Shown one piece after another: positions 1 to 64,000 of a stretch of DNA of 64,000 nt; position 1 is the first letter of the stretch, and each line of letters begins with the position of its first letter. The notes under the pieces are model-generated. The model ran no database searches. It was not told the origin of the DNA and saw nothing but the letters and a program-made list of their open reading frames with translations. The translations under genes and the position numbers were made by a program. The DNA lies in NCBI RefSeq assembly GCF_036195045.1, contig NZ_CP108100.1, forward strand, positions 1,426,001-1,490,000, given 5' to 3'. This stretch comes from Streptomyces sp. NBC_00236. GTDB lineage: Bacteria; Actinomycetota; Actinomycetes; Streptomycetales; Streptomycetaceae.

Positions 1-2144
1 GCGATGGCGGCGCTCGCCCAGTGGGCCCGGGCATGGCCCAGGGCGAGCAGGGCCTGCCGGACGGTCTGGACGTCCTGGGCCCTGGTCAGCGCGATCAGCG
101 TCGCCGAGAGCGCCTGGGCGTCCTCGCCCGTCGCGTCCTGGGCCAGCAGTGCGACGGCATGCTTGCGGACGTGCCGGTCCCGGTGGCGCAGCAGTCGGTG
201 CACCCGCGCGCGGGTGCCCTTCCAGGGCGCCCTGAGCAGCAGTTCGAGGAGGACCACGTGCTCGTCGTCCGACAGGCCGGGGCGGTCCAGCAGGTCCATC
301 GCCACCGTCGCGACCAGCGCGTTCCCGGCCTCCCGCGCGTCCGCGGCACCGAGCAGGCAGACGGGCCGGATCGCGCCCCGCCCGTGGAGTCGTCGGCCCA
401 GGGCGCTCACGGCGTCCAGGACCTCCTGCGGCACCGCGGGCTCACCGGCCGGCTGCCCGTGTTCCCCGGTCCGGGGAACCGCGTCCGGGCTGCGCGCCTC
501 GGCCTGCCCGGCCACGACGCGCAGCAGCAGGTCGGCGATGACCGGGAGGGTGGTGGCGTCGCCGTGGGCCGCCAGCCGGCACAGGGACGCCACCGGCGCG
601 TCCGGGTCAAGGTGGGAGCTCAGCAGGGCCAGTTCCCGCGCGTCCGGTCCGCCGAGGTCGGCCGCGATGCGCGGCGGCAGATCGACCGGGTCGAGGCGGG
701 CGAGAAGGGCACCGCGCAGGTCCGGATCGCGGTTCAGCTGCCACAGGAGTTCCAGGGCCCGGCTGCGTACGGGGCGCAGATGCGGCGCCGTCCCGCCCGT
801 GGGCAGGCCCAGTCCTTCGCACAGGGCGCGTACCGTCCGGTCGCCGCCGATCGCCTCCAGCGTGTCCAGTGCCGCGGCCGGCGCCGAGGGGAGCAGGGCG
901 ATGACGGCCTCCTCGGCGTCCGCGTGGCGCAGTTCGCGTATCGCGTCGAGGAAGGGCCCGGGTGCGGGGGCCGAGGGCAGTACGCGGGCGACGGCGTCCC
1001 CGACCGAAAGGTCTCCGGCCCCCTGCCCGGCCAGGGCGACGAGCAGGGCGAGCCGGCGCGGCCAGCCCGGATCGTCGGCCGGCACGTCGGTGAGGACGCG
1101 CAGCGTCTCGTTCCGGGAGGTGAAGAGGATCGTCGCCACGTCGTGGGGCGGGATCGAGTGGTCGGACAGGGCCAGGCCGATGACGGCGCGGACCTGCGGG
1201 CCGTCCGGGAAGTGCCCGCGGCGGTGGAGACCGCGCAGGCAGACCACGGCCGGGCCGCCGAGCAGCAGGGGATCGCGGGCGGCGACGGCCGTGAGCTCGC
1301 CGATGTCGTCGCGGTCCGCCAGTTCGCCGAGCAGTTCCATTCCGCGTCGCCGAAGGCCCGGTGCGAGGTGTGGGTCCGCGACGACCCGGAACAGCAGGTC
1401 CCGGTGCCCGTGGCGCGCGGCGGCCGCGAGGGCGGCGTCGGCCACCGCGGGCCGCTCCCGCACGGCGTCCCGGGCCGGTTGCCCGGCCGGATCACGGAAG
1501 AGGTACGGGGCGAAGAGGCCGGGCGGCAGCGGGTCCATCGCCGCCCACGGTTCGGCGATGGCGTCCAGCGCGTCCGCGACGACCGGGGATCCGGCGGCTC
1601 CCAGCAGGGCGGTCAGCTTCTCCCGGACCAGCGCCGGGGCCAGCAGTCCGCCGTGCAGCCCTTCCCGGGCCAGCCGCAGCGCCTCGGCCTGAAGGACCGG
1701 GTCGCCGCTGCCCGCCAACTCGTCCACCAGGAGCGCCGGCCGGTACGCGCCGGTGATCCCCGCACCCCGCACGGCCTGGTACAGGAGCTCGCCCGGGGGC
1801 TCGTCCCGGAGCACCTCGGGGTCGTGCAGCACGTCGGCGCGCAGCCAGGCGATCCGTACCCGGGCCGGCAGGCGCCCGGCCGTGCGCCACGGCGGCCGGG
1901 GGCGGCCGTCCAGCCGGTGGCCGAGCCGCTCGTAGAGCTCCGCCAGGAGAAGATCGGCCTCCGGCAGCCCGGTGAGTGAGGCGGGCAGGATTCCGGCGAG
2001 TGCGTCGGCCTCGCCGTCGTCGCAGGGCGGGCACCCGGTGACGCGCTCGTCCAGCCGGACCAGCGCCGCGTGACGCTGCCCGGGGTCCGTGTCCCCGAGA
2101 AGTCGGCCCAGGGCACGGAGCTCTTCGTCGACCGGTGTCCGCAT
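1..2144 (-). CDS. HEAT-repeat-like protein, C-terminus beyond the window
   Basis: This frame has no stop from its ATG at 2144 down to base 1, so at least 714 residues are present and the C-terminus lies outside. It is the first ATG after an in-frame TAG twelve bases upstream. The protein is a run of leucine- and alanine-rich helical pairs with recurring patterns such as ALLAQDA, ALSATLIAL and RVHRLLRHRDRHVRKHAVALL, as expected for HEAT/armadillo-type solenoids. I see no signal peptide, membrane helix or catalytic motif. Such scaffolds usually bind other proteins; the partner here is unknown. The neighbour is a divergent LysR gene. Confidence 0.7.
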   Translation of the reverse strand, partial: MRTPVDEELRALGRLLGDTDPGQRHAALVRLDERVTGCPPCDDGEADALAGILPASLTGLPEADLLLAELYERLGHRLDGRPRPPWRTAGRLPARVRIAWLRADVLHDPEVLRDEPPGELLYQAVRGAGITGAYRPALLVDELAGSGDPVLQAEALRLAREGLHGGLLAPALVREKLTALLGAAGSPVVADALDAIAEPWAAMDPLPPGLFAPYLFRDPAGQPARDAVRERPAVADAALAAAARHGHRDLLFRVVADPHLAPGLRRRGMELLGELADRDDIGELTAVAARDPLLLGGPAVVCLRGLHRRGHFPDGPQVRAVIGLALSDHSIPPHDVATILFTSRNETLRVLTDVPADDPGWPRRLALLVALAGQGAGDLSVGDAVARVLPSAPAPGPFLDAIRELRHADAEEAVIALLPSAPAAALDTLEAIGGDRTVRALCEGLGLPTGGTAPHLRPVRSRALELLWQLNRDPDLRGALLARLDPVDLPPRIAADLGGPDARELALLSSHLDPDAPVASLCRLAAHGDATTLPVIADLLLRVVAGQAEARSPDAVPRTGEHGQPAGEPAVPQEVLDAVSALGRRLHGRGAIRPVCLLGAADAREAGNALVATVAMDLLDRPGLSDDEHVVLLELLLRAPWKGTRARVHRLLRHRDRHVRKHAVALLAQDATGEDAQALSATLIALTRAQDVQTVRQALLALGHARAHWASAAI

Positions 2145-2198
2145 CGTCGGATGCTAACCGGGTACGCCGGGGCTCCGGCAACGTCATTTCGGACCGCG

Positions 2199-2363
2199 TC
2201 AGTAGCCGCCGTACGGTACGTGGTCGGCGAGGGCCAGTTCGCGAGCGAAGGCCCGTACCCGCAGGAGGCACCGGGCGAGGGCCCGGACGGCTCTCGGCCG
2301 GTGCGGCCCGTAGGCCACCTTCCACAGAGCGGGGACACGCGTCGAAACCTGGATGTGCGCCAT
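2199..2363 (-). CDS. Small hypothetical protein (54 aa)
   Basis: A 54-residue frame starts at ATG 2363, preceded by a purine-rich GGCGAAGGTGG ribosome-site-like stretch. It begins MAHIQVSTRVPALWKVAYG and ends HVPYGGY. Third codon positions are mostly G or C, like real genes here, which is the main argument for it. It is basic, has a central R/A/L-rich helix, and carries no recognised motif. It sits between the HEAT-like gene and the LysR gene and could be the first gene of the leftward transcript. It may instead be chance open frame in a promoter region. Confidence 0.4.
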   Translation of the reverse strand: MAHIQVSTRVPALWKVAYGPHRPRAVRALARCLLRVRAFARELALADHVPYGGY

Positions 2364-2437
2364 GTATCCACCTTCGCCCCGCCAAGCCCTTCGGTCCAAC
2401 AGATGGATTCGCTGGCTGCGATCGCTACCGTAGATGG

Positions 2438-3319
2438 ATGGAGATTCGGCAGCTCCGCCACTTCATGGCGGTGATCACGCACGGCAGCTTCACCGCCGCC
2501 GCCCGCGCGGAACTGATCGTGCAGTCCGCCCTCAGCACCTCCGTCCGCAACCTCGAACGGGAGCTGGGAGCCGATCTGTTCGAACGGACCGGCCGGCGGG
2601 TGGTCCTCACCGAGGCCGGCCGGGCGCTGCTGCCCTCGGCCCGTACGGTGCTGGCCGGGACGGACGCGGCACGCGAGGCGGTGGCCGCCGTCTCGGGGCT
2701 GGCCACCGGACGGGTGCGGATCGGCACGATCCAGACGCTGACGTGCGTGGACCTGGCCGCCGAACTCGCCGCGTTCCACCGGCTGTGGCCCGGGGTGCAG
2801 ATCTCGCTGCGCGAGGCGACGACCCCGGAACTGGTCGCGGGGGTCCGCGCCGGCGAGCTGGACCTCGCCTATCTCGCACCGGACGCGGCCGAACTCCCGG
2901 AGGGCATCACGGCCTTCGCGTCCTGGCAGGAGGACCTGGTGCTCATCACGGCGCCGGGCCACCGGCTCGCGACGGCCGGGCGCACCCTGATCAAGGACCT
3001 GGCCGACGAGCCGTTCGTGGACTTCCGCGCGGGCACCGGCCTGGAGACGGCGGTGCGGCGGCTGGCCGCGCACTGCGGTCTGGAACGCCGGATCACCTGT
3101 GACGTGACGCAGATCCGGCTGCTCGTCGACCTCGTACGGGCGGGCATCGGCGTCGCGATCGTGCCGCGCCGCATCGGCGAGGACGCCGGGCTGCCGTGCG
3201 TCAGTATCCGGCAGCCGGAGCCGGGCCGGACCGTGGTGCTGGTGGGCCGGGCGCCCCGGCCGCGCAATCCGGCGGCGGAGGCGCTGCTGGGGCGGCTGGC
3301 CGGTGGTGGACCGGCCTGA
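2438..3319 (+). CDS. LysR-family transcriptional regulator
   Basis: The 293-aa protein opens MEIRQLRHFMAVITHGSFT, the canonical LysR winged helix-turn-helix (about residues 1-60, ending in the LFERTGRRVVLTEAG wing). An effector-binding fold fills about residues 88-290. Length is normal for the family. The start was set at the ATG giving the family N-terminus; longer upstream frames add unrelated sequence. LysR proteins usually bind a small inducer and regulate a divergent gene, here possibly the leftward genes at 2363 or 2144. It ends four bases before the convergent TetR gene. The inducer is unknown. Confidence 0.9.
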   Translation: MEIRQLRHFMAVITHGSFTAAARAELIVQSALSTSVRNLERELGADLFERTGRRVVLTEAGRALLPSARTVLAGTDAAREAVAAVSGLATGRVRIGTIQTLTCVDLAAELAAFHRLWPGVQISLREATTPELVAGVRAGELDLAYLAPDAAELPEGITAFASWQEDLVLITAPGHRLATAGRTLIKDLADEPFVDFRAGTGLETAVRRLAAHCGLERRITCDVTQIRLLVDLVRAGIGVAIVPRRIGEDAGLPCVSIRQPEPGRTVVLVGRAPRPRNPAAEALLGRLAGGGPA

Positions 3320-3323
3320 CGGA

Positions 3324-3917
3324 TCAGGGCCGCAACGCGCGCAGCAGCAGGTCGGCGAGGTGGTCGGCGACCTCCTGCTGGGTCAGCGGGCCGTCCGGCC
3401 GGTACCAGGTCGACAGGTGGTGGACCGAGCCGAAGTGGTAGTCGACGATCAGGTCCGCGGGGGTGGCCGAGGAGAACACCCCGCTGCGCTGCCCCTCCTC
3501 CACGAGGGCCCGGAAGCGCTCGTGGTAGCGGCGCCGCTCCACCCGTACCTGCTTGTTCTTCTCGGGGCTCAGGTGGTGCATGGAGCGGAAGAAGATCGAG
3601 GCGTCGTCGAGGTTCTCGATGGTGGTGACGACCACGTCGGCAGCGGCTTCGCGCAGCCGCTGCTCGACGGGGGCGTCGGCCTCCGCGAAGGCGTCGAGAC
3701 GCTCCTGCTGGAGCCGCAGGACCCGGGCGTAGACCTCCTGGAGGAGGTCCTCCTTGGAGCCGAAGTAGTGGTAGAGCGCGCCCTTGGTGACGCCGGCCGC
3801 CTCGACGATCTCCTGGACCGAGGTGCGGTCGTACCCCTGCTCGGCGAAGAGCCGGGTGGCGGCGGCCAGCAGCCGCTGGGGGACGGGGGTACCGCTCCCG
3901 TCCGTCGCCTTGGCCAT
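3324..3917 (-). CDS. TetR-family repressor of the acyl-CoA ligase/SDR operon
   Basis: The 197-aa protein has an N-terminal TetR helix-turn-helix (about residues 12-58, with RTSVQEIVEAAGVTKGALYHY) and a helical ligand domain. ATG 3917 is preferred because GGAAGG lies just upstream; an in-frame ATG at 3944 is possible. It is co-directional with the ligase and SDR genes and starts 47 bases after the ligase stop, so it is probably the last gene of that operon. TetR proteins beside acyl-CoA ligases typically sense acyl-CoA esters. A likely target is the palindrome upstream of the SDR gene at 6419-6432, which would make it autoregulatory. Confidence 0.88.
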   Translation of the reverse strand: MAKATDGSGTPVPQRLLAAATRLFAEQGYDRTSVQEIVEAAGVTKGALYHYFGSKEDLLQEVYARVLRLQQERLDAFAEADAPVEQRLREAAADVVVTTIENLDDASIFFRSMHHLSPEKNKQVRVERRRYHERFRALVEEGQRSGVFSSATPADLIVDYHFGSVHHLSTWYRPDGPLTQQEVADHLADLLLRALRP

Positions 3918-3964
3918 AGCCGCCACCTTCCTTCCGTGAGTCATGTGGGTTGCGTGAACCGGTT

Positions 3965-5623
3965 CTAGCGGGGTGAACGCAGTTCCCGCCTGAGGATCTT
4001 CCCACTTGCGGTCTTGGGAAGTTCCGTCAGGATCTCGACTTCGCGCGGATACTTGTACGCGGCGAGCCGTTCCTTGCAGTACGCACCCAATTCGCCGGGT
4101 TCGACCGAGGCGCCGGGCCGCAGACTGACGTAGGCGCGGACCGTCTCGCCCCGGTAGGTGTCGGGGACGCCGACGACGGCGGCCTCGCGCACGGCCGGGT
4201 GGGTGTAGAGGACGTCTTCGACCTCGCGCGGCCAGACCTTGAAGCCGGAGGCGTTGATCATGTCCTTCTTGCGGTCGACGACGTAGAGCCAGCCCTCGCG
4301 GTCCATGAAGCCGATGTCGCCGGTGCGCAGTTCGCCGTCCGGGAAGGCGGCGGCGGTGGCCTCGGGCAGCCGCCAGTAGCCGGACACGACCTGCGGGCCG
4401 CGCACCGCGATCTCGCCCTGCTCGCCGAAGGGGACCTCGGCCCCGTTCTCGTCGATGATCCGCACGACCGTGTCCGGGCCGGGCACGCCGACCGAGAGGG
4501 TGCCGGAGACCGGGTCGACGGGTGCCTCGCGCTCGGGCGGCACCGAGGCACAGGGGGCGGTGCACTCGGTGAGGCCGTAGCCGTTGCGGATGTACGGGCC
4601 GAAGCCCGCCCGGAACTTCTCGACGAGCGCGGGCGGCAGCGGCGCGCCGCCCGAGGAGATCACCTGGAAGGAGGCGAAGTGCTCGGGAGTGACACCGGGG
4701 GTCGCGGCGAGCGCCATGAAGGCGGTGGACGGGCCGACGGTGTACGCGGGCCGGTGTTCGGTGAAGGCGTCGAGGACGACACCCGGGTGGAAGCGGTACG
4801 CCAGCACCAGGGTGCCCGCGTTGGCGAGGCAGGCGGCCAGCTGGCAGACCATGCCGGTGATGTGGAAGAGCGGGGCGAGGGCGAAGTAGGCGGAGCCTTC
4901 GGCGATGGGGTGGCCGGTGCGCTGGCGCTCGGCGTTGACCATGATGTTGCCGTGGGAGTTCATGGCGCCCTTGGGGGTGCCGCTCGTCCCGGAGGTGTAG
5001 CTGATCAGCGCCACGTCGGTGGCGGCGAGCTCCCGGCCGGCGGGGGCCGCGAGACCCTGCCGGGCGACGGCCACCAGGTCGTCGGCGTCGTAGGCGGGCG
5101 GCAGCCGCTCGAAGTTCAGCACCCGCTCGTCGCTCGAAGTCTGGAGGTCCAGCTCGCAGGCGATGACGGCGATCCGGACCGACAGGGCGCCGGCGGCGGT
5201 GTCCCGCAGATACGCCTCCCAGGCCCGGTCCGAACAGATCAGCGCCGTGACCTCGGCGTCCTTCAGTACGTGACCGACCTCGGCGGACTTGTACATCGGG
5301 TTGAGCGGAACGACCGTCGCCCCGGCCTTCCAGGCGCCGAGCAGCGCGAGCACGAACTGCGGGGAGTTCTGCAGCATGATCGCGACCCGGTCGCCGCGCT
5401 CCAGGCCCCGGGCGGCGAGGTGCCCGGCCACGGAGTCGGAGAGCTCGTCGGCCTCGCGGTAGGTGAGGCGTCCGTCGAAGTAGGCGAGTGCCGGGTGGCC
5501 GGGGGCCCGGGCGACGGAGTCACGGAAGGCGTGCACCAGGGTCTCGGCGGGGTGGACGGGGGCCCGCTGGGCCTCGCTCAGCAGCGGGAGCCAGGGCTTC
5601 GCCGCGTAGATCGACTCGCTCAT
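3965..5623 (-). CDS. AMP-binding fatty acyl-CoA ligase/synthetase
   Basis: This 552-aa ANL-superfamily enzyme should activate a carboxylic acid to an acyl-adenylate and then to its CoA thioester. Visible motifs are the P-loop-like SYTSGTSGTPKG (about residue 207), GYGLTE (about 348), the hinge RTGDIGFMD with VDRKKDMI (about 432-445) and the catalytic lysine in KTASGKILRREL (about 541). There is no carrier or condensation domain, so this is a free ligase, not an NRPS piece. Its ATG overlaps the upstream SDR stop as ATGA, indicating translational coupling. The substrate cannot be read from sequence; medium or long-chain acids are plausible. Confidence 0.9.
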   Translation of the reverse strand: MSESIYAAKPWLPLLSEAQRAPVHPAETLVHAFRDSVARAPGHPALAYFDGRLTYREADELSDSVAGHLAARGLERGDRVAIMLQNSPQFVLALLGAWKAGATVVPLNPMYKSAEVGHVLKDAEVTALICSDRAWEAYLRDTAAGALSVRIAVIACELDLQTSSDERVLNFERLPPAYDADDLVAVARQGLAAPAGRELAATDVALISYTSGTSGTPKGAMNSHGNIMVNAERQRTGHPIAEGSAYFALAPLFHITGMVCQLAACLANAGTLVLAYRFHPGVVLDAFTEHRPAYTVGPSTAFMALAATPGVTPEHFASFQVISSGGAPLPPALVEKFRAGFGPYIRNGYGLTECTAPCASVPPEREAPVDPVSGTLSVGVPGPDTVVRIIDENGAEVPFGEQGEIAVRGPQVVSGYWRLPEATAAAFPDGELRTGDIGFMDREGWLYVVDRKKDMINASGFKVWPREVEDVLYTHPAVREAAVVGVPDTYRGETVRAYVSLRPGASVEPGELGAYCKERLAAYKYPREVEILTELPKTASGKILRRELRSPR

Positions 5624-6384
5624 GCGCCGGTCTCCTCCCACTTGCGCTGAAGGCGGTTCATACTGCCGAGCCAGTGGTCGGTGTCCTCGGTGCGGGCCCG
5701 GTAGTAGCCGGCGACCTCGGGGTGGGGCAGAACGAGGAAGCGGTCCTCGGCCATGGCGTCGAAGAGGGCCTCGGCGACGTCCTCGGGCTCGATCGCGCTG
5801 GGCGCGAGGACGAGCTTCCCGGCCGATCCGGCACCGGTGAGCATGTCCGTACGCACGCCCTGCGGGCAGATCGTGTGGACCTTGATGCCGCGGTGGCGGT
5901 AGGTGAGCGAGAGCCACTCGGCGAAGGCGACCACGCCGTGCTTGGTGACGCTGTACGGCGCCGCGCCGATCATCGTCAGCAGTCCGGCGGCGGAGGCCGT
6001 GGAGACGAACCTGCCGCTGCCGCGCTCCAGCCAGTCCGGGACCAGCACCCTGGCCGCGCGGACATGGGCCATCACGTTGACGTCCCAGGCCGCCGCCCAG
6101 ACCTCCTCGTCGGCGAGGACATCACCGGGTGAGGCGAGGCCGGCGTTGGCGCAGTAGACGTCCACCGTGCCGTCCAGCGCGTCCCGTGCGGCTTCGACGA
6201 TCTGTGAGGCGTCGCCGGCGACCGCGATGCCGCCGATCTCCTCGGCCAGCGCCTTGATCCGGCCCTCGTCGAGGTCGTTGACCACGACCCGTGCGCCCTC
6301 GGCGGCGAATCTGCGGGCCAGCGCGGCGCCGATGCCGCCTCCGGCTCCCGTGACCACTACGCCCGCGCCCTGCACCGTACTCAT
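5620..6384 (-). CDS. Short-chain dehydrogenase/reductase (SDR)
   Basis: The 254-aa classical SDR has the NAD(P)-binding glycine motif GAGGGIG near residue 13, the NAG motif near 80 and the catalytic YSVTK near 145. VVVNDLDEGR carries an Asp at the end of strand beta-2, which favours NAD(H). It is the first gene of a coupled operon with an acyl-CoA ligase and a TetR gene, so it probably oxidises or reduces a hydroxyacyl or alcohol intermediate of that pathway. The ATG at 6384 follows a GGGACC stretch and lies about 35 bases from a palindromic operator. Confidence 0.9.
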   Translation of the reverse strand: MSTVQGAGVVVTGAGGGIGAALARRFAAEGARVVVNDLDEGRIKALAEEIGGIAVAGDASQIVEAARDALDGTVDVYCANAGLASPGDVLADEEVWAAAWDVNVMAHVRAARVLVPDWLERGSGRFVSTASAAGLLTMIGAAPYSVTKHGVVAFAEWLSLTYRHRGIKVHTICPQGVRTDMLTGAGSAGKLVLAPSAIEPEDVAEALFDAMAEDRFLVLPHPEVAGYYRARTEDTDHWLGSMNRLQRKWEETGA

Positions 6385-6418
6385 CGGTCCCGCCTCTCTC
6401 AGCCGACTGCACCGGCAG

Positions 6419-6432
6419 ACTAACCGGTCGGT
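6419..6432. promoter_or_regulatory. Putative TetR operator upstream of SDR/ligase operon
   Basis: ACTAACCGGTCGGT is a 14-bp near-palindrome (five-base arms matching at three of five positions around a CCGG core), 35 bases before the SDR ATG. It resembles the ACCGACCGGTCGGT type of site used by several actinobacterial TetR acyl-CoA regulators. The operon's own TetR (3324-3917) is the obvious candidate binder. The 13-mer CATACCGACCGGT within its reverse complement recurs at 27277-27289. Confidence 0.5.
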
Positions 6433-6580
6433 ATGTCGTCGGGGAAGGGGTGCAGGCCACCGGACGCCAGAGGTTGCGCCATTGACAATGCCGCCCCGTC
6501 CGCCCGCGTCGTTCCCAGCGACCCGCGAGCACGCTACGGTGCGTGGCCATGACAGATATCTCGATCATGGAGGTAGCGCG

Positions 6581-7852
6581 ATGAGCTTGTCCCGACGTGG
6601 TCTGCTGGCGGCCGGCGGTGCGGTGGGAGCCCTCGCCGCGACGGCGGCGACAGCAGGACCGGCCGCCGCCCACGGCTCGCACGGCCACGGCGGTGGGCAC
6701 GGCCGGGTCCGCACCGGCTTCGACCGGCTCGCGGCGGACGGCTACGCCCTGCTGAAGGGGCAGCGTGTCGGTGTGGTCACCAACCCCACCGGGATCACCT
6801 CCGATGTGCGCCACATCGTCGATGTGATGCACCCGGACGACCGGGTGGACCTGACCGCGGTCTTCGGCCCCGAGCACGGCTTCCGCGGCACCGCGCAGGC
6901 GGGCGGCTCGGAGGGCCGGTACGACGACCCGGCGACCGGGCTGCCGGTCTACGACACCTACCTGAAGAGCGGGCAGGCGCTCGCCGACGTCTTCACCGCG
7001 TCCGGCGTGGACACCGTTGTCTTCGACATCCAGGACGCGGGCGCCCGCTTCTACACGTACATCTGGACGCTGTACGACTGTCTGGAGGCGGCCGCCCTCG
7101 CGGGGAAGAGGTTCGTGGTGCTCGACCGGCCGAACCCGGTGACGGGACGGGCGGCACTCGGACCCGTGCTCGATCCCGCGTTCGGCACCTTCGTGGGGCG
7201 CCGGGAGATCTCGCAGGCGCACGGCATGACGGTCACCGAACTGGCGCTGCTGTTCAACGGCGAGTTCCTGGCGGACCGTCCGGCCGAGCTGGAGATCGTG
7301 AAGATGTCGGGGTGGTCGCGCTCGGACTTCTTCGACGGGACCGGGCTGCCGTGGGTGCCGCCGAGCCCCAACATGCCCACCCCCGAGACCGCGCTGGTGT
7401 ACTCGGGCACCTGCCTGTTCGAGGGCACGAACCTCTCCGAGGGGCGCGGCACGACCCGGCCGTTCGAACTGCTGGGGGCCGAAGGCGTCGACCACACCTG
7501 GGCGGCTGCGGCCAACGCGCTGGACCTGCCCGGAGTGGCGTTCCGCGAGGCGTACTTCGCGCCGACGTTCTCCAAGTTCCAGGGCAGGACGGTGGGCGGG
7601 GTGCAGGTGCACGTCCAGGACCGCGAGGTCTTCGACCCGGTACGCACCGGGATCGCGCTGCTCGTCACGGCGAAGCAGACCTGGAGCGGGTTCGCCTGGC
7701 GGCCGGACAACTGGATCGACAAGCTCACCGGCAACACCCGGGTCCGCACGATGATCGACGCGGGTGCGGACACGGATGAGGTGGTGGGCGCCTGGGCGGA
7801 GGACCTCGCCGCGTTCCGCGCGGTGCGGAAGCGGTACTTGCAGTACCGGTGA
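6581..7852 (+). CDS. Tat-exported DUF1343/NamZ-like exo-beta-N-acetylmuramidase
   Basis: The 423-aa protein begins MSLSRRGLLAAGGAVGAL, a twin-arginine signal peptide ending near AAA, followed by a short His/Gly-rich stretch. The rest matches the DUF1343 family, with GVVTNPTGIT, FGPEHGFRG, FDIQDAGARFYTY, VLDRPNP and EGTNLSEGRGTTRPFE. Characterised NamZ members release terminal N-acetylmuramic acid from peptidoglycan fragments, so a cell-wall turnover role outside the cell is inferred. ATG 6581 is set by GGAGG eight bases upstream. It converges on the acylase gene through a strong hairpin. Confidence 0.85.
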   Translation: MSLSRRGLLAAGGAVGALAATAATAGPAAAHGSHGHGGGHGRVRTGFDRLAADGYALLKGQRVGVVTNPTGITSDVRHIVDVMHPDDRVDLTAVFGPEHGFRGTAQAGGSEGRYDDPATGLPVYDTYLKSGQALADVFTASGVDTVVFDIQDAGARFYTYIWTLYDCLEAAALAGKRFVVLDRPNPVTGRAALGPVLDPAFGTFVGRREISQAHGMTVTELALLFNGEFLADRPAELEIVKMSGWSRSDFFDGTGLPWVPPSPNMPTPETALVYSGTCLFEGTNLSEGRGTTRPFELLGAEGVDHTWAAAANALDLPGVAFREAYFAPTFSKFQGRTVGGVQVHVQDREVFDPVRTGIALLVTAKQTWSGFAWRPDNWIDKLTGNTRVRTMIDAGADTDEVVGAWAEDLAAFRAVRKRYLQYR

Positions 7853-7860
7853 GCCTGGCG

Positions 7861-7903
7861 GGCGGGCCCGCGTGCATGGGTGAACCATGTGTGCGGGCCC
7901 GCC
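7861..7903. terminator. Bidirectional hairpin terminator
   Basis: Arms 7861-7879 and 7885-7903 flank a GTGAA loop. All 19 positions can pair when three G-U wobbles are allowed. It lies between the convergent DUF1343 and acylase genes. There is no T-tract, as is usual for Streptomyces terminators. Confidence 0.8.
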
Positions 7904-7929
7904 CGGCCGGCTGTTCCTCGGGACAGCCC

Positions 7930-10776
7930 TCAGCGGTGCGCCGGGAACTCCACCACCTGCTGGTACGTCGGGCGGTTCTGCCAGTGGACCGCCTTCTGCG
8001 CGATCCCGCCCAGCGCCCGGTGGATGATCGAGTCGGTGCACCACTGCTCACCGGCCTTGCAGGTGTCGTCGGCCGGGTAGACCTCGGCCGCCGGCACCGC
8101 CGCCGCCTGCTTCAGCGTGGACAGCAGCGCCGCCCGGCAGCTGCTCAGATCGCCGTTGCCGCAGTAGGGCCTGGCCAGCGGCCCCTTGACCGGCTGCCCC
8201 AGCACCTGGCGCAGATCCTTGTCGGCGAAGCCCCACCAGCCGTACTGGAACGCCGAACCGCTGTGAGCGCCGCTCGGCCCGTGGCTGGCCGCCGGGGACT
8301 CGTCCGTGGCGAGGTTCGCGGTCAGCGCCCCGTACAGATCGTCACCCAGTCCCGGCTTGAACTCGGCCTCAATCAGCTTCGGCCACCAGGCGTCCATGAT
8401 GCGTACGGCATCGGCGTAGGTGTACGTGTGCGAGCCCGGGCTGCTCTCCTTGCGCTGGGCTCCCGCCGCCCGCCAGGAGTCCAGTTGCTGGACCACCGCG
8501 TTGAGCTCCGGGTCGGTGACCGGCTGGGAGCGGATCACCTTGAGCAGTTCGGGGAGCAGCTGCTCGCCGCGCAGATCGGTGAGCGCGGCGTCCGCCATCG
8601 CCCGGGTGAGGGAGGCGCGGGTCACGCCGCCCTCCTCGACCAGCTTCGCGACCCGGTCGTCGAGCAGATCGGCCCGGTGCACGGCACTGAGCCCGAAGCC
8701 CGCGGAGGCGTACCCCTCGGCCTGCTTGTTGTTCCAGGAGACGTAGTAGTCCTGGCCGCTGGAGTGCGGGTGCTCGGCGAAGGGGGTGTACGCGGCGGTG
8801 TTGGCCGCCGGGTCGTAGCCCTGCCACTCGTACGCCTTCTCGGCCCGGACGGGCAGCGCCGGGTCGACGCCCGTCGCCCGTACCGGGTTCATGCCGCTGT
8901 TGTAGTAGGCGGCGGTGCGGGAGTCCGCGTAGAACCAGTTGAAGGCGTAGTCGATGTTGCTCGCCGCCCGCTGGAAGGACGCGGCGTCGGTGACGTACGA
9001 CGGGTCGTTGAGCATCTGGAAGCCGATGATCGAGTCGGCCTCGTGCCGGTAGGTGGTGCGCAGCGTGGTGTACGCGACGGGCTTGCCGCCCACGGTGGCG
9101 CGGTGGGTGACGATGCCGTACCCGGTGCGCCACACCTGCATCCGGTAGGAGCCCTTCGCCGTGGAGTCGGCGACGGTCGGCTTCCAGGAGTTGGTGCGCT
9201 CCAGCTTCTCCATGGCGGTGCAGGCGCCGCGGTAGAGATAGTGGGTGGAGTCCTTGGTGGGCGTGGAGCCGTCGGGTTCGCACAGGTCGACGGCGTACGT
9301 GTCCGTGATGTCCTGGCCCGCCGAGGTGGCGCTCCATGCGTAGTCCTGGCCGCGGCCCATCTGGATGTACATGCCGACGCCGGCGAAGGAGACGCCGCGG
9401 GCGCTGATGCCGGGTCCCTGGAGTTCCTGGAGCATCATCAGCTGCGGGGCGAAGTAGCCGGTCTGCGGGCCGAACACGGCGACCGGGTTGCCGCTCGCCG
9501 TGTGCTTGCCGGACACCAGCAGGGCGTTGGACATGCCGCGCTTCTGGGCGCCGGAGCCGGAGCCGGGGAGCGATCCCTCGGGGATGACTCCGTCGTCGTA
9601 GATGCCCTGGGCCTTCCGGAGCGTGGCGGGGGCCTTGACGGGTGCCTTCACGTCGGTGCCCGCGGAGCCCGTGCGGTCGTGGATGAGCGGCTCGGTGGTG
9701 ACGGAGCCGGGGTCCGGGAGCGCCGCGCCCACGGCCTTGCCGGGCTTGTTCGCGTACGGGAAGGCGGTGCCGTCGTGCACGGTCAGCACGGCCTCGGGGT
9801 CGTTGCGCTGCCGGAACGACTCCCAGACCTTCGTGCCCTCCTCGACGCCGTACTTCTGCTGGGCCGACAGCAGGGAGAGCGCCGCCTGCACCTCGCCGCC
9901 GCCACCGCCGCCGAACTGGCCGCCGACGACCGAGGCGATCGAGATCAGGTCGGTGAGCTTGAACGGCTGGATCTCGCCGATGTTGGTGAGGGCGTCGATC
10001 TTGCCGGTGAGGACGTACTCGCCGGGGAAGTAGCGGCCCTTCTTCGACTTCTCCCGGTAGGAGTTGATGCCGTCCACATAGGCCTGGGCATCCGCCATGG
10101 CCTGTTCGCCGCGGGCGCCCTCCTGGGTCCTGATGGACTCGACCTGGGCCTCCAGGTCGGCCTCGGTGTACGGGGCCTGCGGCCAGAACTGCTGCTCCAG
10201 GCCCTGGTTGGCCAGTGCGCCGCCGGCGAAGGAGGTCAGTTCCCCGCGCCCGATGTGGCGGAAGAGGTCCATCAGCCAGAGCCGGTCCTGCCCGGCCGCG
10301 AAGCCGGCGCCGAACTCGGTGCCGTAGCGGGTGGTGCCCTTGATGTGCGGGACGCCCGACACCTTGTCGCGGGTGATGGTGACGTCGTCGCGCGGCGAGG
10401 TGACGGACTCGACCTGGTCCTTGGCGACGCCGAAGGAGGCGTCGTTGAAGAAGTCGTTCAGCTTCTGGTCGGTGAGGCCCGTGTGCCCGGCGACCAGACC
10501 GTCGTAGCGGTCGAGCTGGTCGTCGCTGTGCGCGGGGTGGGTGCCGAAGGCCTTGTTGCCGAGGATCTCGACCAGGGTGGCGTTGCCGTTCTCGCCGGGC
10601 GGCAGGATGTCGTCGCACTGTCCCTGGCAGTAGTCGACGACGGGGGCGGGATCCGGCTCGGCGGCGCCGGCGTGGGGTGCGGAAGCCAGCAGGGACGTAC
10701 CAAGGGCGAGAACGGCCGCGACGGTGGCGGCCCTTGTCCTGCCGGTGCGTACGGACATGCGGGTGCGTGGGGGCAT
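7930..10776 (-). CDS. Secreted penicillin acylase-family (Ntn) amidohydrolase
   Basis: The 948-aa precursor has a signal peptide (about residues 1-39, ending HAGAA) and the alpha-chain, spacer and beta-chain layout of penicillin/AHL/aculeacin acylases. The family VSGVPHIKGTT and AAGQDRLWLMDLFR motifs lie in the alpha part. The predicted autocleavage site precedes the Ser of GMSNALLVSG at about residue 415, which would be the beta-chain N-terminal nucleophile. Paired Cys residues occur near both ends. The substrate is probably an N-acyl amide such as an acyl-homoserine lactone or lipopeptide, but cannot be fixed. Its promoter carries two overlapping inverted repeats (10809-10853). Confidence 0.88.
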   Translation of the reverse strand: MPPRTRMSVRTGRTRAATVAAVLALGTSLLASAPHAGAAEPDPAPVVDYCQGQCDDILPPGENGNATLVEILGNKAFGTHPAHSDDQLDRYDGLVAGHTGLTDQKLNDFFNDASFGVAKDQVESVTSPRDDVTITRDKVSGVPHIKGTTRYGTEFGAGFAAGQDRLWLMDLFRHIGRGELTSFAGGALANQGLEQQFWPQAPYTEADLEAQVESIRTQEGARGEQAMADAQAYVDGINSYREKSKKGRYFPGEYVLTGKIDALTNIGEIQPFKLTDLISIASVVGGQFGGGGGGEVQAALSLLSAQQKYGVEEGTKVWESFRQRNDPEAVLTVHDGTAFPYANKPGKAVGAALPDPGSVTTEPLIHDRTGSAGTDVKAPVKAPATLRKAQGIYDDGVIPEGSLPGSGSGAQKRGMSNALLVSGKHTASGNPVAVFGPQTGYFAPQLMMLQELQGPGISARGVSFAGVGMYIQMGRGQDYAWSATSAGQDITDTYAVDLCEPDGSTPTKDSTHYLYRGACTAMEKLERTNSWKPTVADSTAKGSYRMQVWRTGYGIVTHRATVGGKPVAYTTLRTTYRHEADSIIGFQMLNDPSYVTDAASFQRAASNIDYAFNWFYADSRTAAYYNSGMNPVRATGVDPALPVRAEKAYEWQGYDPAANTAAYTPFAEHPHSSGQDYYVSWNNKQAEGYASAGFGLSAVHRADLLDDRVAKLVEEGGVTRASLTRAMADAALTDLRGEQLLPELLKVIRSQPVTDPELNAVVQQLDSWRAAGAQRKESSPGSHTYTYADAVRIMDAWWPKLIEAEFKPGLGDDLYGALTANLATDESPAASHGPSGAHSGSAFQYGWWGFADKDLRQVLGQPVKGPLARPYCGNGDLSSCRAALLSTLKQAAAVPAAEVYPADDTCKAGEQWCTDSIIHRALGGIAQKAVHWQNRPTYQQVVEFPAHR

Positions 10777-10808
10777 GCGTGCTCCTCGGAGAGACCGTGC
10801 GCCGGAGG

Positions 10809-10834
10809 TTACCGACGGTATGACCCGTCGGTAA
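10809..10834. promoter_or_regulatory. Perfect 10-bp inverted repeat upstream of acylase gene
   Basis: TTACCGACGG and CCGTCGGTAA form perfect arms around TATGAC, 33 bases before the acylase start. The form suggests a dimeric repressor operator (TetR-type). No dedicated regulator gene is adjacent. Confidence 0.6.
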
Positions 10835-10853
10835 GGTGAACATCGGTCACCTT
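10833..10853. promoter_or_regulatory. Second inverted repeat overlapping the first
   Basis: AAGGTGA and TCACCTT are perfect 7-bp arms around ACATCGG. The site overlaps the end of the preceding repeat by two bases, so two proteins, or one protein in two modes, could compete here. Confidence 0.45.
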
Positions 10854-11004
10854 TTCCGAATCACCACATCCGTCGCATGACGCTTCGTCATCTCACTCCG
10901 TGGACGGAACGGCCTTTGGATGGAGCCGATCCGGGCAGGCGTACGTCCACTCAATGACGCCGAAGTACGGGCAACGGAGTACGAGCGACGGAGGTGGCGG
11001 CGCC

Positions 11005-11616
11005 ATGGCCGGTTTCCGGAGTCTGGCGAGACAGGTCCGCGATCCGCGGAGCGATCTGGCACTGCGGCGGTACTCGCTGCGCAAATGCCTGGAACGCTTC
11101 GCACCGTACGGACACCGGGCGACCTGGGACCATCTGTGCGCCCGGCACGGAATGGGCCCCGAGGACCGGGCGCCCGACCCGGCGCGACTGATGCGCGCGC
11201 TGGACGAGCTGGAGACCGCACGGGCGGTCTGGCTCGGTTACGAGGCGGGGTTCGCCGAGCGCCGCAAGCAGGAGAAGCACGAGGGGCTGCGGCGGCCGGC
11301 CGCCTTCGACGACTGGCACCGGCACACCTGGGGCGGGAACGGGGTCGCGCGCTGCGAGGACCCGGGGGTCCATCCGGCGGCTCCGCTCGCCGAGGTCCTG
11401 GGCCGGCTGATCTCGGCCCTGGAGTCGGAGCCGGGCACCGGCTGCCCGGTGTGCGCACAGGCCCGCATCGTGTGGCGGCAGGACCTGGACAGCGAACCGT
11501 GGTCCGGCCCGGTCTGCGCCGGCTGCGGCATCGTGGTGCCGCAGCCCGTACTCACCCCGGACGCGCTGGCGAGGGCCAGGCTGACCCGGCTGGGCGACCT
11601 GGCGACGATCGCCTGA
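11005..11616 (+). CDS. Hypothetical protein with zinc-ribbon-like CxxC pair
   Basis: The 203-aa soluble protein is not one I recognise. It starts MAGFRSLARQV, with GGAGG about nine bases before ATG 11005; an ATG further upstream would add unsupported sequence. The N-terminal two thirds are charged and helical, rich in Arg and Trp. The C-terminal part has CPVC (about residue 150) and CAGC (about residue 174), the spacing expected of a four-cysteine zinc ribbon. It is divergent from the acylase gene and convergent with soxR. A regulatory or nucleic-acid role is possible but not shown. Confidence 0.7.
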   Translation: MAGFRSLARQVRDPRSDLALRRYSLRKCLERFAPYGHRATWDHLCARHGMGPEDRAPDPARLMRALDELETARAVWLGYEAGFAERRKQEKHEGLRRPAAFDDWHRHTWGGNGVARCEDPGVHPAAPLAEVLGRLISALESEPGTGCPVCAQARIVWRQDLDSEPWSGPVCAGCGIVVPQPVLTPDALARARLTRLGDLATIA

Positions 11617-11677
11617 GGAACGGAGCTGCCCGTCCGGCGCCCCCGGCCGCCGGACGGGGCCACACCGGCCCGGCCGC

Positions 11678-12151
11678 TCACGCCTTGCCGGCGGCCCTGC
11701 CCTCCGGCATGAGGCGCGAGCCACTGATCCGCTCACCGGAGATGTCGTCCGGGTTGGAGAGCACACAGGTCTCCAACGACAGGCAGCCGCAGCCGATGCA
11801 GTCCGTGAGGTGGTCGCGCAGCCTGGCCAGCTGCCGGATCCGCTCATCCAGCTCGGAGCGCCAGGCCTCGGAGAGCCGGGCCCAGTCGTCCCGGTTCGGA
11901 GTGCGCTCCTCCGGGAGCTCGGCCAGGGCGTCACGGATGGTGGCGAGCGGGATGCCGACCCGCTGCGCCGCGCGGACGAAGGCGACCCGGCGCAGTGCGT
12001 CCCTCGTGTAGCGGCGCTGGTTACCGCTGGTGCGGCGGCTGCTGATCAGGCCCTTGGCCTCGTAGAAGTGCAGGGCCGAGACCGCGGCGCCGCTGCGCGC
12101 GGAGAGCTGGCCGACCGTGAGTTCATGGAGTGTCTGTGGGATCTGGGGCAC
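11678..12151 (-). CDS. soxR: SoxR redox-sensing MerR-family regulator
   Basis: The 157-aa protein has the SoxR layout: MerR winged helix (residues about 12-80, LTVGQLSARSGAAVSALHFYE), dimerisation helix, and the [2Fe-2S] ligands C118, C121, C123 and C129 in CIGCGCLSLETC. In Streptomyces, SoxR senses redox-active compounds such as secreted pigments and activates export and detoxification genes. The start is GTG 12151, giving the usual MPQIP N-terminus. It is divergent from a MaoC gene. No convincing SoxR box lies in its own upstream region; a box-like site occurs at 45856. Confidence 0.95.
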   Translation of the reverse strand: MPQIPQTLHELTVGQLSARSGAAVSALHFYEAKGLISSRRTSGNQRRYTRDALRRVAFVRAAQRVGIPLATIRDALAELPEERTPNRDDWARLSEAWRSELDERIRQLARLRDHLTDCIGCGCLSLETCVLSNPDDISGERISGSRLMPEGRAAGKA

Positions 12152-12191
12152 TCATCGAACCCTACGTGGCCCATTCGCGCCCGGTCCGTCG

Positions 12192-12220
12192 TTGACAGGA
12201 ACGCACCCGCCAACCATGCT
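12192..12220 (+). promoter_or_regulatory. Probable promoter of the MaoC gene
   Basis: A consensus TTGACA at 12192-12197 is followed by a weak CATGCT at 12215-12220, 17 bases away. The -10 region runs into the 16-bp operator at 12219-12234, so a bound repressor would block RNA polymerase. Confidence 0.5.
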
Positions 12221-12234
12221 GAGCAAGCGCTTAG
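12219..12234. promoter_or_regulatory. Operator CTGAGCAAGCGCTTAG, copy 1
   Basis: This near-palindrome is centred on AAGCGCTT. With the following A it is identical over 17 bases to the site at 13466-13482 upstream of the TetR gene. It lies between the MaoC promoter and ATG 12276. The TetR protein at 12795-13418 is the likely binder. Confidence 0.7.
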
Positions 12235-12275
12235 ACAGGCACCCGATGGATGGTCGAGAGCGGGAAGGCAGGGAC

Positions 12276-12737
12276 ATGGCAGAGCCGAGGATCTTCACGT
12301 CCGCGCAGGAGCTGCGTGACGGCGTGGGCGAGCAGCTGGGACACAGTGACTGGCTGGAGGTCGACCAGAAGAGGATCGACCTCTTCGCCGACGCCACCGG
12401 CGACCACCAGTGGATCCACGTGGACCCGGAGCGGGCCGCGGCCGGTCCGTTCGGGACGACGATCGCGCACGGCTACCTCACGCTCTCGCTGCTGCCGGCC
12501 CTCGTACCGCAGGTCATGCAGGTCGAGAACACCAAGATGGGCATCAACTACGGGACCAACAAGGTCCGCTTCCCCTCCACCGTGCCCGTGGGCTCCCGGC
12601 TGCGGGCGACGGCCGTCCTGAAGAGCGTCGAGGAGGCGGGCGGCGGCGTGCAGGTCACCGCCGTCGTCACGGTCGAGCGCGAGGGCGGCGACAAGCCCGC
12701 GTGCGTCGCCGAGTCGGTGTCGCGCTTCTACTTCTGA
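12276..12737 (+). CDS. MaoC-like (R)-specific enoyl-CoA hydratase
   Basis: The 153-aa single hot-dog protein carries the hydratase-2 signature ATGDHQWIHVDPERA (about residues 38-52) followed by GPFGTTIAHGYLTLSLL, with the catalytic Asp and His in the first part. Members hydrate trans-2-enoyl-CoA to (R)-3-hydroxyacyl-CoA. ATG 12276 follows GGGAAGGCAGG. It ends in a perfect hairpin shared with the convergent TetR gene, and both promoters carry the same operator, so the two are likely one regulon. Confidence 0.9.
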   Translation: MAEPRIFTSAQELRDGVGEQLGHSDWLEVDQKRIDLFADATGDHQWIHVDPERAAAGPFGTTIAHGYLTLSLLPALVPQVMQVENTKMGINYGTNKVRFPSTVPVGSRLRATAVLKSVEEAGGGVQVTAVVTVEREGGDKPACVAESVSRFYF

Positions 12738-12744
12738 GCCGTAC

Positions 12745-12788
12745 GCGGGCGTGGGTCCCGGCCCCGCGGGGCCGGGACCCACGCCCGC
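12745..12788. terminator. Bidirectional 21-bp hairpin terminator
   Basis: Arms 12745-12765 and 12768-12788 are perfectly complementary, so the hairpin is nearly loopless. It lies between the convergent MaoC and TetR genes. Confidence 0.8.
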
Positions 12789-12794
12789 GCGCCG

Positions 12795-13418
12795 TCAGCG
12801 CCCGGCCGCGACCATCCGCAGCACGAGCCCGGCGTACAGCTCCCCCACCTCGTCCGGCGTCCGGCTGCCCTGCGCGTTGAACCACCGCGCCACGTCGATG
12901 CAGAGCGAGAGCACGGCAAGTGCGGTGCCGGGCACGTCGGACACGTCGAACTCTCCCGCCGCCACACCCTCGCCGATGATCCGGCGCACCGCCGCGTCGC
13001 TCCTGCGGCGCAGTTCGACGATCTCGGTGCGGTGCTCCTCGGCCAGCGCGTCGAGCTCGTACTGGACCACACGCGCGGTGGTGTGCCGCTCGGCGTGCCA
13101 GCGGACGAAGGCCCGCACGGCACCGGCCAGCCGCTCGGTGGCCGTGCCCTCGCCGTCGGCCGCCGACTCCAGCAGGGTCAGGGCGCGGTCGTGCCCGATC
13201 CTGCTGATCCGGTGGAGCAGCTCTTCCTTCGTCTTGAAGTGGATGTAGAGCGCCGCGGGGCTCATCCCGGCACGGCCCGCGATGTCCCGTGTGGTGGTCG
13301 CGTGGTAGCCGCGCTCGGCGAAGGCGTCGACGGCCGCCACGAGGAGCCGTCGGGCGGCCTCGGGCGTCACTTCGGACCACGGCGTGTTCTCGCCGTCGGT
13401 CTCCTCCGCCGTGCTCAT
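12795..13418 (-). CDS. TetR-family regulator, fatty-acid type
   Basis: The 207-aa protein has a TetR helix-turn-helix at about residues 20-66 (ATTTRDIAGRAGMSPAALYIHF) and a C-terminal domain with AVLSLCIDVARWFNAQG, typical of TetR proteins tied to acyl-CoA metabolism. The ATG at 13418 is the only one giving the family N-terminus. Its own upstream region (13466-13481) and the MaoC promoter share the same 17 bases, so it probably represses both genes and is released by an acyl-CoA. It converges on the MaoC gene. Confidence 0.9.
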   Translation of the reverse strand: MSTAEETDGENTPWSEVTPEAARRLLVAAVDAFAERGYHATTTRDIAGRAGMSPAALYIHFKTKEELLHRISRIGHDRALTLLESAADGEGTATERLAGAVRAFVRWHAERHTTARVVQYELDALAEEHRTEIVELRRRSDAAVRRIIGEGVAAGEFDVSDVPGTALAVLSLCIDVARWFNAQGSRTPDEVGELYAGLVLRMVAAGR

Positions 13419-13465
13419 CGTCGGTCGCCCCTCTCAGTCAGCAGGACGAACACCATACCCCGATC

Positions 13466-13481
13466 CTGAGCAAGCGCTTAG
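13466..13481. promoter_or_regulatory. Operator CTGAGCAAGCGCTTAG, copy 2
   Basis: It is identical to copy 1 at 12219-12234 and sits 48 bases upstream of the TetR start codon. The arrangement indicates autoregulation. Confidence 0.7.
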
Positions 13482-13503
13482 AGGTAAGGGTGTGGGGAGA
13501 TCG

Positions 13504-13794
13504 TCAGAGCTTCTGGAAGGGGTCGTGCTCGGCGAGGATCTTCTCCAGCCGGGCCTGGTCGACCCGGCTGATGATCTGCCCCGCCTCCTGCCGGTCCCGG
13601 ATGACCTTGGCCAGCGTGAAGGCGGACGTGACGAGGTAGAGGACGCCGATGGCGAGGAAGGCGCGCACCCACACGTCGGCGTCGAGGAAGTAGATTCCGA
13701 GCGTCACCGCCCCCATCGCGATCCCGAAGGACGCGACGGCCTGGCCGTAGAAGGCGGCGGTGTTCTGCTGCTTGACCGTTGTCGTCTCACTCAT
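13504..13794 (-). CDS. YiaA/YiaB two-helix membrane protein
   Basis: The 96-aa protein has two membrane helices in the YiaA/YiaB arrangement: FYGQAVASFGIAMGAVTLGI and VRAFLAIGVLYLVTSAFTLA, followed by a charged cytoplasmic tail with RDRQEAGQ. The chosen ATG 13794 begins MSETTTVKQQ; a longer frame to 13830 adds MWRTPYRPMLGD, which overlaps likely promoter sequence. YiaA/YiaB proteins are inner-membrane proteins of unknown function. The gene stands alone between the TetR operator and the acyl-CoA dehydrogenase. Confidence 0.85.
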   Translation of the reverse strand: MSETTTVKQQNTAAFYGQAVASFGIAMGAVTLGIYFLDADVWVRAFLAIGVLYLVTSAFTLAKVIRDRQEAGQIISRVDQARLEKILAEHDPFQKL

Positions 13795-13881
13795 GTCGCC
13801 CAGCATCGGGCGGTATGGCGTACGCCACATCCGTCGGCGTACTCAGGCCGGTACTCAGCCGGCCGTCCGGGTCACGCGGGA

Positions 13882-15033
13882 TCAGAAGGCGGACACCCCC
13901 GTCAGGGCGCGGCCGATGATCAGCTTCTGGATCTGGCTGGTGCCCTCGTAGAGCGTCATCACCCGGGCGTCGCGCAGCAGCTTGCCGACGGGGTACTCGT
14001 CGATGTAGCCGTAACCGCCGAAGACCTGGACGGCGTTGTTCGCGGCGCGGACGGCCGCCTCGGAGGCGAAGAGCTTCGCCTGGGAGGCGGCGGTCGCGAA
14101 GTGCTCGCCACGGTCGATCAGGTCGGCCACCCGCCAGGTCAGCAGTCGGGCGGCGTCGACGTCCACGGAGATGTCGCTGATGAGCTCCTGGACGAGCTGG
14201 TAGCTCGCGATGGACTTGCCGAACTGTTCGCGCTCCCCGGCGTATCCCACGGCCGCGTCCAGGGCCGCCTGCGCGATGCCGACGCAGCCCGCCGCGACCG
14301 ACATCCGCCCCTTGGCCAGCGCCGACATGGCTATGGAGAAGCCCTTGCCCTCCGGGCCCATGAGGGCGCCGGCGGGTACCCGGACGTCCTCCAGGACCAG
14401 TTCGGCGGTCGCCTGGCCGCGCAGACCGAGCTTGCCGTGGATGGTGCGCCTCGTGAGGCCGGGGGTGTCGGTGGGCACCAGGAAGGCGGACACACCCTTG
14501 TGCCCGGGGGTCTCGTTGGTGCGGGCGAAGAGCAGCACCACATCGGCCCAGGTGCCGTTGGTGATGAACATCTTACTGCCGTTGATGACGTAGTCACCCC
14601 CGTCCCGGACGGCCCTCGTCGTCAGATTCCCGGCGTCCGACCCCGTGCCCGGTTCGGTGAGGCCGAAGCAGCCGACGGCGTCACCGGAGGTCAGCCGGGG
14701 CAGCCACTGCCGCTTCTGCTCCTCGTCGCCCCACGCGGCGACGGTCTTGGCGACCAGGCCGAGCGAGACCGAGACGATGCCGCGCACCGAGGAGTCCCCG
14801 CGGCCGAGCTCCTCGGTCACCAGGCAGTACGTCAGATGGTCGCCGCCCGAACCGCCGTACTCCTCGGGGACCGTCAGCCCGAGGAAGCCGAGGGAGCCCA
14901 GCTTCTTCACGATCGACTTGTCGACGTTCTCGGCCCGGTCCCACTCGACGACGTGCGGGGCGATGTCCCGGGCCACGAAGTCCTTGGCGAGCTGCCGGAC
15001 GGCTTCCTGCTCCTCGCTGAGCTCCAGGTTCAT
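13882..15033 (-). CDS. Acyl-CoA dehydrogenase
   Basis: The 383-aa FAD enzyme should catalyse alpha,beta-dehydrogenation of an acyl-CoA, passing electrons to ETF. It shows the family signatures CFGLTEPGTGSDAG (about residue 124), the C-terminal GGYGYIDEYPVGKLLRDAR and the catalytic Glu of MTLYEGTSQIQ (about 362), a position used by short and medium-chain enzymes. Length is normal. It is divergent from a TetR gene at 15097, with a 17-bp inverted repeat (15051-15067) between them that also occurs before the aldehyde dehydrogenase. Acyl specificity is unknown. Confidence 0.93.
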   Translation of the reverse strand: MNLELSEEQEAVRQLAKDFVARDIAPHVVEWDRAENVDKSIVKKLGSLGFLGLTVPEEYGGSGGDHLTYCLVTEELGRGDSSVRGIVSVSLGLVAKTVAAWGDEEQKRQWLPRLTSGDAVGCFGLTEPGTGSDAGNLTTRAVRDGGDYVINGSKMFITNGTWADVVLLFARTNETPGHKGVSAFLVPTDTPGLTRRTIHGKLGLRGQATAELVLEDVRVPAGALMGPEGKGFSIAMSALAKGRMSVAAGCVGIAQAALDAAVGYAGEREQFGKSIASYQLVQELISDISVDVDAARLLTWRVADLIDRGEHFATAASQAKLFASEAAVRAANNAVQVFGGYGYIDEYPVGKLLRDARVMTLYEGTSQIQKLIIGRALTGVSAF

Positions 15034-15050
15034 CCTTCGACCCTCACTTT

Positions 15051-15067
15051 AATTAGCACTGCTAGTT
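15051..15067. promoter_or_regulatory. AACTAGC-type operator, copy 1
   Basis: AATTAGCA-C-TGCTAGTT is an 8-1-8 inverted repeat with one arm mismatch, in a locally A/T-rich patch between the divergent acyl-CoA dehydrogenase and TetR starts. A matching repeat lies at 20489-20505. Confidence 0.65.
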
Positions 15068-15096
15068 TTAGGGATGCAGGGCCTACTATGTGCCGC

Positions 15097-15747
15097 ATGG
15101 CCCGCCCGCGCAAGCCCCTTCTCAGCAGAGACCGCATCGTCGAGACGGCGAGCGCCCTCGTGGACGCCGAAGGGCTCGACGCCGTCTCGACCCGCCGCCT
15201 CGCGGCCGAGCTCGGGGTCAGCGGGCCGTCGCTCTACAACCACTTCCGCAACAAGGACGAGATCCTGGACGCGGTCGCCGACTCCGTCTCCGCGCAGGTC
15301 GACCTGTCGATGTTCGACGAGTCCGACACCCGCGACTGGCGGGCCGCCCTGCACGACTGGGCCGTCTCCTACCGTGCGGCGCTCAGCGCGCACCCGCACA
15401 TCGTCCCGGTGCTCGCCCAGGGCCCCGGCCGCCGCCCGGCGGGCCTGCGGGTCGCCGACGCGGTGTTCGGCGCCATGGTCCGCGCCGGCTGGCCGCCCGC
15501 CCAGGCCACGTACATCGGCGCCCTGATGCGCTACTTCATCACCGGCTCGGCCCTCGGCTCGTTCGCCCGGGGATTCGTGGACGACGAGACGGCGTACGAC
15601 CCGGCCGACTACCCGCACCTGGGCCAGGCCCATCTGCTCGCGGAGCGCCGCCAGCAGGTCGACGAGGGGGCCTTCGAGACGGGACTGCGGGCACTGATCG
15701 ACGGGCTCGCCCTGCAGTACGCCCCGCCCGCGCAGCAGGTGCGGTAG
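15097..15747 (+). CDS. TetR-family regulator
   Basis: The 216-aa protein begins MARPRKPLLSRDRIVETA and has a TetR helix-turn-helix (about residues 10-56, VSTRRLAAELGVSGPSLYNHF) and a ligand domain with FITGSALGSFARGF. Another ATG nine bases upstream (MCRMARP) is possible. It is divergent from the acyl-CoA dehydrogenase; the intervening inverted repeat and its twin before the aldehyde dehydrogenase suggest a small regulon for degradation of an alcohol/aldehyde/acyl chain. Confidence 0.9.
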   Translation: MARPRKPLLSRDRIVETASALVDAEGLDAVSTRRLAAELGVSGPSLYNHFRNKDEILDAVADSVSAQVDLSMFDESDTRDWRAALHDWAVSYRAALSAHPHIVPVLAQGPGRRPAGLRVADAVFGAMVRAGWPPAQATYIGALMRYFITGSALGSFARGFVDDETAYDPADYPHLGQAHLLAERRQQVDEGAFETGLRALIDGLALQYAPPAQQVR

Positions 15748-15837
15748 CGCGCGGCGCCGGACCCGGCGGCAGAGCGCCGCACCGGGCCCACGACAATTCG
15801 GTGGGCACCGAACCGTCCTGGCTCTACGGTCGGCTCC

Positions 15838-16818
15838 ATGACGACACCGCCCTCCTCCGCCACCCCTCCGGAACACCGTGACTGGCGGGCCACGGCCGCC
15901 GCCTGCACCACCGTGATCCTCTGGGCCTCCGCCTTCGTCTCCATCCGCAGCGCGGGCGAGGCCTACTCCCCCGGCGCGCTGGCCCTCGGGCGGCTGCTGG
16001 CCGGCTCCCTGGCGCTCGGCACCCTCCTGCTGCTGCGGCGGGAGGGTCTTCCCTCACGGGCGGTCTGGCCGGGGATCCTCTGGTCGGGGCTGCTGTGGTT
16101 CGGCCTGTACATGGTGGTGCTCAACTGGGGCGAGCAGCAGGTGGACGCCGGGACCGCCGCGATGGTCGTGAACATCGGGCCCCTGCTGATCGCCCTGCTC
16201 GGCGCCCGGCTGCTCGGTGAGGGGCTGCCGCGACGGCTGCTGCTGGGCATGGGCGTGTCCTTCGCGGGCGCCGCGGTGGTGGGGCTCTCCATGTCGGGTC
16301 ACGGGAGTTCCTCGGTGCTGGGGGTGCTGCTCTGCCTGCTGGCGGCCGTCGCGTACGCGGGCGGAGTCGTCGGCCAGAAGCCCGCGCTCCGGCACGGCTC
16401 GGCGCTCCAGATCACCACGTTCGGCTGCCTGGTCGGCACTGCGGCGTGCCTGCCGTTCGCCGGCGCGCTGGTCTCCGACGCGGCCGACGCACCCCTGTCG
16501 GCGACCCTGAACATGGTCTACCTGGGCATCTTCCCGACCGCGCTGGCCTTCACCACCTGGGCCTACGCGCTCGCGCGCACCACGGCGGGCCGGATGGGCG
16601 CCACCACCTACGCGGTGCCGGCACTCGTGGTGCTGATGTCGTGGCTGCTGCTGGACGAGGTGCCCGCGCTGCTCACCGTCACCGGCGGACTGCTCTGCCT
16701 GGCCGGGGTGGCGGTCTCCCGGAAGCGTCCGCAGACTGGTGCGACGCGGAAGAATCCCGCCCAGCCGGTGGAAGGAACCCCTCATGACGCGGAGCGCCAA
16801 GCAGCGGACCGGCCGTAG
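15838..16818 (+). CDS. EamA/DMT-family transporter
   Basis: The 326-aa protein has about ten hydrophobic helices in two EamA halves, with the family pattern ILWASAFVSIRSAGEAYSPG early and YLGIFPTALAFTTWAYALAR in the second half. DMT exporters move metabolites or amino acids out of the cell; the substrate here is unknown. The C-terminal 35 residues are charged and run beyond the last helix, and their coding DNA overlaps the PPK2 start by 35 bases. The two genes are therefore co-transcribed and probably coupled. Confidence 0.88.
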   Translation: MTTPPSSATPPEHRDWRATAAACTTVILWASAFVSIRSAGEAYSPGALALGRLLAGSLALGTLLLLRREGLPSRAVWPGILWSGLLWFGLYMVVLNWGEQQVDAGTAAMVVNIGPLLIALLGARLLGEGLPRRLLLGMGVSFAGAAVVGLSMSGHGSSSVLGVLLCLLAAVAYAGGVVGQKPALRHGSALQITTFGCLVGTAACLPFAGALVSDAADAPLSATLNMVYLGIFPTALAFTTWAYALARTTAGRMGATTYAVPALVVLMSWLLLDEVPALLTVTGGLLCLAGVAVSRKRPQTGATRKNPAQPVEGTPHDAERQAADRP

Positions 16819-17701
16819 GAAGGCGAAGGGGGCCGCCGGGTCTGCGGTGCTGGTGGCGCCGGGCCTGGCCCGTGACGCCTGGCGCGAGGACTACCCGTAC
16901 ACCTCCAAACTCGGCCGCAAGGCCTACGACACGTCCAAGCGGGCCCTGCAGATAGAGCTGCTCAAGCTCCAGCACTGGATCAAGGAGCACGACGAACGGC
17001 TCGTCATCCTCTTCGAGGGGCGCGACGCCGCCGGCAAGGGCGGCACCATCAAACGGTTCACCGAGCACCTCAATCCGCGTGGTGCGCGGGTGGTGGCACT
17101 GGAGAAACCCACCGAACGCGAGCGCTCCCAGTGGTACTTCCAGCGGTACGTGGCACATCTGCCGGCCGCCGGGGAGATCGTGATGTTCGACCGGTCCTGG
17201 TACAACCGGGCGGGTGTCGAGCGGGTGATGAACTTCTGCTCGACGTCCGAGTACCTCGAGTTCATGCACCAGGCCCCGGGGTTCGAGCGGATGCTCGCCC
17301 GTGACGGCATCCATCTCGTGAAGTTCTGGTTCTCCGTCTCGCGCGACGAGCAGCGCAGGCGGTTCATGAGCCGGCAGACCGATCCGGTGCGGCAGTGGAA
17401 GCTGAGCCCGGTCGACCTCGCGTCGCTCGACAAGTGGGACGCGTACACCGAGGCCAAGGAGCTGATGCTCTTCCACACGGACACGGCGGACGCTCCGTGG
17501 ACCGTGGTGAAGAGCAACGACAAGAAGCGGGCCCGGCTGGAGGCCATCCGGCACGTCCTGCACCGCTTCGACTACCCGGACAGGGACGCGGCGGTGGCCG
17601 GGGAGCCGGACCCGCTGATCGTGGGTCCGGCCTCCCGGCTCTTCGAGCAGGGTGAGACCGAGGCGGGGCGGCTCACCGCAGGCCGGCCGGAAGACGGCTA
17701 G
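16784..17701 (+). CDS. Polyphosphate kinase 2 (PPK2)
   Basis: The 305-aa PPK2-family protein should transfer phosphate between polyphosphate and nucleotides. It shows Walker A GRDAAGKGGT (about residues 80-89), Walker B/lid FDRSWYNRAGVERV (about 142-155) and the SRDEQRRRF, PVRQWKLSP and WDAYTEAKELM motifs. ATG 16784 follows GGAAGGAA and lies inside the EamA gene. The stop TAG is built from a TA plus the first base of a MITE-like element, and before insertion it overlapped the stop of the convergent alcohol dehydrogenase gene. Confidence 0.92.
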   Translation: MTRSAKQRTGRRKAKGAAGSAVLVAPGLARDAWREDYPYTSKLGRKAYDTSKRALQIELLKLQHWIKEHDERLVILFEGRDAAGKGGTIKRFTEHLNPRGARVVALEKPTERERSQWYFQRYVAHLPAAGEIVMFDRSWYNRAGVERVMNFCSTSEYLEFMHQAPGFERMLARDGIHLVKFWFSVSRDEQRRRFMSRQTDPVRQWKLSPVDLASLDKWDAYTEAKELMLFHTDTADAPWTVVKSNDKKRARLEAIRHVLHRFDYPDRDAAVAGEPDPLIVGPASRLFEQGETEAGRLTAGRPEDG

Positions 17702-17914
17702 GGCGTGTTTCGGAAGTAGCGCCGTCCGCCCGGAGGGCGGGCTCGGCGGCGTCTGGTGCGTGCGATCGCAAGGCGGAGGGTCGCCCCGATACTGGTTGTA
17801 TCGGGGTGATCCCGACAACGCGGCGAGCAAGGGGGCCTCCCCTGCTCGAGCGAAGCCGAGAGCTCGGGGAAGTGCCAGGCGTCGCCGAGCAGGCGGGACT
17901 TCCGAAACACGCCC
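17701..17914. mobile_element. MITE-like element, 214 bp, copy 1
   Basis: The element has perfect terminal inverted repeats starting GGGCGTGTTTCGGAAGT (17701-17717 and 17898-17914) and is flanked by TA on both sides (17699-17700, 17915-17916), as for IS630/mariner-type elements. It carries internal inverted repeats such as CCCCTGCTCGAGCG with CGAGAGCTCGGGG and no transposase. A copy of equal length with only a couple of differences is at 55637-55850. The TA plus the terminal G/C of the element supply the TAG stops of both flanking genes. Confidence 0.85.
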
Positions 17915-18993
17915 TAGAAGACCACCAGGGCGCGCCCGCCCTTGCCTGCGATCATGTTGTCGAAGGCCGCCGGGATGCCGTCCAGCGCGATCCGTTCGGT
18001 GACCATCATCGAGAGGTCGAAGCGGCCCGCCCGGATGTGGTCGGCCAGCACCGGCAGATCGCGGGCCGGGTCGCTGTTGCCGTACACACACCCGGTCAGG
18101 GACCTGCCCCAGTGGAAGATCTCCAGGGCGTTGAACGTCACCTGCTGGTCCTTGCCCCCGATGCCGACGACCGTGGTGCGGCCGCCGCGGCGGGTGGATT
18201 CCCAGGCGCTGCGGATGGTGGCGGCCCGGCCGACGCACTCGACGGCCACGTCCGCGCCCTGTCCGCCGGTGAGCCCCCGGATCTCGCGGGGCGTGGTGGC
18301 GGAGGCGATCACGTAGTCCGTGGCACCCGCCCGGCGTGCGAGGTCCTCCTTCTCCGGGGAGACGTCCACCGCGATGATCTTCGAGGCGCCGGCGATCCGG
18401 GCGGCCTGGAGCACGGCGAGGCCGACGCCGCCGATGCCGAACACGACGACGGACTCGCCCGAGCGGACCTGGGCGCTGTGGTGGACCGCGCCGTACCCGG
18501 TCAGCACCGCGCAGCCGAGCAGGGCCGCGTCGGTGAGCGGGATGCCGTCCGGGGCGGGCAGCACGCAGTTGGCGGCGACCACGGTCTCCTGCGCGAAGGC
18601 GGCGACGTTCAGCCCGGGGTGCAGTTCGGTGCCGTCCGCGGTGTGGGCGTGGATGTTCGCCGCACCGGCCAGGGCGTTGACGCAGAGCCAGACCTCGCCG
18701 ATGCCGCAGTGGTGGCAGCTGCCGCAGGACGGTGCCCAGTTGAGGACGACGCCGTCGCCCGGGGCGAGATGGCCGACGCCCTCGCCCACCGAGACGACGG
18801 TACCCGCGCCTTCGTGGCCGAGGACGGCGGGGACGGGCAGCCGCATGGTGCCGTTGGACAGCGAGAGGTCGGAGTGGCAGACCCCGGCGGCGGCAAGGCG
18901 GATGCGCACCTGGCCGGGGCCGGGTTCGGGCAGGGTGATGTCGGTGATCTCCAGCGGAGCTCCGACGGCGGACAGTACGGCGGCGCGGACCAC
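17914..18993 (-). CDS. Zinc alcohol dehydrogenase (MDR family)
   Basis: The 359-aa enzyme should oxidise an alcohol to an aldehyde with NAD. Catalytic-zinc ligands are C39 (GVCHSD) and H60/E61 (GHEGAG). Structural-zinc ligands are C90, C93, C96 and C104. The Rossmann motif GIGGVG follows. The start is GTG 18993, chosen because AAGGAG sits seven bases upstream. It lies 53 bases after the aldehyde dehydrogenase gene in the same direction, so alcohol to aldehyde to acid would be consecutive steps. Its TAG stop abuts the MITE-like element; the protein end appears complete. Confidence 0.93.
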   Translation of the reverse strand: MVRAAVLSAVGAPLEITDITLPEPGPGQVRIRLAAAGVCHSDLSLSNGTMRLPVPAVLGHEGAGTVVSVGEGVGHLAPGDGVVLNWAPSCGSCHHCGIGEVWLCVNALAGAANIHAHTADGTELHPGLNVAAFAQETVVAANCVLPAPDGIPLTDAALLGCAVLTGYGAVHHSAQVRSGESVVVFGIGGVGLAVLQAARIAGASKIIAVDVSPEKEDLARRAGATDYVIASATTPREIRGLTGGQGADVAVECVGRAATIRSAWESTRRGGRTTVVGIGGKDQQVTFNALEIFHWGRSLTGCVYGNSDPARDLPVLADHIRAGRFDLSMMVTERIALDGIPAAFDNMIAGKGGRALVVF

Positions 18994-19046
18994 GGACTGG
19001 CTCCTTGCTGATCGGGGGCGCGGACTCTGCGGACTCAAGGGGTCGT

Positions 19047-20441
19047 TCAGAACTGGAGGGACTTGGTCTGGAGGTACTCGGCGAGACCGTGCTCGCCGAG
19101 TTCGCGGCCGACGCCGGACTGCTTGTAGCCGCCGAAGGGGGCGAGCGGGTTGAAGCGGCCGCCGTTGATGTCGACCTGGCCGGTGTCCATCCTGCGGGCG
19201 AAGGCGACGGCCTCCGCGTCGTCGGCGGCCCAGACCGCGCCCGCGAGCCCGTACACGGTGCCGTTGGCGATGCGCAGTGCGTCCGCCTCGTCCTCGTACT
19301 TCAGGATGGAGACGACCGGGCCGAAGATCTCCTCCTGGGCGATGGTCATCTCCGGGGTGACGTCGGCGAACACGGTGGGGCTGACGTAGTACCCGGTGGC
19401 GAGCGGCGCCTCGGGGCCGCCGGCCACGACGCGGGCGCCCTCCTCGATGCCCTTCTCGATGTAACCGCGCACCCGGGCCTGCTGCTTGGCGTTGACGAGG
19501 GGTCCGACGCGCTCGCCGGGTACGTACTTGGCGACGGCCGCGGCGGCGAGGGCGACGGCCTCCTCGTACCGCTCGGCGTCCACCAGCATCCGGGTCCAGG
19601 CGCTGCACGTCTGGCCGGAGTTGGACATCACGTTGGCGATGCCGACGTTGACCGCCTTGGCCAGGTCGGCCGAGGGCAGGATGACGTTGGCGGACTTGCC
19701 GCCGAGCTCCAGCGCGACGCGCTTGACCGCACCGCCCGCCGTGGCACCGATCTGCCGGCCGACCGCGGTGGAGCCGGTGAAGGAGACCAGGTCGACGTCC
19801 TCGTGCTCGGCGAGCGCCTGTCCGGCGACCGGGCCGAGGCCGGTGACCAGGTTGAAGACACCGGCGGGCAGACCGGCCTCCTCGGTGGCCTCGGCGAAGA
19901 GCTGCGCGGTGAGCGGGGTGTCCTCGGCGGGCTTGAGGACGACGGTGCAGCCGGCGGCGAGCGCGGGGGCCACCTTGGCGACGATCTGGTGCAGCGGGTA
20001 GTTCCACGGGGTGATCGCGCCGACCACGCCGACGGGCTCCAGGAAGACGGTGGAGTTGCCGTGCCGCTGCTCGAAGGCGTACGTGGCGGCCAGTTCGGCG
20101 TACGAACCTGCGACCAGCACCGGCACACCCGCGTGCACCATCTGCGAGAGCGGCAGCGGCGAGCCCAGTTCCGCGGTGACCGTCTCGGCGATCTCGTCCT
20201 TGCGGGCGGCCAGCACATCGCGCAGCGCGCCGATCCGGGCGGCCCGCTCGGCGGGCGGGGTCGCGGCCCAGCCGGGGAACGCGGCGCGGGCGGCACGTAC
20301 CGCGGCGTCGACGTCCTCGGCGGTGCCCGCAGGGACGTGCGCGATGACCTGCTCGTCCGCCGGGTTCACCACCGCGACGGTGTCGGTGCCGGCGGCGGGC
20401 CGCCATGCGCCGCCGATGTACATACCGTCATGGGCCTTCAT
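19047..20441 (-). CDS. Aldehyde dehydrogenase
   Basis: The 464-aa NAD(P)-dependent enzyme oxidises an aldehyde to the acid. The general base is the Glu of LELGGKSAN (about residue 242) and the nucleophile is the Cys of [10 protein letters not shown] (about 279), with TPWNYPLHQ and [12 protein letters not shown] typical of the family. It leads an operon with the alcohol dehydrogenase. Its upstream region holds an AACTAGC inverted repeat (20489-20505) matching one at the acyl-CoA dehydrogenase/TetR promoter, so the TetR at 15097 probably controls it. Confidence 0.94.
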
Positions 20442-20488
20442 GGCTGTTCCTCCCGGACGCGGTGACGGACGAGGTCGTCCGTGCCCTA

Positions 20489-20505
20489 AACTAGCGCCGT
20501 TAGTT
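20489..20505. promoter_or_regulatory. AACTAGC-type operator, copy 2
   Basis: AACTAGCG-C-CGTTAGTT is an 8-1-8 inverted repeat with one arm mismatch, 48 bases before the aldehyde dehydrogenase ATG. It shares AAACTAGC and the spacing of the site at 15051-15067. Confidence 0.65.
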
Positions 20506-20533
20506 TTCTGGCGCCAGAGACGTCCGTCACGTG

Positions 20534-20582
20534 CCGGGGCCCGCCCGTCGCCCGGGGGAGGCGAGCGGCGGGCCGGCCCCGG
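20534..20582 (-). terminator. GC-rich imperfect hairpin after the ABC ATPase gene
   Basis: CCGGGGCC and GGCCCCGG are the outer arms of a longer, bulged G/C stem just beyond the stop of the leftward ATPase gene at 20595. A terminator role is inferred. Confidence 0.45.
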
Positions 20583-20594
20583 TATACCGCCGCC

Positions 20595-21953
20595 CTACAC
20601 CTCCAGGCCCGGGACGTCCTTCGGCAGCGGGCAGATCCGGCGGCCCTGGTGGTCGAAGACGTACAGGTGCGCCAGGTCGACCAGGAGCGGGACCTGGCCC
20701 CCGGTGCGCAGTCGCATGTCCGGACCCGTGCGGACGACGAGGTCGCTGGAGGTGACCGCGGGGCGGTCGGGGCTGTGCACGCCCGGCGGAAACGGATCGT
20801 TCGCCGGGTCGTCGAGGACGGCGACGGACGATCCCGTCAGCCCGGTGGCGCGCTCCCTGAGGCGCTCCAGGACGCCGACCCCGCCCTGGCCGCCACGGCG
20901 TCTGCGTAGGGCGCCGCGGTCCGGGCGGGCCGATTCCAGGTCCGGCACCACCGCGGGCTGCGAACCGGTGTTGAGGTGGACGAGCGCCTCGTGCCCCTGG
21001 TACTCGACGTGCTCGACGATGCCGCTGAGCGCGACCTCGCCGGGGCGGGCCTGGCTGGGCGGGGCGATCCGGACCGCCTCGGAGCGCAGTCCCACGATGA
21101 TGCGCCGGCCCTGCTGGATGCGGAGCAACTGGTGGTCGGGGCTGAGGGGTTCGGGCAGCGGCAGGCGCTGGCGGCCGAGGTCGATCGACATCCGGCCCTC
21201 CAGCGGTGCGTGCACGACGGCCTGCAGCAGGTTGATCCGCGGCGTGCCGATGAACGCGGCGACGAACACGTTCTCCGGCAGCGAGTACACCTCGCGCGGC
21301 GGGCTGACCTGCTGGAGCACTCCCCCGCGCATGACGGCGACCCGGTGGCCCAGGGACATCGCCTCGGCCTGGTCGTGCGTCACGTAGACCGTGGTGACGC
21401 CGAGTTCCTTGGTGAGCTGGGATATCTCGGCCCGCAGATGGTTGCGGAGCTTCGCGTCGAGGTTGGAGAGCGGCTCGTCCATGAGGAACGCCGAGGGCTG
21501 ACGCGAGATCGCCCGGCCCATGGCGACCCGCTGGCGCTCGCCACCGGAGAGCTGGCCGGGCAGACGGTCCAGGACGCTCTCGATGCCGAGCATCCTGGCC
21601 GTGTTCTCGATGCGCTCGTTGTGGTCCTGGCGGGGGTTCTCCAGCTTCAGCGGGAAACCGATGTTGGCCCGGTTGGTCATGGTCGGGTAGAGCGCGAAGT
21701 TCTGGAAGACCATGGCCATGCCGCGTTCGCGCGGGGTCAGGTGGTTGGCCGGTTCACCGTCTAGCAGGATCTCGCCCTCGGTGGCGTCCTCCAGGCCGGC
21801 GATCATGCGGAGCACGGTCGACTTGCCGCACCCCGAGGGGCCCAGCAGGACGACGAACTCGCCCGGGTCGATGGAGAGCGAGAGGCGGTCCACGGCACGC
21901 GAGGAGCGTCCGTAGGCCTTGCTTACGTTGTTCAGAATGATGGCGCGAGTCAT
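20595..21953 (-). CDS. Sugar-type ABC transporter ATPase (UgpC/MsiK-like)
   Basis: The 452-aa ATPase has Walker A GPSGCGKST (residues 38-46), Q-loop FQNFALYP, signature LSGGERQR, Walker B FLMDEP and switch His in YVTHDQAEAM. These are followed by a long C-terminal regulatory OB/TOBE domain as in MsiK, which powers several sugar importers in Streptomyces. No permease or binding-protein gene is adjacent, so it is an orphan ATPase, probably shared. The stretch of about 60 residues rich in Arg, Gly and Asp in the C-terminal half (near ALRRRRGGQGG) is longer than usual and looks like an insertion. Confidence 0.88.
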   Translation of the reverse strand: MTRAIILNNVSKAYGRSSRAVDRLSLSIDPGEFVVLLGPSGCGKSTVLRMIAGLEDATEGEILLDGEPANHLTPRERGMAMVFQNFALYPTMTNRANIGFPLKLENPRQDHNERIENTARMLGIESVLDRLPGQLSGGERQRVAMGRAISRQPSAFLMDEPLSNLDAKLRNHLRAEISQLTKELGVTTVYVTHDQAEAMSLGHRVAVMRGGVLQQVSPPREVYSLPENVFVAAFIGTPRINLLQAVVHAPLEGRMSIDLGRQRLPLPEPLSPDHQLLRIQQGRRIIVGLRSEAVRIAPPSQARPGEVALSGIVEHVEYQGHEALVHLNTGSQPAVVPDLESARPDRGALRRRRGGQGGVGVLERLRERATGLTGSSVAVLDDPANDPFPPGVHSPDRPAVTSSDLVVRTGPDMRLRTGGQVPLLVDLAHLYVFDHQGRRICPLPKDVPGLEV

Positions 21954-22086
21954 GTGGTTCCGCCCGGGAGGATGAAGGTGGAGCGGTGGGGAGCGGCAGC
22001 AGTGGCCTGAAATTAACCCACTGCGCAGGGTGAGGGAATGACTCGCGCAAAGGTTGCGACGTATGGGGACTGCGGAGACCTAAGTG

Positions 22087-23364
22087 TCAGGTGGGATTCC
22101 GGTTGAGGCCGGCCCGCGCCGGCCCGCCCTCGGGAACGGCCGGATCCGGTTCCGGGGCCCCGCTCCGGCGCGGTGCACGGCCGTCCCTGCCGCGTGCGCC
22201 GAGGCCGGCGGCCACGATCAGCAGCGCGCCGAGCATGACGAACGGGGCGGCGGTGCCCGCCACTCCGGCGACGAGACCCGCGGCGGCGGGCGTCGCCACC
22301 TGGCCGAGCCGGTTGCCGGTCAGCCGCAGGGCGAGGGCGGTGGAGCGGGCGGCCGCCGGGGCGGCCTGGACCACGGTGGTCATCGACAGCGGCTGCCCGG
22401 CTCCGAGGCAGAAACCGAGGACGGCGAGCATCAGGGCCAGCACCGGTACCGGGACGGGGAGGGCGATGGCGGCGCAGAGCAGTCCGGCCAGCAGGCAGGT
22501 GGAGGCGAGCAGGCCGGCCCGGCCCAGCGCCCGGAGCATCGGGGTCATCACCAGCCGGCAGGCGATGGTGGCGGCGGCGCGCAGGCTGAGCAGCAGGCCG
22601 ACCGTGGCGGGGGCGATGCCCCGGTGTTCGCCGACGACGGGCAGATACGCGGTGAGGATGTCGGTCGCGGAGAGCACGGCGAGGCTGATGAAGATCCCGG
22701 CGGGGACTCCGCGAGCCCGCAGAATGCCGCCCACGGGCACCTTGGCCGCCGTGGTCCGGCCGCGGCGCGCGGGGGCCGTCCGGTGCTCGATGCGCCAGAG
22801 CGAGGTGAAGGAGACGGCGGCGACGGCGGCCGAGACCAGCAGGGCGAGTGCACTGGTACGCCCCATGGCACCGTCGCGTTCGGAGATCAGGTACCCGGCG
22901 GCTATCGGCCCGATGAGCTGGCCGAGGGAGGCACCGATGGTGAAGTGGCCGAAGTTGCGGTCCTGTTCGGCCGGGGCGGACTGGCGGGCGACGATCGACT
23001 GCGCGCCGATCACGAAGCAGAGGTGACCGAGCCCCATCACTCCGCTCCAGGCCGCCATCGCGGTCAGGGATCCGGCCCGGCCGCTGAGGGCGCAGCCTCC
23101 CGCGATCAGGACGACGCCGAGCGGCAGCAGCGGTGCGCATCTTCCGTGGTCCGTCCGGCGTCCCAGCGGTACGGCGGCGAAGAGCGGGAGGAGCGCGTAC
23201 ACCCCGGTGATGACGCCGATCGCCCGTTCGTCCGCACCCAGCGCCAGGGCCCGGTAGGAGACGGCGGGCCGCGCCATCGACACCGCCCCCTGCGCGAAGG
23301 CGAAGGCGATGACGAGGCGCAGCAGCCAGCTCCGGCCGGGCCCGGTGGTGTCGGTCGTGGTCAC
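22087..23364 (-). CDS. MFS transporter
   Basis: The 425-aa protein has about twelve hydrophobic helices with the MFS loop 2-3 remnant PLGRRTDHGRCAP and a second-half GQPLSMTTVVQ. The last 35 residues are a Pro/Gly/Arg-rich tail. ATG 23364 lies four bases after the stop of the citrate-type transporter, so the two form an operon. The fold suggests drug or metabolite export, but nothing fixes the substrate. Confidence 0.87.
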   Translation of the reverse strand: MTTTDTTGPGRSWLLRLVIAFAFAQGAVSMARPAVSYRALALGADERAIGVITGVYALLPLFAAVPLGRRTDHGRCAPLLPLGVVLIAGGCALSGRAGSLTAMAAWSGVMGLGHLCFVIGAQSIVARQSAPAEQDRNFGHFTIGASLGQLIGPIAAGYLISERDGAMGRTSALALLVSAAVAAVSFTSLWRIEHRTAPARRGRTTAAKVPVGGILRARGVPAGIFISLAVLSATDILTAYLPVVGEHRGIAPATVGLLLSLRAAATIACRLVMTPMLRALGRAGLLASTCLLAGLLCAAIALPVPVPVLALMLAVLGFCLGAGQPLSMTTVVQAAPAAARSTALALRLTGNRLGQVATPAAAGLVAGVAGTAAPFVMLGALLIVAAGLGARGRDGRAPRRSGAPEPDPAVPEGGPARAGLNRNPT

Positions 23365-23368
23365 GTTC

Positions 23369-24787
23369 TCAGATGATCCCGAACAGGAGTCCGGCGCCGA
23401 GCACCACCAGGGAGGTGAGCGCGGCCCACTTGACGGTGAAGCGGGTGTGGTCGCCGAACTCGACCTTGGCCATGCCGACGAGGACGTAGACGGCGGGCAC
23501 CAGCGGGGACGACATGTGCAGGGGCTGGCCGACCAGGGAGGCGCGGGCGATCTCCAGCGGGGAGACGCCGTGGGCGGCTCCGGCCTCGGCGAGCACCGGC
23601 ACGACTCCGAAGTAGAAGCCGTCGTTGGACATGAAGTACGTCAGCGGGATGCTCAGCACGCCGGTGACGAGGGCCATGTGCGGCCCCATGCCTTCCGGGA
23701 TCGCGCCGACCAGCCAGTCGGCCATGTGGTCGACCATGCCGGTGCCGGTGAGTACGCCGGTGAAGACGGCGGCGGCGAAGACCATGCCGGAGACGTTGAG
23801 GACGTTGTCGGCGTGGGCCGCGATCCGGGCCCGCTGGTCGGGCATGTGGGGGAAGTTGACGGTGAGGGCGAGGGCCGCGCCGAGGAGGAAGAGCACCGGG
23901 ATCGGCATCAGTTCCATGATCATCGCGGTGAGCAGGGCGATGGTGAGGCCGGCGTTGAACCAGTAGAGCTTCGGCCGCAGGGTGGCGCGGTGGGGGTCGA
24001 GGCCCTTGAAGCCCTCGTCGGCCCCTGCCTCCGCCTCCTCGTCGGGTGCCGCGCCGCCCGCGCCTGCGGAGCCCGTGCCCTTGCGCAGGCGGTCGCCACC
24101 GCCGCCCGAGGCGACGAGAACCGGCTCGGATTCCGTGACGGTGACGGTCGCCGGGGCCCCGTCGAGAGTGAGAGTGCCGAGCCGCTTGCGCTCACGCCGG
24201 CCGAGAACCACGGCCAGCAGGATCACGGCGAGCAGTCCGACTCCGAGCGCCGGGATCATGGGGACGAAGATGTCGCCCGCGTCCAGCTTCAGGGCGGTGG
24301 CGGCGCGGGCCGTGGGGCCGCCCCAGGGAAGGGTGTTCATGACGCCGTTCGCCGTGGCGGCGACTCCGGTCATCACGACCAGGCTCATCTTCAGGCGCTT
24401 GTAGAGCGGATACATCGCCGAGACGGTGATCATGAAGGTGGTGGAACCGTCACCGTCCAGCGAGACGATCGCGGCGAGCACCGCCGTACCCACGACGATC
24501 CGCATGGGGTCGGCCTTGCAGAAGCGCAGGATGCCCCGGACGATCGGGTCGAAGAGCCCGACGTCGATCATCACGCCGAAGTAGACGATCGCGAACATCA
24601 GCATGGCGGCGGTCGGCGCCAGGTTGCCCACGCCTTCGATGACGTAGTCGCCGAGGTGCGCGCCCTTGCCCACGGCTACGCAGAAGAGGGCGGGGATCAG
24701 CACGAGCGCCGCGATCGGCGACATCTTCTTCATCATGATCAGGACCAGGAAGGTCGCAATCATGGCAAAGCCGAGGATGGTCAGCAT
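23369..24787 (-). CDS. CitMHS-family citrate/metal:H+ symporter
   Basis: The 472-aa polytopic protein opens MLTILGFAMIATFLVLIMMKK and shows the CitMHS motifs SLDGDGSTTFMITVSAMYPLY, NTLPWGGPTARAA and YFMSNDGFYFG. Characterised members take up citrate complexed with Mg2+ or Ca2+ and related metals. A soluble loop of about 70 residues rich in Glu, Gly and Ala splits the two membrane halves. It is the first gene of a two-gene operon with an MFS protein. No CitST-type two-component system is nearby. The palindrome at 24852-24863 lies in its promoter. Confidence 0.9.
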   Translation of the reverse strand: MLTILGFAMIATFLVLIMMKKMSPIAALVLIPALFCVAVGKGAHLGDYVIEGVGNLAPTAAMLMFAIVYFGVMIDVGLFDPIVRGILRFCKADPMRIVVGTAVLAAIVSLDGDGSTTFMITVSAMYPLYKRLKMSLVVMTGVAATANGVMNTLPWGGPTARAATALKLDAGDIFVPMIPALGVGLLAVILLAVVLGRRERKRLGTLTLDGAPATVTVTESEPVLVASGGGGDRLRKGTGSAGAGGAAPDEEAEAGADEGFKGLDPHRATLRPKLYWFNAGLTIALLTAMIMELMPIPVLFLLGAALALTVNFPHMPDQRARIAAHADNVLNVSGMVFAAAVFTGVLTGTGMVDHMADWLVGAIPEGMGPHMALVTGVLSIPLTYFMSNDGFYFGVVPVLAEAGAAHGVSPLEIARASLVGQPLHMSSPLVPAVYVLVGMAKVEFGDHTRFTVKWAALTSLVVLGAGLLFGII

Positions 24788-24851
24788 ATGGATACCTATC
24801 GTTCACCCTTGAACTCCCACCGGAGCCGGCGGTGCGGATGACGTTAGGGCG

Positions 24852-24863
24852 CGCCATATGGCG
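24852..24863. promoter_or_regulatory. 12-bp perfect palindrome upstream of CitMHS gene
   Basis: CGCCATATGGCG is 65 bases before the CitMHS start, within a locally A/T-rich patch containing GTTAAC. It is a plausible repressor site; the binder is unknown. Confidence 0.35.
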
Positions 24864-24905
24864 TTAACAAGACGTTGACATGCGAGCAATACGAGCAAAA
24901 CCCCA

Positions 24906-24977
24906 GGTCAACGCGCGGGGCAACGCACAGGTCAACGCGAGGGTCAACGCTCGGGTCAACGAGAGGGTCAACGCGCA
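24906..24977. repeat. 12-bp tandem repeat (six units) over the oxidoreductase stop codon
   Basis: Six units of GGTCAACGCNNN run without gaps. On the minus strand each unit reads CGTTGACCN; the unit nearest the gene contains its last Arg codon and TGA stop, and later units repeat the CGT-TGA pair. It appears to be an amplification of the gene's own 3' end. Confidence 0.8.
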
Positions 24978-27220
24978 GGTGCCACCGTGACGGGGATGGC
25001 GTTGAGCACGGCGGTGCCGGAGAGCGGGTCGAGGCGGCTGCCGTCGAGGAGCTGGTTGACGTTGACGCCGGGCTGCGCGGAGGCGACGGACATCCGGGTG
25101 CCGGGACGGTTGTGTCCCCAGCCGTGCGGGAGGCTCACCACACCGGTCCGCACGCCGTCGGTGACCTCGACCGGGACCGTGAGCTCGCCGCCGTCCGCGG
25201 TGACGGTGGCGGGTGCGCCGTCGGTCAGTCCGAGCCGTGCCGCGTCCTCGGGGTGGATCTGGAGGGTGCAGACGTTCGATCCGCCGCGGAGCGCGGCGAC
25301 GTTGTGCAGCCAGCTGTTGTTGGAGCGGAGATGGCGGCGGCCGACGAGGACGAGCGCTTCGGGGTCGGTACGTCCGTCGAGGGCGCGGCGCAGCCTCGGC
25401 AGATCGGCCGCGATCGGGGCGGGGAACAGTTCGACGCGCCCGCTCCGGGTGGTGAGGACCTCCGGGACGCGGGGAGCGAGGGGGCCCAGGTCGATGCCGT
25501 GCGGGTGGGCGAGCAGCCGCTCCAGGCTCAGCCCGTCGGGGTCGGCGCCGAAGCCCTCGCCGTACGGGCCGAGGCGGAGCATCAGGTCGAGGCGCCGCTC
25601 CGCCCCGGTGCGGCCGGTGAGTTCGGCGGAGATGCCGGCGGGGTCCCGGCCGTGGACGGGTGAGAGCGGGTCGGCGACCGCCTTGCCGAGGGCCCGGTCG
25701 ATGATCATCGTGTCCACGGCGTCCGGTTCCGCGCCGTGCGTCCCGGAGACGGCGAGGACGAGCCGGGCAAGGATCTCGGCCTCGTCCATCAGGCCTTCGC
25801 CCAGCGGCAGGGCGGGGCGGGTGTAGCGGACCTGGTTGCGCACCGCCAGGGTGTTGAACGCGAAGTCGAAGTGGGCGCTCTGCGAGGGGGGCGGCGGGGG
25901 CAGCACCACGTCCGCGTGACGGGAGGTCTCGTTGAGATAGGGGTCCACGCTCACCATGAAGTCGAGCCCGTCGGCCAGCGCGGTGTCGAGCCGGTCGCCG
26001 TCGGGCGCGGAGAGCACGGGGTTCGCCGCCAGGACGATGAGCGCGCGGATTCGTCCCTCGCCCGGGGTGCCGATCTCCTCGGCCAGTGCGGACATGGGCA
26101 GTTCGCCCTTGGCCTCGGGGTGCCCGGAGACCCGGCTCGCCCACCGCCCGAGGGCGAATCCCTTGCCGGGTGCGGCGGGGCGCGGGGCCCGGGCGGTCGC
26201 GGAGAGCGGGAAGAGGGCGCCGCCGGGACGGTCGAGGTTGCCGGTGAGGACGTTGAGGACGTCGACGAGCCAGCTGGCGAGGGTGCCGTGCTCGACGGTG
26301 CAGCTGCCGATGCGGCCGTACACGGCGGCGGTGGGGGCGGCGGCCAGCTCCCGGGCGAGGGTACGGATGGTCGCGGCGTCCACGTCACAGGCCGCGGCGA
26401 CGGCGTCCGGGGTGAAGTCACGTACCGCGTCGGCGACTTCGTCGATGCCCTCGACGTGGTCCGCGAGCGCGCCGGGGTCGGTGAGCTTCTCCTCGAACAG
26501 GACGTGCGCCATCGCGGCGAGAAGGAGGGCGTCGGTGCCAGGGCGGATGGCCACGTGCCGGTCGGCGAGGCGCGCGGTGCGGGTGCGGCGCGGGTCGATG
26601 ACGGTGAGGCTGCCGCCGCGGCGGCGCAGCGCCTTGAGCCTGCCGGGGAAGTCGGGGGCGGTGCACAGGCTGCCGTTGGATTCGAGGGGGTTGGCGCCCA
26701 GCATCAGCAGGTGGTCGGTGCGGTCCAGGTCCGGCACCGGAATGCTGTTCGGGTCGCCGAAGAGCAGCCCGCTGGAGACGTGCTTGGGCATCTGGTCCAG
26801 GGTGCTCGCGGTGAACAGCGACCGGGTGCGCAGGGCGGCGAGCAGGGCGGGCGGGTAGAGCGCGCCGGCCATGGTGTGCACGTTGGGGTTGCCGAGGACG
26901 ACGCCTACGGCCTGCGGCCCGTGCGCCTGCGCGAGAGCCGGCAGGGCGCGGGCGATCGCGTCGAAGGCCTCGCTCCAGCTGGCCTCGGTCAGCACGCCGT
27001 CCTTGCGGACGAGGGGGGCGCGCAGCCGGTCGGGGTCCTCGTCGAGACCGCCGATGGAGGCGCCCTTGGGGCAGATGAACCCCTTGCTGAACACGTCCTC
27101 CCGGTCGCCGCGGGCGCCGGTGACCCTGGCCCCCTCGATGGTGAGGGTGAGTCCGCAGGTGGCCTCGCAGAGCGGGCAGATGCGCAGAGCGGTGCGGGAG
27201 CTGCTGGGGTCGTGCGACAT
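24968..27220 (-). CDS. Molybdopterin-dependent oxidoreductase
   Basis: The 750-aa protein belongs to the DMSO-reductase superfamily. An N-terminal [4Fe-4S] site uses C15, C18, C22 and C50 (CPLCEATC then GFICPKG). It is followed by molybdopterin-binding domains and a C-terminal MopB domain with SNNSWLHN and GWGHNRPG. There is no Tat signal, so it should be cytoplasmic. A single gene with no NarH/DmsB-type subunit nearby suggests a formate-dehydrogenase-H-like or assimilatory-type enzyme; the substrate is unknown. ATG 27220 is preceded by GGGAGGG. Its promoter holds a palindromic site (27275-27298). Confidence 0.9.
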   Translation of the reverse strand: MSHDPSSSRTALRICPLCEATCGLTLTIEGARVTGARGDREDVFSKGFICPKGASIGGLDEDPDRLRAPLVRKDGVLTEASWSEAFDAIARALPALAQAHGPQAVGVVLGNPNVHTMAGALYPPALLAALRTRSLFTASTLDQMPKHVSSGLLFGDPNSIPVPDLDRTDHLLMLGANPLESNGSLCTAPDFPGRLKALRRRGGSLTVIDPRRTRTARLADRHVAIRPGTDALLLAAMAHVLFEEKLTDPGALADHVEGIDEVADAVRDFTPDAVAAACDVDAATIRTLARELAAAPTAAVYGRIGSCTVEHGTLASWLVDVLNVLTGNLDRPGGALFPLSATARAPRPAAPGKGFALGRWASRVSGHPEAKGELPMSALAEEIGTPGEGRIRALIVLAANPVLSAPDGDRLDTALADGLDFMVSVDPYLNETSRHADVVLPPPPPSQSAHFDFAFNTLAVRNQVRYTRPALPLGEGLMDEAEILARLVLAVSGTHGAEPDAVDTMIIDRALGKAVADPLSPVHGRDPAGISAELTGRTGAERRLDLMLRLGPYGEGFGADPDGLSLERLLAHPHGIDLGPLAPRVPEVLTTRSGRVELFPAPIAADLPRLRRALDGRTDPEALVLVGRRHLRSNNSWLHNVAALRGGSNVCTLQIHPEDAARLGLTDGAPATVTADGGELTVPVEVTDGVRTGVVSLPHGWGHNRPGTRMSVASAQPGVNVNQLLDGSRLDPLSGTAVLNAIPVTVAPAR

Positions 27221-27274
27221 GGGCCCTCCCGGGCGGCGGCAGCGGTGGCGCGCGGACATGAGCAAGCACGGCCG

Positions 27275-27298
27275 AGCATACCGACCGGTACGCATGCT
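27275..27298. promoter_or_regulatory. 24-bp palindrome-like operator upstream of oxidoreductase
   Basis: AGCAT and ATGCT close an imperfect dyad centred on ACCGGT, 55 bases before ATG 27220. It contains CATACCGACCGGT, which is also found at the SDR operon promoter. Confidence 0.45.
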
Positions 27299-27344
27299 GG
27301 GGAGGTGCGGGGACGACAAGGTTGCCGCGGGGCCGGCCCGGCCA

Positions 27345-27504
27345 GGGCCTCCCGTTCGCATCCGGCCGGATCAGGGAGCGGGGTCCGGTGCGTGCGGTTG
27401 CAAGGCGGAGGAGGGAGTCACTGCGGAGCGTTGGCGACCGACGACAACACCGCAGGTGCGCGCACCGGACCCCGCGGGCCCGGCACGATCCGAACGAGAG
27501 GCCC
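27345..27504. mobile_element. MITE-like element, 160 bp, related family
   Basis: Terminal repeats start GGGCCTCCCGTTCG (13 of 14 matched at the other end), with a perfect 15-bp internal inverted repeat GCGGGGTCCGGTGCG (27378-27392 and 27461-27475). The element is flanked by CA on the left and TA on the right. About 29 bases (27383-27411) match the interior of the 214-bp elements at all but two positions. No coding capacity is seen. Its last base plus TA forms the TAG stop of the TetR gene. Confidence 0.65.
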
Positions 27505-28124
27505 TACTCCAGTACGCGCGCGAGGTAGGCCCGGAGCAGCACCCGGGTCTCGGCGACGATGGCCCGGTCGCCGGACGGGTCGGTGCGGAACGCGAGTTGG
27601 AGCAGGGCGTCGGCGGCCTCCACGCAGACCAGGATGGAACGCAGCAGATCGTCGTCGGGTTCGCGGTCCAGATGACCGGCGAGCAGTTCGGTGAGCCTGC
27701 CCGCGACGCGCTGGTTGGCGTCGTCGGCCGGGTCCCCGTCGGGCGCGGGGGCTCCGAAGTCGATGAGGGAGAAGCCGGGGACGGCGCTCTTCATCGCCAG
27801 GTACTCGTCGAGTACGGCGTCGATGGCGCCGCGCCAGTCGCCTGCCGGGATGGTGACCAACCGGCCGGTGATCCGCTCGGCGTAGCTGTCCAGGTTACGG
27901 CGGGCGAGGGCGTCGGCGAGGGCCCGCTTGTTGGAGAAGAACCGGTAGACGGAGCCGATGGGAACTCCGGCGCGCACAGCCACGGCCCGGGTGGAGAGCT
28001 GCTCGTAGCCGGTTTCGTCGAGGAGTTCGGCGCAGGCGTCGAGTATCCGGGCGAGGCGCTCGGCGCTGCGCTGCTGTACGGGGGCGCGGCGGAGGTTCGT
28101 GTTCGCATGGGGCACGGGTTCCAT
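27504..28124 (-). CDS. TetR-family regulator
   Basis: The 206-aa protein has a TetR helix-turn-helix (about residues 22-68, QLSTRAVAVRAGVPIGSVYRFF) and a ligand domain containing ILVCVEAADALLQLAF. The stop TAG is at the junction with the MITE-like element. It is co-directional with and upstream of the molybdopterin oxidoreductase, separated by the element and about 120 bases holding a palindrome, so it may regulate that gene. The ligand is unknown. Confidence 0.88.
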   Translation of the reverse strand: MEPVPHANTNLRRAPVQQRSAERLARILDACAELLDETGYEQLSTRAVAVRAGVPIGSVYRFFSNKRALADALARRNLDSYAERITGRLVTIPAGDWRGAIDAVLDEYLAMKSAVPGFSLIDFGAPAPDGDPADDANQRVAGRLTELLAGHLDREPDDDLLRSILVCVEAADALLQLAFRTDPSGDRAIVAETRVLLRAYLARVLE

Positions 28125-28171
28125 GATGCCGTGGGCCTCCTCGGCGAGGGGCGGGGGTGCACCGGACTGGC

Positions 28172-28192
28172 GCCGGGGCCGGGCGCCCCGGC
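28172..28192 (-). terminator. Hairpin after the three-gene envelope operon
   Basis: GCCGGGGC (28172-28179) and GCCCCGGC (28185-28192) are perfect 8-bp arms around a 5-base loop, between the stop of the membrane-protein gene (28223) and the TetR start. Confidence 0.5.
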
Positions 28193-28222
28193 CTCAGGCT
28201 CCAGGGCGGGGACGCACCGGAC

Positions 28223-29533
28223 TCAGGCGATGAGCAGGGCCAGTCCGCCGATCGTGTACGCGACCATCAGGACCAGGAGCGGCAGTTGTCCCGCGACGGC
28301 GCGGCCGGGCGGGAAAAGCCGGACGGAGCGGTCGTGGGCGGCGACGACGCCGAGGACATGGCCGAGGACGATCGCGAGGACCTGGAGCGTGGCGACGCCG
28401 CCCGGGGTCAGGGGCGGTTCGGACGGTTCGGGATTGTCAGTGCCGAGTGCCATCATGACGGTACGTGGCCCTTCGGTGACGAAGAGTGTGAAGTAGTGGG
28501 CCACCAGATAGCCGAGGGCGATCGGCACGAGGGAGTGCGCGAAGGCGGTGAGGGGGTGCGGCAGTTGGCCGGAGAGAAGCCGGGTGGCTCCGGCGCACAG
28601 GGCGTAGAGGGTGGCGACGAGGGCGACGGCGCCGAGGAGCCCGAGGGTGGCGGTGGTGGTACGGCCCAGGGCCGAGGTCTGGACGGTGGTGATCCAGGAG
28701 GGCGCGTCGGAGAAACCGTCGTAGGCCGTGGAGCCGAGCATCACGCAGACGGTGGCGACGAGCCCGGGGAGCTGGGGCGTGGCGTCGAGTCCGTTGAACG
28801 GGGAGCGCAGGACGAGGCGGCGGTCGGCGGGGCGGCGGCCGATCGGCGAGAGCCGGGCGAGGAGGCCCGAGTAGACCTCGAAGGCGTCCGCGTGGTCGAA
28901 CCAGCGGGCGCCGTACAGGGCGGCGCCCGCGAGCTGGGCGGCGGAGTAGAGGGCGAGGAAGAGGAGGAGGGCGGTGGGTGAGGCGGGATCGGGGGCGACG
29001 AGTTCGAGCCAGGTGAAGGCGAGGAGCCCGGCAGCAGCGGGCCACATCCCCAGGCGTGGGGGCAGGGTGCGGCCGGCCGCCGGGTCGCGTCCGAATGCGC
29101 GGCAGGCGAGGAGGTGGAGGGTGCGCAGCGGATTGAGCAGCCGCCAGACGGGACCGAGCAGCAGGGAGGCCGGCACGAGCCCGACCCACAGGAGTACGTA
29201 GACGGCTCCCGGGGCCGGGTTGCGGTCCGGGTCGGCCGGGCCGAGGGCGAGGTACAGCACGACCAGGAGCGCGGCGGCCAAGCCGAGCACGCGGGCCGCG
29301 ACGCGGGTGGGGCGGGCGTCGGCCGCGCGCTGGACGGCGGCCGGCAGGGGGCGGCCCGCCCGGTCGCCGCGGAACCGGGAGTCGGACCAGAGCAGGCCGA
29401 GCGCGAGGAAGGAGACGAACAGCGCGGCGAAGGCTCCGGCGAAGGCGTAGAAGGGCGACAGGGGCAGGTCGTGCTGGGCGCCGATGCCGTGGGCGAGGAC
29501 GCTCACGGCATCGGAATCGTCGAGGGCCGTCAC
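28223..29533 (-). CDS. Uncharacterised polytopic membrane protein
   Basis: The 436-aa protein has roughly ten to twelve hydrophobic helices and begins TALDDSDAVSVLAHGIGAQH followed by DLPLSPFYAFAGAFAALFVSF. An AHG.G...DLP start of this kind recurs, from memory, in actinobacterial membrane proteins of unknown role. The start is GTG 29533, overlapping the lipoprotein stop as GTGA. The conserved-looking HYFTLFVTEGPRTVMMALG near residue 330 holds a paired His-Tyr in a helix, a possible metal or haem contact. It is the last gene of a coupled operon with a cupredoxin-like lipoprotein, so copper or electron-transfer biology is a guess. Confidence 0.8.
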   Translation of the reverse strand: MTALDDSDAVSVLAHGIGAQHDLPLSPFYAFAGAFAALFVSFLALGLLWSDSRFRGDRAGRPLPAAVQRAADARPTRVAARVLGLAAALLVVLYLALGPADPDRNPAPGAVYVLLWVGLVPASLLLGPVWRLLNPLRTLHLLACRAFGRDPAAGRTLPPRLGMWPAAAGLLAFTWLELVAPDPASPTALLLFLALYSAAQLAGAALYGARWFDHADAFEVYSGLLARLSPIGRRPADRRLVLRSPFNGLDATPQLPGLVATVCVMLGSTAYDGFSDAPSWITTVQTSALGRTTTATLGLLGAVALVATLYALCAGATRLLSGQLPHPLTAFAHSLVPIALGYLVAHYFTLFVTEGPRTVMMALGTDNPEPSEPPLTPGGVATLQVLAIVLGHVLGVVAAHDRSVRLFPPGRAVAGQLPLLVLMVAYTIGGLALLIA

Positions 29534-30456
29534 CGTACGACGAGTTGGGTCAGGAGCAGGTCGGACTCGTGTGTCTCGACCTCGAAGAGCCCGGTGCGGT
29601 CGGCGGTGAAGGTGAGGGTGACGGTCCGGCCGGCTGGCAGCCGTGCCTCCTTGTCGTAGCCGTGTACGTGAAGGGTGTCGGCGCGGTCGCTGCGGACCTG
29701 GAGGCGCACGGTCCGGCCCTTCTTGACCTCGGTGCGCCCGGGGGCGGGACTGACCTTGCCGTCGCGGACGGAGATCTCCACGGTGGCATCGGGGGTGCGT
29801 GTGGGTGTGGGTGTCGACGTGGCGCCGCCGAGCGTGGCGGTGGCCTGGACAGGGGCGGCGTCGACCGCCCAGGCGGTGTGGTCGTCCGCGTAGAGGCGGG
29901 CGGTCAGCCGGGTGCCGCCCCCGGAGGCGCCCAGGAGCGACTCGGGAAGGTGGAACCAAAGGCCGTAGACACGGGCGAGGGGGTGGTCGTCGAGGAAGAG
30001 CCGGGCGTGGCCGCGTCCGAGGAGTGCGGCGCCGCCGACGCTGTCCGGGGTGAACCGGAAGTTCCGTACCGTGAGGTGGACGTTCCAGCCGTCCTCCGAG
30101 TCCGGGCGCACGGCCAGGTCCACCTCGGGCGCGTCCTGGGCGTCGACCTGGCGCAGCCGGTGGCCGGAGCCGTCGTCCGCGGTCAGGAGCCGGCCGTTGC
30201 TGCCGGTGGCCTGCTCATGGCTGGTGCCCGGCTTGTGATGGGTGGTGGCCCGCCCTCCACAGGCGTTCGCGCCGAGCAGGAGGGCGGCGGCGAGCAGCGA
30301 AAGGGCGATGCGGCGGCCGCGCCGCCGGGCCGGAGCGGCCCGGCCCCGGAGCCCGGCCGGCGCCATCGCCGTCGCCGTCGCAGTCGCCATCGCCGGCGCC
30401 ATTGCCTGCCCCTGCCCCTGCCTTCGCGCCTGCGCCTGCGCCGAGCGCCGCTTCAC
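29530..30456 (-). CDS. Lipoprotein with cupredoxin-like domain
   Basis: The 308-aa frame starts at GTG 30456, overlapping the upstream stop as GTGA. A hydrophobic segment LLAAALLLGANAC ends in a lipobox with C66, so export and lipid anchoring are expected. The roughly 45 residues before it are low-complexity (Gln/Gly/Ala/Met) and the true start may be one of several later ATGs. The C-terminal 90 residues look like a cupredoxin: DTLHVHGYDKEARLPAGRTV, then FEVETHESDLLLTQLVV. His residues in HVHGYD and ETHES could bind copper, but a full Cys/Met ligand set is not seen. Confidence 0.75.
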   Translation of the reverse strand: MKRRSAQAQARRQGQGQAMAPAMATATATAMAPAGLRGRAAPARRRGRRIALSLLAAALLLGANACGGRATTHHKPGTSHEQATGSNGRLLTADDGSGHRLRQVDAQDAPEVDLAVRPDSEDGWNVHLTVRNFRFTPDSVGGAALLGRGHARLFLDDHPLARVYGLWFHLPESLLGASGGGTRLTARLYADDHTAWAVDAAPVQATATLGGATSTPTPTRTPDATVEISVRDGKVSPAPGRTEVKKGRTVRLQVRSDRADTLHVHGYDKEARLPAGRTVTLTFTADRTGLFEVETHESDLLLTQLVVR

Positions 30457-32585
30457 GACGGTTCTCCGTCCGGGGCGGTGGCCGGTGACGTGGGCGAGGC
30501 CGGCGTGGTGGCGCTCTCCGGCGCCGACACACGTTCCGCATCGCTGTCCGGGGCCGGCTCCGGCTCCGCCGGCTCCGGCGTCGCCTTCGCCCGCTCACCG
30601 TGCCGGGCGGCGGCCACGACGGCCCACACCACCCAGATCAGGCCGAGCAGCCCCCGTACCCAGGCCGGGCTCAGCGGGATCCACGGGATCATGAACACGC
30701 CCTTGTCCAGTGCGTCGAGCAGCGTCAGCCCGCCCAGCGCCACCGTGGTCCAGCCCAGCCCCGGCCGCTCCCGGCGCAGCACCAGCCCGATGCCGGCCCA
30801 CCAGAGCCCCGTCAACAGCAGCGCCAGGGCGGGCACATAGGTGGCGGCGAGACCCATGGTCGAGCCGGCCACGTCCAGGCCGAGGCCCAGCAGACCGAGG
30901 AGCGTGGCGGCCGTCGCGAGCCTGCTGGAACGGAGCCGCCGCCACCACAGCACCCCGCCCACCAGCACCAGCACCACCGCGATCCCGAGGGAGGCCTGCA
31001 CCTCGATGCGCTCGATGCCGCGCGCCCCGTACCAGTCGCAGCCGGCCGGCAGTCGGCGCGCCTGCACGTTGTAGTCGGCGCAGACCAGCAGTTGGGCGAG
31101 CTTGACGGGCTCCCCCACCAGCCGGTCGGTGCCGCCGGTGACGGAGCCGCGCCCGGATCCGCACGAGGGCAGGGAGCGCGGAGTGGACGCGCCCGCGTCG
31201 GACTGCCAGCAGTTGCCCGCCCCTTGGCCGTCCCACCACACATCGGTGCCGTTGGGGCGCGAGCGGCCCTGCTTGTCGGTGCCGAGGTGGTTGTTCGCGT
31301 ACCGGTTGTGGTGCGAGGTGTCGGTCTGCTTGCCGAGGGCGTCCTCGCCGCGGATGAAGGCGGGCACGGCGCTCAGGAAGAAGGCGGCGCGCTTCTGCCC
31401 GTACACCCAGTTGTTCTCGTAGAGGTTCCAGTTGCCTCCGGCGGTGATGATGCCGGTGCCCGGAGGCATGGAGATCTGCGGGCAGACCACCCCGTCCTCG
31501 TATCCGCGCTCGACGGGTGGCTTGGCGCAGGTGCCGTCGGCGACGTACGGGTAGTAGTCGGCGTTGTTGTCGTGGATCAGGTTGCGCTCGAAGCGGGCGT
31601 GGTTCTGCGGCAGCCCGGGGTGTCCGGGGAAGGCGCTGTCCATCGAGGCGCCGCCCATGTTGTGGTCGAACTCGTTGTCGTGGACGTAGACGGAGTCGCC
31701 CGCCGTGCCCGAGTAGCCGACCATGTTGTGGTGGCTTCGGCAGCCGGTGATCTCGATCGAGTAGCGCGGCACCTCGTAGCCGTAGCCGTCGTTGATGTCC
31801 GACGCGCTGCCCGGGTAGATGCCGGAGTCGCCGTTGCCGTAGGACTCGCAGTTCTTGTACAGGCCGTGGTCACTCGCGAAGGTCAGGAAGCCGTACTCGT
31901 CGTTCCACCGGGTCAGGACGTCGTCGATGACGAAGCCGTCCTGGGCCAGGATGTACAGCGAGTTGAACGTGGTGCGCTGGGCGGTGAAGTTCTTGAAGTA
32001 GACCCCGTCCGAGCCGTCCGCCCGGACCGCGTTGAGCTTCTGGTACTTGGCGTCGATGACGACGTCCGACCGCGCGGCGCCCGTGCCCTCGATCTGGAGG
32101 TCCTTCTTGCCGAGGATCGCCACCAGGTTCTGGTTGTGCGGGCACTTCGCCTGCTGTTCGTAGCTCAGGATCTGGTAGCCGAGTTGCGAGTCGGGGGCCT
32201 TGAGCCGGGCGCACTCCCCCTTCGGCGCCGGGAGCGAGGGCTCCTCCTCGTAGAGGCCGGGCAGGATCGCGATGTTCTTCCCGGGCCCCGTGACGGCGTC
32301 GACGGCCTGCTGGAGATGGCGGTAGCCGGACTTCTGGCACCGGTCGAAGAGCGTCAGGTTCCTGGCCCGCAGGGCGTCCGGGAAGCCGGATATCCGGCGC
32401 TCGAAGTCGGCCCGGTCGCTCTTGCAGACCAGGAGATCGGGTTCGCCCGTGCGGTACGCGGGAACGCTGCCGGTGCCGTCGGGCAAGGTGACCGGCCGCT
32501 CCTCGTGCGCCTGGGCGGCCGGGGCCGCGAGCAGGGCGGCCGCGAGCGCCGCCAGAACCAGCAGAAATCTTCGTGTCCACGACAT
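30453..32585 (-). CDS. Secreted right-handed beta-helix protein with C-terminal membrane helices
   Basis: The 710-aa protein begins MSWTRRFLLVLAALAAALL (signal peptide). An N-terminal domain of about 150 residues with several Cys follows, then a parallel beta-helix of repeated short Asn/Gly/Asp-rich strands (YKNCESYGNGDSGIYPG, YVHDNEFDHNMGGASMD, FERNLIHDNNADYYPY) as in NosD/pectate-lyase-like folds. After about residue 530 come five or so membrane helices and an acidic Pro/Ala/Glu tail. It leads the operon with the lipoprotein and the polytopic protein. A surface-exposed, membrane-tethered role is inferred; no catalytic residues were identified. Confidence 0.8.
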   Translation of the reverse strand: MSWTRRFLLVLAALAAALLAAPAAQAHEERPVTLPDGTGSVPAYRTGEPDLLVCKSDRADFERRISGFPDALRARNLTLFDRCQKSGYRHLQQAVDAVTGPGKNIAILPGLYEEEPSLPAPKGECARLKAPDSQLGYQILSYEQQAKCPHNQNLVAILGKKDLQIEGTGAARSDVVIDAKYQKLNAVRADGSDGVYFKNFTAQRTTFNSLYILAQDGFVIDDVLTRWNDEYGFLTFASDHGLYKNCESYGNGDSGIYPGSASDINDGYGYEVPRYSIEITGCRSHHNMVGYSGTAGDSVYVHDNEFDHNMGGASMDSAFPGHPGLPQNHARFERNLIHDNNADYYPYVADGTCAKPPVERGYEDGVVCPQISMPPGTGIITAGGNWNLYENNWVYGQKRAAFFLSAVPAFIRGEDALGKQTDTSHHNRYANNHLGTDKQGRSRPNGTDVWWDGQGAGNCWQSDAGASTPRSLPSCGSGRGSVTGGTDRLVGEPVKLAQLLVCADYNVQARRLPAGCDWYGARGIERIEVQASLGIAVVLVLVGGVLWWRRLRSSRLATAATLLGLLGLGLDVAGSTMGLAATYVPALALLLTGLWWAGIGLVLRRERPGLGWTTVALGGLTLLDALDKGVFMIPWIPLSPAWVRGLLGLIWVVWAVVAAARHGERAKATPEPAEPEPAPDSDAERVSAPESATTPASPTSPATAPDGEPS

Positions 32586-32644
32586 GAGCCGGAGAGTAGA
32601 GCATTGTTCATCTTCTGGAACCCCCCTGTGCCGCACGAATGCCG

Positions 32645-32673
32645 TTGACTCCCGGCCCTTCGATTCCTACGGT
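32645..32673 (+). promoter_or_regulatory. Probable housekeeping promoter of hmgA
   Basis: TTGACT (32645-32650) and TACGGT (32668-32673) are separated by 17 bases and lie 42 bases before the hmgA ATG. This is close to a Streptomyces HrdB-type promoter. Confidence 0.6.
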
Positions 32674-32714
32674 TAAGCATAGGATTCCAGGATTCTCATG
32701 CACCGGGAGCACAT

Positions 32715-34043
32715 ATGAGCGGCATCGAGCAGGCGCGGAAGACTGCGGAAGGGCTCGCGCACTCCGCCGGATTCGGCAATCAGCACAGCTCGGAAGCGGT
32801 GCCGGGAGCGTTGCCGCACGGCCGCAACTCGCCGCAGCGCGCCCCGCTGGGGCTCTACGCGGAGCAGCTCAGCGGTTCGGCCTTCACCGAGCCGCGCGTC
32901 CACAACCGCCGCTCCTGGCTCTACCGGATCCGCCCCTCCGCTGCCCACCCGCCGTTCACCCGGACCGACAACGGCGCACTGCGCACCGCCCCGTTCACCG
33001 AGACCGTTCCGGACCCCAACCGGCTGCGCTGGGACCCGCTCCCGGAGCCCGCGCCCGGCACGGACTTCCTTTCCGGTCTGTGGACGCTGGGCGGAAACGG
33101 CAACGCCGCCGAGCGCAGCGGCATGGCCGTGCACCTCTACGCCGCCAACACCGCCATGACCGACCGGGTGTTCAGCGACAGCGACGGCGAGCTCCTCATC
33201 GTCCCCGAGCACGGCGGCCTGCTGCTGCGCACCGAACTGGGCCTGCTGCGCGCCGAACCGGGCCATGTGGCACTGATCCCGCGCGGTGTCCGCTTCCGGG
33301 TGGAACTCCTCGACGCCACCGCCCGCGGCTACGTCTGCGAGAACTACGGCAGCCCCTTCGTCCTCCCCGACCTCGGCCCGATCGGCGCCAACGGCCTGGC
33401 GAACGCACGGGACTTCCTCGCCCCGGTCGCCGCGTACGAGGACGTGGAGCGCCCGGTCGAGGTGGTCAACAAGTACTGCGGCAACCTCTGGTCGGCGACG
33501 TACGACCACTCGCCGCTGGATGTGGTCGCCTGGCACGGCAACCACACCCCGTACGTCTACGACCTGCGCCGGTTCAACGTCATCGGCTCGATCAGCTACG
33601 ACCACCCGGACCCGTCGATCTTCACGGTGCTGACCTCGCCCTCGGACACCCCCGGTCTGGCCGGGGTCGACTTCGTGGTGTTCGCGCCGCGCTGGCTGGT
33701 GGGCGAGGACACCTTCCGGCCGCCGTACTTCCACCGCAACGTCATGAGCGAGTACATGGGCCTGATCGAGGGCGCTTACGACGCGAAGACGGCAGGCAAG
33801 GGCGGCTTCGTGCCCGGCGGCGGCTCCCTGCACAACATGATGTCGGCACACGGACCGGACCGCGAGACCTTCGAGCGGGCGAGCACGGCGGAGCTGAAGC
33901 CGCAGAAGATCGACGACGGTCTGGCGTTCATGTTCGAGACCCGCTGGCCGGTCATCGCGACCGGGCAGGCGGCGACGGCCGGACATCTCCAGCACGGCTA
34001 CGACGACGTGTGGCAGGGTCTGAGCCGCAACTTCAGGCCGTAA
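32715..34043 (+). CDS. hmgA: Homogentisate 1,2-dioxygenase
   Basis: The 442-aa enzyme opens the ring of homogentisate to maleylacetoacetate in tyrosine and phenylalanine catabolism. The family signatures are [16 protein letters not shown] near the N-terminus, NKYCGNLW, and the iron-ligand region [16 protein letters not shown] (His and Glu, about residues 338-345) followed by [11 protein letters not shown] (second His). Length is typical. It follows a clear promoter and GGGAG. A GntR gene starts about 50 bases downstream, likely its regulator. The stop lies inside a 26-bp tandem duplication. Confidence 0.96.
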
Positions 34044-34082
34044 GGGCCCCGTGCCACTCCAGGCCGCAAGGGCCCCGTGCCG
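34031..34082. repeat. 26-bp tandem duplication at the hmgA stop
   Basis: Two adjacent copies (34031-34056 and 34057-34082) match at 23 of 26 positions. The first contains the last hmgA codons and TAA. The second has CAA in place of the stop and provides a GTG that could start the GntR gene. Confidence 0.8.
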
Positions 34083-34094
34083 CAGCGACGACGA

Positions 34095-34895
34095 ATGCAG
34101 GTGACCCAGGTGCCGCAGCCCTCTCCGACGCCCCCCACGGCCCAGGGAGCCGCCTTCGCGCCCGACTCGCTGGTCCTGAACCGCAAGCTCCCGCTGTGGT
34201 ACCAGGTCTCGCAGTCGTTGCGGGCCTCGATACTGGGCCGCACCGCGGACGCCACCCTGCGGCTGCCGACCGAGGAACAGCTCGCGGCGCACTACGGCGT
34301 CAGCGTCCTCACGATGCGTCAGGCGCTCAAGGAACTGGAGACGGAGGGGCTGATCAGCCGGCACCGGCGGCGCGGCACGTTCATCGAGCCCCGCGCACGC
34401 CGGGTGTCGCCGGTGCGGCTGATGGGTTCGATCGACGCGATCGTCGCCCAGCAGTCGGGCGAGCGCACCACCCTGCTCGAACACGGCCCGTCCCCGGTGC
34501 CGGGCGATGTCGCGGAGTACTTCCCCGGCTGCACCGAAGTCGTCGGATACCGGCGCCTGCGGTGCGAGGAGGACACCGGCGAGCCGACCAACTGGGCGCA
34601 GAACTGGGTCCGTCCGGAGGCCGCGGCCGGGATCGACCCCGCCGATCTCGAACGCTGGCCGATGACCAAGGTGCTGCGCGACCGCGCCGGCGTCCCGATC
34701 GCCAGGATCACCGACACGGTCGAGGCCCGGCTCGCCGACCCGGCCACCGCCGGGCTGCTCCGGGTCCCGCTGCTCAGCCCGATCCTGTACTACACGGGCG
34801 TGGCGTACGACGAGAGCGGCCGGGTGGTCGATGTGGCGCAGATCCGTTACCGGGGCGACCGGTTCTCCTTCTCGGTCACCGTGGAGACCCACTGA
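34095..34895 (+). CDS. GntR/HutC-family regulator (putative hmgA regulator)
   Basis: The 266-aa protein has a GntR winged helix at about residues 35-100 (LRLPTEEQLAAHYGVSVLTM, then HRRRGTFIEPRAR) and a UTRA effector domain to the end, as in the HutC subfamily. ATG 34095 is used; a GTG at 34077 with AAGGG upstream is also possible and lies in the duplicated 26-bp unit. It is co-directional with hmgA, so regulation of homogentisate or tyrosine catabolism is inferred. Confidence 0.87.
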   Translation: MQVTQVPQPSPTPPTAQGAAFAPDSLVLNRKLPLWYQVSQSLRASILGRTADATLRLPTEEQLAAHYGVSVLTMRQALKELETEGLISRHRRRGTFIEPRARRVSPVRLMGSIDAIVAQQSGERTTLLEHGPSPVPGDVAEYFPGCTEVVGYRRLRCEEDTGEPTNWAQNWVRPEAAAGIDPADLERWPMTKVLRDRAGVPIARITDTVEARLADPATAGLLRVPLLSPILYYTGVAYDESGRVVDVAQIRYRGDRFSFSVTVETH

Positions 34896-35001
34896 CGGCA
34901 GCGGCGGCCCCGGGGGCCGGCAGGCGCCCTGCCGGGACCCGTGGCGGCGCCGTTACGATGCCGGGGACGGCGGCAGACGTGGCGACGGGGAGGACGACAC
35001 G

Positions 35002-36219
35002 GTGGCAGCTCCGGCAGCGGCCGGCTCCGGCGAGGGCCCGCACAGCCCGCTCCTCGACGACCTCATGCCCTGGTCGGTACGGCCGCTCAGGACCGGGCGC
35101 CCCTGGGTGACCGCCCCCGACGCGGGCTCCCTCAGGGCCCGCTGGGAACGGCTCGTCCGGGCCCCTGACACCGAACGTGAGCAGCTTTTCGGGCCCACCC
35201 GCACGCACAGCCCGCAGACCCCGGTGGCGGCCCTGCCCGGGCAGTCCACCGGCACCGGCCGGTTCGCCCGTGAGCCGGGTCCGTGCCCGGAGCCGGTACG
35301 GATCCTGCACGGGCCGTACGACGAGCAGTGGCTGCTCCCCGACCACCGCCTGATCGACGTGGCCCGGCCCGAGCTCTGGCGGGTCGCCGACGGGCAACAG
35401 CTCTTCCTCCTCGAGCACGGCCGGGTGCCCCAGGACACCGGCCCCGCCCTCTCGGTGACCGCACTGCTCCCCGACGGCCACTCCCCCGCGGGGCGGCCCG
35501 GCCGGATCCGTCCGCTGTTCCGGCGCCCCGGCGGCGGCGAACCCAATCTGGCCCCCGGACTGCTCGGCCTGCTGCGGGCCCGCCACGGGGACACGGTCAC
35601 CGCCGAGTCGGTACTGGCGTGGATCCTCGCGGCGGCCCGCCGCACCCCGGACGGCTGCGCGGTGCCGCTGCCCGCGGACACCGCGCGCTGGTCGGCGGGC
35701 TTGGAGCTGGGGCACGAGCTGCTGCGGGTCCAGTTGCGCGGGGCCCGGGGCGGGGAGCGCCCCCGGCTGCCGGGCGGGCGACGCCCCTACGTGCGGGCCG
35801 CCGTGCCGCCCGCCCCGTCGGAGCTCTCCTACGATGCCGAGGAGCAGGTGCTGAGCCTCGGTACGGGCCGCATCTCGCCGGTGCCCGCCGGTGCGTGGGA
35901 GTTCCGGGTGGGCGGCGTACGGGTGCTGGAGCTGTGGTTCGGGCGCCGGACGGCGGCGCCCGGGGCCGGCGGCCTTGAGGCCGTACTGCCCCGCGCCTGG
36001 CCGCAGGAGTGGACGTCGGAGCTGCTGGAACTGATTACGCTGCTCGCCCTGCTCGCCGAACTGCGGCCGCGGCAGGAGGAGCTGGCGGACGGTCCGGAGA
36101 TCGGCGTGCCCGAACTGCGGGCGGCGGGTGTGCTTCCCGTGCCGGTGGCGGCCCGGCGTCCGGCATCCGTGCTCGACCACCAGGAGGAGGGCCCGGACGG
36201 CCAGTTCGCGCTGCTGTGA
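35002..36219 (+). CDS. Stand-alone Type ISP specificity-domain-like protein
   Basis: The 405-aa protein starts at GTG 35002 with GGGGAGG eight bases upstream. Its core YDEQWLLPDHRLIDVARPEL with TGPALSVTALLPDG (about residues 106-165) closely resembles the C-terminal DNA-specificity region of Type ISP restriction-modification enzymes (FDRQWVIPDNRLIN type). No helicase, nuclease or methyltransferase motifs are present, and none are encoded nearby. It may be a relic, a DNA-binding protein derived from the target-recognition domain, or a subunit acting with a distant partner. The gene ends next to a 32-bp repeat array. Confidence 0.65.
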   Translation: MAAPAAAGSGEGPHSPLLDDLMPWSVRPLRTGRPWVTAPDAGSLRARWERLVRAPDTEREQLFGPTRTHSPQTPVAALPGQSTGTGRFAREPGPCPEPVRILHGPYDEQWLLPDHRLIDVARPELWRVADGQQLFLLEHGRVPQDTGPALSVTALLPDGHSPAGRPGRIRPLFRRPGGGEPNLAPGLLGLLRARHGDTVTAESVLAWILAAARRTPDGCAVPLPADTARWSAGLELGHELLRVQLRGARGGERPRLPGGRRPYVRAAVPPAPSELSYDAEEQVLSLGTGRISPVPAGAWEFRVGGVRVLELWFGRRTAAPGAGGLEAVLPRAWPQEWTSELLELITLLALLAELRPRQEELADGPEIGVPELRAAGVLPVPVAARRPASVLDHQEEGPDGQFALL

Positions 36220-36236
36220 ACCGGACCGTTCGACGC

Positions 36237-36396
36237 GCCCGCCCCACACGCGGCCGAACAACTCCAGCACCCGCCCCACACGCGGCCGAACGACTCCAGC
36301 ACCCGCCCCACACGCGGCCGAACGACTCCAGCACCCGCCCCACACGCGGCCGAACGACTCCAGCACCCGCCCTACGCACGGCCGAACGAGTCCAGC
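36237..36396. repeat. 32-bp tandem repeat, five units
   Basis: Five contiguous units of ACCCGCCCCACACGCGGCCG... (32 bp) occupy 36237-36268, 36269-36300, 36301-36332, 36333-36364 and 36365-36396; units 2-4 are identical. The last unit is the coding 3' end of the TetR gene (LDSFGRA and TAG), so the array grew out of that gene end. There are no spacers, so it is not a CRISPR. Confidence 0.9.
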
Positions 36397-37082
36397 ACCC
36401 GGGCGAGCGCCCGGTCGAACACGGCGTCCAGATCGATCGGTCCGGGATCCTCGGCGAATCCCGCCGCCATCCGCGGGTACTTCCCGGTCATGATCTGGCT
36501 GATCAGGTACCCGGTGCGGGCGGCCTGCTCCTGCTCCTCGGACCAGGGCAGCGACCGGCTGCGCTCCGCCGTGGCGATCTCGTTGGCGGTGTAGGTGGTG
36601 ACCACGCCGTTGAGCATGGCGATGAGTTCCATCTTCTCGCCGAACCGCGCGTCGAACCCGTCCAGGCAGCTCAGCGCGTACTCCAGGTACCGCAGGGCGT
36701 TCGGGCTGAACCCGTACACCGGTGACATCAGCCGGGGCACCCAGGTGTGGCGGTGCATCATCCCCCGGGCCTGGTGGGCGAGGGCGAGAAGATCGGCGCG
36801 CCAGTCACCGGACGGGTCCGGGAGGTCGTAGCCGGCGCTGACCGCGTCGAGCATCAGCTCGTACAGGTCCTCCTTGCGCGGGACGTAGTTGTAGAGCGAC
36901 ATGGTGCCGCAGCCGAGTTCGGCCGCCACCTTCCGCATCGACACCGCGTCGAGCCCTTCCGCGTCCGCGATGCGCACGGCGGCCGCCGCGATGTCCGCTC
37001 GGCTGAACGCGGGCTTGGGACCACGCCCCGCACGCTCGGGACGCGCCCAGATCACTTCCGGTACTGCGGGTCGCCCCACCAT
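36372..37082 (-). CDS. TetR-family repressor of the adjacent ABC exporter
   Basis: The 236-aa protein has a TetR helix-turn-helix (about residues 28-75, AVSMRKVAAELGCGTMSLYNYV) and a TetR_C_1-like ligand domain (SPVYGFSPNALRYLEYALSCL). It is divergent from an ATPase/permease pair. Two copies of a TACGTAC inverted repeat lie between and just inside the ATPase gene (37111-37127, 37154-37170), so drug-released repression of the exporter is likely. The final codons are one unit of a 32-bp tandem repeat. Confidence 0.92.
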   Translation of the reverse strand: MVGRPAVPEVIWARPERAGRGPKPAFSRADIAAAAVRIADAEGLDAVSMRKVAAELGCGTMSLYNYVPRKEDLYELMLDAVSAGYDLPDPSGDWRADLLALAHQARGMMHRHTWVPRLMSPVYGFSPNALRYLEYALSCLDGFDARFGEKMELIAMLNGVVTTYTANEIATAERSRSLPWSEEQEQAARTGYLISQIMTGKYPRMAAGFAEDPGPIDLDAVFDRALARVLDSFGRA

Positions 37083-37110
37083 TGATCATCACCTCGGTCA
37101 CCATGGTAGT

Positions 37111-37127
37111 TACGTACACCGTACGTA
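37111..37127. promoter_or_regulatory. TetR operator O1 of the ABC exporter
   Basis: TACGTAC-ACC-GTACGTA is a perfect 7-3-7 inverted repeat in the 63-base divergent intergenic region. In the opposite orientation it matches O2 at 18 of 21 positions. Confidence 0.75.
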
Positions 37128-37145
37128 GTGCGGTACCGTTGCGGC

Positions 37146-38108
37146 ATGACAACTACGTACGCTGTACTTAGTGAAGGTCTGGAGAAGCGCTACGGTCACG
37201 TCCACGCGCTGCGCGGCCTCGATCTGGCCGTCGCCGAAGGCACCGTCTGCGGGGTGCTGGGGCCCAATGGCGCCGGCAAGACCACCGCCGTCCGCGTCCT
37301 CACCACGCTGACCGCACCCGACGGCGGCAGCGCCCGGATCGCGGGCCACGACGTGGTGCGGGAGGCCGGGGCCGTACGGGCGGCGATCGGCGTCACGGGG
37401 CAGAGCGCCTCCGTCGACGGCGAGCTGTCCGGCCGGCAGAACCTGCGGCTCTTCGCCAGGCTGCTCAAGTACCGGGGCGAGGCGGCCCGCACCCGGTCCG
37501 ACGAGCTCCTCGAACGCTTCGAACTGACCGACGCCGCCGACCGCCCGGCCCGCACCTACTCCGGCGGGATGCGCCGCCGCCTGGATCTCGCCGCCAGCCT
37601 GCTGGCCCGCCCCCAGGTGCTGTTCCTGGACGAGCCGACCACCGGACTCGACCCGCACAGCCGCAACCAGATCTGGGCGGCGGTACGGGAGCTGGCGGGC
37701 CGCGGCACCACCGTCCTGCTCACCACGCAGTATCTGGAGGAGGCAGATCAACTGGCCGACGACATCGTGCTCGTCGACAGCGGGCGGGCCGCCCACAGCG
37801 GCAGCCCCGCCGAACTGAAGGCCAGGATCGGCAGCTACGCCGAAGTCGTCGTCGCGCACGCGTCCGCGCTCGGAGCCGCCGCGGCGGTGCTGGACCAGCT
37901 GACGGGCGCGGAGCCGGTGCTCGACCACGAGCGCCGCACGGTGGGCGCGGTCGCCACGGACCCCTCACTCACCCTGCCCCGGATCGTCCGCGAACTGGAC
38001 GCGGCGGGTGCGGCGGTGATCGACGCGAGCCTGCGCCCGCCCACCCTCGACGAGGTCTTCCTGCGCCTGACCGGCCGCAGCACCCCCATCAAGGAGACGG
38101 CAGCATGA
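37146..38108 (+). CDS. ABC exporter ATPase (DrrA-like)
   Basis: The 320-aa ATPase has Walker A GPNGAGKTTA (about residues 41-50), signature YSGGMRRRL, Walker B VLFLDEPTTGLD and the H-loop replaced by TTQYLEEADQLAD, exactly as in the DrrA daunorubicin-exporter group. ATG 37146 gives MTTTYAVLSEG. The stop overlaps the permease start (ATGA). An operator-like repeat lies over codons 3-9. Drug or antibiotic efflux is the expected role; the substrate is unknown. Confidence 0.93.
   Translation: MTTTYAVLSEGLEKRYGHVHALRGLDLAVAEGTVCGVLGPNGAGKTTAVRVLTTLTAPDGGSARIAGHDVVREAGAVRAAIGVTGQSASVDGELSGRQNLRLFARLLKYRGEAARTRSDELLERFELTDAADRPARTYSGGMRRRLDLAASLLARPQVLFLDEPTTGLDPHSRNQIWAAVRELAGRGTTVLLTTQYLEEADQLADDIVLVDSGRAAHSGSPAELKARIGSYAEVVVAHASALGAAAAVLDQLTGAEPVLDHERRTVGAVATDPSLTLPRIVRELDAAGAAVIDASLRPPTLDEVFLRLTGRSTPIKETAA
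37154..37170. promoter_or_regulatory. TetR operator O2 inside the ATPase coding start
   Basis: TACGTAC-GCT-GTACTTA is a 7-3-7 inverted repeat with one mismatch, lying over codons 3-9 of the ATPase gene. With O1 it could support cooperative binding or a roadblock to elongation. Confidence 0.65.
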
Positions 38109-38941
38109 GCACCGACGTACTCGTGACGGAACGACGGAGGGCGGACGCCACCGCGCCCGCGCACACACCCGTCGCGGACGGCCTGGCCGTGCTCGGCCGC
38201 CATCTGCAGCGGATCAAGGCGGCCCCGGGCGTCCTGATCCTCACCCAGACCATGCCGATCACGATGCTGCTGTTCTTCGGGTACGTCTTCGGCAGCGCCC
38301 TGGCCGTCCCCGGCCAGGAGTACCGCGCCTTCCTGGTGCCGGGACTGCTGGCGGCAACCGCGGCGAACGGCATCATGACGGGCATGTTCCAGTCCGCGCA
38401 GGACTGCCACCGGGGCGTGATGGACCGGCTGCGCACCCTGCCGATGAGCCGGTCCGCCGTTCCGTTCGGGCAGACCGCGGCCGATGTGCTGACCACGGCC
38501 GTCGGCCTGGTCCCGCTGATGCTGGTCGGCCTCGCCGTGGGCTGGCGGATCGAGGGCGGCCCGGCCGCCGCGGTCGGCGCGTTCGGCCTGCTGCTGCTGT
38601 TCCGGTTCGCGACGTCATGGGTGGGCTGCTGGCTGGGGCTCCTGATCCGGAACGAGGAGGCCGCCGGGCAACTGGGCGCGGCCACGTTCATCCTGCCGCT
38701 GCTCTCCAGCGCGTACATCCCGACCGACAACCTGCCGGGCTGGCTGCGCACGCTCGCGGAGTGGAATCCGATCAGCGCCGTCGCGGCGGCCGCCCGCGAC
38801 CTCTTCGGCAACGCCGCACCGGCCGCCGACGCCGCCTGGCCGGTCGCCCACCCGGTGGCCGGAACGCTGCTCTGGTCGGCGGTGCTGCTCGCGGTCGCCG
38901 TACCGCTGTCCGTTCGCCTCTACTCGCGCGGCGGCGAATGA
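38105..38941 (+). CDS. ABC-2 type permease (DrrB-like)
   Basis: The 278-aa protein has six hydrophobic helices and the ABC-2 signature region AANGIMTGMFQSAQDCHRGV followed by MDRLRTLPMSRSAV. The conserved LSSAYIPTDNLPGWLRTLAE and WNPISAVAAAARDLFG near the C-terminus are typical of DrrB-type permeases. Its ATG overlaps the ATPase stop by four bases, so both halves of the exporter are made together. Confidence 0.93.
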   Translation: MSTDVLVTERRRADATAPAHTPVADGLAVLGRHLQRIKAAPGVLILTQTMPITMLLFFGYVFGSALAVPGQEYRAFLVPGLLAATAANGIMTGMFQSAQDCHRGVMDRLRTLPMSRSAVPFGQTAADVLTTAVGLVPLMLVGLAVGWRIEGGPAAAVGAFGLLLLFRFATSWVGCWLGLLIRNEEAAGQLGAATFILPLLSSAYIPTDNLPGWLRTLAEWNPISAVAAAARDLFGNAAPAADAAWPVAHPVAGTLLWSAVLLAVAVPLSVRLYSRGGE

Positions 38942-38959
38942 CGGCACCGGGGCACCGGC

Positions 38960-39568
38960 TCAGCCGGGCAGCGCGACCGGCCGGTCCAGTGCGCCCAGCA
39001 GGGCGATGAAACCCGACTCCAGGAAGGCGCCGAGGGTGTCGAGGGCGTCCGGCTCGTCGAGCGGCCAGTTGGTGACGGCCTCCTCGGCGAAGGCCATCCA
39101 GGCGCGGGCGGCGACCGGCAGCCGGGGCGAGTCCGGCATCCCGAGCCGCCGCTGGCCCTCCGCCACCCGCCGGGCCACGAGGGTGCGCGTGGACTCGACG
39201 ATGTCCTCCACGGCGGGATGGCTGCCGGCGGCGCCTCGGACCAGCGCGAGATAGACCCTGCGGTGCTCCGTGACGTACGCCGTGAAACCGGCGATGAACG
39301 ACCGCAGCCAGGCGACGGGCTCCAGCGAGGGGTCCGGGTCCATGGCCGCGGCGAAGTCGTCGCACTCCCGCTGCACCATGGAGCGGTAGAAGTCCCGCTT
39401 GGAGTCGAAGTAGTGGAAGAGCAGCCCCCGGGAGATCCCGGCGCGGCGTGCCACATCGTCGGTGGAGAGCTCGTCCAGCGAACGATCGGAGAGCATGTCC
39501 ACGCCAATCGTGACCAACTGCGCCCTTCGTTCGTCGGGACTCAGGCGCGCGGCTCGCTTCTCGGGCAT
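38960..39568 (-). CDS. TetR-family regulator
   Basis: The 202-aa protein begins MPEKRAARLSPDERRAQLV and has a TetR helix-turn-helix (about residues 24-65, LSTDDVARRAGISRGLLFHYF) and a helical ligand domain. A GTG start 27 bases upstream is also open, but the chosen ATG fits the family better. It converges on the ABC permease gene with an 18-base gap. A GAAGTACTTC palindrome lies just upstream of its start and may be its own operator. The target is unknown. Confidence 0.87.
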   Translation of the reverse strand: MPEKRAARLSPDERRAQLVTIGVDMLSDRSLDELSTDDVARRAGISRGLLFHYFDSKRDFYRSMVQRECDDFAAAMDPDPSLEPVAWLRSFIAGFTAYVTEHRRVYLALVRGAAGSHPAVEDIVESTRTLVARRVAEGQRRLGMPDSPRLPVAARAWMAFAEEAVTNWPLDEPDALDTLGAFLESGFIALLGALDRPVALPG

Positions 39569-39580
39569 GCGGACAGTGTA

Positions 39581-39590
39581 GAAGTACTTC
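39581..39590. promoter_or_regulatory. 10-bp palindrome upstream of TetR gene
   Basis: GAAGTACTTC is a perfect palindrome 13 bases before ATG 39568. A related GAATTACCTC follows at 39597, so this may be a direct-repeat regulatory site. Confidence 0.35.
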
Positions 39591-39721
39591 GGCACCGAAT
39601 TACCTCGGAGCCCACCCCACCGGCGGGCAAGAGGTTCACGCGGACATGGCGACGCGCCACTGCCGGCTCCGGGGATGACGGAAGAGCGGGCAGCAGCGCG
39701 AGGCCGGGACCGGGCGTCGGA

Positions 39722-39985
39722 TCAGCGGCGGCTGCCGAAGAGCGAGCGCCGCAGCCGCCGCAGCGGGGCGAAGAGCGAGACTCTCGCGCTCCTGCTCCGG
39801 CGGGTGTGCGCGACGTCGCGCGAGGTCAGCTCGAGCATCAACAGCGTCGCCTCCGCGGACTCACGCTGCGGGACGGCGGGGCCGCCCAGCACTGCGAGAT
39901 GGCGGTCGAGGCGCGAACTCGTCGCACCGCTCCCACACGTGATGGCAGGCACACGCGGCCTGCTACGCATCGTTATCTGTTCCAT
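39722..39985 (-). CDS. Small basic hypothetical protein (87 aa)
   Basis: The 87-aa frame starts at ATG 39985 with GGGGAG six bases upstream. It begins MEQITMRSRPRVPAITCGSG and ends in an Arg-rich tail (LFAPLRRLRRSLFGSRR) resembling an amphipathic membrane-contacting or nucleic-acid-binding segment. A single Cys is present. I do not recognise the family. The good ribosome site and mostly G/C-ending codons support it; the antisense strand is also open, so certainty is limited. A long imperfect hairpin lies about 100 bases upstream. Confidence 0.6.
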   Translation of the reverse strand: MEQITMRSRPRVPAITCGSGATSSRLDRHLAVLGGPAVPQRESAEATLLMLELTSRDVAHTRRSRSARVSLFAPLRRLRRSLFGSRR

Positions 39986-40087
39986 GTCACTCCCCACCCG
40001 TACGAGGGCACCCGGCCCGGGCAGGTTAACCCTATCGCCCCGCGGCGACACGCGTGTATCCCGGGCACAGGATTGAGCACACACATA

Positions 40088-40155
40088 CGGAGGTTGACGA
40101 CCTGTCTGCGAATCTGCCCGATTCCAGGGCGAGTTGGACAGATCGTCAACCTCCG
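40088..40155. other. Long imperfect hairpin upstream of the small gene
   Basis: CGGAGGTTGACGA (40088-40100) pairs perfectly with 40143-40155. After one mismatch CTGTC pairs with GACAG, giving 18 paired bases around a 30-base loop. It lies after the GDSL lipase stop and before the 87-aa gene, so it may be a terminator or a regulatory leader. Confidence 0.55.
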
Positions 40156-40268
40156 GACGGATCAAGCCCATCGGGGGCCACTCACCGACAGGAACCCTGA
40201 CCTGCATGGATCCTTCGGCAGGCGGTGCGACGGGCACAGCACGAATGTGCCGTCGAAGCCCGCGCCGG

Positions 40269-41078
40269 TCAGTCGAGCGAGTTGAGGACGGGCAGATAGC
40301 CGCCGGACTGCCCGGAGGCGAAGGGGTGGTACGACTCCCCGATGTTGAACCAGTTGAGACTGTGCAGCCATGCGCTCCCGGAGCAGATCTCGTGTCCGGT
40401 GAACGTTCCGGTGACATCACCGAAGGTGAAGCCGTGGTCGGCGGCACGCTTGGCGGTGGCCGCGTTGAGGTAGTCGGCGGCGCCGTTGATGGCGGTGCGC
40501 ACCTTGTCACTCAGGCCGACGACACAGCTGCCGCCGATCTTGTAGAAGCGGGGGTAGCCGAGCACGACGACACGGGCGGACGGAGCCTTGGCGCTGATCG
40601 CGTCGTACACCGAGTCGAGCCGGCCGGGCAGCGTGGAGTCCACATAGCCGCGGGCGGTGGCGATCCGGTTGAGGCAGGTGGCCTCCGACTGGAGGACACA
40701 GGTCGTCATGACATCGGCGAATCCGGCGTCGTTGCCGCCGATGGAGATCGAGACGAGGTCGGTCGAGGCGGTGAGCGGTCCGAGCTGACTCGCGGTCACG
40801 TCGTTGGTGCGGGCACCCGAGCAGGCGGTGAAGGCGAACGAGGCGGGCGAGTTGGCGGCCGCCCAGAGCGAGGGGTAGGCGAGGGTGCTGCGCTTGCAGT
40901 CGCCGCTGGAGCTGATGTAACTGCCGGAGCCCACCCCCGAGGAGTAGGAGTCACCCAGCGCGACATAGTCGACGGCCTGGACGGACGGGGCGGCGTTCGC
41001 GGTGGCTGCCCCGGTCAGGGCGATGACGGCACCGAGCAGGAGTGAGGACGATAACGCCATGAGTCTGGATATTTTCAT
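40269..41078 (-). CDS. Secreted SGNH/GDSL lipase
   Basis: The 269-aa protein has a signal peptide (residues 1-30, ending TANAA). The mature enzyme is an SGNH hydrolase: Ser44 in GDSYSSG, the Gly of CSGAR, Asn in GGNDAGF and the C-terminal His in ESYHPFASGQ. It closely resembles the Streptomyces rimosus/SCO1725-type extracellular lipases, which hydrolyse acylglycerols and esters and carry three disulfides; six Cys are visible in the mature part. Start ATG 41078 follows GGGAGG. Confidence 0.94.
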   Translation of the reverse strand: MKISRLMALSSSLLLGAVIALTGAATANAAPSVQAVDYVALGDSYSSGVGSGSYISSSGDCKRSTLAYPSLWAAANSPASFAFTACSGARTNDVTASQLGPLTASTDLVSISIGGNDAGFADVMTTCVLQSEATCLNRIATARGYVDSTLPGRLDSVYDAISAKAPSARVVVLGYPRFYKIGGSCVVGLSDKVRTAINGAADYLNAATAKRAADHGFTFGDVTGTFTGHEICSGSAWLHSLNWFNIGESYHPFASGQSGGYLPVLNSLD

Positions 41079-41304
41079 GGAACCTCCCTTGGACCGACCA
41101 GCAGGATCTCTGCCTACTCAGTGGTAGCAGCAGCGAAGGCCATTCCGGAAGTGTCCATGCCAAGTCGATCGGACGAGCTTCTGCCGCCGGTTCCCTGAGT
41201 TCGTGTCATATCGGTGCAACGGGCGTCACGGCGCGCACCGGACCGGAACAGCAGGTGACGAAACCTGGGTGCGCCGGATACGCGCGTGCCGGATCATGGG
41301 CGGC

Positions 41305-42411
41305 ATGTCTGCCAACCCCGAGTCCGCGCTGCCGATCCGGCTCACCGTCGACGACAGCGACTCGCCGTCCGACGTCGTCGACGCGCTGTTCCTCGGCCGC
41401 TTCGCGACGGGCGAGCAGCCGTACTCGCACAGCTCCTCGCTCGACCGGGTGAAGAAGAGCGCCACGCTGTTGCCCGAGGGGGCGAAGGTGCTGCGCGCCG
41501 CCCGTGACGACGACCGCAGCGCCACGCTGGCCGAGGGCGAGGGCTGGACCCTGCTCATCTCGCGGTGGAACCGCGGCGCCGATGTCACGGTCACCGCGAC
41601 CAGCCCGGAACTGGCCGGCAAGGTGCTCGACGAGGCCACCGAAGGCGCCCAGGACGAGCCGGAGCCCCAGCCGGAGAACGTGACGATGGGCTTCTGGTAC
41701 GTCTCGCCGCGCCGCGGCCCGTACCGTACGACCCGTCAGATCACGGCCGGTACATGGGACGAGGTCCGCTCCAACTACACGGCGCCCGTGGCCGGTGCCA
41801 TGGACCGGCTGATGAAGGTCACCCCGGACGACATCGCGGGCCGGCTGCTCCTGCTGCACGGCCCGCCCGGGACCGGCAAGACGTCCGCCCTGCGCACCCT
41901 GGCCCGGTCCTGGCGGGACTGGTGCCAGGTCGACTGCGTGCTCGACCCCGAGCGGCTCTTCAACGACGTCGGCTATCTGATGGACATCGCGATCGGCGAG
42001 GACGACGGCAGCGCGAAGGGCCGCTGGCGCCTGCTGCTCCTGGAGGACTGCGACGAGCTGATCCGCGGCGAGGCCAAGCACACGGCCGGCCAGGCGCTGT
42101 CGCGGCTGCTGAACCTCACGGACGGACTGCTGGGCCAGGGCCGCAACGTACTGGTGGGCGTGACGACCAACGAGGACCTGGAACGGCTGCACCCGGCGGT
42201 CGTCAGGCCCGGCCGCTGCCTGGCCCGCATCGAGGTGGGGCCGCTGACCCGCAAGGAGTCGGTGGCCTGGCTCGGCACGGAGGAGGGCCTGGGCCGGGAT
42301 GCCGCCCGCGAGGGCACGACCCTGGCGGAGCTGTACGCCCTGCGCCGCGGCACGGGCCCGGCATCGGTCCCCAAGCAGGACTCGGGGGCGGACGCGGGTC
42401 TGTATCTCTGA
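41305..42411 (+). CDS. AAA-family ATPase with DUF5925-like N-terminus
   Basis: The 368-aa cytoplasmic protein has an N-terminal domain of about 130 residues, which I recall as DUF5925, then an AAA module: Walker A GPPGTGKTSA (about residue 187), Walker B LLLLEDCDEL, sensor-1 GVTTNEDLE and arginine-finger region HPAVVRPGRCLARIE. ATG 41305 gives MSANPES; an ATG nine bases earlier is equally open. Such AAA proteins remodel other proteins; the partner is unknown. It is not in an operon with its neighbours. Confidence 0.82.
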   Translation: MSANPESALPIRLTVDDSDSPSDVVDALFLGRFATGEQPYSHSSSLDRVKKSATLLPEGAKVLRAARDDDRSATLAEGEGWTLLISRWNRGADVTVTATSPELAGKVLDEATEGAQDEPEPQPENVTMGFWYVSPRRGPYRTTRQITAGTWDEVRSNYTAPVAGAMDRLMKVTPDDIAGRLLLLHGPPGTGKTSALRTLARSWRDWCQVDCVLDPERLFNDVGYLMDIAIGEDDGSAKGRWRLLLLEDCDELIRGEAKHTAGQALSRLLNLTDGLLGQGRNVLVGVTTNEDLERLHPAVVRPGRCLARIEVGPLTRKESVAWLGTEEGLGRDAAREGTTLAELYALRRGTGPASVPKQDSGADAGLYL

Positions 42412-42430
42412 GCCCGTCCCGGCCCTCACC

Positions 42431-42805
42431 TCAACCCGCGTACACCGCCCGCACCGCGTCCTGCGCCAGCTCCAGGGCCCGCGCCCGGGACATCCCCAGC
42501 CGCCGGGCCTGCTCCGCGTACTCGCGTGCGGTGGCGGCCGCGTGGCGTTCGGCCGCGTCGCCCGCAGCGGCGACGAACGTCCCGTTGCGCCCGCGCGTCT
42601 CGATCACTCCGTCCGCCTCCAGGGCCCGGTAGGCCTTGGCGACGGTGTTGGCGGCGAGGCCCAGCTCCTCGGCGAAACCGCGGACGGTCGGGAGCTTGTA
42701 GCCGACCGGCAGCGCGCCGGAGCGGGCCAGTTCGGAGATCTGCGTGCGCAGCTGCTCGTACGGAGCGGTGCCGGAATCCGGGTCAACGGAGATCTTCAGA
42801 GTCAC
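42431..42805 (-). CDS. YtrA-type GntR regulator
   Basis: The 124-aa protein has a GntR winged helix (about residues 10-78: PYEQLRTQISELARSGALPV, KLPTVRGFAEELGLAANTVA, ETRGRNGTFV) and only a short helical tail, as in the YtrA subfamily. Its start is GTG 42805. It is divergent from a double GNAT gene with about 70 bases between, a natural place for its operator. YtrA proteins usually control small transporter or resistance operons. Confidence 0.9.
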   Translation of the reverse strand: MTLKISVDPDSGTAPYEQLRTQISELARSGALPVGYKLPTVRGFAEELGLAANTVAKAYRALEADGVIETRGRNGTFVAAAGDAAERHAAATAREYAEQARRLGMSRARALELAQDAVRAVYAG

Positions 42806-42874
42806 GGGCCGATTCTGCCCCACCGCCGGAAATTCGGGGGCACACGGGCCGGACCTGCGGGTACGGTCCGGGCC

Positions 42875-43795
42875 ATGACTGTCATCGTGCGCGATTTCCG
42901 GCCCGCCGACGCCGAGGACTGGGTGCGGGTGAGGCGCGCCGCGCTCCCGTTCATGGTCACCACGCCCGAGCAGATCGTCTTCGACCTGGCCACCGCCCAT
43001 CCGGACAAGCGGTACCGGCTGCTGGTCGCGGAGGAGGACGGCGAGGTCATCGGGACGGCCCAGGTGGGGCGGGCCCACGAGAGTCCCGAGCCGGGGCAGG
43101 CGTTCTGCAACACGTTCGTCCACCCGGAACGGACCGGCCGGGGCGCGGGCACGCTGCTGCTGCGCACGGCCGAGGAGTATCTGGCCCTGGCCGGTGCGAC
43201 CTCGGTCTACGCCTGGGTCCTGGACACCCCGGGCGACCGGGCGTTCGCCGGAAGGCGCGGCTACGCCCCGAGCCGGCCTGCGCACTTCCTCCATCTCTCG
43301 CTGGCCGGTGCCTCGCTGCCGCCCCGTCAGGAGCTTCCGGCCGGTGTGGAACTGCGTACCGCCGCCGACTTCGCCGACGATCCGCGCCCGCTCTTCGAGG
43401 CGGATGCCGAGACCACCGCGGACGAGCCCAGCGACACACCGGCCCTGCTGTCGGACTACGAGGAGTGGCTGACGGAGACCTGGCGCAGTCCCGGCCTCGA
43501 CCACGGCCTCACCTCGGTCGTGGTGGCCGACGGCGAGGTGGCGGCGTTCAGCGTGGCGGAGACCGACGGAGTGGACCGCTACTGGTCGGGGATGACCGGC
43601 ACCCGCCGGGCGTACCGCAACCGCGGGCTGGCGAAGCTGGCGAAGAACGACTCGCTGCACCGGGCGCGCGCCGCCGGGTACACCGACGCCTACACCGGCA
43701 ATGACGCCGACAACGGCCCGATGCTGGCGATCAACCGCTGGTTCGGCTACGAGATCTGTGCCACGGAGGTACGCCATGTCCGCGCACTCGGCTGA
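42875..43795 (+). CDS. Tandem GNAT acetyltransferase
   Basis: The 306-aa protein holds two GNAT domains. In the N-terminal one the acetyl-CoA motif is NTFVHPERTGRGAGTLLL (about residue 80). In the C-terminal one the equivalent is TGTRRAYRNRGLAKLAK (about 248), followed by YTDAYTGNDADNGPMLAIN and the terminal WFGYE. This is the mycothiol-synthase-like two-domain layout. The end overlaps the next gene by 20 bases. The acetyl acceptor is unknown. Confidence 0.87.
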   Translation: MTVIVRDFRPADAEDWVRVRRAALPFMVTTPEQIVFDLATAHPDKRYRLLVAEEDGEVIGTAQVGRAHESPEPGQAFCNTFVHPERTGRGAGTLLLRTAEEYLALAGATSVYAWVLDTPGDRAFAGRRGYAPSRPAHFLHLSLAGASLPPRQELPAGVELRTAADFADDPRPLFEADAETTADEPSDTPALLSDYEEWLTETWRSPGLDHGLTSVVVADGEVAAFSVAETDGVDRYWSGMTGTRRAYRNRGLAKLAKNDSLHRARAAGYTDAYTGNDADNGPMLAINRWFGYEICATEVRHVRALG

Positions 43796-44291
43796 GTCCC
43801 GACTGTTGACTGAGTCCGAACTGACGGTCGTCCTGGTCAAGGCCGGAAAGACCAAGATCCGCTATCCCGCCGCCCTGGTCGCCGACGACGGCACCCGGGT
43901 GACCGTGCGTGCTCCCTGGGCCGCCCCCGGGGTCCGCGACTTCGGCTTCGTACGCTTCGAGCCGGGTGACGTCTTCACCGAGCACTACTGGCGCGACGCC
44001 TGGTTCGCGGTGAAGGAGGTCCGCACCGGCGCGGGTGAGCTCAAGGGCTGGTACTGCGATGTGACCCGTCCGGCCGTGCTGCGGGACGGCGAGCTGCTCG
44101 TCGAGGATCTGGATCTCGACCTGTGGGTGTCGGCCGACCGCTCCGCCGTACTGCGGCTGGACGAGGACGAGTTCGAGGAGAGCGGTCTGGCCGGGCGCGA
44201 CCCGGAGGCGGCGAGGGCCGCCATGGCAGCCCTGGACGAACTGGAAGGGCTCGCCCGTACGGCGGAGGGGTTCACCGGCCTGCTGGGCTGA
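43776..44291 (+). CDS. DUF402-domain protein
   Basis: The 171-aa protein shows the DUF402 core: FVRFEPGDVFTEHYWRDAWF then GWYCDVTRPAVLRDGELLV and EDLDLDLWV, with the acidic residues that bind divalent metal in family members that are nucleoside or nucleotide phosphatases. The start ATG 43776 follows ACGGAGGT and lies inside the GNAT gene, so the pair is co-translated. A role in nucleotide or cofactor hydrolysis is possible; none is shown here. Confidence 0.85.
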   Translation: MSAHSAESRLLTESELTVVLVKAGKTKIRYPAALVADDGTRVTVRAPWAAPGVRDFGFVRFEPGDVFTEHYWRDAWFAVKEVRTGAGELKGWYCDVTRPAVLRDGELLVEDLDLDLWVSADRSAVLRLDEDEFEESGLAGRDPEAARAAMAALDELEGLARTAEGFTGLLG

Positions 44292-44302
44292 CGCGCCGCC
44301 CC

Positions 44303-44329
44303 GGCCGGCCGAGGCCCCCTCAGCCGGCC
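44303..44329. terminator. Small hairpin between convergent genes
   Basis: GGCCGGC (44303-44309) and GCCGGCC (44323-44329) form a perfect 7-bp stem between the DUF402 stop and the fusion-gene stop. Confidence 0.45.
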
Positions 44330-45798
44330 ACCAGCTCCACCTCGTATCCCGCCGCGTCCTCCAGGTAGGCGGCCACGTGTCCGTCACCGCCCGCCCGCGG
44401 ATGACGGTCGCCGAAGAGCAGCCGCCAGCCGTGCTCCGGAGCCCGGGCCACCAGCGCGTCGAGCGTGGCCCGGTCCTCGACGTGGAACGCCAGGTGGTTG
44501 AGCCCGGGACGACGTCGCTCATGCGCTCCCGGAGCCAGGTCGGGCGACTGCTCGATCACCACATAGCTGTCGCCCCGCCGCCAGCTTCGCCCGTGCGCCC
44601 ATCGCTGGTACGGAACATGACCCAGCTCGCCGAGGAGCCAGCCCCAGCCGGACTCGGCGGCCGCCAGGTCGGGCACCCACAGCTCGATGTGGTGGAGCCG
44701 CCCGGTGCGGGTCCCGCCGGCCGGCAGCGGGACGGCCCTCCGGGTGCCGCGCGGCTCGAACGCGACGGTGTCGCCGTCCTCGTGCCAGTGGATCAGGAAG
44801 TGCTCCCCCGTCCGGTAGCCGTCCAGGCCGGCGCGGCAGTACGCGACCATGTCGTCCGGCAGGGCGTCCAGCGGGAACCACGCCAGCTCGGAGCACTTGT
44901 CCGGTTCCCGGTTGTACGGCGGACGCTCCGGGTCGTACGCCGCCTCGAAGAACCAGCCCGTCCTGGGGCTGCCGCCCGGTCCCCGGTGCTGCATGACCAG
45001 AGCGGCGCGCAGCTCCTCCGGCTCCAGCGCCACCCCGATCTCCTCGGCCGTCTCGCGGATCACCGCCTCCCGGACGTCCTCGCCGTCCTCCACGTGCCCG
45101 GACGGGGCGTGCAGCAGCCCGTCCGCGTACCCCGTACCGGCCCGTCGGGCGAGCAGGACGTCGGAGCCCCGGCGCAGGATCAGATGAACGTCCACGACCT
45201 CGGTGTGCCGGCGCGGAGGTTCGGCACGCGCCACCAGGGCGTAACGCTCGTCGTCGACCTCCTTGCCCCAGAGGTCCCGGTCGCCGGAGAGCGGCTCGTG
45301 GTGGACGCGCTCGGTGAACGGGGCGAGCAGCGCGGAGAGTCGCCGGGCGGACAGACCCACCCCGTTCCACACACCCTCGACCAGGACCAGTCTGCCGCCG
45401 GGCCGCAGCAGGCCGAACCAGTGGCGCAGGACGGCGGCCGGATCGGGGAGCAGCCACACCACGTGCCGGGCCAGGACCACGTCGAACCGCTGCTTGCCGA
45501 CCGGCGGCGCCGCCGCGTCCCCGATCAGCACCTCCGTCCCCGTACCGGCCAGCTTGGCGCGCGCCTGCTCGACCATGCGGGGCGAGCGGTCCACGGCGGT
45601 GACCCGGTGGCCCTGCCCGGCGACGAGCAGCGCCAGGCTTCCGGTGCCGCAGCCCAGGTCGAGCACCTCGGAACGCTCCCGGGGCAGCCAGCTCTCCAGC
45701 CGCTGCGCCCAGGCGTGCCGGACCACGGGGTCGAGCAGACCGTGATCCGGCTCGTCGTCGAAGGAACCGGCGGCTGAATCCCAGTCGATCGTCGTCAT
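44320..45798 (-). CDS. Methyltransferase-Nudix-VOC triple-domain fusion protein
   Basis: This 492-aa frame joins three domains without a stop. Residues 1-205 are a SAM methyltransferase (VLDLGCGTGSLALLVAG, about 44-60). Residues about 206-345 are a Nudix hydrolase with the intact box GHVEDGEDVREAVIRETAEE then IGV. Residues about 365-492 are a VOC/glyoxalase domain (HHIELWVPDLAAAESGW, LNHLAFHVED, AAYLEDAAGYEVEL). ATG 45798 is the methyltransferase start. Each domain has its active-site motifs, so the whole may work as a unit, for example on a modified nucleotide or nucleoside. The substrate is unknown. Confidence 0.85.
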   Translation of the reverse strand: MTTIDWDSAAGSFDDEPDHGLLDPVVRHAWAQRLESWLPRERSEVLDLGCGTGSLALLVAGQGHRVTAVDRSPRMVEQARAKLAGTGTEVLIGDAAAPPVGKQRFDVVLARHVVWLLPDPAAVLRHWFGLLRPGGRLVLVEGVWNGVGLSARRLSALLAPFTERVHHEPLSGDRDLWGKEVDDERYALVARAEPPRRHTEVVDVHLILRRGSDVLLARRAGTGYADGLLHAPSGHVEDGEDVREAVIRETAEEIGVALEPEELRAALVMQHRGPGGSPRTGWFFEAAYDPERPPYNREPDKCSELAWFPLDALPDDMVAYCRAGLDGYRTGEHFLIHWHEDGDTVAFEPRGTRRAVPLPAGGTRTGRLHHIELWVPDLAAAESGWGWLLGELGHVPYQRWAHGRSWRRGDSYVVIEQSPDLAPGAHERRRPGLNHLAFHVEDRATLDALVARAPEHGWRLLFGDRHPRAGGDGHVAAYLEDAAGYEVELVAG

Positions 45799-45855
45799 GA
45801 ACCGATCGTGCCAGCTGCCACTGACAACGGCGGACGTCTCCCCCGGAAGACCGGT

Positions 45856-45871
45856 CTTAAGCGTTCTTGAG
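45856..45871. promoter_or_regulatory. SoxR-box-like dyad upstream of the LPMO and fusion genes
   Basis: CTTAAG-CGTT-CTTGAG resembles the SoxR consensus CTCAAG-N4-CTTGAG, with one mismatch in the left half. A further CTTAAG is at 45878-45883. The region is divergent. A soxR gene is in this window, but the link is speculative. Confidence 0.3.
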
Positions 45872-46003
45872 CGGCCCCTTAAGCCCGTCATAACGATGGC
45901 CGGCAGCCCCTCTCCAGGGCCTTTCCGAGGCCTGGCGCGGGCTAGCTTGCTGTTCCCGGGACGCCCCGCACACCGCCGTGGACCGTTGAAGGAGTACGTC
46001 ACC

Positions 46004-47029
46004 ATGCCCGCCATCACCCCCGCCCGCCGCAGGGCCGCCGCCGTCGCCGCGCTCGGTGCGACGCCGCTCGTACTCGCCGTTCTGACCGCTGCTCCGGCCT
46101 CTGCGCACGGATCGCTGACCGACCCGGTGAGCCGGGTCTCGGCCTGTTTCGCCGAGGGTCCGGAGCACCCGCGGTCCGCCGCGTGCGTGGCCGCGGTCGC
46201 GGCCGGAGGCACCCAGGCGCTGTACGACTGGAACGGAGTCAACATCGCCAATGCGGCGGGGAACCACCGGCAGTTGATCCCGGACGGCAAGCTGTGCAGT
46301 GCGGGCAACGACAAGTTCAAGGGGCTCGATCTGCCGCGCGCCGACTGGCCGGCCACCGACATGAAGGCGGGCTCCCACACCTTCCGCTTCCGGGCCACCG
46401 CACCGCACAAGGGTTCCTTCGCGCTGTATCTCACCACCGCCGGCTACGACCCCACGAAGCCGCTGAAGTGGTCGGACCTGGAGGAGAAGCCGTTCGCCGA
46501 GGCCACCGACCCGGAGCTGGTGGACGGTTCGTACGTCTTCGACGGCACCGTTCCCGAGCGCTCGGGGCGTCAGCTGGTCTACACCGTCTGGCAGCGGTCG
46601 GACTCCCCGGAGGCGTTCTACGCGTGCTCCGACGTGGTCTTCGGGGGCGCGAGCGGCAGCGGTACGAGCGGCAGCGGTTCGGTCGCCGCCGTGCCCGCGC
46701 CGTCCGCTTCGGCGCCCTCCGAGCAGGAGATCACCGACGGTGCGCGCAAGTCATCGGTCGAGCACGGCGGTCACGGTGACGACGACGCCGGTACGGGCGC
46801 GACGGTCACGGAGGCGGCCGGTGCGACGGCTCCGGCCAATGCCCCGGAGCCGGACAGCGCGTCGGGGGATGTCCCCGTCGCGGGGGCCGACAACCTCGCC
46901 GAGACGGGCGGCAGCGCCGCCACGACCCGGCTGGCCATGGGCGGCGCTGCCGCGGTCGCACTGGGCGCTGCCGCCCTGCTGGTCTCGGTCCGCCGCCGGG
47001 CCACCACGGCGGCCCGGCGCGGACTCTGA
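46004..47029 (+). CDS. AA10 lytic polysaccharide monooxygenase with sortase signal
   Basis: The 341-aa precursor has a signal peptide (1-34, ending ASA) so that the mature protein begins with His35, the first copper-brace ligand. The second is the His of TAPHKG (about residue 135). NHRQLIPDGKLCSAG and YTVWQRSDSPEAFYACSDV are typical of Streptomyces AA10 enzymes, which oxidatively cleave cellulose or chitin. Instead of a binding module, the C-terminus has a Ser/Gly/Ala linker, LAETG (about 300), a membrane helix and basic residues, a class E sortase signal. The enzyme is therefore predicted to be cell-wall anchored. Confidence 0.9.
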   Translation: MPAITPARRRAAAVAALGATPLVLAVLTAAPASAHGSLTDPVSRVSACFAEGPEHPRSAACVAAVAAGGTQALYDWNGVNIANAAGNHRQLIPDGKLCSAGNDKFKGLDLPRADWPATDMKAGSHTFRFRATAPHKGSFALYLTTAGYDPTKPLKWSDLEEKPFAEATDPELVDGSYVFDGTVPERSGRQLVYTVWQRSDSPEAFYACSDVVFGGASGSGTSGSGSVAAVPAPSASAPSEQEITDGARKSSVEHGGHGDDDAGTGATVTEAAGATAPANAPEPDSASGDVPVAGADNLAETGGSAATTRLAMGGAAAVALGAAALLVSVRRRATTAARRGL

Positions 47030-47043
47030 CGGACGGTCCGGTC

Positions 47044-47072
47044 AGGTACCGGGCCCGTCCGGTCCGGTACCT
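47044..47072. terminator. Hairpin between LPMO and lipase genes
   Basis: AGGTACCGG (47044-47052) and CCGGTACCT (47064-47072) are perfect 9-bp arms with an 11-base loop, overlapping the lipase stop. A bidirectional terminator is likely. Confidence 0.6.
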
Positions 47073-47964
47073 ACCCGATGACCGAGGCGCACGTGGTCGG
47101 GGTGGCGTGCGCCGGGTCCAGGGCGTTCGCCACCTCGTGGTAGGCGATCCGGTCGATGGTCCCGATCGCCACGTGCTCGGACAGGTCGACCGGGCACAGG
47201 TCCTGGAGCAGGACGTTGTGTACGTCCGGCCCGTCCAGGAACTGTGTCCGGTACGGGGTCACGACCTCGTCGTACCTGGTCGCGATGACGGTGTAGTGCA
47301 CGCCGGGCACGGTGTCGGGGACCGAGTTGAGCTTGGTGACGAAGGGCGATCCGGCCACCTGGTCGGCGAGTCCCGGTGTACCGGCGTTGAGCAGGTCCTC
47401 GGCGCCGGGGAAGTACGGCAGCAGCTTGGTCAGTCCGAGGAGGGTGGTGCCGTGGTTGTCGGGCGCGAGCCCGACCAGGGCGTTCACCTTGGGCGCTCCG
47501 CCGAGGAACTTCAGGTAGTAGTTCGGCATCATGCCGCCCTGGGAGTGGCCGACGAGGTCGGCCTTCGGGGCCCCGGTGGAGGCGAGCACCTTGTCGACGA
47601 AGGCGGCGAGCTGTCCGGCCGACTTGTCGATCGGGCCGAGGCCGTTGAAGAACGGCACACCGGGGAGCTGCCCGTAGTCGAGCGAGTAGACGCAGTAGCC
47701 CCGGTTGACCAGGTAGGGGGCGAGGACGAGCCAGTTGTCGACGGAGTTCCCGAAGGTCCCGTGGACCAGGACGACGGGCCGGGGGTGGGCTGCGGAGGGC
47801 TTGCAGGAGTAGTCGTTCCAGCCACGGGAGGTGGTTGCGACGGTGGTGGGGGCGGCTGCAGCAGCGGTGGCCGTGGGGGTGGCGACTGCGGCGACGGCGA
47901 GGAACAGTGCGGCGAGGGTGGTCCGCGCACGTGGGGTACGCGGCGCACGGGTCCAGGGCAGCAT
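47071..47964 (-). CDS. Secreted class 2 lipase/esterase (alpha/beta hydrolase)
   Basis: The 297-aa protein has an Arg-rich N-region and signal peptide (about 1-38, MLPWTRAPRTPRARTTLAAL). The oxyanion region is PVVLVHGTFGNSVDNW, the nucleophile elbow GHSQGGMMP (Ser about 131), the acid ATRYDEVVTPY and the His SEHVAIG. This matches the Streptomyces lipase family that includes the SCO1735 type. ATG 47964 follows AAGGAG. Two TTAC-N6-GTAA sites lie upstream (48061-48102). Confidence 0.92.
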   Translation of the reverse strand: MLPWTRAPRTPRARTTLAALFLAVAAVATPTATAAAAAPTTVATTSRGWNDYSCKPSAAHPRPVVLVHGTFGNSVDNWLVLAPYLVNRGYCVYSLDYGQLPGVPFFNGLGPIDKSAGQLAAFVDKVLASTGAPKADLVGHSQGGMMPNYYLKFLGGAPKVNALVGLAPDNHGTTLLGLTKLLPYFPGAEDLLNAGTPGLADQVAGSPFVTKLNSVPDTVPGVHYTVIATRYDEVVTPYRTQFLDGPDVHNVLLQDLCPVDLSEHVAIGTIDRIAYHEVANALDPAHATPTTCASVIG

Positions 47965-48060
47965 CGTGTGGTCTCCTTGCGGCTCAAGGGAGTTGCGATG
48001 TCTGTGCACCCTGCGGCCCGGACCACAAGTTCTGACGACGTTCTATGTGCTCATGCCAAC

Positions 48061-48102
48061 TTACGCACGAGTAAGGTTGCGTGGGAAGTTACGCGTCGGT
48101 AA
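48061..48102. promoter_or_regulatory. Two TTAC-N6-GTAA dyads upstream of lipase gene
   Basis: TTACGCACGAGTAA (48061-48074) and TTACGCGTCGGTAA (48089-48102) start 28 bases apart, about 100 bases before the lipase ATG. They are probable repressor or activator sites. CGTCGGTAA is also part of the acylase operator at 10809-10834. Confidence 0.5.
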
Positions 48103-48152
48103 AAACTGACGCGGCAGTAACCGTGGCTTCAGGACAGTTTCCGGCATGCGAC

Positions 48153-49169
48153 TCAGGCCGCGAGTCGCCCCGGCATCACGGCCCGTGGCCCGAATCTCTC
48201 CCGCAGCCGGTCCGCGACCGCCTCGATCCGCCGGACCCGCTCGTCGACCGGGTCGAAGGTCAGCTGGTGCGCGGCCCGCCCGGCCTCGCCGAGCCCCTCG
48301 GCACGCAGCGCGATCCCCCGCACCCGGGCCCGTTGCAGGGCGAACGAGTCATGGATCCGGTAGGCGAGTGCGGTGAGCTCCGCGGAGTGGGCGGTGGGCT
48401 CGCGGAGCGTACGGCTGCGGGTCAGCGTCGCGTACCCGGTCCGGTCGGCGTAGCGCACAGAGACCGCGAGCGAGCGGCACACCTGCGCCTCGCCGCGCAT
48501 CCTCGCCCCCAGCTCCTCGGTGAGCGACATGAGCGCACGGCGTTGCCGCTCCCGGTCCAGCTCGTCGCGCGGGAAGGTCCGTTCGGCGGCGAGCGAGCGG
48601 GCCGCGGCGTTCGGCACGACCGTCGTACGGTCGATGCCGTGCGCCCGCTCCCACAGCTCGCGCCCGGTCCGTACCCCGGTGATCCGTTGCAGGGTGCCGA
48701 GCGGGGCGGCCGCGATCCGGCCGACGGAGTCGAGCCCGTATCCGCACAGCGTGCGGGCCGTCGCTGCCCCGACACCGTCCAGAGCGGCGGCCGGCCGGTC
48801 CGCGAGGAAGGCGGCGGCCCCGCCGGCGGGCACCACGAAGGTCGTCCCGGGCGCGGCCTGCCGTACCGCCATCCGGGCCAGCATCGGGTTCTCGGCAGCC
48901 CCGATCGCGCAGTCCACGCCGTGCAGGGCCAGCGCGCGGACCCGGATCACCGAGGCAAGACCTGCCACGTCCCGCCCGAAGTAGCGCAGCGCGCCCCGGA
49001 CATCGGCGAGTGCGCCGTCGGGCGGCGCCGCCTCGACGAGAGGGGTGAACGAGCCGAGCAGGGCGAGCAGCCCCGTGTAACCGGCGCCGTCCGGGATGCC
49101 GCCGCCGACCCGGCGGAACCGCAGGCAGAGGATTCCGGGCTGCTCACCCGCCCCGCTCGTCCCGCTCAT
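48153..49169 (-). CDS. imuB: ImuB-like Y-family polymerase without catalytic carboxylates
   Basis: The 338-aa protein aligns with Y-family polymerases (palm GILCLRFRRVGGG, the helix-hairpin-helix TLQRITGVRTGRELWERAHG and the little-finger region). The usual metal-binding DxD at the start (normally DMDCFFA) is replaced by CLRFRR, and the SxDE motif by ALADVRGALRYFG, so DNA synthesis is unlikely. This is the pattern of ImuB, the adaptor that links DnaE2 to the clamp. The start ATG 49169 is chosen among several in a repetitive stretch; 49187 is possible. It lies just downstream of dnaE2 in the same direction. Confidence 0.82.
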   Translation of the reverse strand: MSGTSGAGEQPGILCLRFRRVGGGIPDGAGYTGLLALLGSFTPLVEAAPPDGALADVRGALRYFGRDVAGLASVIRVRALALHGVDCAIGAAENPMLARMAVRQAAPGTTFVVPAGGAAAFLADRPAAALDGVGAATARTLCGYGLDSVGRIAAAPLGTLQRITGVRTGRELWERAHGIDRTTVVPNAAARSLAAERTFPRDELDRERQRRALMSLTEELGARMRGEAQVCRSLAVSVRYADRTGYATLTRSRTLREPTAHSAELTALAYRIHDSFALQRARVRGIALRAEGLGEAGRAAHQLTFDPVDERVRRIEAVADRLRERFGPRAVMPGRLAA

Positions 49170-49262
49170 CTCACCCGCCCTGCTCATCCCACTCACCCCA
49201 TTCACCCCGCTTTTCCACTTGTCCCGCTCATCCCACTCACCCTGCTCAACCCACTCGTCCCG
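49146..49262. repeat. Degenerate short repeats between imuB and dnaE2
   Basis: The stretch is made of imperfect 9 to 15-bp copies of TCATCCCACTCACCC-like sequence. It covers the gap between the dnaE2 stop and the imuB start and blurs the imuB start site. Confidence 0.6.
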
Positions 49263-49263
49263 T

Positions 49264-52200
49264 TCACCCCGCACTCCCCGGGGACTGATGCCACAGCTTC
49301 CTTCCGGTGGGTGCCCCTTCACCGGGCGGCTGGAGGTCGGACCAGGGGTTCATCTCGTAGCCAGTGGGCATCCGGATCCGACGGCCGTCATCGGCAGCGG
49401 ACGCCTCCTCCTCCTTCTCCTTCTCCTCCGGAACAGGCACCTCCGCCAGCCGGGCCGCGACCGCGTCGAGTCCGCCGGTGCGCCGCAGTTCGGCCAGCTC
49501 GGCCAGGTTCCAGGCGGCCGCACCGACCACGCTCAGGCTCCGCGGCCCGCGCCGCTGCACCACCCCGCGCACCAGCAGCAGCCAGGAGTGGAAGACGGTG
49601 TACGCGCAGGCGGCGTGACTGTCGTCGAAGAAGGCCAGGTCGACCAGGCCCGTACCGTCGTCCAGGGTGGTGAAGACGACCCGGCGTCCGGAGCGGATGG
49701 GCGGGGTCTGGGTGGCCGCCTTGGCACCCGCGACCAGCACGGTCTCCCCGTGCCGCGCCTCGCGCAGCCGTTTGGCCGAGACCGCGCCGAGCTCCTTCAG
49801 GAAGGCGTGGTGATCGCCCATCAGATGGCGTGAGACGTCCATGCTCAGCACGCCCAGTTCGGCGCTGAGCCGTTCCGCCTCGTTGAGGTCGGGCAGACCG
49901 ATGGAGCCGGTCCGGTGCCCGCCGCCGAGCGGAAGCTGCGCGCCCGCACCGCCGGAGCCCGCGCCGCGCTGGGCGCGGTGGAGTTCGGACAGGTGCAGCA
50001 GCAGATCGCGGCGGTTGGCGCCGAACGCGTCCAGCGCACCGACCTGGGCCAGCCGTTCGGCGGCGGGCTTGCCCGGACGGGCCCGCTGCCAGAAGTCCAG
50101 CAGCGAGGTGTAGGGCTGCCCGGCCTCGATCCGGCCGACCTCTGCCTCGCTGATCCCATGGACGTCCGAGAGCGCCAGCCGCAGCCCCCACACCTTCCCC
50201 TCCCCTCCCTCCACATCAGACACCAGTTCGATTCGATGGGCGGCCGCCGACCGGTTCACATCCAGCGGCAGCACCGGGACCCCGCGCCGCCGGGCGTCCG
50301 CGAGCAGCAGCCGCTTCGGGTACATCCCCGGGTCATGGGTGAGCAGCCCGGCGTAGAAGGCCGCCGGGTGATGCGCCTTCAGCCAGGCCGACTGGTACGT
50401 CGGTACGGCGAAGGCCACCGCGTGCGCCTTGCAGAAGCCGTAGCTGCCGAACGCCTCGATGATCTCCCAGGCGCGGGCGATCACCTCGGCGTCGTACTTC
50501 CGGGCCGCCGCGTGCTGGGCGAACCAGAGCTTGATCCGGGCCTGCGACTCGGGGTCGGAGAGCCCGCGCCGGACCCGGTCGGCCTCGCCCCGGCCGCAGC
50601 CGGTCATGAGGTCGACCATCTCGATGATCTGCTCGTGGAAGACCACCACTCCGTACGTCTCGCGCAGCGGCCCCTCCAGGTCGGGGTGCGGATAGCGGAC
50701 CGGCGCCCGGCCGTGCCGGGCCTCGATGAACGGGCGCACCATGTCGGCGGCGACCGGACCGGGCCGGAACAGCGAGATGTCGACCACCAGGTCGTGGAAG
50801 CCGGCGGGCTGGAGCCTGCCGACCAGATCGCGCTGGCCTGGCGACTCGATCTGGAAACAGCCCAGCGTCTCGGCGGATCTGATCAGCCGGTACGTCTCCG
50901 GGTCCCCCGGCTCCACGGCGTCCAGGTCCACTTCCTCACCCGAGGCCCGCTTCACCTCCCCGACCGCGTGCGCCATCGCCGACTGCATCCGCACCCCGAG
51001 CACATCGAGCTTGAGCAGCCCGAGGTCCTCCACGTCCTCCTTGTCGAACTGCGCCATGGGAAGGCCTTCGCCGCTGGTGGGCATCACGGGGGTGCGGCGC
51101 AGCAGTGAGGCGTCGGAGAGGAGGACCCCGCACGGGTGCATGGCGATGCCGCGCGGCAGCCCGTCGAGCGCCTCCACCAGCTCCCACAGCCGTCCGTACT
51201 TCTCCTTCGTCCTCGCCACTTCCCGCAGTTCGGGCAGTTCCTCCATGGCGGCGAGGGCGTCGCGGGCCCGGATGTGCGGAAAGGCCTTGGCGAGCCGGTC
51301 GGTCTCGGCCGGGTTCATGGAGAGTGCGGCGCCGACGTCGCGGATGGCGTGGCGCACCCGGTAGGTCTCGGGCATGGCGACGGTGGCGACCCGTTCGGCG
51401 CCGAAGCGGCCGATGATCGCGCGGTAGACGTCGAGGCGGCGGGCCGACTCGACGTCGATGTCGATGTCGGGCAGCACGAAGCGGCGCTTGGACAGGAAGC
51501 GCTCCATCAGCAGCCCGTGCTCGACCGGGTCGGCGTGGGCGATGCCGAGGAGATGGTTGACCAGGGAGCCGGCCCCGGAACCTCGCGCGGCCACCCGGAC
51601 CCTCATCTCCCGTACGTCGTCCACCACTCGGGCGACCGTGAGGAAGTACGAGGCGAAGCCGTGGTGCGCGATGATGTCCAGTTCGTGGTGCATCCGGTCC
51701 CAGTACTCGCGCCTGCGGTCGTAGCCGCGCAGCACCATGCCCGCGGCGGCGCGGGAGGTCAGCACCCGCTGGGCGGTGCGCCGGTCCGCGCCGACGAGGT
51801 GCGGTTCGGGGAAGTGGACGGAGCCGAGGCCGATGTCGCCGCGGGGGTCGACCACGCAGGCGTCGGCGGTGTGCCGGGTCTCCGCGAGCAGTCGCGCCCC
51901 GGCGCCGGGGCCGAGTCCGGCGGCGGAGGTGATCCGCTCGGCGGTCTCCGCCATCGCGCGGGCGTCCTTGAGCCAGCGCTCACCGCTGTCGAGCGGGGCG
52001 CGGCGCGGGTCGACGGGGACGAGCCTGCGGGCGGAGTCGAGCACATCGGCGACCGGGCCCTGCCCCGGATCGGCGTACCGGACGGCGTTGGTCAGCACGG
52101 CCCGTATGCCCTGCTCGGCGGCGAAGCCGACGGTACGGGCGGCGAGCCGCAGCGAACCGGGTCCGGTGCCGTCGCGACCGTGATGGACGGCTTCGAGCCG

Positions 52201-52746
52201 CAGGTCGTCGCCGTACACCTCCCGCCAGGGGGCAAGCAGGGCGGCGGCCCGGTCGGGGCGGCCGGCGGCCAGCGCCCTGCCGACCTCGGAGTCGGGTCCG
52301 AGCAGCACGGTGAGCCCTTCGGCGGGCAGCGCGGAGCGGTCGACCAGGGGCCGGCCTCCGTCGGGTACGGCTCCGTGGGCGGCGGTGACGAGGCGGCACA
52401 GCTCGGCCCAGCCCTGGGCGCCGTCGCGGGCGAGGAAGGTGACCCGGGGTGCGGATTCATCGACAAAGGCACCACCGCGGACCGGGGTCCGCGACCGGTA
52501 CGTACGCCCGTCGCCCTCCGCACGCACGGCGGGGGCCACGGCGAGATCCACCCCGAAGAGCGGTCGCACCCCCGCCCGCTCGCAGGCCTTGGCGAACCGG
52601 ACCGCACCCGCCAGGGTGTCGCGGTCGGTCAGCGCGAGGGCATCCATCTCCCGCTCCGAGGCGCGCTCCGCCAGCCGCTCCGGGTGCGAGGCCCCGTACC
52701 GCAGGGAGAACCCGGAAACGGTACGCAGATGCGTGAAGCCGGGCAC
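49264..52746 (-). CDS. dnaE2: Error-prone DNA polymerase III alpha subunit
   Basis: The 1160-aa C-family polymerase has a PHP domain (from FTHLRTVSGFSLRYGASHPE), a palm with SFASYFLTVARVVD and the catalytic PDIDIDV (about residue 424), the RGSGAGSLVNHLLGI and FGSYGFCKAHAVAFA motifs, and a C-terminal OB region. The start is GTG 52746 with GGAGGTG upstream, giving the family N-terminus; a longer frame to 53019 reads promoter. With ImuB it performs SOS translesion synthesis and mutagenesis. An actinobacterial LexA box at 52807-52822 fits damage induction. No imuA-like gene is nearby. Confidence 0.95.
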   Translation of the reverse strand: MPGFTHLRTVSGFSLRYGASHPERLAERASEREMDALALTDRDTLAGAVRFAKACERAGVRPLFGVDLAVAPAVRAEGDGRTYRSRTPVRGGAFVDESAPRVTFLARDGAQGWAELCRLVTAAHGAVPDGGRPLVDRSALPAEGLTVLLGPDSEVGRALAAGRPDRAAALLAPWREVYGDDLRLEAVHHGRDGTGPGSLRLAARTVGFAAEQGIRAVLTNAVRYADPGQGPVADVLDSARRLVPVDPRRAPLDSGERWLKDARAMAETAERITSAAGLGPGAGARLLAETRHTADACVVDPRGDIGLGSVHFPEPHLVGADRRTAQRVLTSRAAAGMVLRGYDRRREYWDRMHHELDIIAHHGFASYFLTVARVVDDVREMRVRVAARGSGAGSLVNHLLGIAHADPVEHGLLMERFLSKRRFVLPDIDIDVESARRLDVYRAIIGRFGAERVATVAMPETYRVRHAIRDVGAALSMNPAETDRLAKAFPHIRARDALAAMEELPELREVARTKEKYGRLWELVEALDGLPRGIAMHPCGVLLSDASLLRRTPVMPTSGEGLPMAQFDKEDVEDLGLLKLDVLGVRMQSAMAHAVGEVKRASGEEVDLDAVEPGDPETYRLIRSAETLGCFQIESPGQRDLVGRLQPAGFHDLVVDISLFRPGPVAADMVRPFIEARHGRAPVRYPHPDLEGPLRETYGVVVFHEQIIEMVDLMTGCGRGEADRVRRGLSDPESQARIKLWFAQHAAARKYDAEVIARAWEIIEAFGSYGFCKAHAVAFAVPTYQSAWLKAHHPAAFYAGLLTHDPGMYPKRLLLADARRRGVPVLPLDVNRSAAAHRIELVSDVEGGEGKVWGLRLALSDVHGISEAEVGRIEAGQPYTSLLDFWQRARPGKPAAERLAQVGALDAFGANRRDLLLHLSELHRAQRGAGSGGAGAQLPLGGGHRTGSIGLPDLNEAERLSAELGVLSMDVSRHLMGDHHAFLKELGAVSAKRLREARHGETVLVAGAKAATQTPPIRSGRRVVFTTLDDGTGLVDLAFFDDSHAACAYTVFHSWLLLVRGVVQRRGPRSLSVVGAAAWNLAELAELRRTGGLDAVAARLAEVPVPEEKEKEEEASAADDGRRIRMPTGYEMNPWSDLQPPGEGAPTGRKLWHQSPGSAG

Positions 52747-52806
52747 CCGCACCTCCTGAACCAATCCGTACTCACCACCCCCTCGCTCTCCACCATAGAC
52801 CAAGTT

Positions 52807-52822
52807 TCGAACATGCGTACGA
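52807..52822. promoter_or_regulatory. LexA (SOS) box upstream of dnaE2
   Basis: TCGAAC-ATGC-GTACGA matches the actinobacterial LexA consensus TCGAAC-N4-GTTCGA at 11 of 12 arm positions. It is 61 bases before the dnaE2 GTG. Confidence 0.75.
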
Positions 52823-52905
52823 TACCCGGCGGGCGGGCACCTCCGGTTCATCCATTCGGCCCGGCCCCGACTGCGTGAACGTCGGACACCCCGGACCGTG
52901 GGGTC

Positions 52906-53961
52906 ATGACTTTCGTCGACGAGGTGAAGAACGCCGTCACTCCACGGGCCGCCCTGCTCGTCACCGGCGTACTGGCGCTGCAACTGCTGTTCATCGCGTC
53001 CTATATCGGAGCGCTCCACAACCCGAAGCCGACAGATGTCCCCTTCGGCGTCGTCGCGCCCCAGCAGGTGTCCGCCCGGCTCGTCACCGAACTGAAGAAC
53101 CTTCCGGGCGACCCCCTGGACGCCCGCGCGGTCACCGACGCGGCCACCGCCCGCCGGCAGATCCTCGACCGCGAGATCGACGGCGCCCTGATCGTCAACC
53201 CCAGGGGCACGACCGACACCGTGCTGGTCGCCTCCGGCGGAGGCACCGTCCTGGCCACCTCACTGACGAAGATCATCAAGGCCGCCGACTTCACCCAGCA
53301 CCGCACCGCACGCGCGGTCGACGTGGCCCCGGCCTCGAAGCAGGACTTCGACGGGCTCTCCTCGTTCTACCTGGCCGTGGGCTGGTGCGTGGGCGGATAC
53401 CTCTGCGCCTCGATCCTGGCGATCAGCGCGGGCAGCCGCCCTGCCAACCGTCAGCGCGCGGTGATCCGGACCGGCGTCATGGCCCTGTACTCGATCGCGG
53501 GCGGGATCGGCGGCGCGATCATCATCGGCCCGATCCTCGGCGCCCTGCCCGGATCCTTCTGGGGCATGTCGGGCCTGGGCGCCCTGACCGTCTTCGCGGT
53601 CGGCATGATCACGCTCGCCCTGGAGGCGCTCACCGGCATCGTCGGCATCGGCCTGGCCGTCCTGATCGTCGTGATCGCGGGCAACCCGAGCGCGGGCGGC
53701 GCCTTCCCGCTCCCGATGCTCCCGGACTTCTGGCGTGCGATCGGCCCGGCCCTGCCGCCGGGGGCCTCCACTTGGACGGCACGCTCGATCGCGTACTTCA
53801 GGGGCAACGCGGTGACCGGACCGCTACTGGTGCTGTCCGCGTGGGCGGTGGTGGGCACGGTCGTCACCATGCTGATGGCGATGCGGAAGAAGCCGGAGAC
53901 GACGGGTGCCGCGGACACCCCGCTCATGGGGGCGGCGGGCGGGGGCTCGACGCCGGTGTAA
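52906..53961 (+). CDS. ABC-2/DUF3533-like membrane protein
   Basis: The 351-aa protein has one N-terminal helix (ALLVTGVLALQLLFIASYIG), an extracytoplasmic domain of about 115 residues (VPFGVVAPQQ, ILDREIDGALIV), then five helices, the layout of ABC-2/YhgE-Pip/DUF3533 proteins. No ATPase gene is adjacent. Function is unknown; related proteins affect envelope or drug sensitivity. It is divergent from dnaE2, sharing about 85 bases that hold the LexA box, so DNA-damage response is possible but unproven. ATG 52906 is the only start giving the first helix. Confidence 0.75.
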   Translation: MTFVDEVKNAVTPRAALLVTGVLALQLLFIASYIGALHNPKPTDVPFGVVAPQQVSARLVTELKNLPGDPLDARAVTDAATARRQILDREIDGALIVNPRGTTDTVLVASGGGTVLATSLTKIIKAADFTQHRTARAVDVAPASKQDFDGLSSFYLAVGWCVGGYLCASILAISAGSRPANRQRAVIRTGVMALYSIAGGIGGAIIIGPILGALPGSFWGMSGLGALTVFAVGMITLALEALTGIVGIGLAVLIVVIAGNPSAGGAFPLPMLPDFWRAIGPALPPGASTWTARSIAYFRGNAVTGPLLVLSAWAVVGTVVTMLMAMRKKPETTGAADTPLMGAAGGGSTPV

Positions 53962-54016
53962 GGGAGGGCCGGCCGCCGCTGTCAGGCACGCAGGCACTGA
54001 AGCACGTCATGCGGAC

Positions 54017-55612
54017 TCAGTAGTCGCGCCACTCGTCCTGAACGTATTCGAGCACCGCGGGGTCCATCAGCGTGCTCGGTCGTACGTCGGCGCGGCGGCG
54101 GTCGACGGGGAACACGGTGGCCGCCTTCAGCACCGCCTCGTCCAGGTAGCGGAGCTCCGGCGTGTCCGGGGCGAGCCGCAGCGGCGGGGCCTCGGTGCCG
54201 GGGGTGGCGAGGACGAAACCCCAGTTGCCGAAGCTCGGCACGTCGACCTGGAACTCCGTCGTCGCGTACCCGGCCGTCTCGATGGTCTTCGCGATCGACC
54301 AGTAGGTCTTGGGGGCGAAGAACGGCGATCCGCTCTGCACCATGACGTGGCCGTGCGGCGCCAGCGCCCGGCGGAGCAGATCGTAGAACTCCACCGAGTA
54401 CAGCTTCGCCAGCGACGCCGAGTCCGGGTCCGGGAAGTCGATGATCACGGCGTCGTACTGCTGCCGGGCTCCGCGCAGCCAGTTGAAGGCGTCCGCGTTG
54501 ACGACCTCGGCCCGCGGATCGTCCATCGAGCCGTGGTTGAGCCCCCGCAGAGGCTCGAAGGTGCGCGCCAACCGGGTCATCGCCGGGTCCAGTTCGACCA
54601 GGGTGACATGCCGGACGTCCTCGTAGCGCAGCACCTCGCGCAGCGCGAGCCCGTCACCGCCGCCCAGGATCAGTACGTCGGAGCGGCGGCCGGACAGCGC
54701 GGGGTGGACCAGCGACTCGTGGTAGCGGTACTCGTCGACCGAGCTGAACTGAAGGTCGCCGTTGAGGAAGAGCCGTACGTCGGGCTTCCCGGTGAAGGCG
54801 GTGGAGCGGGTGACCACGATGTCCTGGTACTGCGTGGTCTCGGAGTGGATGATCGGGTCCGCGTACATGTGCTGCCGCGCGGTGACCTCCAGGTCGTCCG
54901 CCAGCACATACGTCGCGCCGAGCACGGCGAGCACGGCGGTGACACCGGCCAGCAGCCCGGCCTTGGCCAGCCTGCCGGTCTGGCGGCGGAAGATGAACAC
55001 CACGACGATGACCCCGGCGACCGCGTTGACCCCGCCGACCACCAGCGCACCCTTCAACTGGCCGAAGGTCGGCAGCAGGAACAGCGGGAAGCACAGTCCG
55101 CCGACGAGGGCGCCGATGTAGTCGACGGCGAACATGTCGGCGACGGCACTGCTCGCCTCCTGTTTGCGGATGCGCTGGAGCAGCGTCATCAGCAGCGGGA
55201 TCTCGGCGCCGATGAGCAGGCCCACCACCAGGGACACCACGATCATCGCGGGCATGTAGAGCTGGAGCCAGGCGAAGGCCGCGTACAGGATCAGGACCGA
55301 CAGGCCGCCGACCAGTGCGAGCACCCCCTCCAACACCGCGAAGGCGACGACGGGACTGCGGCGCAGCGGTTTGGCGGCCAGCGAGCCCACTCCCATCGCG
55401 AAGACCATCACGGAGATGACCACGGAGGTCTGGAGCACCGAGTTGCCGATGAGGTAGCTGCCCAGCGCGGTCAGGGCCAGTTCGTAGACGAGGCCGCAGG
55501 CGGCGCAGAGGAAGACGGCGAGCAGCAGCAGGAACCGCGCCCCCCGGGTGTGACGGTCGGCCGGGGGGCGCGAGGCCGTCGCGGTGGGGCGGTCGTCCAG
55601 GGTGGAGCTCAT
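54017..55612 (-). CDS. Membrane-bound spermidine synthase-like aminopropyltransferase
   Basis: The 531-aa protein has seven to eight N-terminal membrane helices (about residues 25-230) followed by a SpeE-like domain: LILGGGDGLALREVL (about 315-330, SAM site), VTLVELDPAM, DAFNWL and VIIDFPDPDS. The acidic residues that bind polyamine seem conserved. It belongs to a co-directional set with DUF350, DUF4247 and DUF2617 genes, seen in many bacteria with unknown function. A 214-bp MITE-like element lies between it and the DUF350 gene. Confidence 0.9.
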   Translation of the reverse strand: MSSTLDDRPTATASRPPADRHTRGARFLLLLAVFLCAACGLVYELALTALGSYLIGNSVLQTSVVISVMVFAMGVGSLAAKPLRRSPVVAFAVLEGVLALVGGLSVLILYAAFAWLQLYMPAMIVVSLVVGLLIGAEIPLLMTLLQRIRKQEASSAVADMFAVDYIGALVGGLCFPLFLLPTFGQLKGALVVGGVNAVAGVIVVVFIFRRQTGRLAKAGLLAGVTAVLAVLGATYVLADDLEVTARQHMYADPIIHSETTQYQDIVVTRSTAFTGKPDVRLFLNGDLQFSSVDEYRYHESLVHPALSGRRSDVLILGGGDGLALREVLRYEDVRHVTLVELDPAMTRLARTFEPLRGLNHGSMDDPRAEVVNADAFNWLRGARQQYDAVIIDFPDPDSASLAKLYSVEFYDLLRRALAPHGHVMVQSGSPFFAPKTYWSIAKTIETAGYATTEFQVDVPSFGNWGFVLATPGTEAPPLRLAPDTPELRYLDEAVLKAATVFPVDRRRADVRPSTLMDPAVLEYVQDEWRDY

Positions 55613-55636
55613 GGGGCGGTCCTCGTCGTGGTGCCA

Positions 55637-55850
55637 GGGCGTGTTTCGGAAGTAGCGCCGTCCGCCCGGAGGGCGGGCTCGGCGGCGTCCGGTGCGTGCG
55701 ATCGCAAGGCGGAGGGTCGCCCCGATACTGGTTGTATCGGGGTGATCCCGACAACGCGGCGAGCAAGGGGGCCTCCCCTGCTCGAGCGAAGCCGAGAGCT
55801 CGGGGAAGTGCCAGGCGTCGCCGAGCAGGCGGGACTTCCGAAACCCGCCC
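55637..55850. mobile_element. MITE-like element, 214 bp, copy 2
   Basis: It is the same length as copy 1 and nearly identical (differences seen: T to C near position 55 of the element, and A to C in the right terminal repeat). Terminal repeats start GGGCGTGTTTCGGAAGT. It is flanked by CA on the left and TA on the right. Its last base plus TA completes the TAG stop of the DUF350 gene. It splits an operon. Confidence 0.85.
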
Positions 55851-56290
55851 TAGGAGAGGGCCGCGCCGACCATGACGGCGGTGCCCAGGTACATGCCGGC
55901 CTGGACCCAGGCGGCGGGGTGCGGGCGGTGGTCGTCGCCGTCGTCGAGGGCCACCGCACCCATTTGACCCGGCGTCAGTACGCCGATGACGATGCCGACC
56001 AGCGTCATCACCAGCACCCCGGCCAGACCGTAGAGGAGCGTGCTGAACAGGCCGTAGCCCAGGCCTTCTTCGGACTCGCTGGCCTGGATGGCCGACATGA
56101 TGACCAGCCCGACCGCCAGGGACTGGCTGCCGAGGAGCACGGCCGCGCCGCGGTTGCGGTCCCGCCACACCACGTGGAAGAGCTTGCCGGGCGTGACGAG
56201 GTCGAGGGCGACGAAGCCGACGGCCATCACGGCGAGGCCCACGACCCCGTAGAGCAGGGCCTGCCCGGCCGACTCGAAGATCTCGGTCAC
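55850..56290 (-). CDS. DUF350 membrane protein (YjfL-like)
   Basis: The 146-aa protein has four helices in two DUF350 repeats (LLYGVVGLAVMAVGFVALDL and TLLYGLAGVLVMTLVGIVIG), each followed by a short loop with a proline (LVTPGK, LTPGQ). DUF350 proteins occur in yjf-type operons with PspA and polyamine-related enzymes, suggesting envelope stress; this is inference. The stop TAG is formed where the MITE-like element joins the gene. Confidence 0.9.
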   Translation of the reverse strand: MTEIFESAGQALLYGVVGLAVMAVGFVALDLVTPGKLFHVVWRDRNRGAAVLLGSQSLAVGLVIMSAIQASESEEGLGYGLFSTLLYGLAGVLVMTLVGIVIGVLTPGQMGAVALDDGDDHRPHPAAWVQAGMYLGTAVMVGAALS

Positions 56291-56336
56291 TGCATTGCCT
56301 TTCTGGAGGGCGTCGTCAGGGCCGGGGCGCCGGGCG

Positions 56337-56732
56337 TCACTTGCCGGAGCCGGGGCCGCCGCCGCGGAAGCTGCTCGGGTTGGGCCAGTAGGTGAGGTGC
56401 TGGTGATGCCGGCGGTAGCCGTTGCGGTAGTCCTCGATCTCGATCGTGCTGCCGCTCCGGTACGGCGACACGGTCACCATGTCGTCGCCGTAGCGCAGGA
56501 ACTCCATGCCGCCGCCGGACGTCCGGTCGAGGGCGTCGCGGTGGCCGTCGATCGCGTCGGCGACCTTGGCCGGGGAGCTGTTCCTGTCGAGCCACCCGCT
56601 CCCGCCGGCGGAGTACGTCTTGCCGATCCAGCTGCGCGGGACGCCGTCCTCCCCGTCGCTGGAGCAGGCGGAGAGCAGGACCGTGACCAGCACGGCCGCC
56701 ACCGCCCCGCGTAGGAGTCGGGTGCTGTTCAT
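56337..56732 (-). CDS. DUF4247 lipoprotein
   Basis: The 131-aa protein has a lipoprotein signal, LVTVLLSAC (Cys23), and a DUF4247 domain: WIGKTYSAGGSGWLDRN, VADAIDGHRDALDR and GDDMVTVSPYRSGSTIEIED, followed by a Gly/Ser tail. Its ATG overlaps the DUF2617 stop (ATGA), so the two are coupled. It is the middle gene of the polyamine-linked operon and is expected on the outer face of the membrane. Confidence 0.85.
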   Translation of the reverse strand: MNSTRLLRGAVAAVLVTVLLSACSSDGEDGVPRSWIGKTYSAGGSGWLDRNSSPAKVADAIDGHRDALDRTSGGGMEFLRYGDDMVTVSPYRSGSTIEIEDYRNGYRRHHQHLTYWPNPSSFRGGGPGSGK

Positions 56733-57235
56733 CGAGCCTCCAGCCGGCTGTGGGTCGATACGATGTGCCCGTCCTGCGGGTAGCTGTGCCAGGTACGCCA
56801 GGCCAGCCCCGCGCCGGACCGCTTGCCGCACGCCTCGATGACCACCGCCGTCACCGCTTCCGGAGACCCGGGGAAGACGCCGCACAAGCTGTGTTCCGCC
56901 TCGTCCGCACGGCTCAGGGCATCCGCGACCCGGTCGCTGAACTCCCCGGGTCCGAAGCGTTCCGTGGTGGCGCTGAAGTCGTACGTCCACCCCGAGAACC
57001 GCTGGGTGTACGTCGTCGGCAGTCCACTGACCGCCTCCGGCAGGCACGCCACGGTCTCTCGTACCGGGCCCGCGAAGACCTGATGGGACGCGCCGAGCAG
57101 CCTCAGTCGCACGGCGAGCCCTCCCACGGACACCTCACGTTCGGCAAGCGCCGGCCGTTCGGTCAGGTCCAGAGAGAAGCAGAGCTGATCCGCGGCCGTA
57201 TCCAGGTAAGGGGCCTGCAGAGATACGGCGTGCAC
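56729..57235 (-). CDS. DUF2617 protein
   Basis: The 168-aa soluble protein starts at GTG 57235. It shows the DUF2617 features: QLCFSLDLTERPALAERE, LLGASHQVFAG and the C-terminal WRTWHSYPQDGHIVSTHSRL. No membrane helix or signal. It heads the operon DUF2617, DUF4247, DUF350, SpeE-like. Function is not known; the genes are coupled by overlaps, except where the MITE-like element intervenes. Confidence 0.87.
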   Translation of the reverse strand: MHAVSLQAPYLDTAADQLCFSLDLTERPALAEREVSVGGLAVRLRLLGASHQVFAGPVRETVACLPEAVSGLPTTYTQRFSGWTYDFSATTERFGPGEFSDRVADALSRADEAEHSLCGVFPGSPEAVTAVVIEACGKRSGAGLAWRTWHSYPQDGHIVSTHSRLEAR

Positions 57236-57450
57236 GCGGCCCCCGGTCCGATATTGCTATGAGCGGCGCCGAGTATGGCACATGCCTCAACCATGGCCGC
57301 AAGCCGCCCCGGGAAGACCGACGCAGATCCTTCACCCTCCCAGCCCCGCCAGCCTCACGCTTCTCCATGAGGCACCACCCCGGCGTGATCGCCGGGGGCC
57401 GCACCACTTCAGCCGCTCTCAGCTCTCATCGGCCGTCCCCGGTCCACGTC
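57236..57450. other. Intergenic region, promoter side of DUF2617 operon
   Basis: About 215 bases hold the promoter of the DUF2617 operon and the end region of the hydrolase gene. Open frames here have no ribosome site or family features. Confidence 0.5.
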
Positions 57451-58878
57451 CTACGCGACGTCAGGCCGGGTCATCAGCGGTGACCGCATGTGCAGTTCCA
57501 GGTCGGGTCCGGTGAGCGGCAGGGTGCTCCACAGGGCCGTGGCGGTCCCGGCGCCGGCGTCGATGACCAGCCGCACGCGGTGCGGGGTGGTGATGACGTG
57601 GAGATCGGCTACGAACTTGTCGCCCTGCCAGGCTCCGGCCGCGACGACAGGCCGGCCGAGCGGCGAACTCTCCCGCCACGCACCGTGGCACACCTCCAGG
57701 TCGAAGAGCGACTCGAACCGTACGCGCCAGCCGCCGTCGGCCGGATCGACGGTCACCGTCGTGCCGTCGGGCAGGGCCGATTCCTCGGCCGAGGCGTCGA
57801 GTCTCGCGTCGGCCGATCGCCCCGGGTCGGCCGAGCCCGGCACGAGCGGCAGCGCCAGACGACGCAGCCGCTCGGCAAGGACCTCGTCGTCCTGAACGCC
57901 TCCCTGCCGGCCCACGCCGGGCAGCAGGCACTCCCACATGGCGTCGAGCACACGCTGGGAATCGCCCTGGGCGGTCACGGCGACCACGAGGTCGTGCGAC
58001 GGGACCACCACACACTGCTGCCCGAAGGCCCCGTGGCCGTGGTACCCGTGCCGCGACATCCAGAACTGGTACCCGTATCCGCAGGAGAAGTCGGCTTCGA
58101 ACGACCCGTCCTCGAACGGCAGGCAGTCGATGTGCCGCCCGGTCGCGAGCTCCACCCACTCGCGCGGAACCAGTTGCCGGTCGCCCCAGGCGCCACCACG
58201 CAGCAGCAGTTCACCGAAGGCGGCGACGGCCTCGGTCGTCAGGTGCAGTCCATGGAATCCGAAGGCGGCACCGCTCGCCACCCGGTCCCACTCGGCGTGA
58301 TCGATGCCCATCGGCTCGAAGAGGCGCTCGTCGAGGAACTCCGGAAGGCCGCGGCCTGTGACACGTTCCACCATCCTGGCCAGGATGAACGTGGTCGCGT
58401 TGTCGTAGACGTGCCGCGTCCCCTCCGTCGCAGCGAACGGCAGACGCAGGAAACCCTTCACCAAGTCGCCGGGCTCCATTTCCCACGCCTCGCCGAGACT
58501 GTCCGTGGGGTGCCCGGCCGTCATGGACAGCAGGTGGTGGACGGTGATGCGGCTCCCCTGCTCCGAGACGTCGGGCGGGACGTGGTCGGGCAACACGTCC
58601 ACCACGCGATCGTCCAACGCGAGCAGCCCGTCGGCGATCGCGAGCCCCACGGCGATCGACGTGAACGACTTGGTCAGTGAGTAGAGAAGGTGGGGGCGCC
58701 CGGCCGAGTACGGCGCCCACCAGCCTTCGGCGACGACGTGACCGCGGTGCACGACCATGATCGAGTGACACTCGACGGATCGCTCTTCGAGCCGCTCCAG
58801 CATCAGGGCGATCGAACGGGACGATATCCCGGAGGTGGCCGGTGCCGAACGGGGAAGCAGGGGACGCCGAGAAGACAT
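57451..58878 (-). CDS. Serine hydrolase, beta-lactamase/esterase EstB family
   Basis: The 475-aa protein has the class C/PBP-like fold: SLTK (Ser about residue 68, with TKSFTSIAVGLA), the Tyr of VYDNATTF (about 157) and HGHGAFGQQ (about 284). It carries a C-terminal beta domain of about 130 residues. No signal peptide is visible, so it is predicted cytoplasmic. Members are esterases or D-peptidases; beta-lactam hydrolysis is not implied. ATG 58878 gives MSSRRPLL. It stands alone between two promoter regions. Confidence 0.88.
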   Translation of the reverse strand: MSSRRPLLPRSAPATSGISSRSIALMLERLEERSVECHSIMVVHRGHVVAEGWWAPYSAGRPHLLYSLTKSFTSIAVGLAIADGLLALDDRVVDVLPDHVPPDVSEQGSRITVHHLLSMTAGHPTDSLGEAWEMEPGDLVKGFLRLPFAATEGTRHVYDNATTFILARMVERVTGRGLPEFLDERLFEPMGIDHAEWDRVASGAAFGFHGLHLTTEAVAAFGELLLRGGAWGDRQLVPREWVELATGRHIDCLPFEDGSFEADFSCGYGYQFWMSRHGYHGHGAFGQQCVVVPSHDLVVAVTAQGDSQRVLDAMWECLLPGVGRQGGVQDDEVLAERLRRLALPLVPGSADPGRSADARLDASAEESALPDGTTVTVDPADGGWRVRFESLFDLEVCHGAWRESSPLGRPVVAAGAWQGDKFVADLHVITTPHRVRLVIDAGAGTATALWSTLPLTGPDLELHMRSPLMTRPDVA

Positions 58879-59160
58879 TCAGACGTTCTAACAGGCCCAC
58901 GCGGACTGGCGCGACCGAGTTGTGGACGTGGGCCGGTGGCAGGCGACGCGCACGGAGAAGAGCGGTCGACCCACCCCCGCAGCAGCCTCGGAACGATGCG
59001 CAACGCAACCCTCGCTGCGCATGCTGGGCATTGAGCCGGATGTACCGGCCGGCCTCGACCGCCCGTTCCCGCCGCTTCTCGGTCACGAGGATGCGCGCAC
59101 CGTCGGGGACGTGCGGGGTGCGACCTGACGGAGACGGAGCGGGACCGGATCCAGCGCGAT
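58879..59160. other. Non-coding intergenic stretch
   Basis: About 280 bases upstream of the hydrolase gene and downstream of the protease gene hold no convincing gene. The open frames present lack ribosome sites and recognisable families. Confidence 0.5.
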
Positions 59161-59164
59161 ACGG

Positions 59165-59197
59165 CGCATGGCCCCCGGCGAAGCCGGGGGCCATGCG
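59165..59197 (-). terminator. Perfect 15-bp hairpin after the protease gene
   Basis: Arms 59165-59179 and 59183-59197 are perfectly complementary around a GAA loop, 18 bases beyond the protease stop. Confidence 0.85.
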
Positions 59198-59214
59198 TCA
59201 CCACACCGAAACCG

Positions 59215-60300
59215 TCACCCGATCTCCGCCCCGAACGCCGACAGGGCCTCCGGAACCGGCTGGAAGAACGTCTCACCGCCCGAGGAGCAGTCGCCGCTGC
59301 CGCCCGAGGTCAGGCCGATCGCCGTGTCACCGGCGAAGAGCGAGCCGCCGCTGTCACCCGGCTCGGCGCAGACCGTCGTCTGGATGAGGCCGTTGACGAT
59401 GTCGCCGTTGCCGTAGTTGACCGTGGCGTCGAGGCCGGTCACCTCGCCGTCGTGCACCTGGGTGGTGGAGCCGCTGCGCGTCACCGTCATCCCGACGGTG
59501 GCCTCACCCGCCTTGGTGATCGGCTGGGCGGAGCCGTTGTAGAGGTCGACCTCGCTGGGGTGCGCGGTGTCAGAGGTGTATTTCACCAGGCCGTAGTCGT
59601 TGTCGGGGAACGACGAGCCCGCGTTCGTACCGATCTCCGCGCCGCCCTGGGAGTCCGACCAGCTGGAGATCGCCTCGGTGCAGTGGCCGGCCGTCAGGAA
59701 GTACGGTTCGCCGTCCTTGACCACGTTGAAGCCGAGCGAGCAGCGCCCGCCGTTGCCCCAGATCGCGTCGCCGCCCGCGATGAACGGCTTGAACTCCCCG
59801 GCGGACCGCTTGAGCTCGGCCTTGCCGCCCAGCTCCTCGACCACCGAGCTGAGCTTCTGCCAGGCATCGCCCTTGACCGTGCGGTCCGCGGTGACGACCA
59901 CCTTGTTGCTGACCGGGTCGACGGCCCATGAGGTGCCGGGGATCGTGGCCTTGCCGGTCAGGGTCTGCCGGGCCGACTTCAGTTCGGCGAGCGAGTTCTG
60001 CACGACTCTCGCCCTGCCGCCCGCCTGCCGCACCTGCTCGGCGGCGGCCTCGTCGACCACGTTCATCACGAGGTTCTTGGACGAGGCGTCGTAGTACGCG
60101 CCCGCCGCGTCGGTGCCCAGGTCCTTGCCGAGTCCGGTGGCCAGCTTTCCGGCCGCCACCGCGTCGAGCGTACGCGCGGTGAACTGCGGCACGTCGTCAC
60201 TGGCGTTCGCACTCTGGAACGTCACTCCTGCCGCGACCAGGGCGACCACGGCCGACCCGGCCAGCACTGCGCGCTTCCTGGACATGCGTCGATGCTTCAA
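59215..60300 (-). CDS. Secreted S1 (streptogrisin-like) serine protease
   Basis: The 361-aa preproprotease starts at TTG 60300, chosen because AGGAGG lies seven bases upstream; the in-frame ATG five codons later is too far from it. A signal peptide (about 1-35, ending ANAS) is followed by an alpha-lytic-type propeptide and a chymotrypsin-fold protease. The triad is His in LTAGHC (about 205), Asp in DNDYGLVKY (about 234) and Ser in [10 protein letters not shown] (about 315), with paired cysteines in [13 protein letters not shown] and VCAE/DCSS. It is expected to be secreted and self-processed. Confidence 0.94.
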
Positions 60301-60707
60301 CTTTCGACCTCCTGTGGGGCCGCGCACGGATGATGTGGGGTCGCCCGTACGCGGAGGATGGGGCGCCCACTATTCCGACCGGGCAGTTAGCACACAAGGC
60401 CGACTTCAGGACGCACACACGACACCACCGGTTCGGTCGTGTCACGTTCACTTCCGGAGGTCGGAGCCCGTCGATTCCATCTGCGAACACCCGCTGCAAC
60501 CGCCGGGGCGGCAACGGGTGAGGACTAGTCCTGTCCGGTATTCGCCCCCGCCGATCCGATTCCCGGCGCACCCGGGTCCGCGTCTCCCCGCCGGCCGCTC
60601 AGATTCTCCCCACGCGCCATGCCGGGATCGACTCTGATAGGTCATCATCGGATGGTGCGGGGAAAGCCGGGCACGTCGTGCCCGCAGGAATCGCGAGGAG
60701 GCACGGA
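60301..60707. other. Divergent intergenic region of about 400 bases
   Basis: It carries the promoters of the leftward protease and the rightward hydrolase. An inverted repeat ACACGAC/GTCGTGT (60417-60442, 12-base spacer) and A/T-richer patches (for example AGGACTAGTCCT near 60519) are visible. No open frame has a ribosome site and typical codon use. Confidence 0.5.
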
Positions 60708-61583
60708 GTGCGCAGTCGGGTGCGCGCGGCCGACGGACGGCAACTGGTGGTGGAGCGTCTGGGGGATCCTCGCGGCAGACCGGTCTTCCTGCTGCACGGG
60801 ATGCCCGGCAGCAGGCTGGGTCCGGCACCGCGCGGCATGGTGCTGTACCAGCGCAAGACACAACTGATCACCTACGACCGGCCGGGGTACGGCGACTCCG
60901 ACCGGCTGCCGGGCAGATGCGTCGCCGACGCGGTGCAGGACGTACGGGCCATCGCCGACCACATCGGGCTCGACCGGTTCGCCGTCGTGGGCCGGTCCGG
61001 TGGCGCCTCGCACGCTCTGGCCTGCGCCGCACTGATGCCCGAGCGGGTCACCCGCACCGCCGCCCTGGTCGGGCTGGCCCCCCGGGACGCCGAGGGGCTC
61101 GACTGGTTCGAGGGGATGGCCCCCTCCAACGTCCTGGCGTACACCACGGCACGGTCCGATCCGGACAGCCTCGCGGAGTCGTTCATCTCGCGGTCCGCGG
61201 TGATCAGGAAGAATCCGGTGCGGCTGATCGACGATCTGCGCCGGGAGCTGACCGACTCCGACCGGATGGTGGTCAACGACGCCGGGGTGCGAACCATGTT
61301 GTTGCGCAACTACCGTGAAGGGCTGCGCACTTCGGCGTACGGCTGGATCGACGACGCGCTCGCGTTCAGTCACCCGTGGGGGTTCGACCCGGCCACCATC
61401 ACCGGCCCGGTGCTGCTGTGGCACGGCGAGAAGGACGTGTTCTCACCGGTCGGTCACACCCGCTGGCTGGCGAGCCGCATCCCGGGCGCCAAGGTCGTGG
61501 TGGAACCGGCGGCTGCGCACTTCGACGCGCTGCACGCGCTCCCCCGCATCCTCACCTGGCTGCTGGACACGCCCAGGATCTGA
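60708..61583 (+). CDS. Alpha/beta hydrolase
   Basis: The 291-aa protein starts at GTG 60708, six bases after AGGAGG; an upstream GTG at 60678 lacks such a site. The fold markers are LLHGMPGSRLG (oxyanion HG), VVGRSGGASH (nucleophile Ser about 97), the Asp of WHGEKDVFSPV and the His of AAAHFDAL. No signal peptide. It resembles epoxide-hydrolase/lactonase-like proteins; the substrate is unknown. It converges on the NB-ARC/TPR gene through a 16-bp hairpin. Confidence 0.9.
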   Translation: MRSRVRAADGRQLVVERLGDPRGRPVFLLHGMPGSRLGPAPRGMVLYQRKTQLITYDRPGYGDSDRLPGRCVADAVQDVRAIADHIGLDRFAVVGRSGGASHALACAALMPERVTRTAALVGLAPRDAEGLDWFEGMAPSNVLAYTTARSDPDSLAESFISRSAVIRKNPVRLIDDLRRELTDSDRMVVNDAGVRTMLLRNYREGLRTSAYGWIDDALAFSHPWGFDPATITGPVLLWHGEKDVFSPVGHTRWLASRIPGAKVVVEPAAAHFDALHALPRILTWLLDTPRI

Positions 61584-61586
61584 GCG

Positions 61587-61621
61587 GCGGGAGCGTCCGG
61601 CCATCGGCCGGACGCTCCCGC
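61587..61621. terminator. Perfect 16-bp bidirectional hairpin
   Basis: Arms 61587-61602 and 61606-61621 are fully complementary around ATC, between the convergent hydrolase and NB-ARC/TPR genes. Confidence 0.85.
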
Positions 61622-61626
61622 GCGCA

Positions 61627-64000
61627 TCACACCGCCTGCGGTTCCAGTTCACGCTGGAACCGGCGGTCGTCCCGGGCGATCCGGGTGAGGGGATGGTCCT
61701 CACCGAGCTGCCGGGTCAGCTCCTCGACCGTCTCCGCCCTGACATGGAGCGCCTCGTCCTTGCGCCCCATCGCACCGAGGGTGACCGCCATGTTCGACTT
61801 CATGGCCAGCGTCTCCGGGTGGTGCGCGCCCAGCACGTCCCGGAACTGTACCGCCAGTGACCGCTCGGTCTTCAGCACCACGTCGATATCGCCGCGCTCC
61901 GCCGTGGCGTTGGCCAGGTTCATCACGCTGAACAGTGTGTTGGGGTGTTCCCTCCCGTACACCTCGCGCATCGAGGCGACCACCCGGGTCAGCACCTGCT
62001 CCGCCTCCTCCGCCGCCCCGGTCCCCCAGAGGTAGACGCCCAGGTTGTTCAGCGCGGCCAGGGTGTACGGGTGCTTCTCGCCCGGCACCTTCATGTACTG
62101 GTCGACCACCTCCTGGGCGGTGGTCCGGGCCTCGGCCGTCTCCCCGGCCGCGAACAGGTCCGCCGCCAGATTGAGGTCGCAGGCCAGCCACTCCGGGTTG
62201 GCGGAGGTGTACTTGGCCCGGTAGCGGGCCCGGGTCGCCACCGTGAGCCGGCGGGCGTCCTCCAGCCGGCCCGCCCGGCGCAGCGAGACCGCCAGGCTCT
62301 TGGCCGCGCTGAGCGTGCCGGGGAAGGACCGGCCGAGGGTGGCCTTGTAGCTGTCGTACGTACGGCTGAGGATGCCGACCGAGTCCTCGTACCGTCCGAC
62401 GTCCCGCAGGTCGCGGGCCAGGTTCATGGCCGAGGAGAGGCTGTACGGGTGTTCCTCGCCGAGCACCTCCCGGCGCCGGTCGAAGACGTCCTGGTCGATC
62501 TCGCGGGCCTTCGCGTACTGGCCGATGGACCGCAGGGTGAACGCCAGGTTGTTGGCCGCGGCCAGCGCCCTCGGGTGCGAGTCGTGGAAGATCTGGTTGA
62601 ACCCGTCGGTGGCCTCGGTCGCCAGCTCGATCGCCCTGGTGTACTCGCCGAGCGTGCCGAGGTCCGTGGCCAGGCTGCTGGTGCTCATGTACGTGTGCGG
62701 ATGCTCAGGGCCGAGCACCTCCCGCTGCGTCGCCAGGGTGATCTCGTCGAGCTCCATGGCCTCCACGTAACGGCCGCGCGAGCGGTAGATGTTGGAGAGG
62801 TGGAAGCAGAGGTAGAGGTACTGGATGTCCCGCTCCCCCAGCGTCTCGCGCCAGATGTCACGCAGTTCCTCGCAGACCGTGGTGGCCGTCCTGAAGTCGC
62901 CGCGCTTCCACAGGTAGCGCACCCGGTCGATCATGAGCCTCCGGGCCTCGGGCTCCTTGCAGTTGCGGGCGTCGGACGGGCCCAGGTGCGGCCATATCGT
63001 GGCGAACTGCGGCCAGTTGGCGGGGTTGTCGATCGGCTCGTCGTCATCGGGCCTGGCACCCGCCAGGATGCGGTGGACGGCGTGCCGGGCGTCCCGCTGC
63101 TCCTCCTCGGTGAGCTGGGCCCGGATGACGGCCTGGACGAGCCGGTGCACCTGGATGGAGTTGGAGACCTGGTCGACCTTGGCGAGGGCGAACCTGCCGA
63201 TCTCCCGGATGACGCGGCCCAGCACCAGCTTCTCCTGGAGCGAGGCGTCGTACGGCTTCAGCGCCTCGATCATCTCCTTGCTGTACAGCAGGTTCCCCGA
63301 GATCGGCTCGGGGGCGAAGAAGGCGCAGAGCTGGAGCAGGCGCACCGCGGCGGGCGAGCGCTCCTTGAGGCGCTGGATGGAGATGTTCCACGTCGCGGCG
63401 ACCGGTTCGGGGTAGCCGGCCGGCTGGTTCAGCGCCAGGACCTCCGGAGCCTGCTGGGCCAGCTGTTCGAGATAGGTGTCGATCGGGGTGGCGGTCTCCG
63501 CGATCCACGCGGCGGCCTGTTCGACGGCGAGCGGCAGGTCGCCCACCGCGGTGGCCACCTGGGCGGCGTCCTCGTCGCTCAGCCCGGGTGCCCGGCGCTG
63601 GAGGTGCTCGATGGACTCCTCGCGCAGGAAGACGTCGACGGGCAGCGCGTCGCCGTGCTGGGACCAGGCCTGGTTGCGGGAGGTGACCAGGATGTGGCCG
63701 GAGCCGCCCTGCGGGAAGTAGCGCCGCAGCCGCTCGGGGTCGTCGGCGTTGTCGAAGACCAGCAGCCAGCGGTCCGAGGGCACACCGCGGCGCAGCAGGT
63801 CGACGGCCTCCTGGGAGGCGGCCGCCATGTCGTCGCCGCCCTGGGCGCCGAGCCGGACGGCGAGTTCGGCGAGTCCGGCGACCACGTCGTCGGTCTGCTC
63901 GGACGATATCCACCAGACGAGGTCGTAGTCGGCCATGAACCGGTGCACGTACTCCAGGGCGACCTGGGTCTTGCCGACGCCGCCGAGTCCGTACAGGGTC
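61627..64000 (-). CDS. fxsT: FxSxx-COOH system-like NB-ARC/TPR protein, N-terminus beyond the window
   Basis: The frame runs open past base 64000, so at least 790 residues are seen and the start is missing. Near the edge is the P-loop LYGLGGVGKTQVALEY, followed by the NB-ARC features RWLLVFDNADDPE (Walker B) and GHILVTSR, and GDLPLAVEQAAAWI. The C-terminal half consists of about ten TPR units of the LGEEHPYSLSSAMNLA type. Organisation and wording match the FxsT protein of FxSxx-COOH peptide systems, which pair with a radical-SAM protein (FxsB) and a short peptide (FxsA). Those genes would lie outside the window. The symbol is provisional. Confidence 0.7.
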   Translation of the reverse strand, partial: TLYGLGGVGKTQVALEYVHRFMADYDLVWWISSEQTDDVVAGLAELAVRLGAQGGDDMAAASQEAVDLLRRGVPSDRWLLVFDNADDPERLRRYFPQGGSGHILVTSRNQAWSQHGDALPVDVFLREESIEHLQRRAPGLSDEDAAQVATAVGDLPLAVEQAAAWIAETATPIDTYLEQLAQQAPEVLALNQPAGYPEPVAATWNISIQRLKERSPAAVRLLQLCAFFAPEPISGNLLYSKEMIEALKPYDASLQEKLVLGRVIREIGRFALAKVDQVSNSIQVHRLVQAVIRAQLTEEEQRDARHAVHRILAGARPDDDEPIDNPANWPQFATIWPHLGPSDARNCKEPEARRLMIDRVRYLWKRGDFRTATTVCEELRDIWRETLGERDIQYLYLCFHLSNIYRSRGRYVEAMELDEITLATQREVLGPEHPHTYMSTSSLATDLGTLGEYTRAIELATEATDGFNQIFHDSHPRALAAANNLAFTLRSIGQYAKAREIDQDVFDRRREVLGEEHPYSLSSAMNLARDLRDVGRYEDSVGILSRTYDSYKATLGRSFPGTLSAAKSLAVSLRRAGRLEDARRLTVATRARYRAKYTSANPEWLACDLNLAADLFAAGETAEARTTAQEVVDQYMKVPGEKHPYTLAALNNLGVYLWGTGAAEEAEQVLTRVVASMREVYGREHPNTLFSVMNLANATAERGDIDVVLKTERSLAVQFRDVLGAHHPETLAMKSNMAVTLGAMGRKDEALHVRAETVEELTRQLGEDHPLTRIARDDRRFQRELEPQAV

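Follow-up and report, generated by a model that had tools for sequence, protein, structure and literature searches.

A 214-bp MITE between two convergent Streptomyces genes, probably inserted into the CTAG of their overlapping stop codons with both stops kept

Three described systems come closest to the locus examined here. TnRErm46 of Rhodococcus equi, with ISRe46, targets CTAG, and the part of its description consulted here reports a regenerated TAG that serves as the stop codon of some target genes, which are left uninterrupted (PMC6794481). MITEPsy1 of Pseudomonas syringae is presented, in the corresponding part of its description, as a 100-nt non-autonomous element inserting at CTAG or YTAA (PMC3189936). 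For the IS427 group of the IS5 family, a 2-bp duplication is given in 10 of the 11 rows of Table 2 available to us, and some members possess two-ORF transposases (PMC3281130).

The window analysed here is a 64,000-nucleotide stretch comprising positions 1,426,001-1,490,000 of an 8.33-Mb single-contig Streptomyces genome. Within it lies an element that is very probably a MITE without a transposase of its own, which an IS5-family (IS427-like) transposase moved in trans into a CTAG holding the overlapping stops of two convergent genes, with both stops kept.

A gene-free element between PPK2 and an alcohol dehydrogenase

The locus comprises the following features:

16739..17701, plus strand: polyphosphate kinase 2 (PPK2) gene; TIGR03707 above cut-off, start uncertain (gene call: 16784)
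17699..17701, plus strand: PPK2 stop TAG, formed by the target TA and the element's first G
17699..17700, no strand: left copy of the duplicated target TA (empty sites have a single TA)
17701..17914, no strand: MITE with 'F1' ends, 214 bp, no transposase gene called inside
17701..17717, plus strand: left terminal inverted repeat, GGGCGTGTTTCGGAAGT
17752..17827, plus strand: core of 76 nt, common to elements with other ends
17898..17914, minus strand: right terminal inverted repeat, matching the left repeat perfectly
17914..17916, minus strand: alcohol dehydrogenase stop TAG (CTA on the plus strand), formed by the element's last C and the target TA
17915..17916, no strand: right copy of the duplicated target TA
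17914..18993, minus strand: gene of the zinc-dependent alcohol dehydrogenase family, its start codon uncertain; zinc alcohol dehydrogenase models match, all below cut-off

These positions confirm the initial annotation of a 214-bp element with perfect 17-bp inverted ends and a TA on each side, placed between PPK2 and the alcohol dehydrogenase. The stops of the two convergent genes are separated by 212 bp, and each consists of two duplicated target bases and one element base; since the host base to the right of the target is G, TAG was present before insertion. The perfect 17-bp arms become a perfect palindrome of 20 bp when CTA/TAG is added, and continue to 26 nt at 92%. A second in-frame TAG (17717-17719) occurs 18 nt past the PPK2 stop. 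The whole element is predicted to fold as one hairpin (-156 kcal/mol, z = -10.3). In line with a MITE, it is short (214 bp here, 175 bp in the commonest form), gene-free and bounded by terminal inverted repeats, and it belongs to a set of many dispersed copies with target duplication. A search for an Rfam identity returned ivy-DE as the best match at 24.1 bits (cut-off 41.4, E = 0.037), which we regarded as chance.

In this genome, 44 BLAST matches were obtained including the query, among them 11 long copies (seven full length at 95% or above, four of about 180 bp), and a search with the end pattern allowing up to 3 mismatches gave 44 genome matches versus one for the reversed control. Across the genus, a match at E <= 1e-3, often only a partial one, was obtained in 282 of 295 genomes, counting this one; two candidates were scored for each. 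We examined 63 two-ended copies, comprising 15 from this genome, 15 of 20 fetched and 33 of 40 fetched elsewhere; L014, with a truncated right end, was excluded, one-ended remnants were uncounted, and L320 was left out of per-copy counts given its right flank of 3 nt, so that 62 remained. Related flanks were seen in a single pair of copies (L263/L325). The window holds a second copy:

55637..55850, no strand: second copy; the TAG stop of minus-strand gene 55850-56290 is made up of its last C and right TA

The left TA of this second copy is now CA, and a short distance further on is an ATG of the next gene in the same direction.

Empty sites and the fate of the duplicated TA

A search of 392 congeneric genomes with the joined flanks of the element brought up no element-free sister strain. 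The best four matches among element-free genomes (88-89%) have no insert, and in all of them the stops of PPK2 and the dehydrogenase overlap, at CTAG in G329 and G166 and at TTAG in G204 and G179. This alignment supports the earlier proposal that insertion occurred into a CTAG with overlapping stops. The comparison was extended to 22 distinct PPK2-dehydrogenase junctions that are element-free or otherwise different and have a readable PPK2 tail. Overlap was observed in six, namely the four above and the more distant G287 and G066 (CTAG), so that among the more distant junctions alone the stops overlap in 2 of 18; in the other 16, a spacer of 3-126 bp separates the stops, so such overlap is no general feature of the genus. 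The PPK2 tail differs from one relative to another, the window's (GRPEDG*) resembling that of G204 (GRSEDGA*), and many genomes retain CTAGAA(G/C) at the dehydrogenase stop, even opposite a different gene. The exact ancestral junction of the window's own lineage is one that we infer from these relatives, half of the closest empty sites reading TTAG and most of the junctions bearing a spacer. By eye, the same dehydrogenase stop holds other element-like sequences in G149 (L189), G070 (L186) and Streptomyces sp. NBC_01669 (L145), and is possibly a repeated landing site.

Empty sites were also sought for eight other copies in 16 genomes, and seven (all but L007) were aligned. Relatives have a single TA for L004 (versus G329), L006 (versus G070), L008 (versus G329) and L016 (versus G179 and G204), which establishes a 2-bp duplication. 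The duplicated TA lies mostly at CTAG in these empty sites; that of L008 reads CTAC, not CTAG, and at L016 the relatives G166, G155 and G116 show a TGA junction without TA. In the same 16 genomes, no clean empty site on both sides was found for L003, and no spanning relative for L002 and L011. Adjoining elements with different ends were noted at L029/L022 (genome about 2,247,993-2,248,240) and at L014, as expected if every insertion creates a new CTA(G) target.

The empty sites of L004 and L006 reveal which TA copy decayed. Over all copies, TA is kept on 32 of 33 stop sides versus 58 of 87 non-coding sides (p = 2.9e-4), the short flanks of L314 and L320 being among the 87 and six of the 126 sides being excluded for other reading patterns. 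The sole decayed stop side, at L005, now reads CAG, with read-through to a TAG 18 nt inside the element. Elements of other families were not used for this comparison since the way their ends were found favours TA. The unequal decay provides a built-in control for which copy is needed, and we infer that selection lies behind it.

CTAG targets, a transposase partner and rival explanations

As background for target choice we took the window and 40 stretches of 20 kb (864 kb in total) from this genome only, most copies coming from other genomes; genes were called with our own codon-usage script. Outside these elements, this background contains 88 CTAGs, of which 23 are in stops, 56 are intergenic and nine lie in genes. 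CTAG was strongly depleted in a 464-kb subset of 71% GC, with 39 occurrences versus 207 expected from trinucleotides. Copies lie at a stop in 32 of 62 cases (one decayed), an excess over both TA in general (154 of 8,797 at stops, p = 3e-38) and background CTAG (p = 0.0019), which also holds for this genome alone (9 of 15 copies versus the CTAG background, p = 0.014). The initial annotation had attributed the placing of elements at gene ends to TA-targeting in a genome where TA is concentrated at stops. Other copies do sit at stops beyond chance; TA itself shows no such concentration, so a general TA preference was rejected as the source of the bias, and it is CTAG that is both concentrated at stops and targeted.

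In a frame-based test that did not require an intact stop, 33 of 35 genes reading into an element edge arrive in stop phase, with one in each other phase, and on all 33 stop sides TAG was already in the target, as judged by the base across the element. No clear preference was seen for the stop side to adjoin the element end with the second TAG. Only three of 62 copies (L269, L271, L332) are inside called genes. Convergent neighbours flank 31 of 61 copies, versus 131 of 674 background gene pairs (p = 3e-7), and divergent neighbours only three of 61, yet 23 of the 88 background CTAGs lie between divergent genes; this scarcity suggests the loss of promoter insertions. Shared two-gene stops are exceptional, being found for one of the 62 copies in the main set and for L443, an F1 element of another genome that lies in CTAG with both edges serving as stops. 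Stops likewise lie at both edges of L414, an F4 element of this genome; its site is CTAC, however, and the TAG of its left gene may have been completed by the element.

F1-like end pairs (at most 4 mismatches) flank nine of 41 IS5-type loci, eight of them distinct (L209 is the same as L277), a proportion biased upward by the finding of 30 of the 41 via the L061 transposase, itself noticed for F1-like ends. At these eight distinct loci, 15 of 16 edges come after CTA or TTA. None of 30 fetched DDE_3 (IS630-type) loci has such ends, the two sets of loci having been chosen by different routes. Given the similar ends at eight IS5-type and at no IS630-type loci, an IS5-type transposase is the likely mover of the MITE in trans, as far as end sequences can indicate. 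This partner would be IS427-like, a putative member of the IS427 group of the IS5 family, and the 2-bp duplication of TA is as for most tabulated members of that group. No IS with ends identical to those of the MITE was found among the loci examined, the IS5-type ends being similar only. For both ORFs of the split L061 transposase, scores against NF033580 (IS5_3) fall short of the cut-off of 110 bits, at 91 and 90. L297 is an IS5-type locus with F8-like ends. Four IS5-type loci with F1-like ends (L061, L282, L284, L293) each contain one additional called ORF, different in each and, by eye, SnoaL-like, hydrolase-like, kinase-like and acetyltransferase-like, respectively.

In the proposed mechanism, an IS5-family (IS427-like) transposase would recognise the 17-bp ends of the MITE and insert it at the central TA of CTAG, duplicating TA. 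With a G at its start and a C at its end, the element would rebuild CTAG at both edges, and where two convergent genes have their TAG stops overlapping in the target CTAG, each gene would retain a stop, with 216 bp gained and no codon lost. Because this 71% GC genome has few CTAGs, most of them outside coding sequence and about a quarter in stops, insertions would be mostly harmless, and selection would afterwards retain the TA copy serving as a stop. Direct observations behind this account are the empty sites, the duplicated TA, the overlap of stops in relatives, the enrichment at stops and the unequal TA decay.

Tc1/mariner-IS630 elements also duplicate TA, and DDE_3 transposases are present in 27 of 31 genomes searched, including this one. 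An origin of the element as a MITE of that type would accommodate the TA duplication seen here, but we consider it very improbable given the contrast in ends between the differently chosen DDE_3 and IS5-type sets. A second alternative is that there was no prior shared stop, PPK2 having ended elsewhere and the element having supplied its stop. The variable PPK2 tails and the spacer present in most junctions would allow this, and L414, with its other ends and CTAC site, may be such a case; at the present locus, the overlapping stops in all four closest relatives, the resemblance of the window's PPK2 tail to that of G204, and the G to the right of the target, which gives TAG without the element, make it unlikely.

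Retention, as opposed to targeting, might also shape the distribution, if elements were kept at gene ends as putative two-way terminators or mRNA 3' stabilisers, which would explain both the stop and the convergent bias. The strong hairpin and the enrichment between convergent genes are consistent with such a role, as is the occurrence of at least two Watson-Crick types at 23 of 55 pairs (58 copies), although a palindromic DNA element also predicts paired changes. CTAG targeting combined with loss of harmful insertions accounts for most of the bias, considering how few background CTAGs lie in genes and how few copies are kept at those between divergent genes, and we regard retention for function as doubtful, if somewhat less so than the two alternatives above. 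Insertion of an IS5-mobilised MITE into a shared CTAG remains our preferred reading.

Related cores with different ends, and comparison with known systems

The 76-nt interior of the element is conserved between families. A covariance model of this core, built from 21 copies, gave 29 matches in this genome and also matched 14 of another 20 genomes (all 11 from the genus, picked partly for carrying the element or similar flanks, and three of nine from outside it). By our own grouping, about ten kinds of ends surround related cores. One such element lies in the window:

27345..27504, no strand: element with a related core and F3 ends, GGGCCTCTCGTTCGGATC, located at the TAG stop of minus-strand gene 27504-28124

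The F3 end-type sequence has many partial matches in other genomes. Among 59 non-F1 elements, including 12 whose end type is unclear, 18 lie at a stop. End type F8 (GTCTGACAAAT) is found on two different interiors. Seven hand-picked element pairs were compared over their outer 17 bp, for which chance gives a mean of 4.9 matches and at most 8 in 95% of cases:

F1-F9: end matches 2 and 2, interior 76%
F5-F3: end matches 5 and 6, interior 83%
F8b-F10: end matches 8 and 8, interior 80%
F10-F5b: end matches 10 and 9, interior 72%
F1-F8: end matches 11 and 10, interior 90%
F5-F5b: end matches 12 and 11, interior 93%
F8-F8b (one end type on two interiors): end matches 13 and 14, interior 64%

From these between-family comparisons, on which any claim of end exchange rests, there may be a superfamily of MITEs of roughly 160-215 bp in which the interior is kept while the terminal 17-22 bp are exchanged at both ends together, parasitising many IS5-type transposases that all aim at TA in CTAG-like sites; we hold the odds for and against it to be about equal. 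Some end pairs, F1-F8 among them, resemble each other more than chance would give, and in the F1 family the core proved no more conserved than the ends (both about 85-94%), which together weaken the case for exchange. Alternatively, ends may diverge faster than interiors, together with their transposases. In L425, L481, L483, L492 and L493 the outer 40 nt are as F1-like as the core, since 40 nt takes in part of the interior. Usually, MITEs have conserved ends and a variable middle; the reverse pattern across families suggests a core function common to all. Related cores with different ends make the switching of transposases by MITEs testable.

In literature searched by titles and abstracts, with few subscription journals covered, no description of these elements was found. 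As far as that search extends, what is new is the MITE form, a two-gene stop checked against relatives, the unequal TA decay and the related core with different ends. The locus provides a concrete, relative-checked case of a mobile element splitting the shared stop of two genes with both left intact, and a simple rule, in which a CTAG target meets an element running from G to C in a genome where CTAG is scarce except outside coding sequence.

That an element targeting CTAG can leave stops intact has previously been described for TnRErm46, which, like the present MITE, combines a CTAG target in an actinobacterium with a regenerated stop (PMC6794481). Unlike the MITE, TnRErm46 is a large resistance transposon with NCTAGN flanking repeats and other ends, and the sections of its description consulted contain no case of a stop shared by two convergent genes, as seen here (PMC6794481). 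MITEPsy1 differs in its 4-nt duplication, its ends and its suggested origin from ISPsy2, and the portion of the article covered reports no effect on stop codons of the kind observed with this MITE (PMC3189936). The IS5-type elements of these genomes have ends similar to those of the MITE and the CTAG site in common with it. IS5/IS427 elements, as described in the part of the source available, are autonomous insertion sequences, whereas the MITE is gene-free (PMC3281130).
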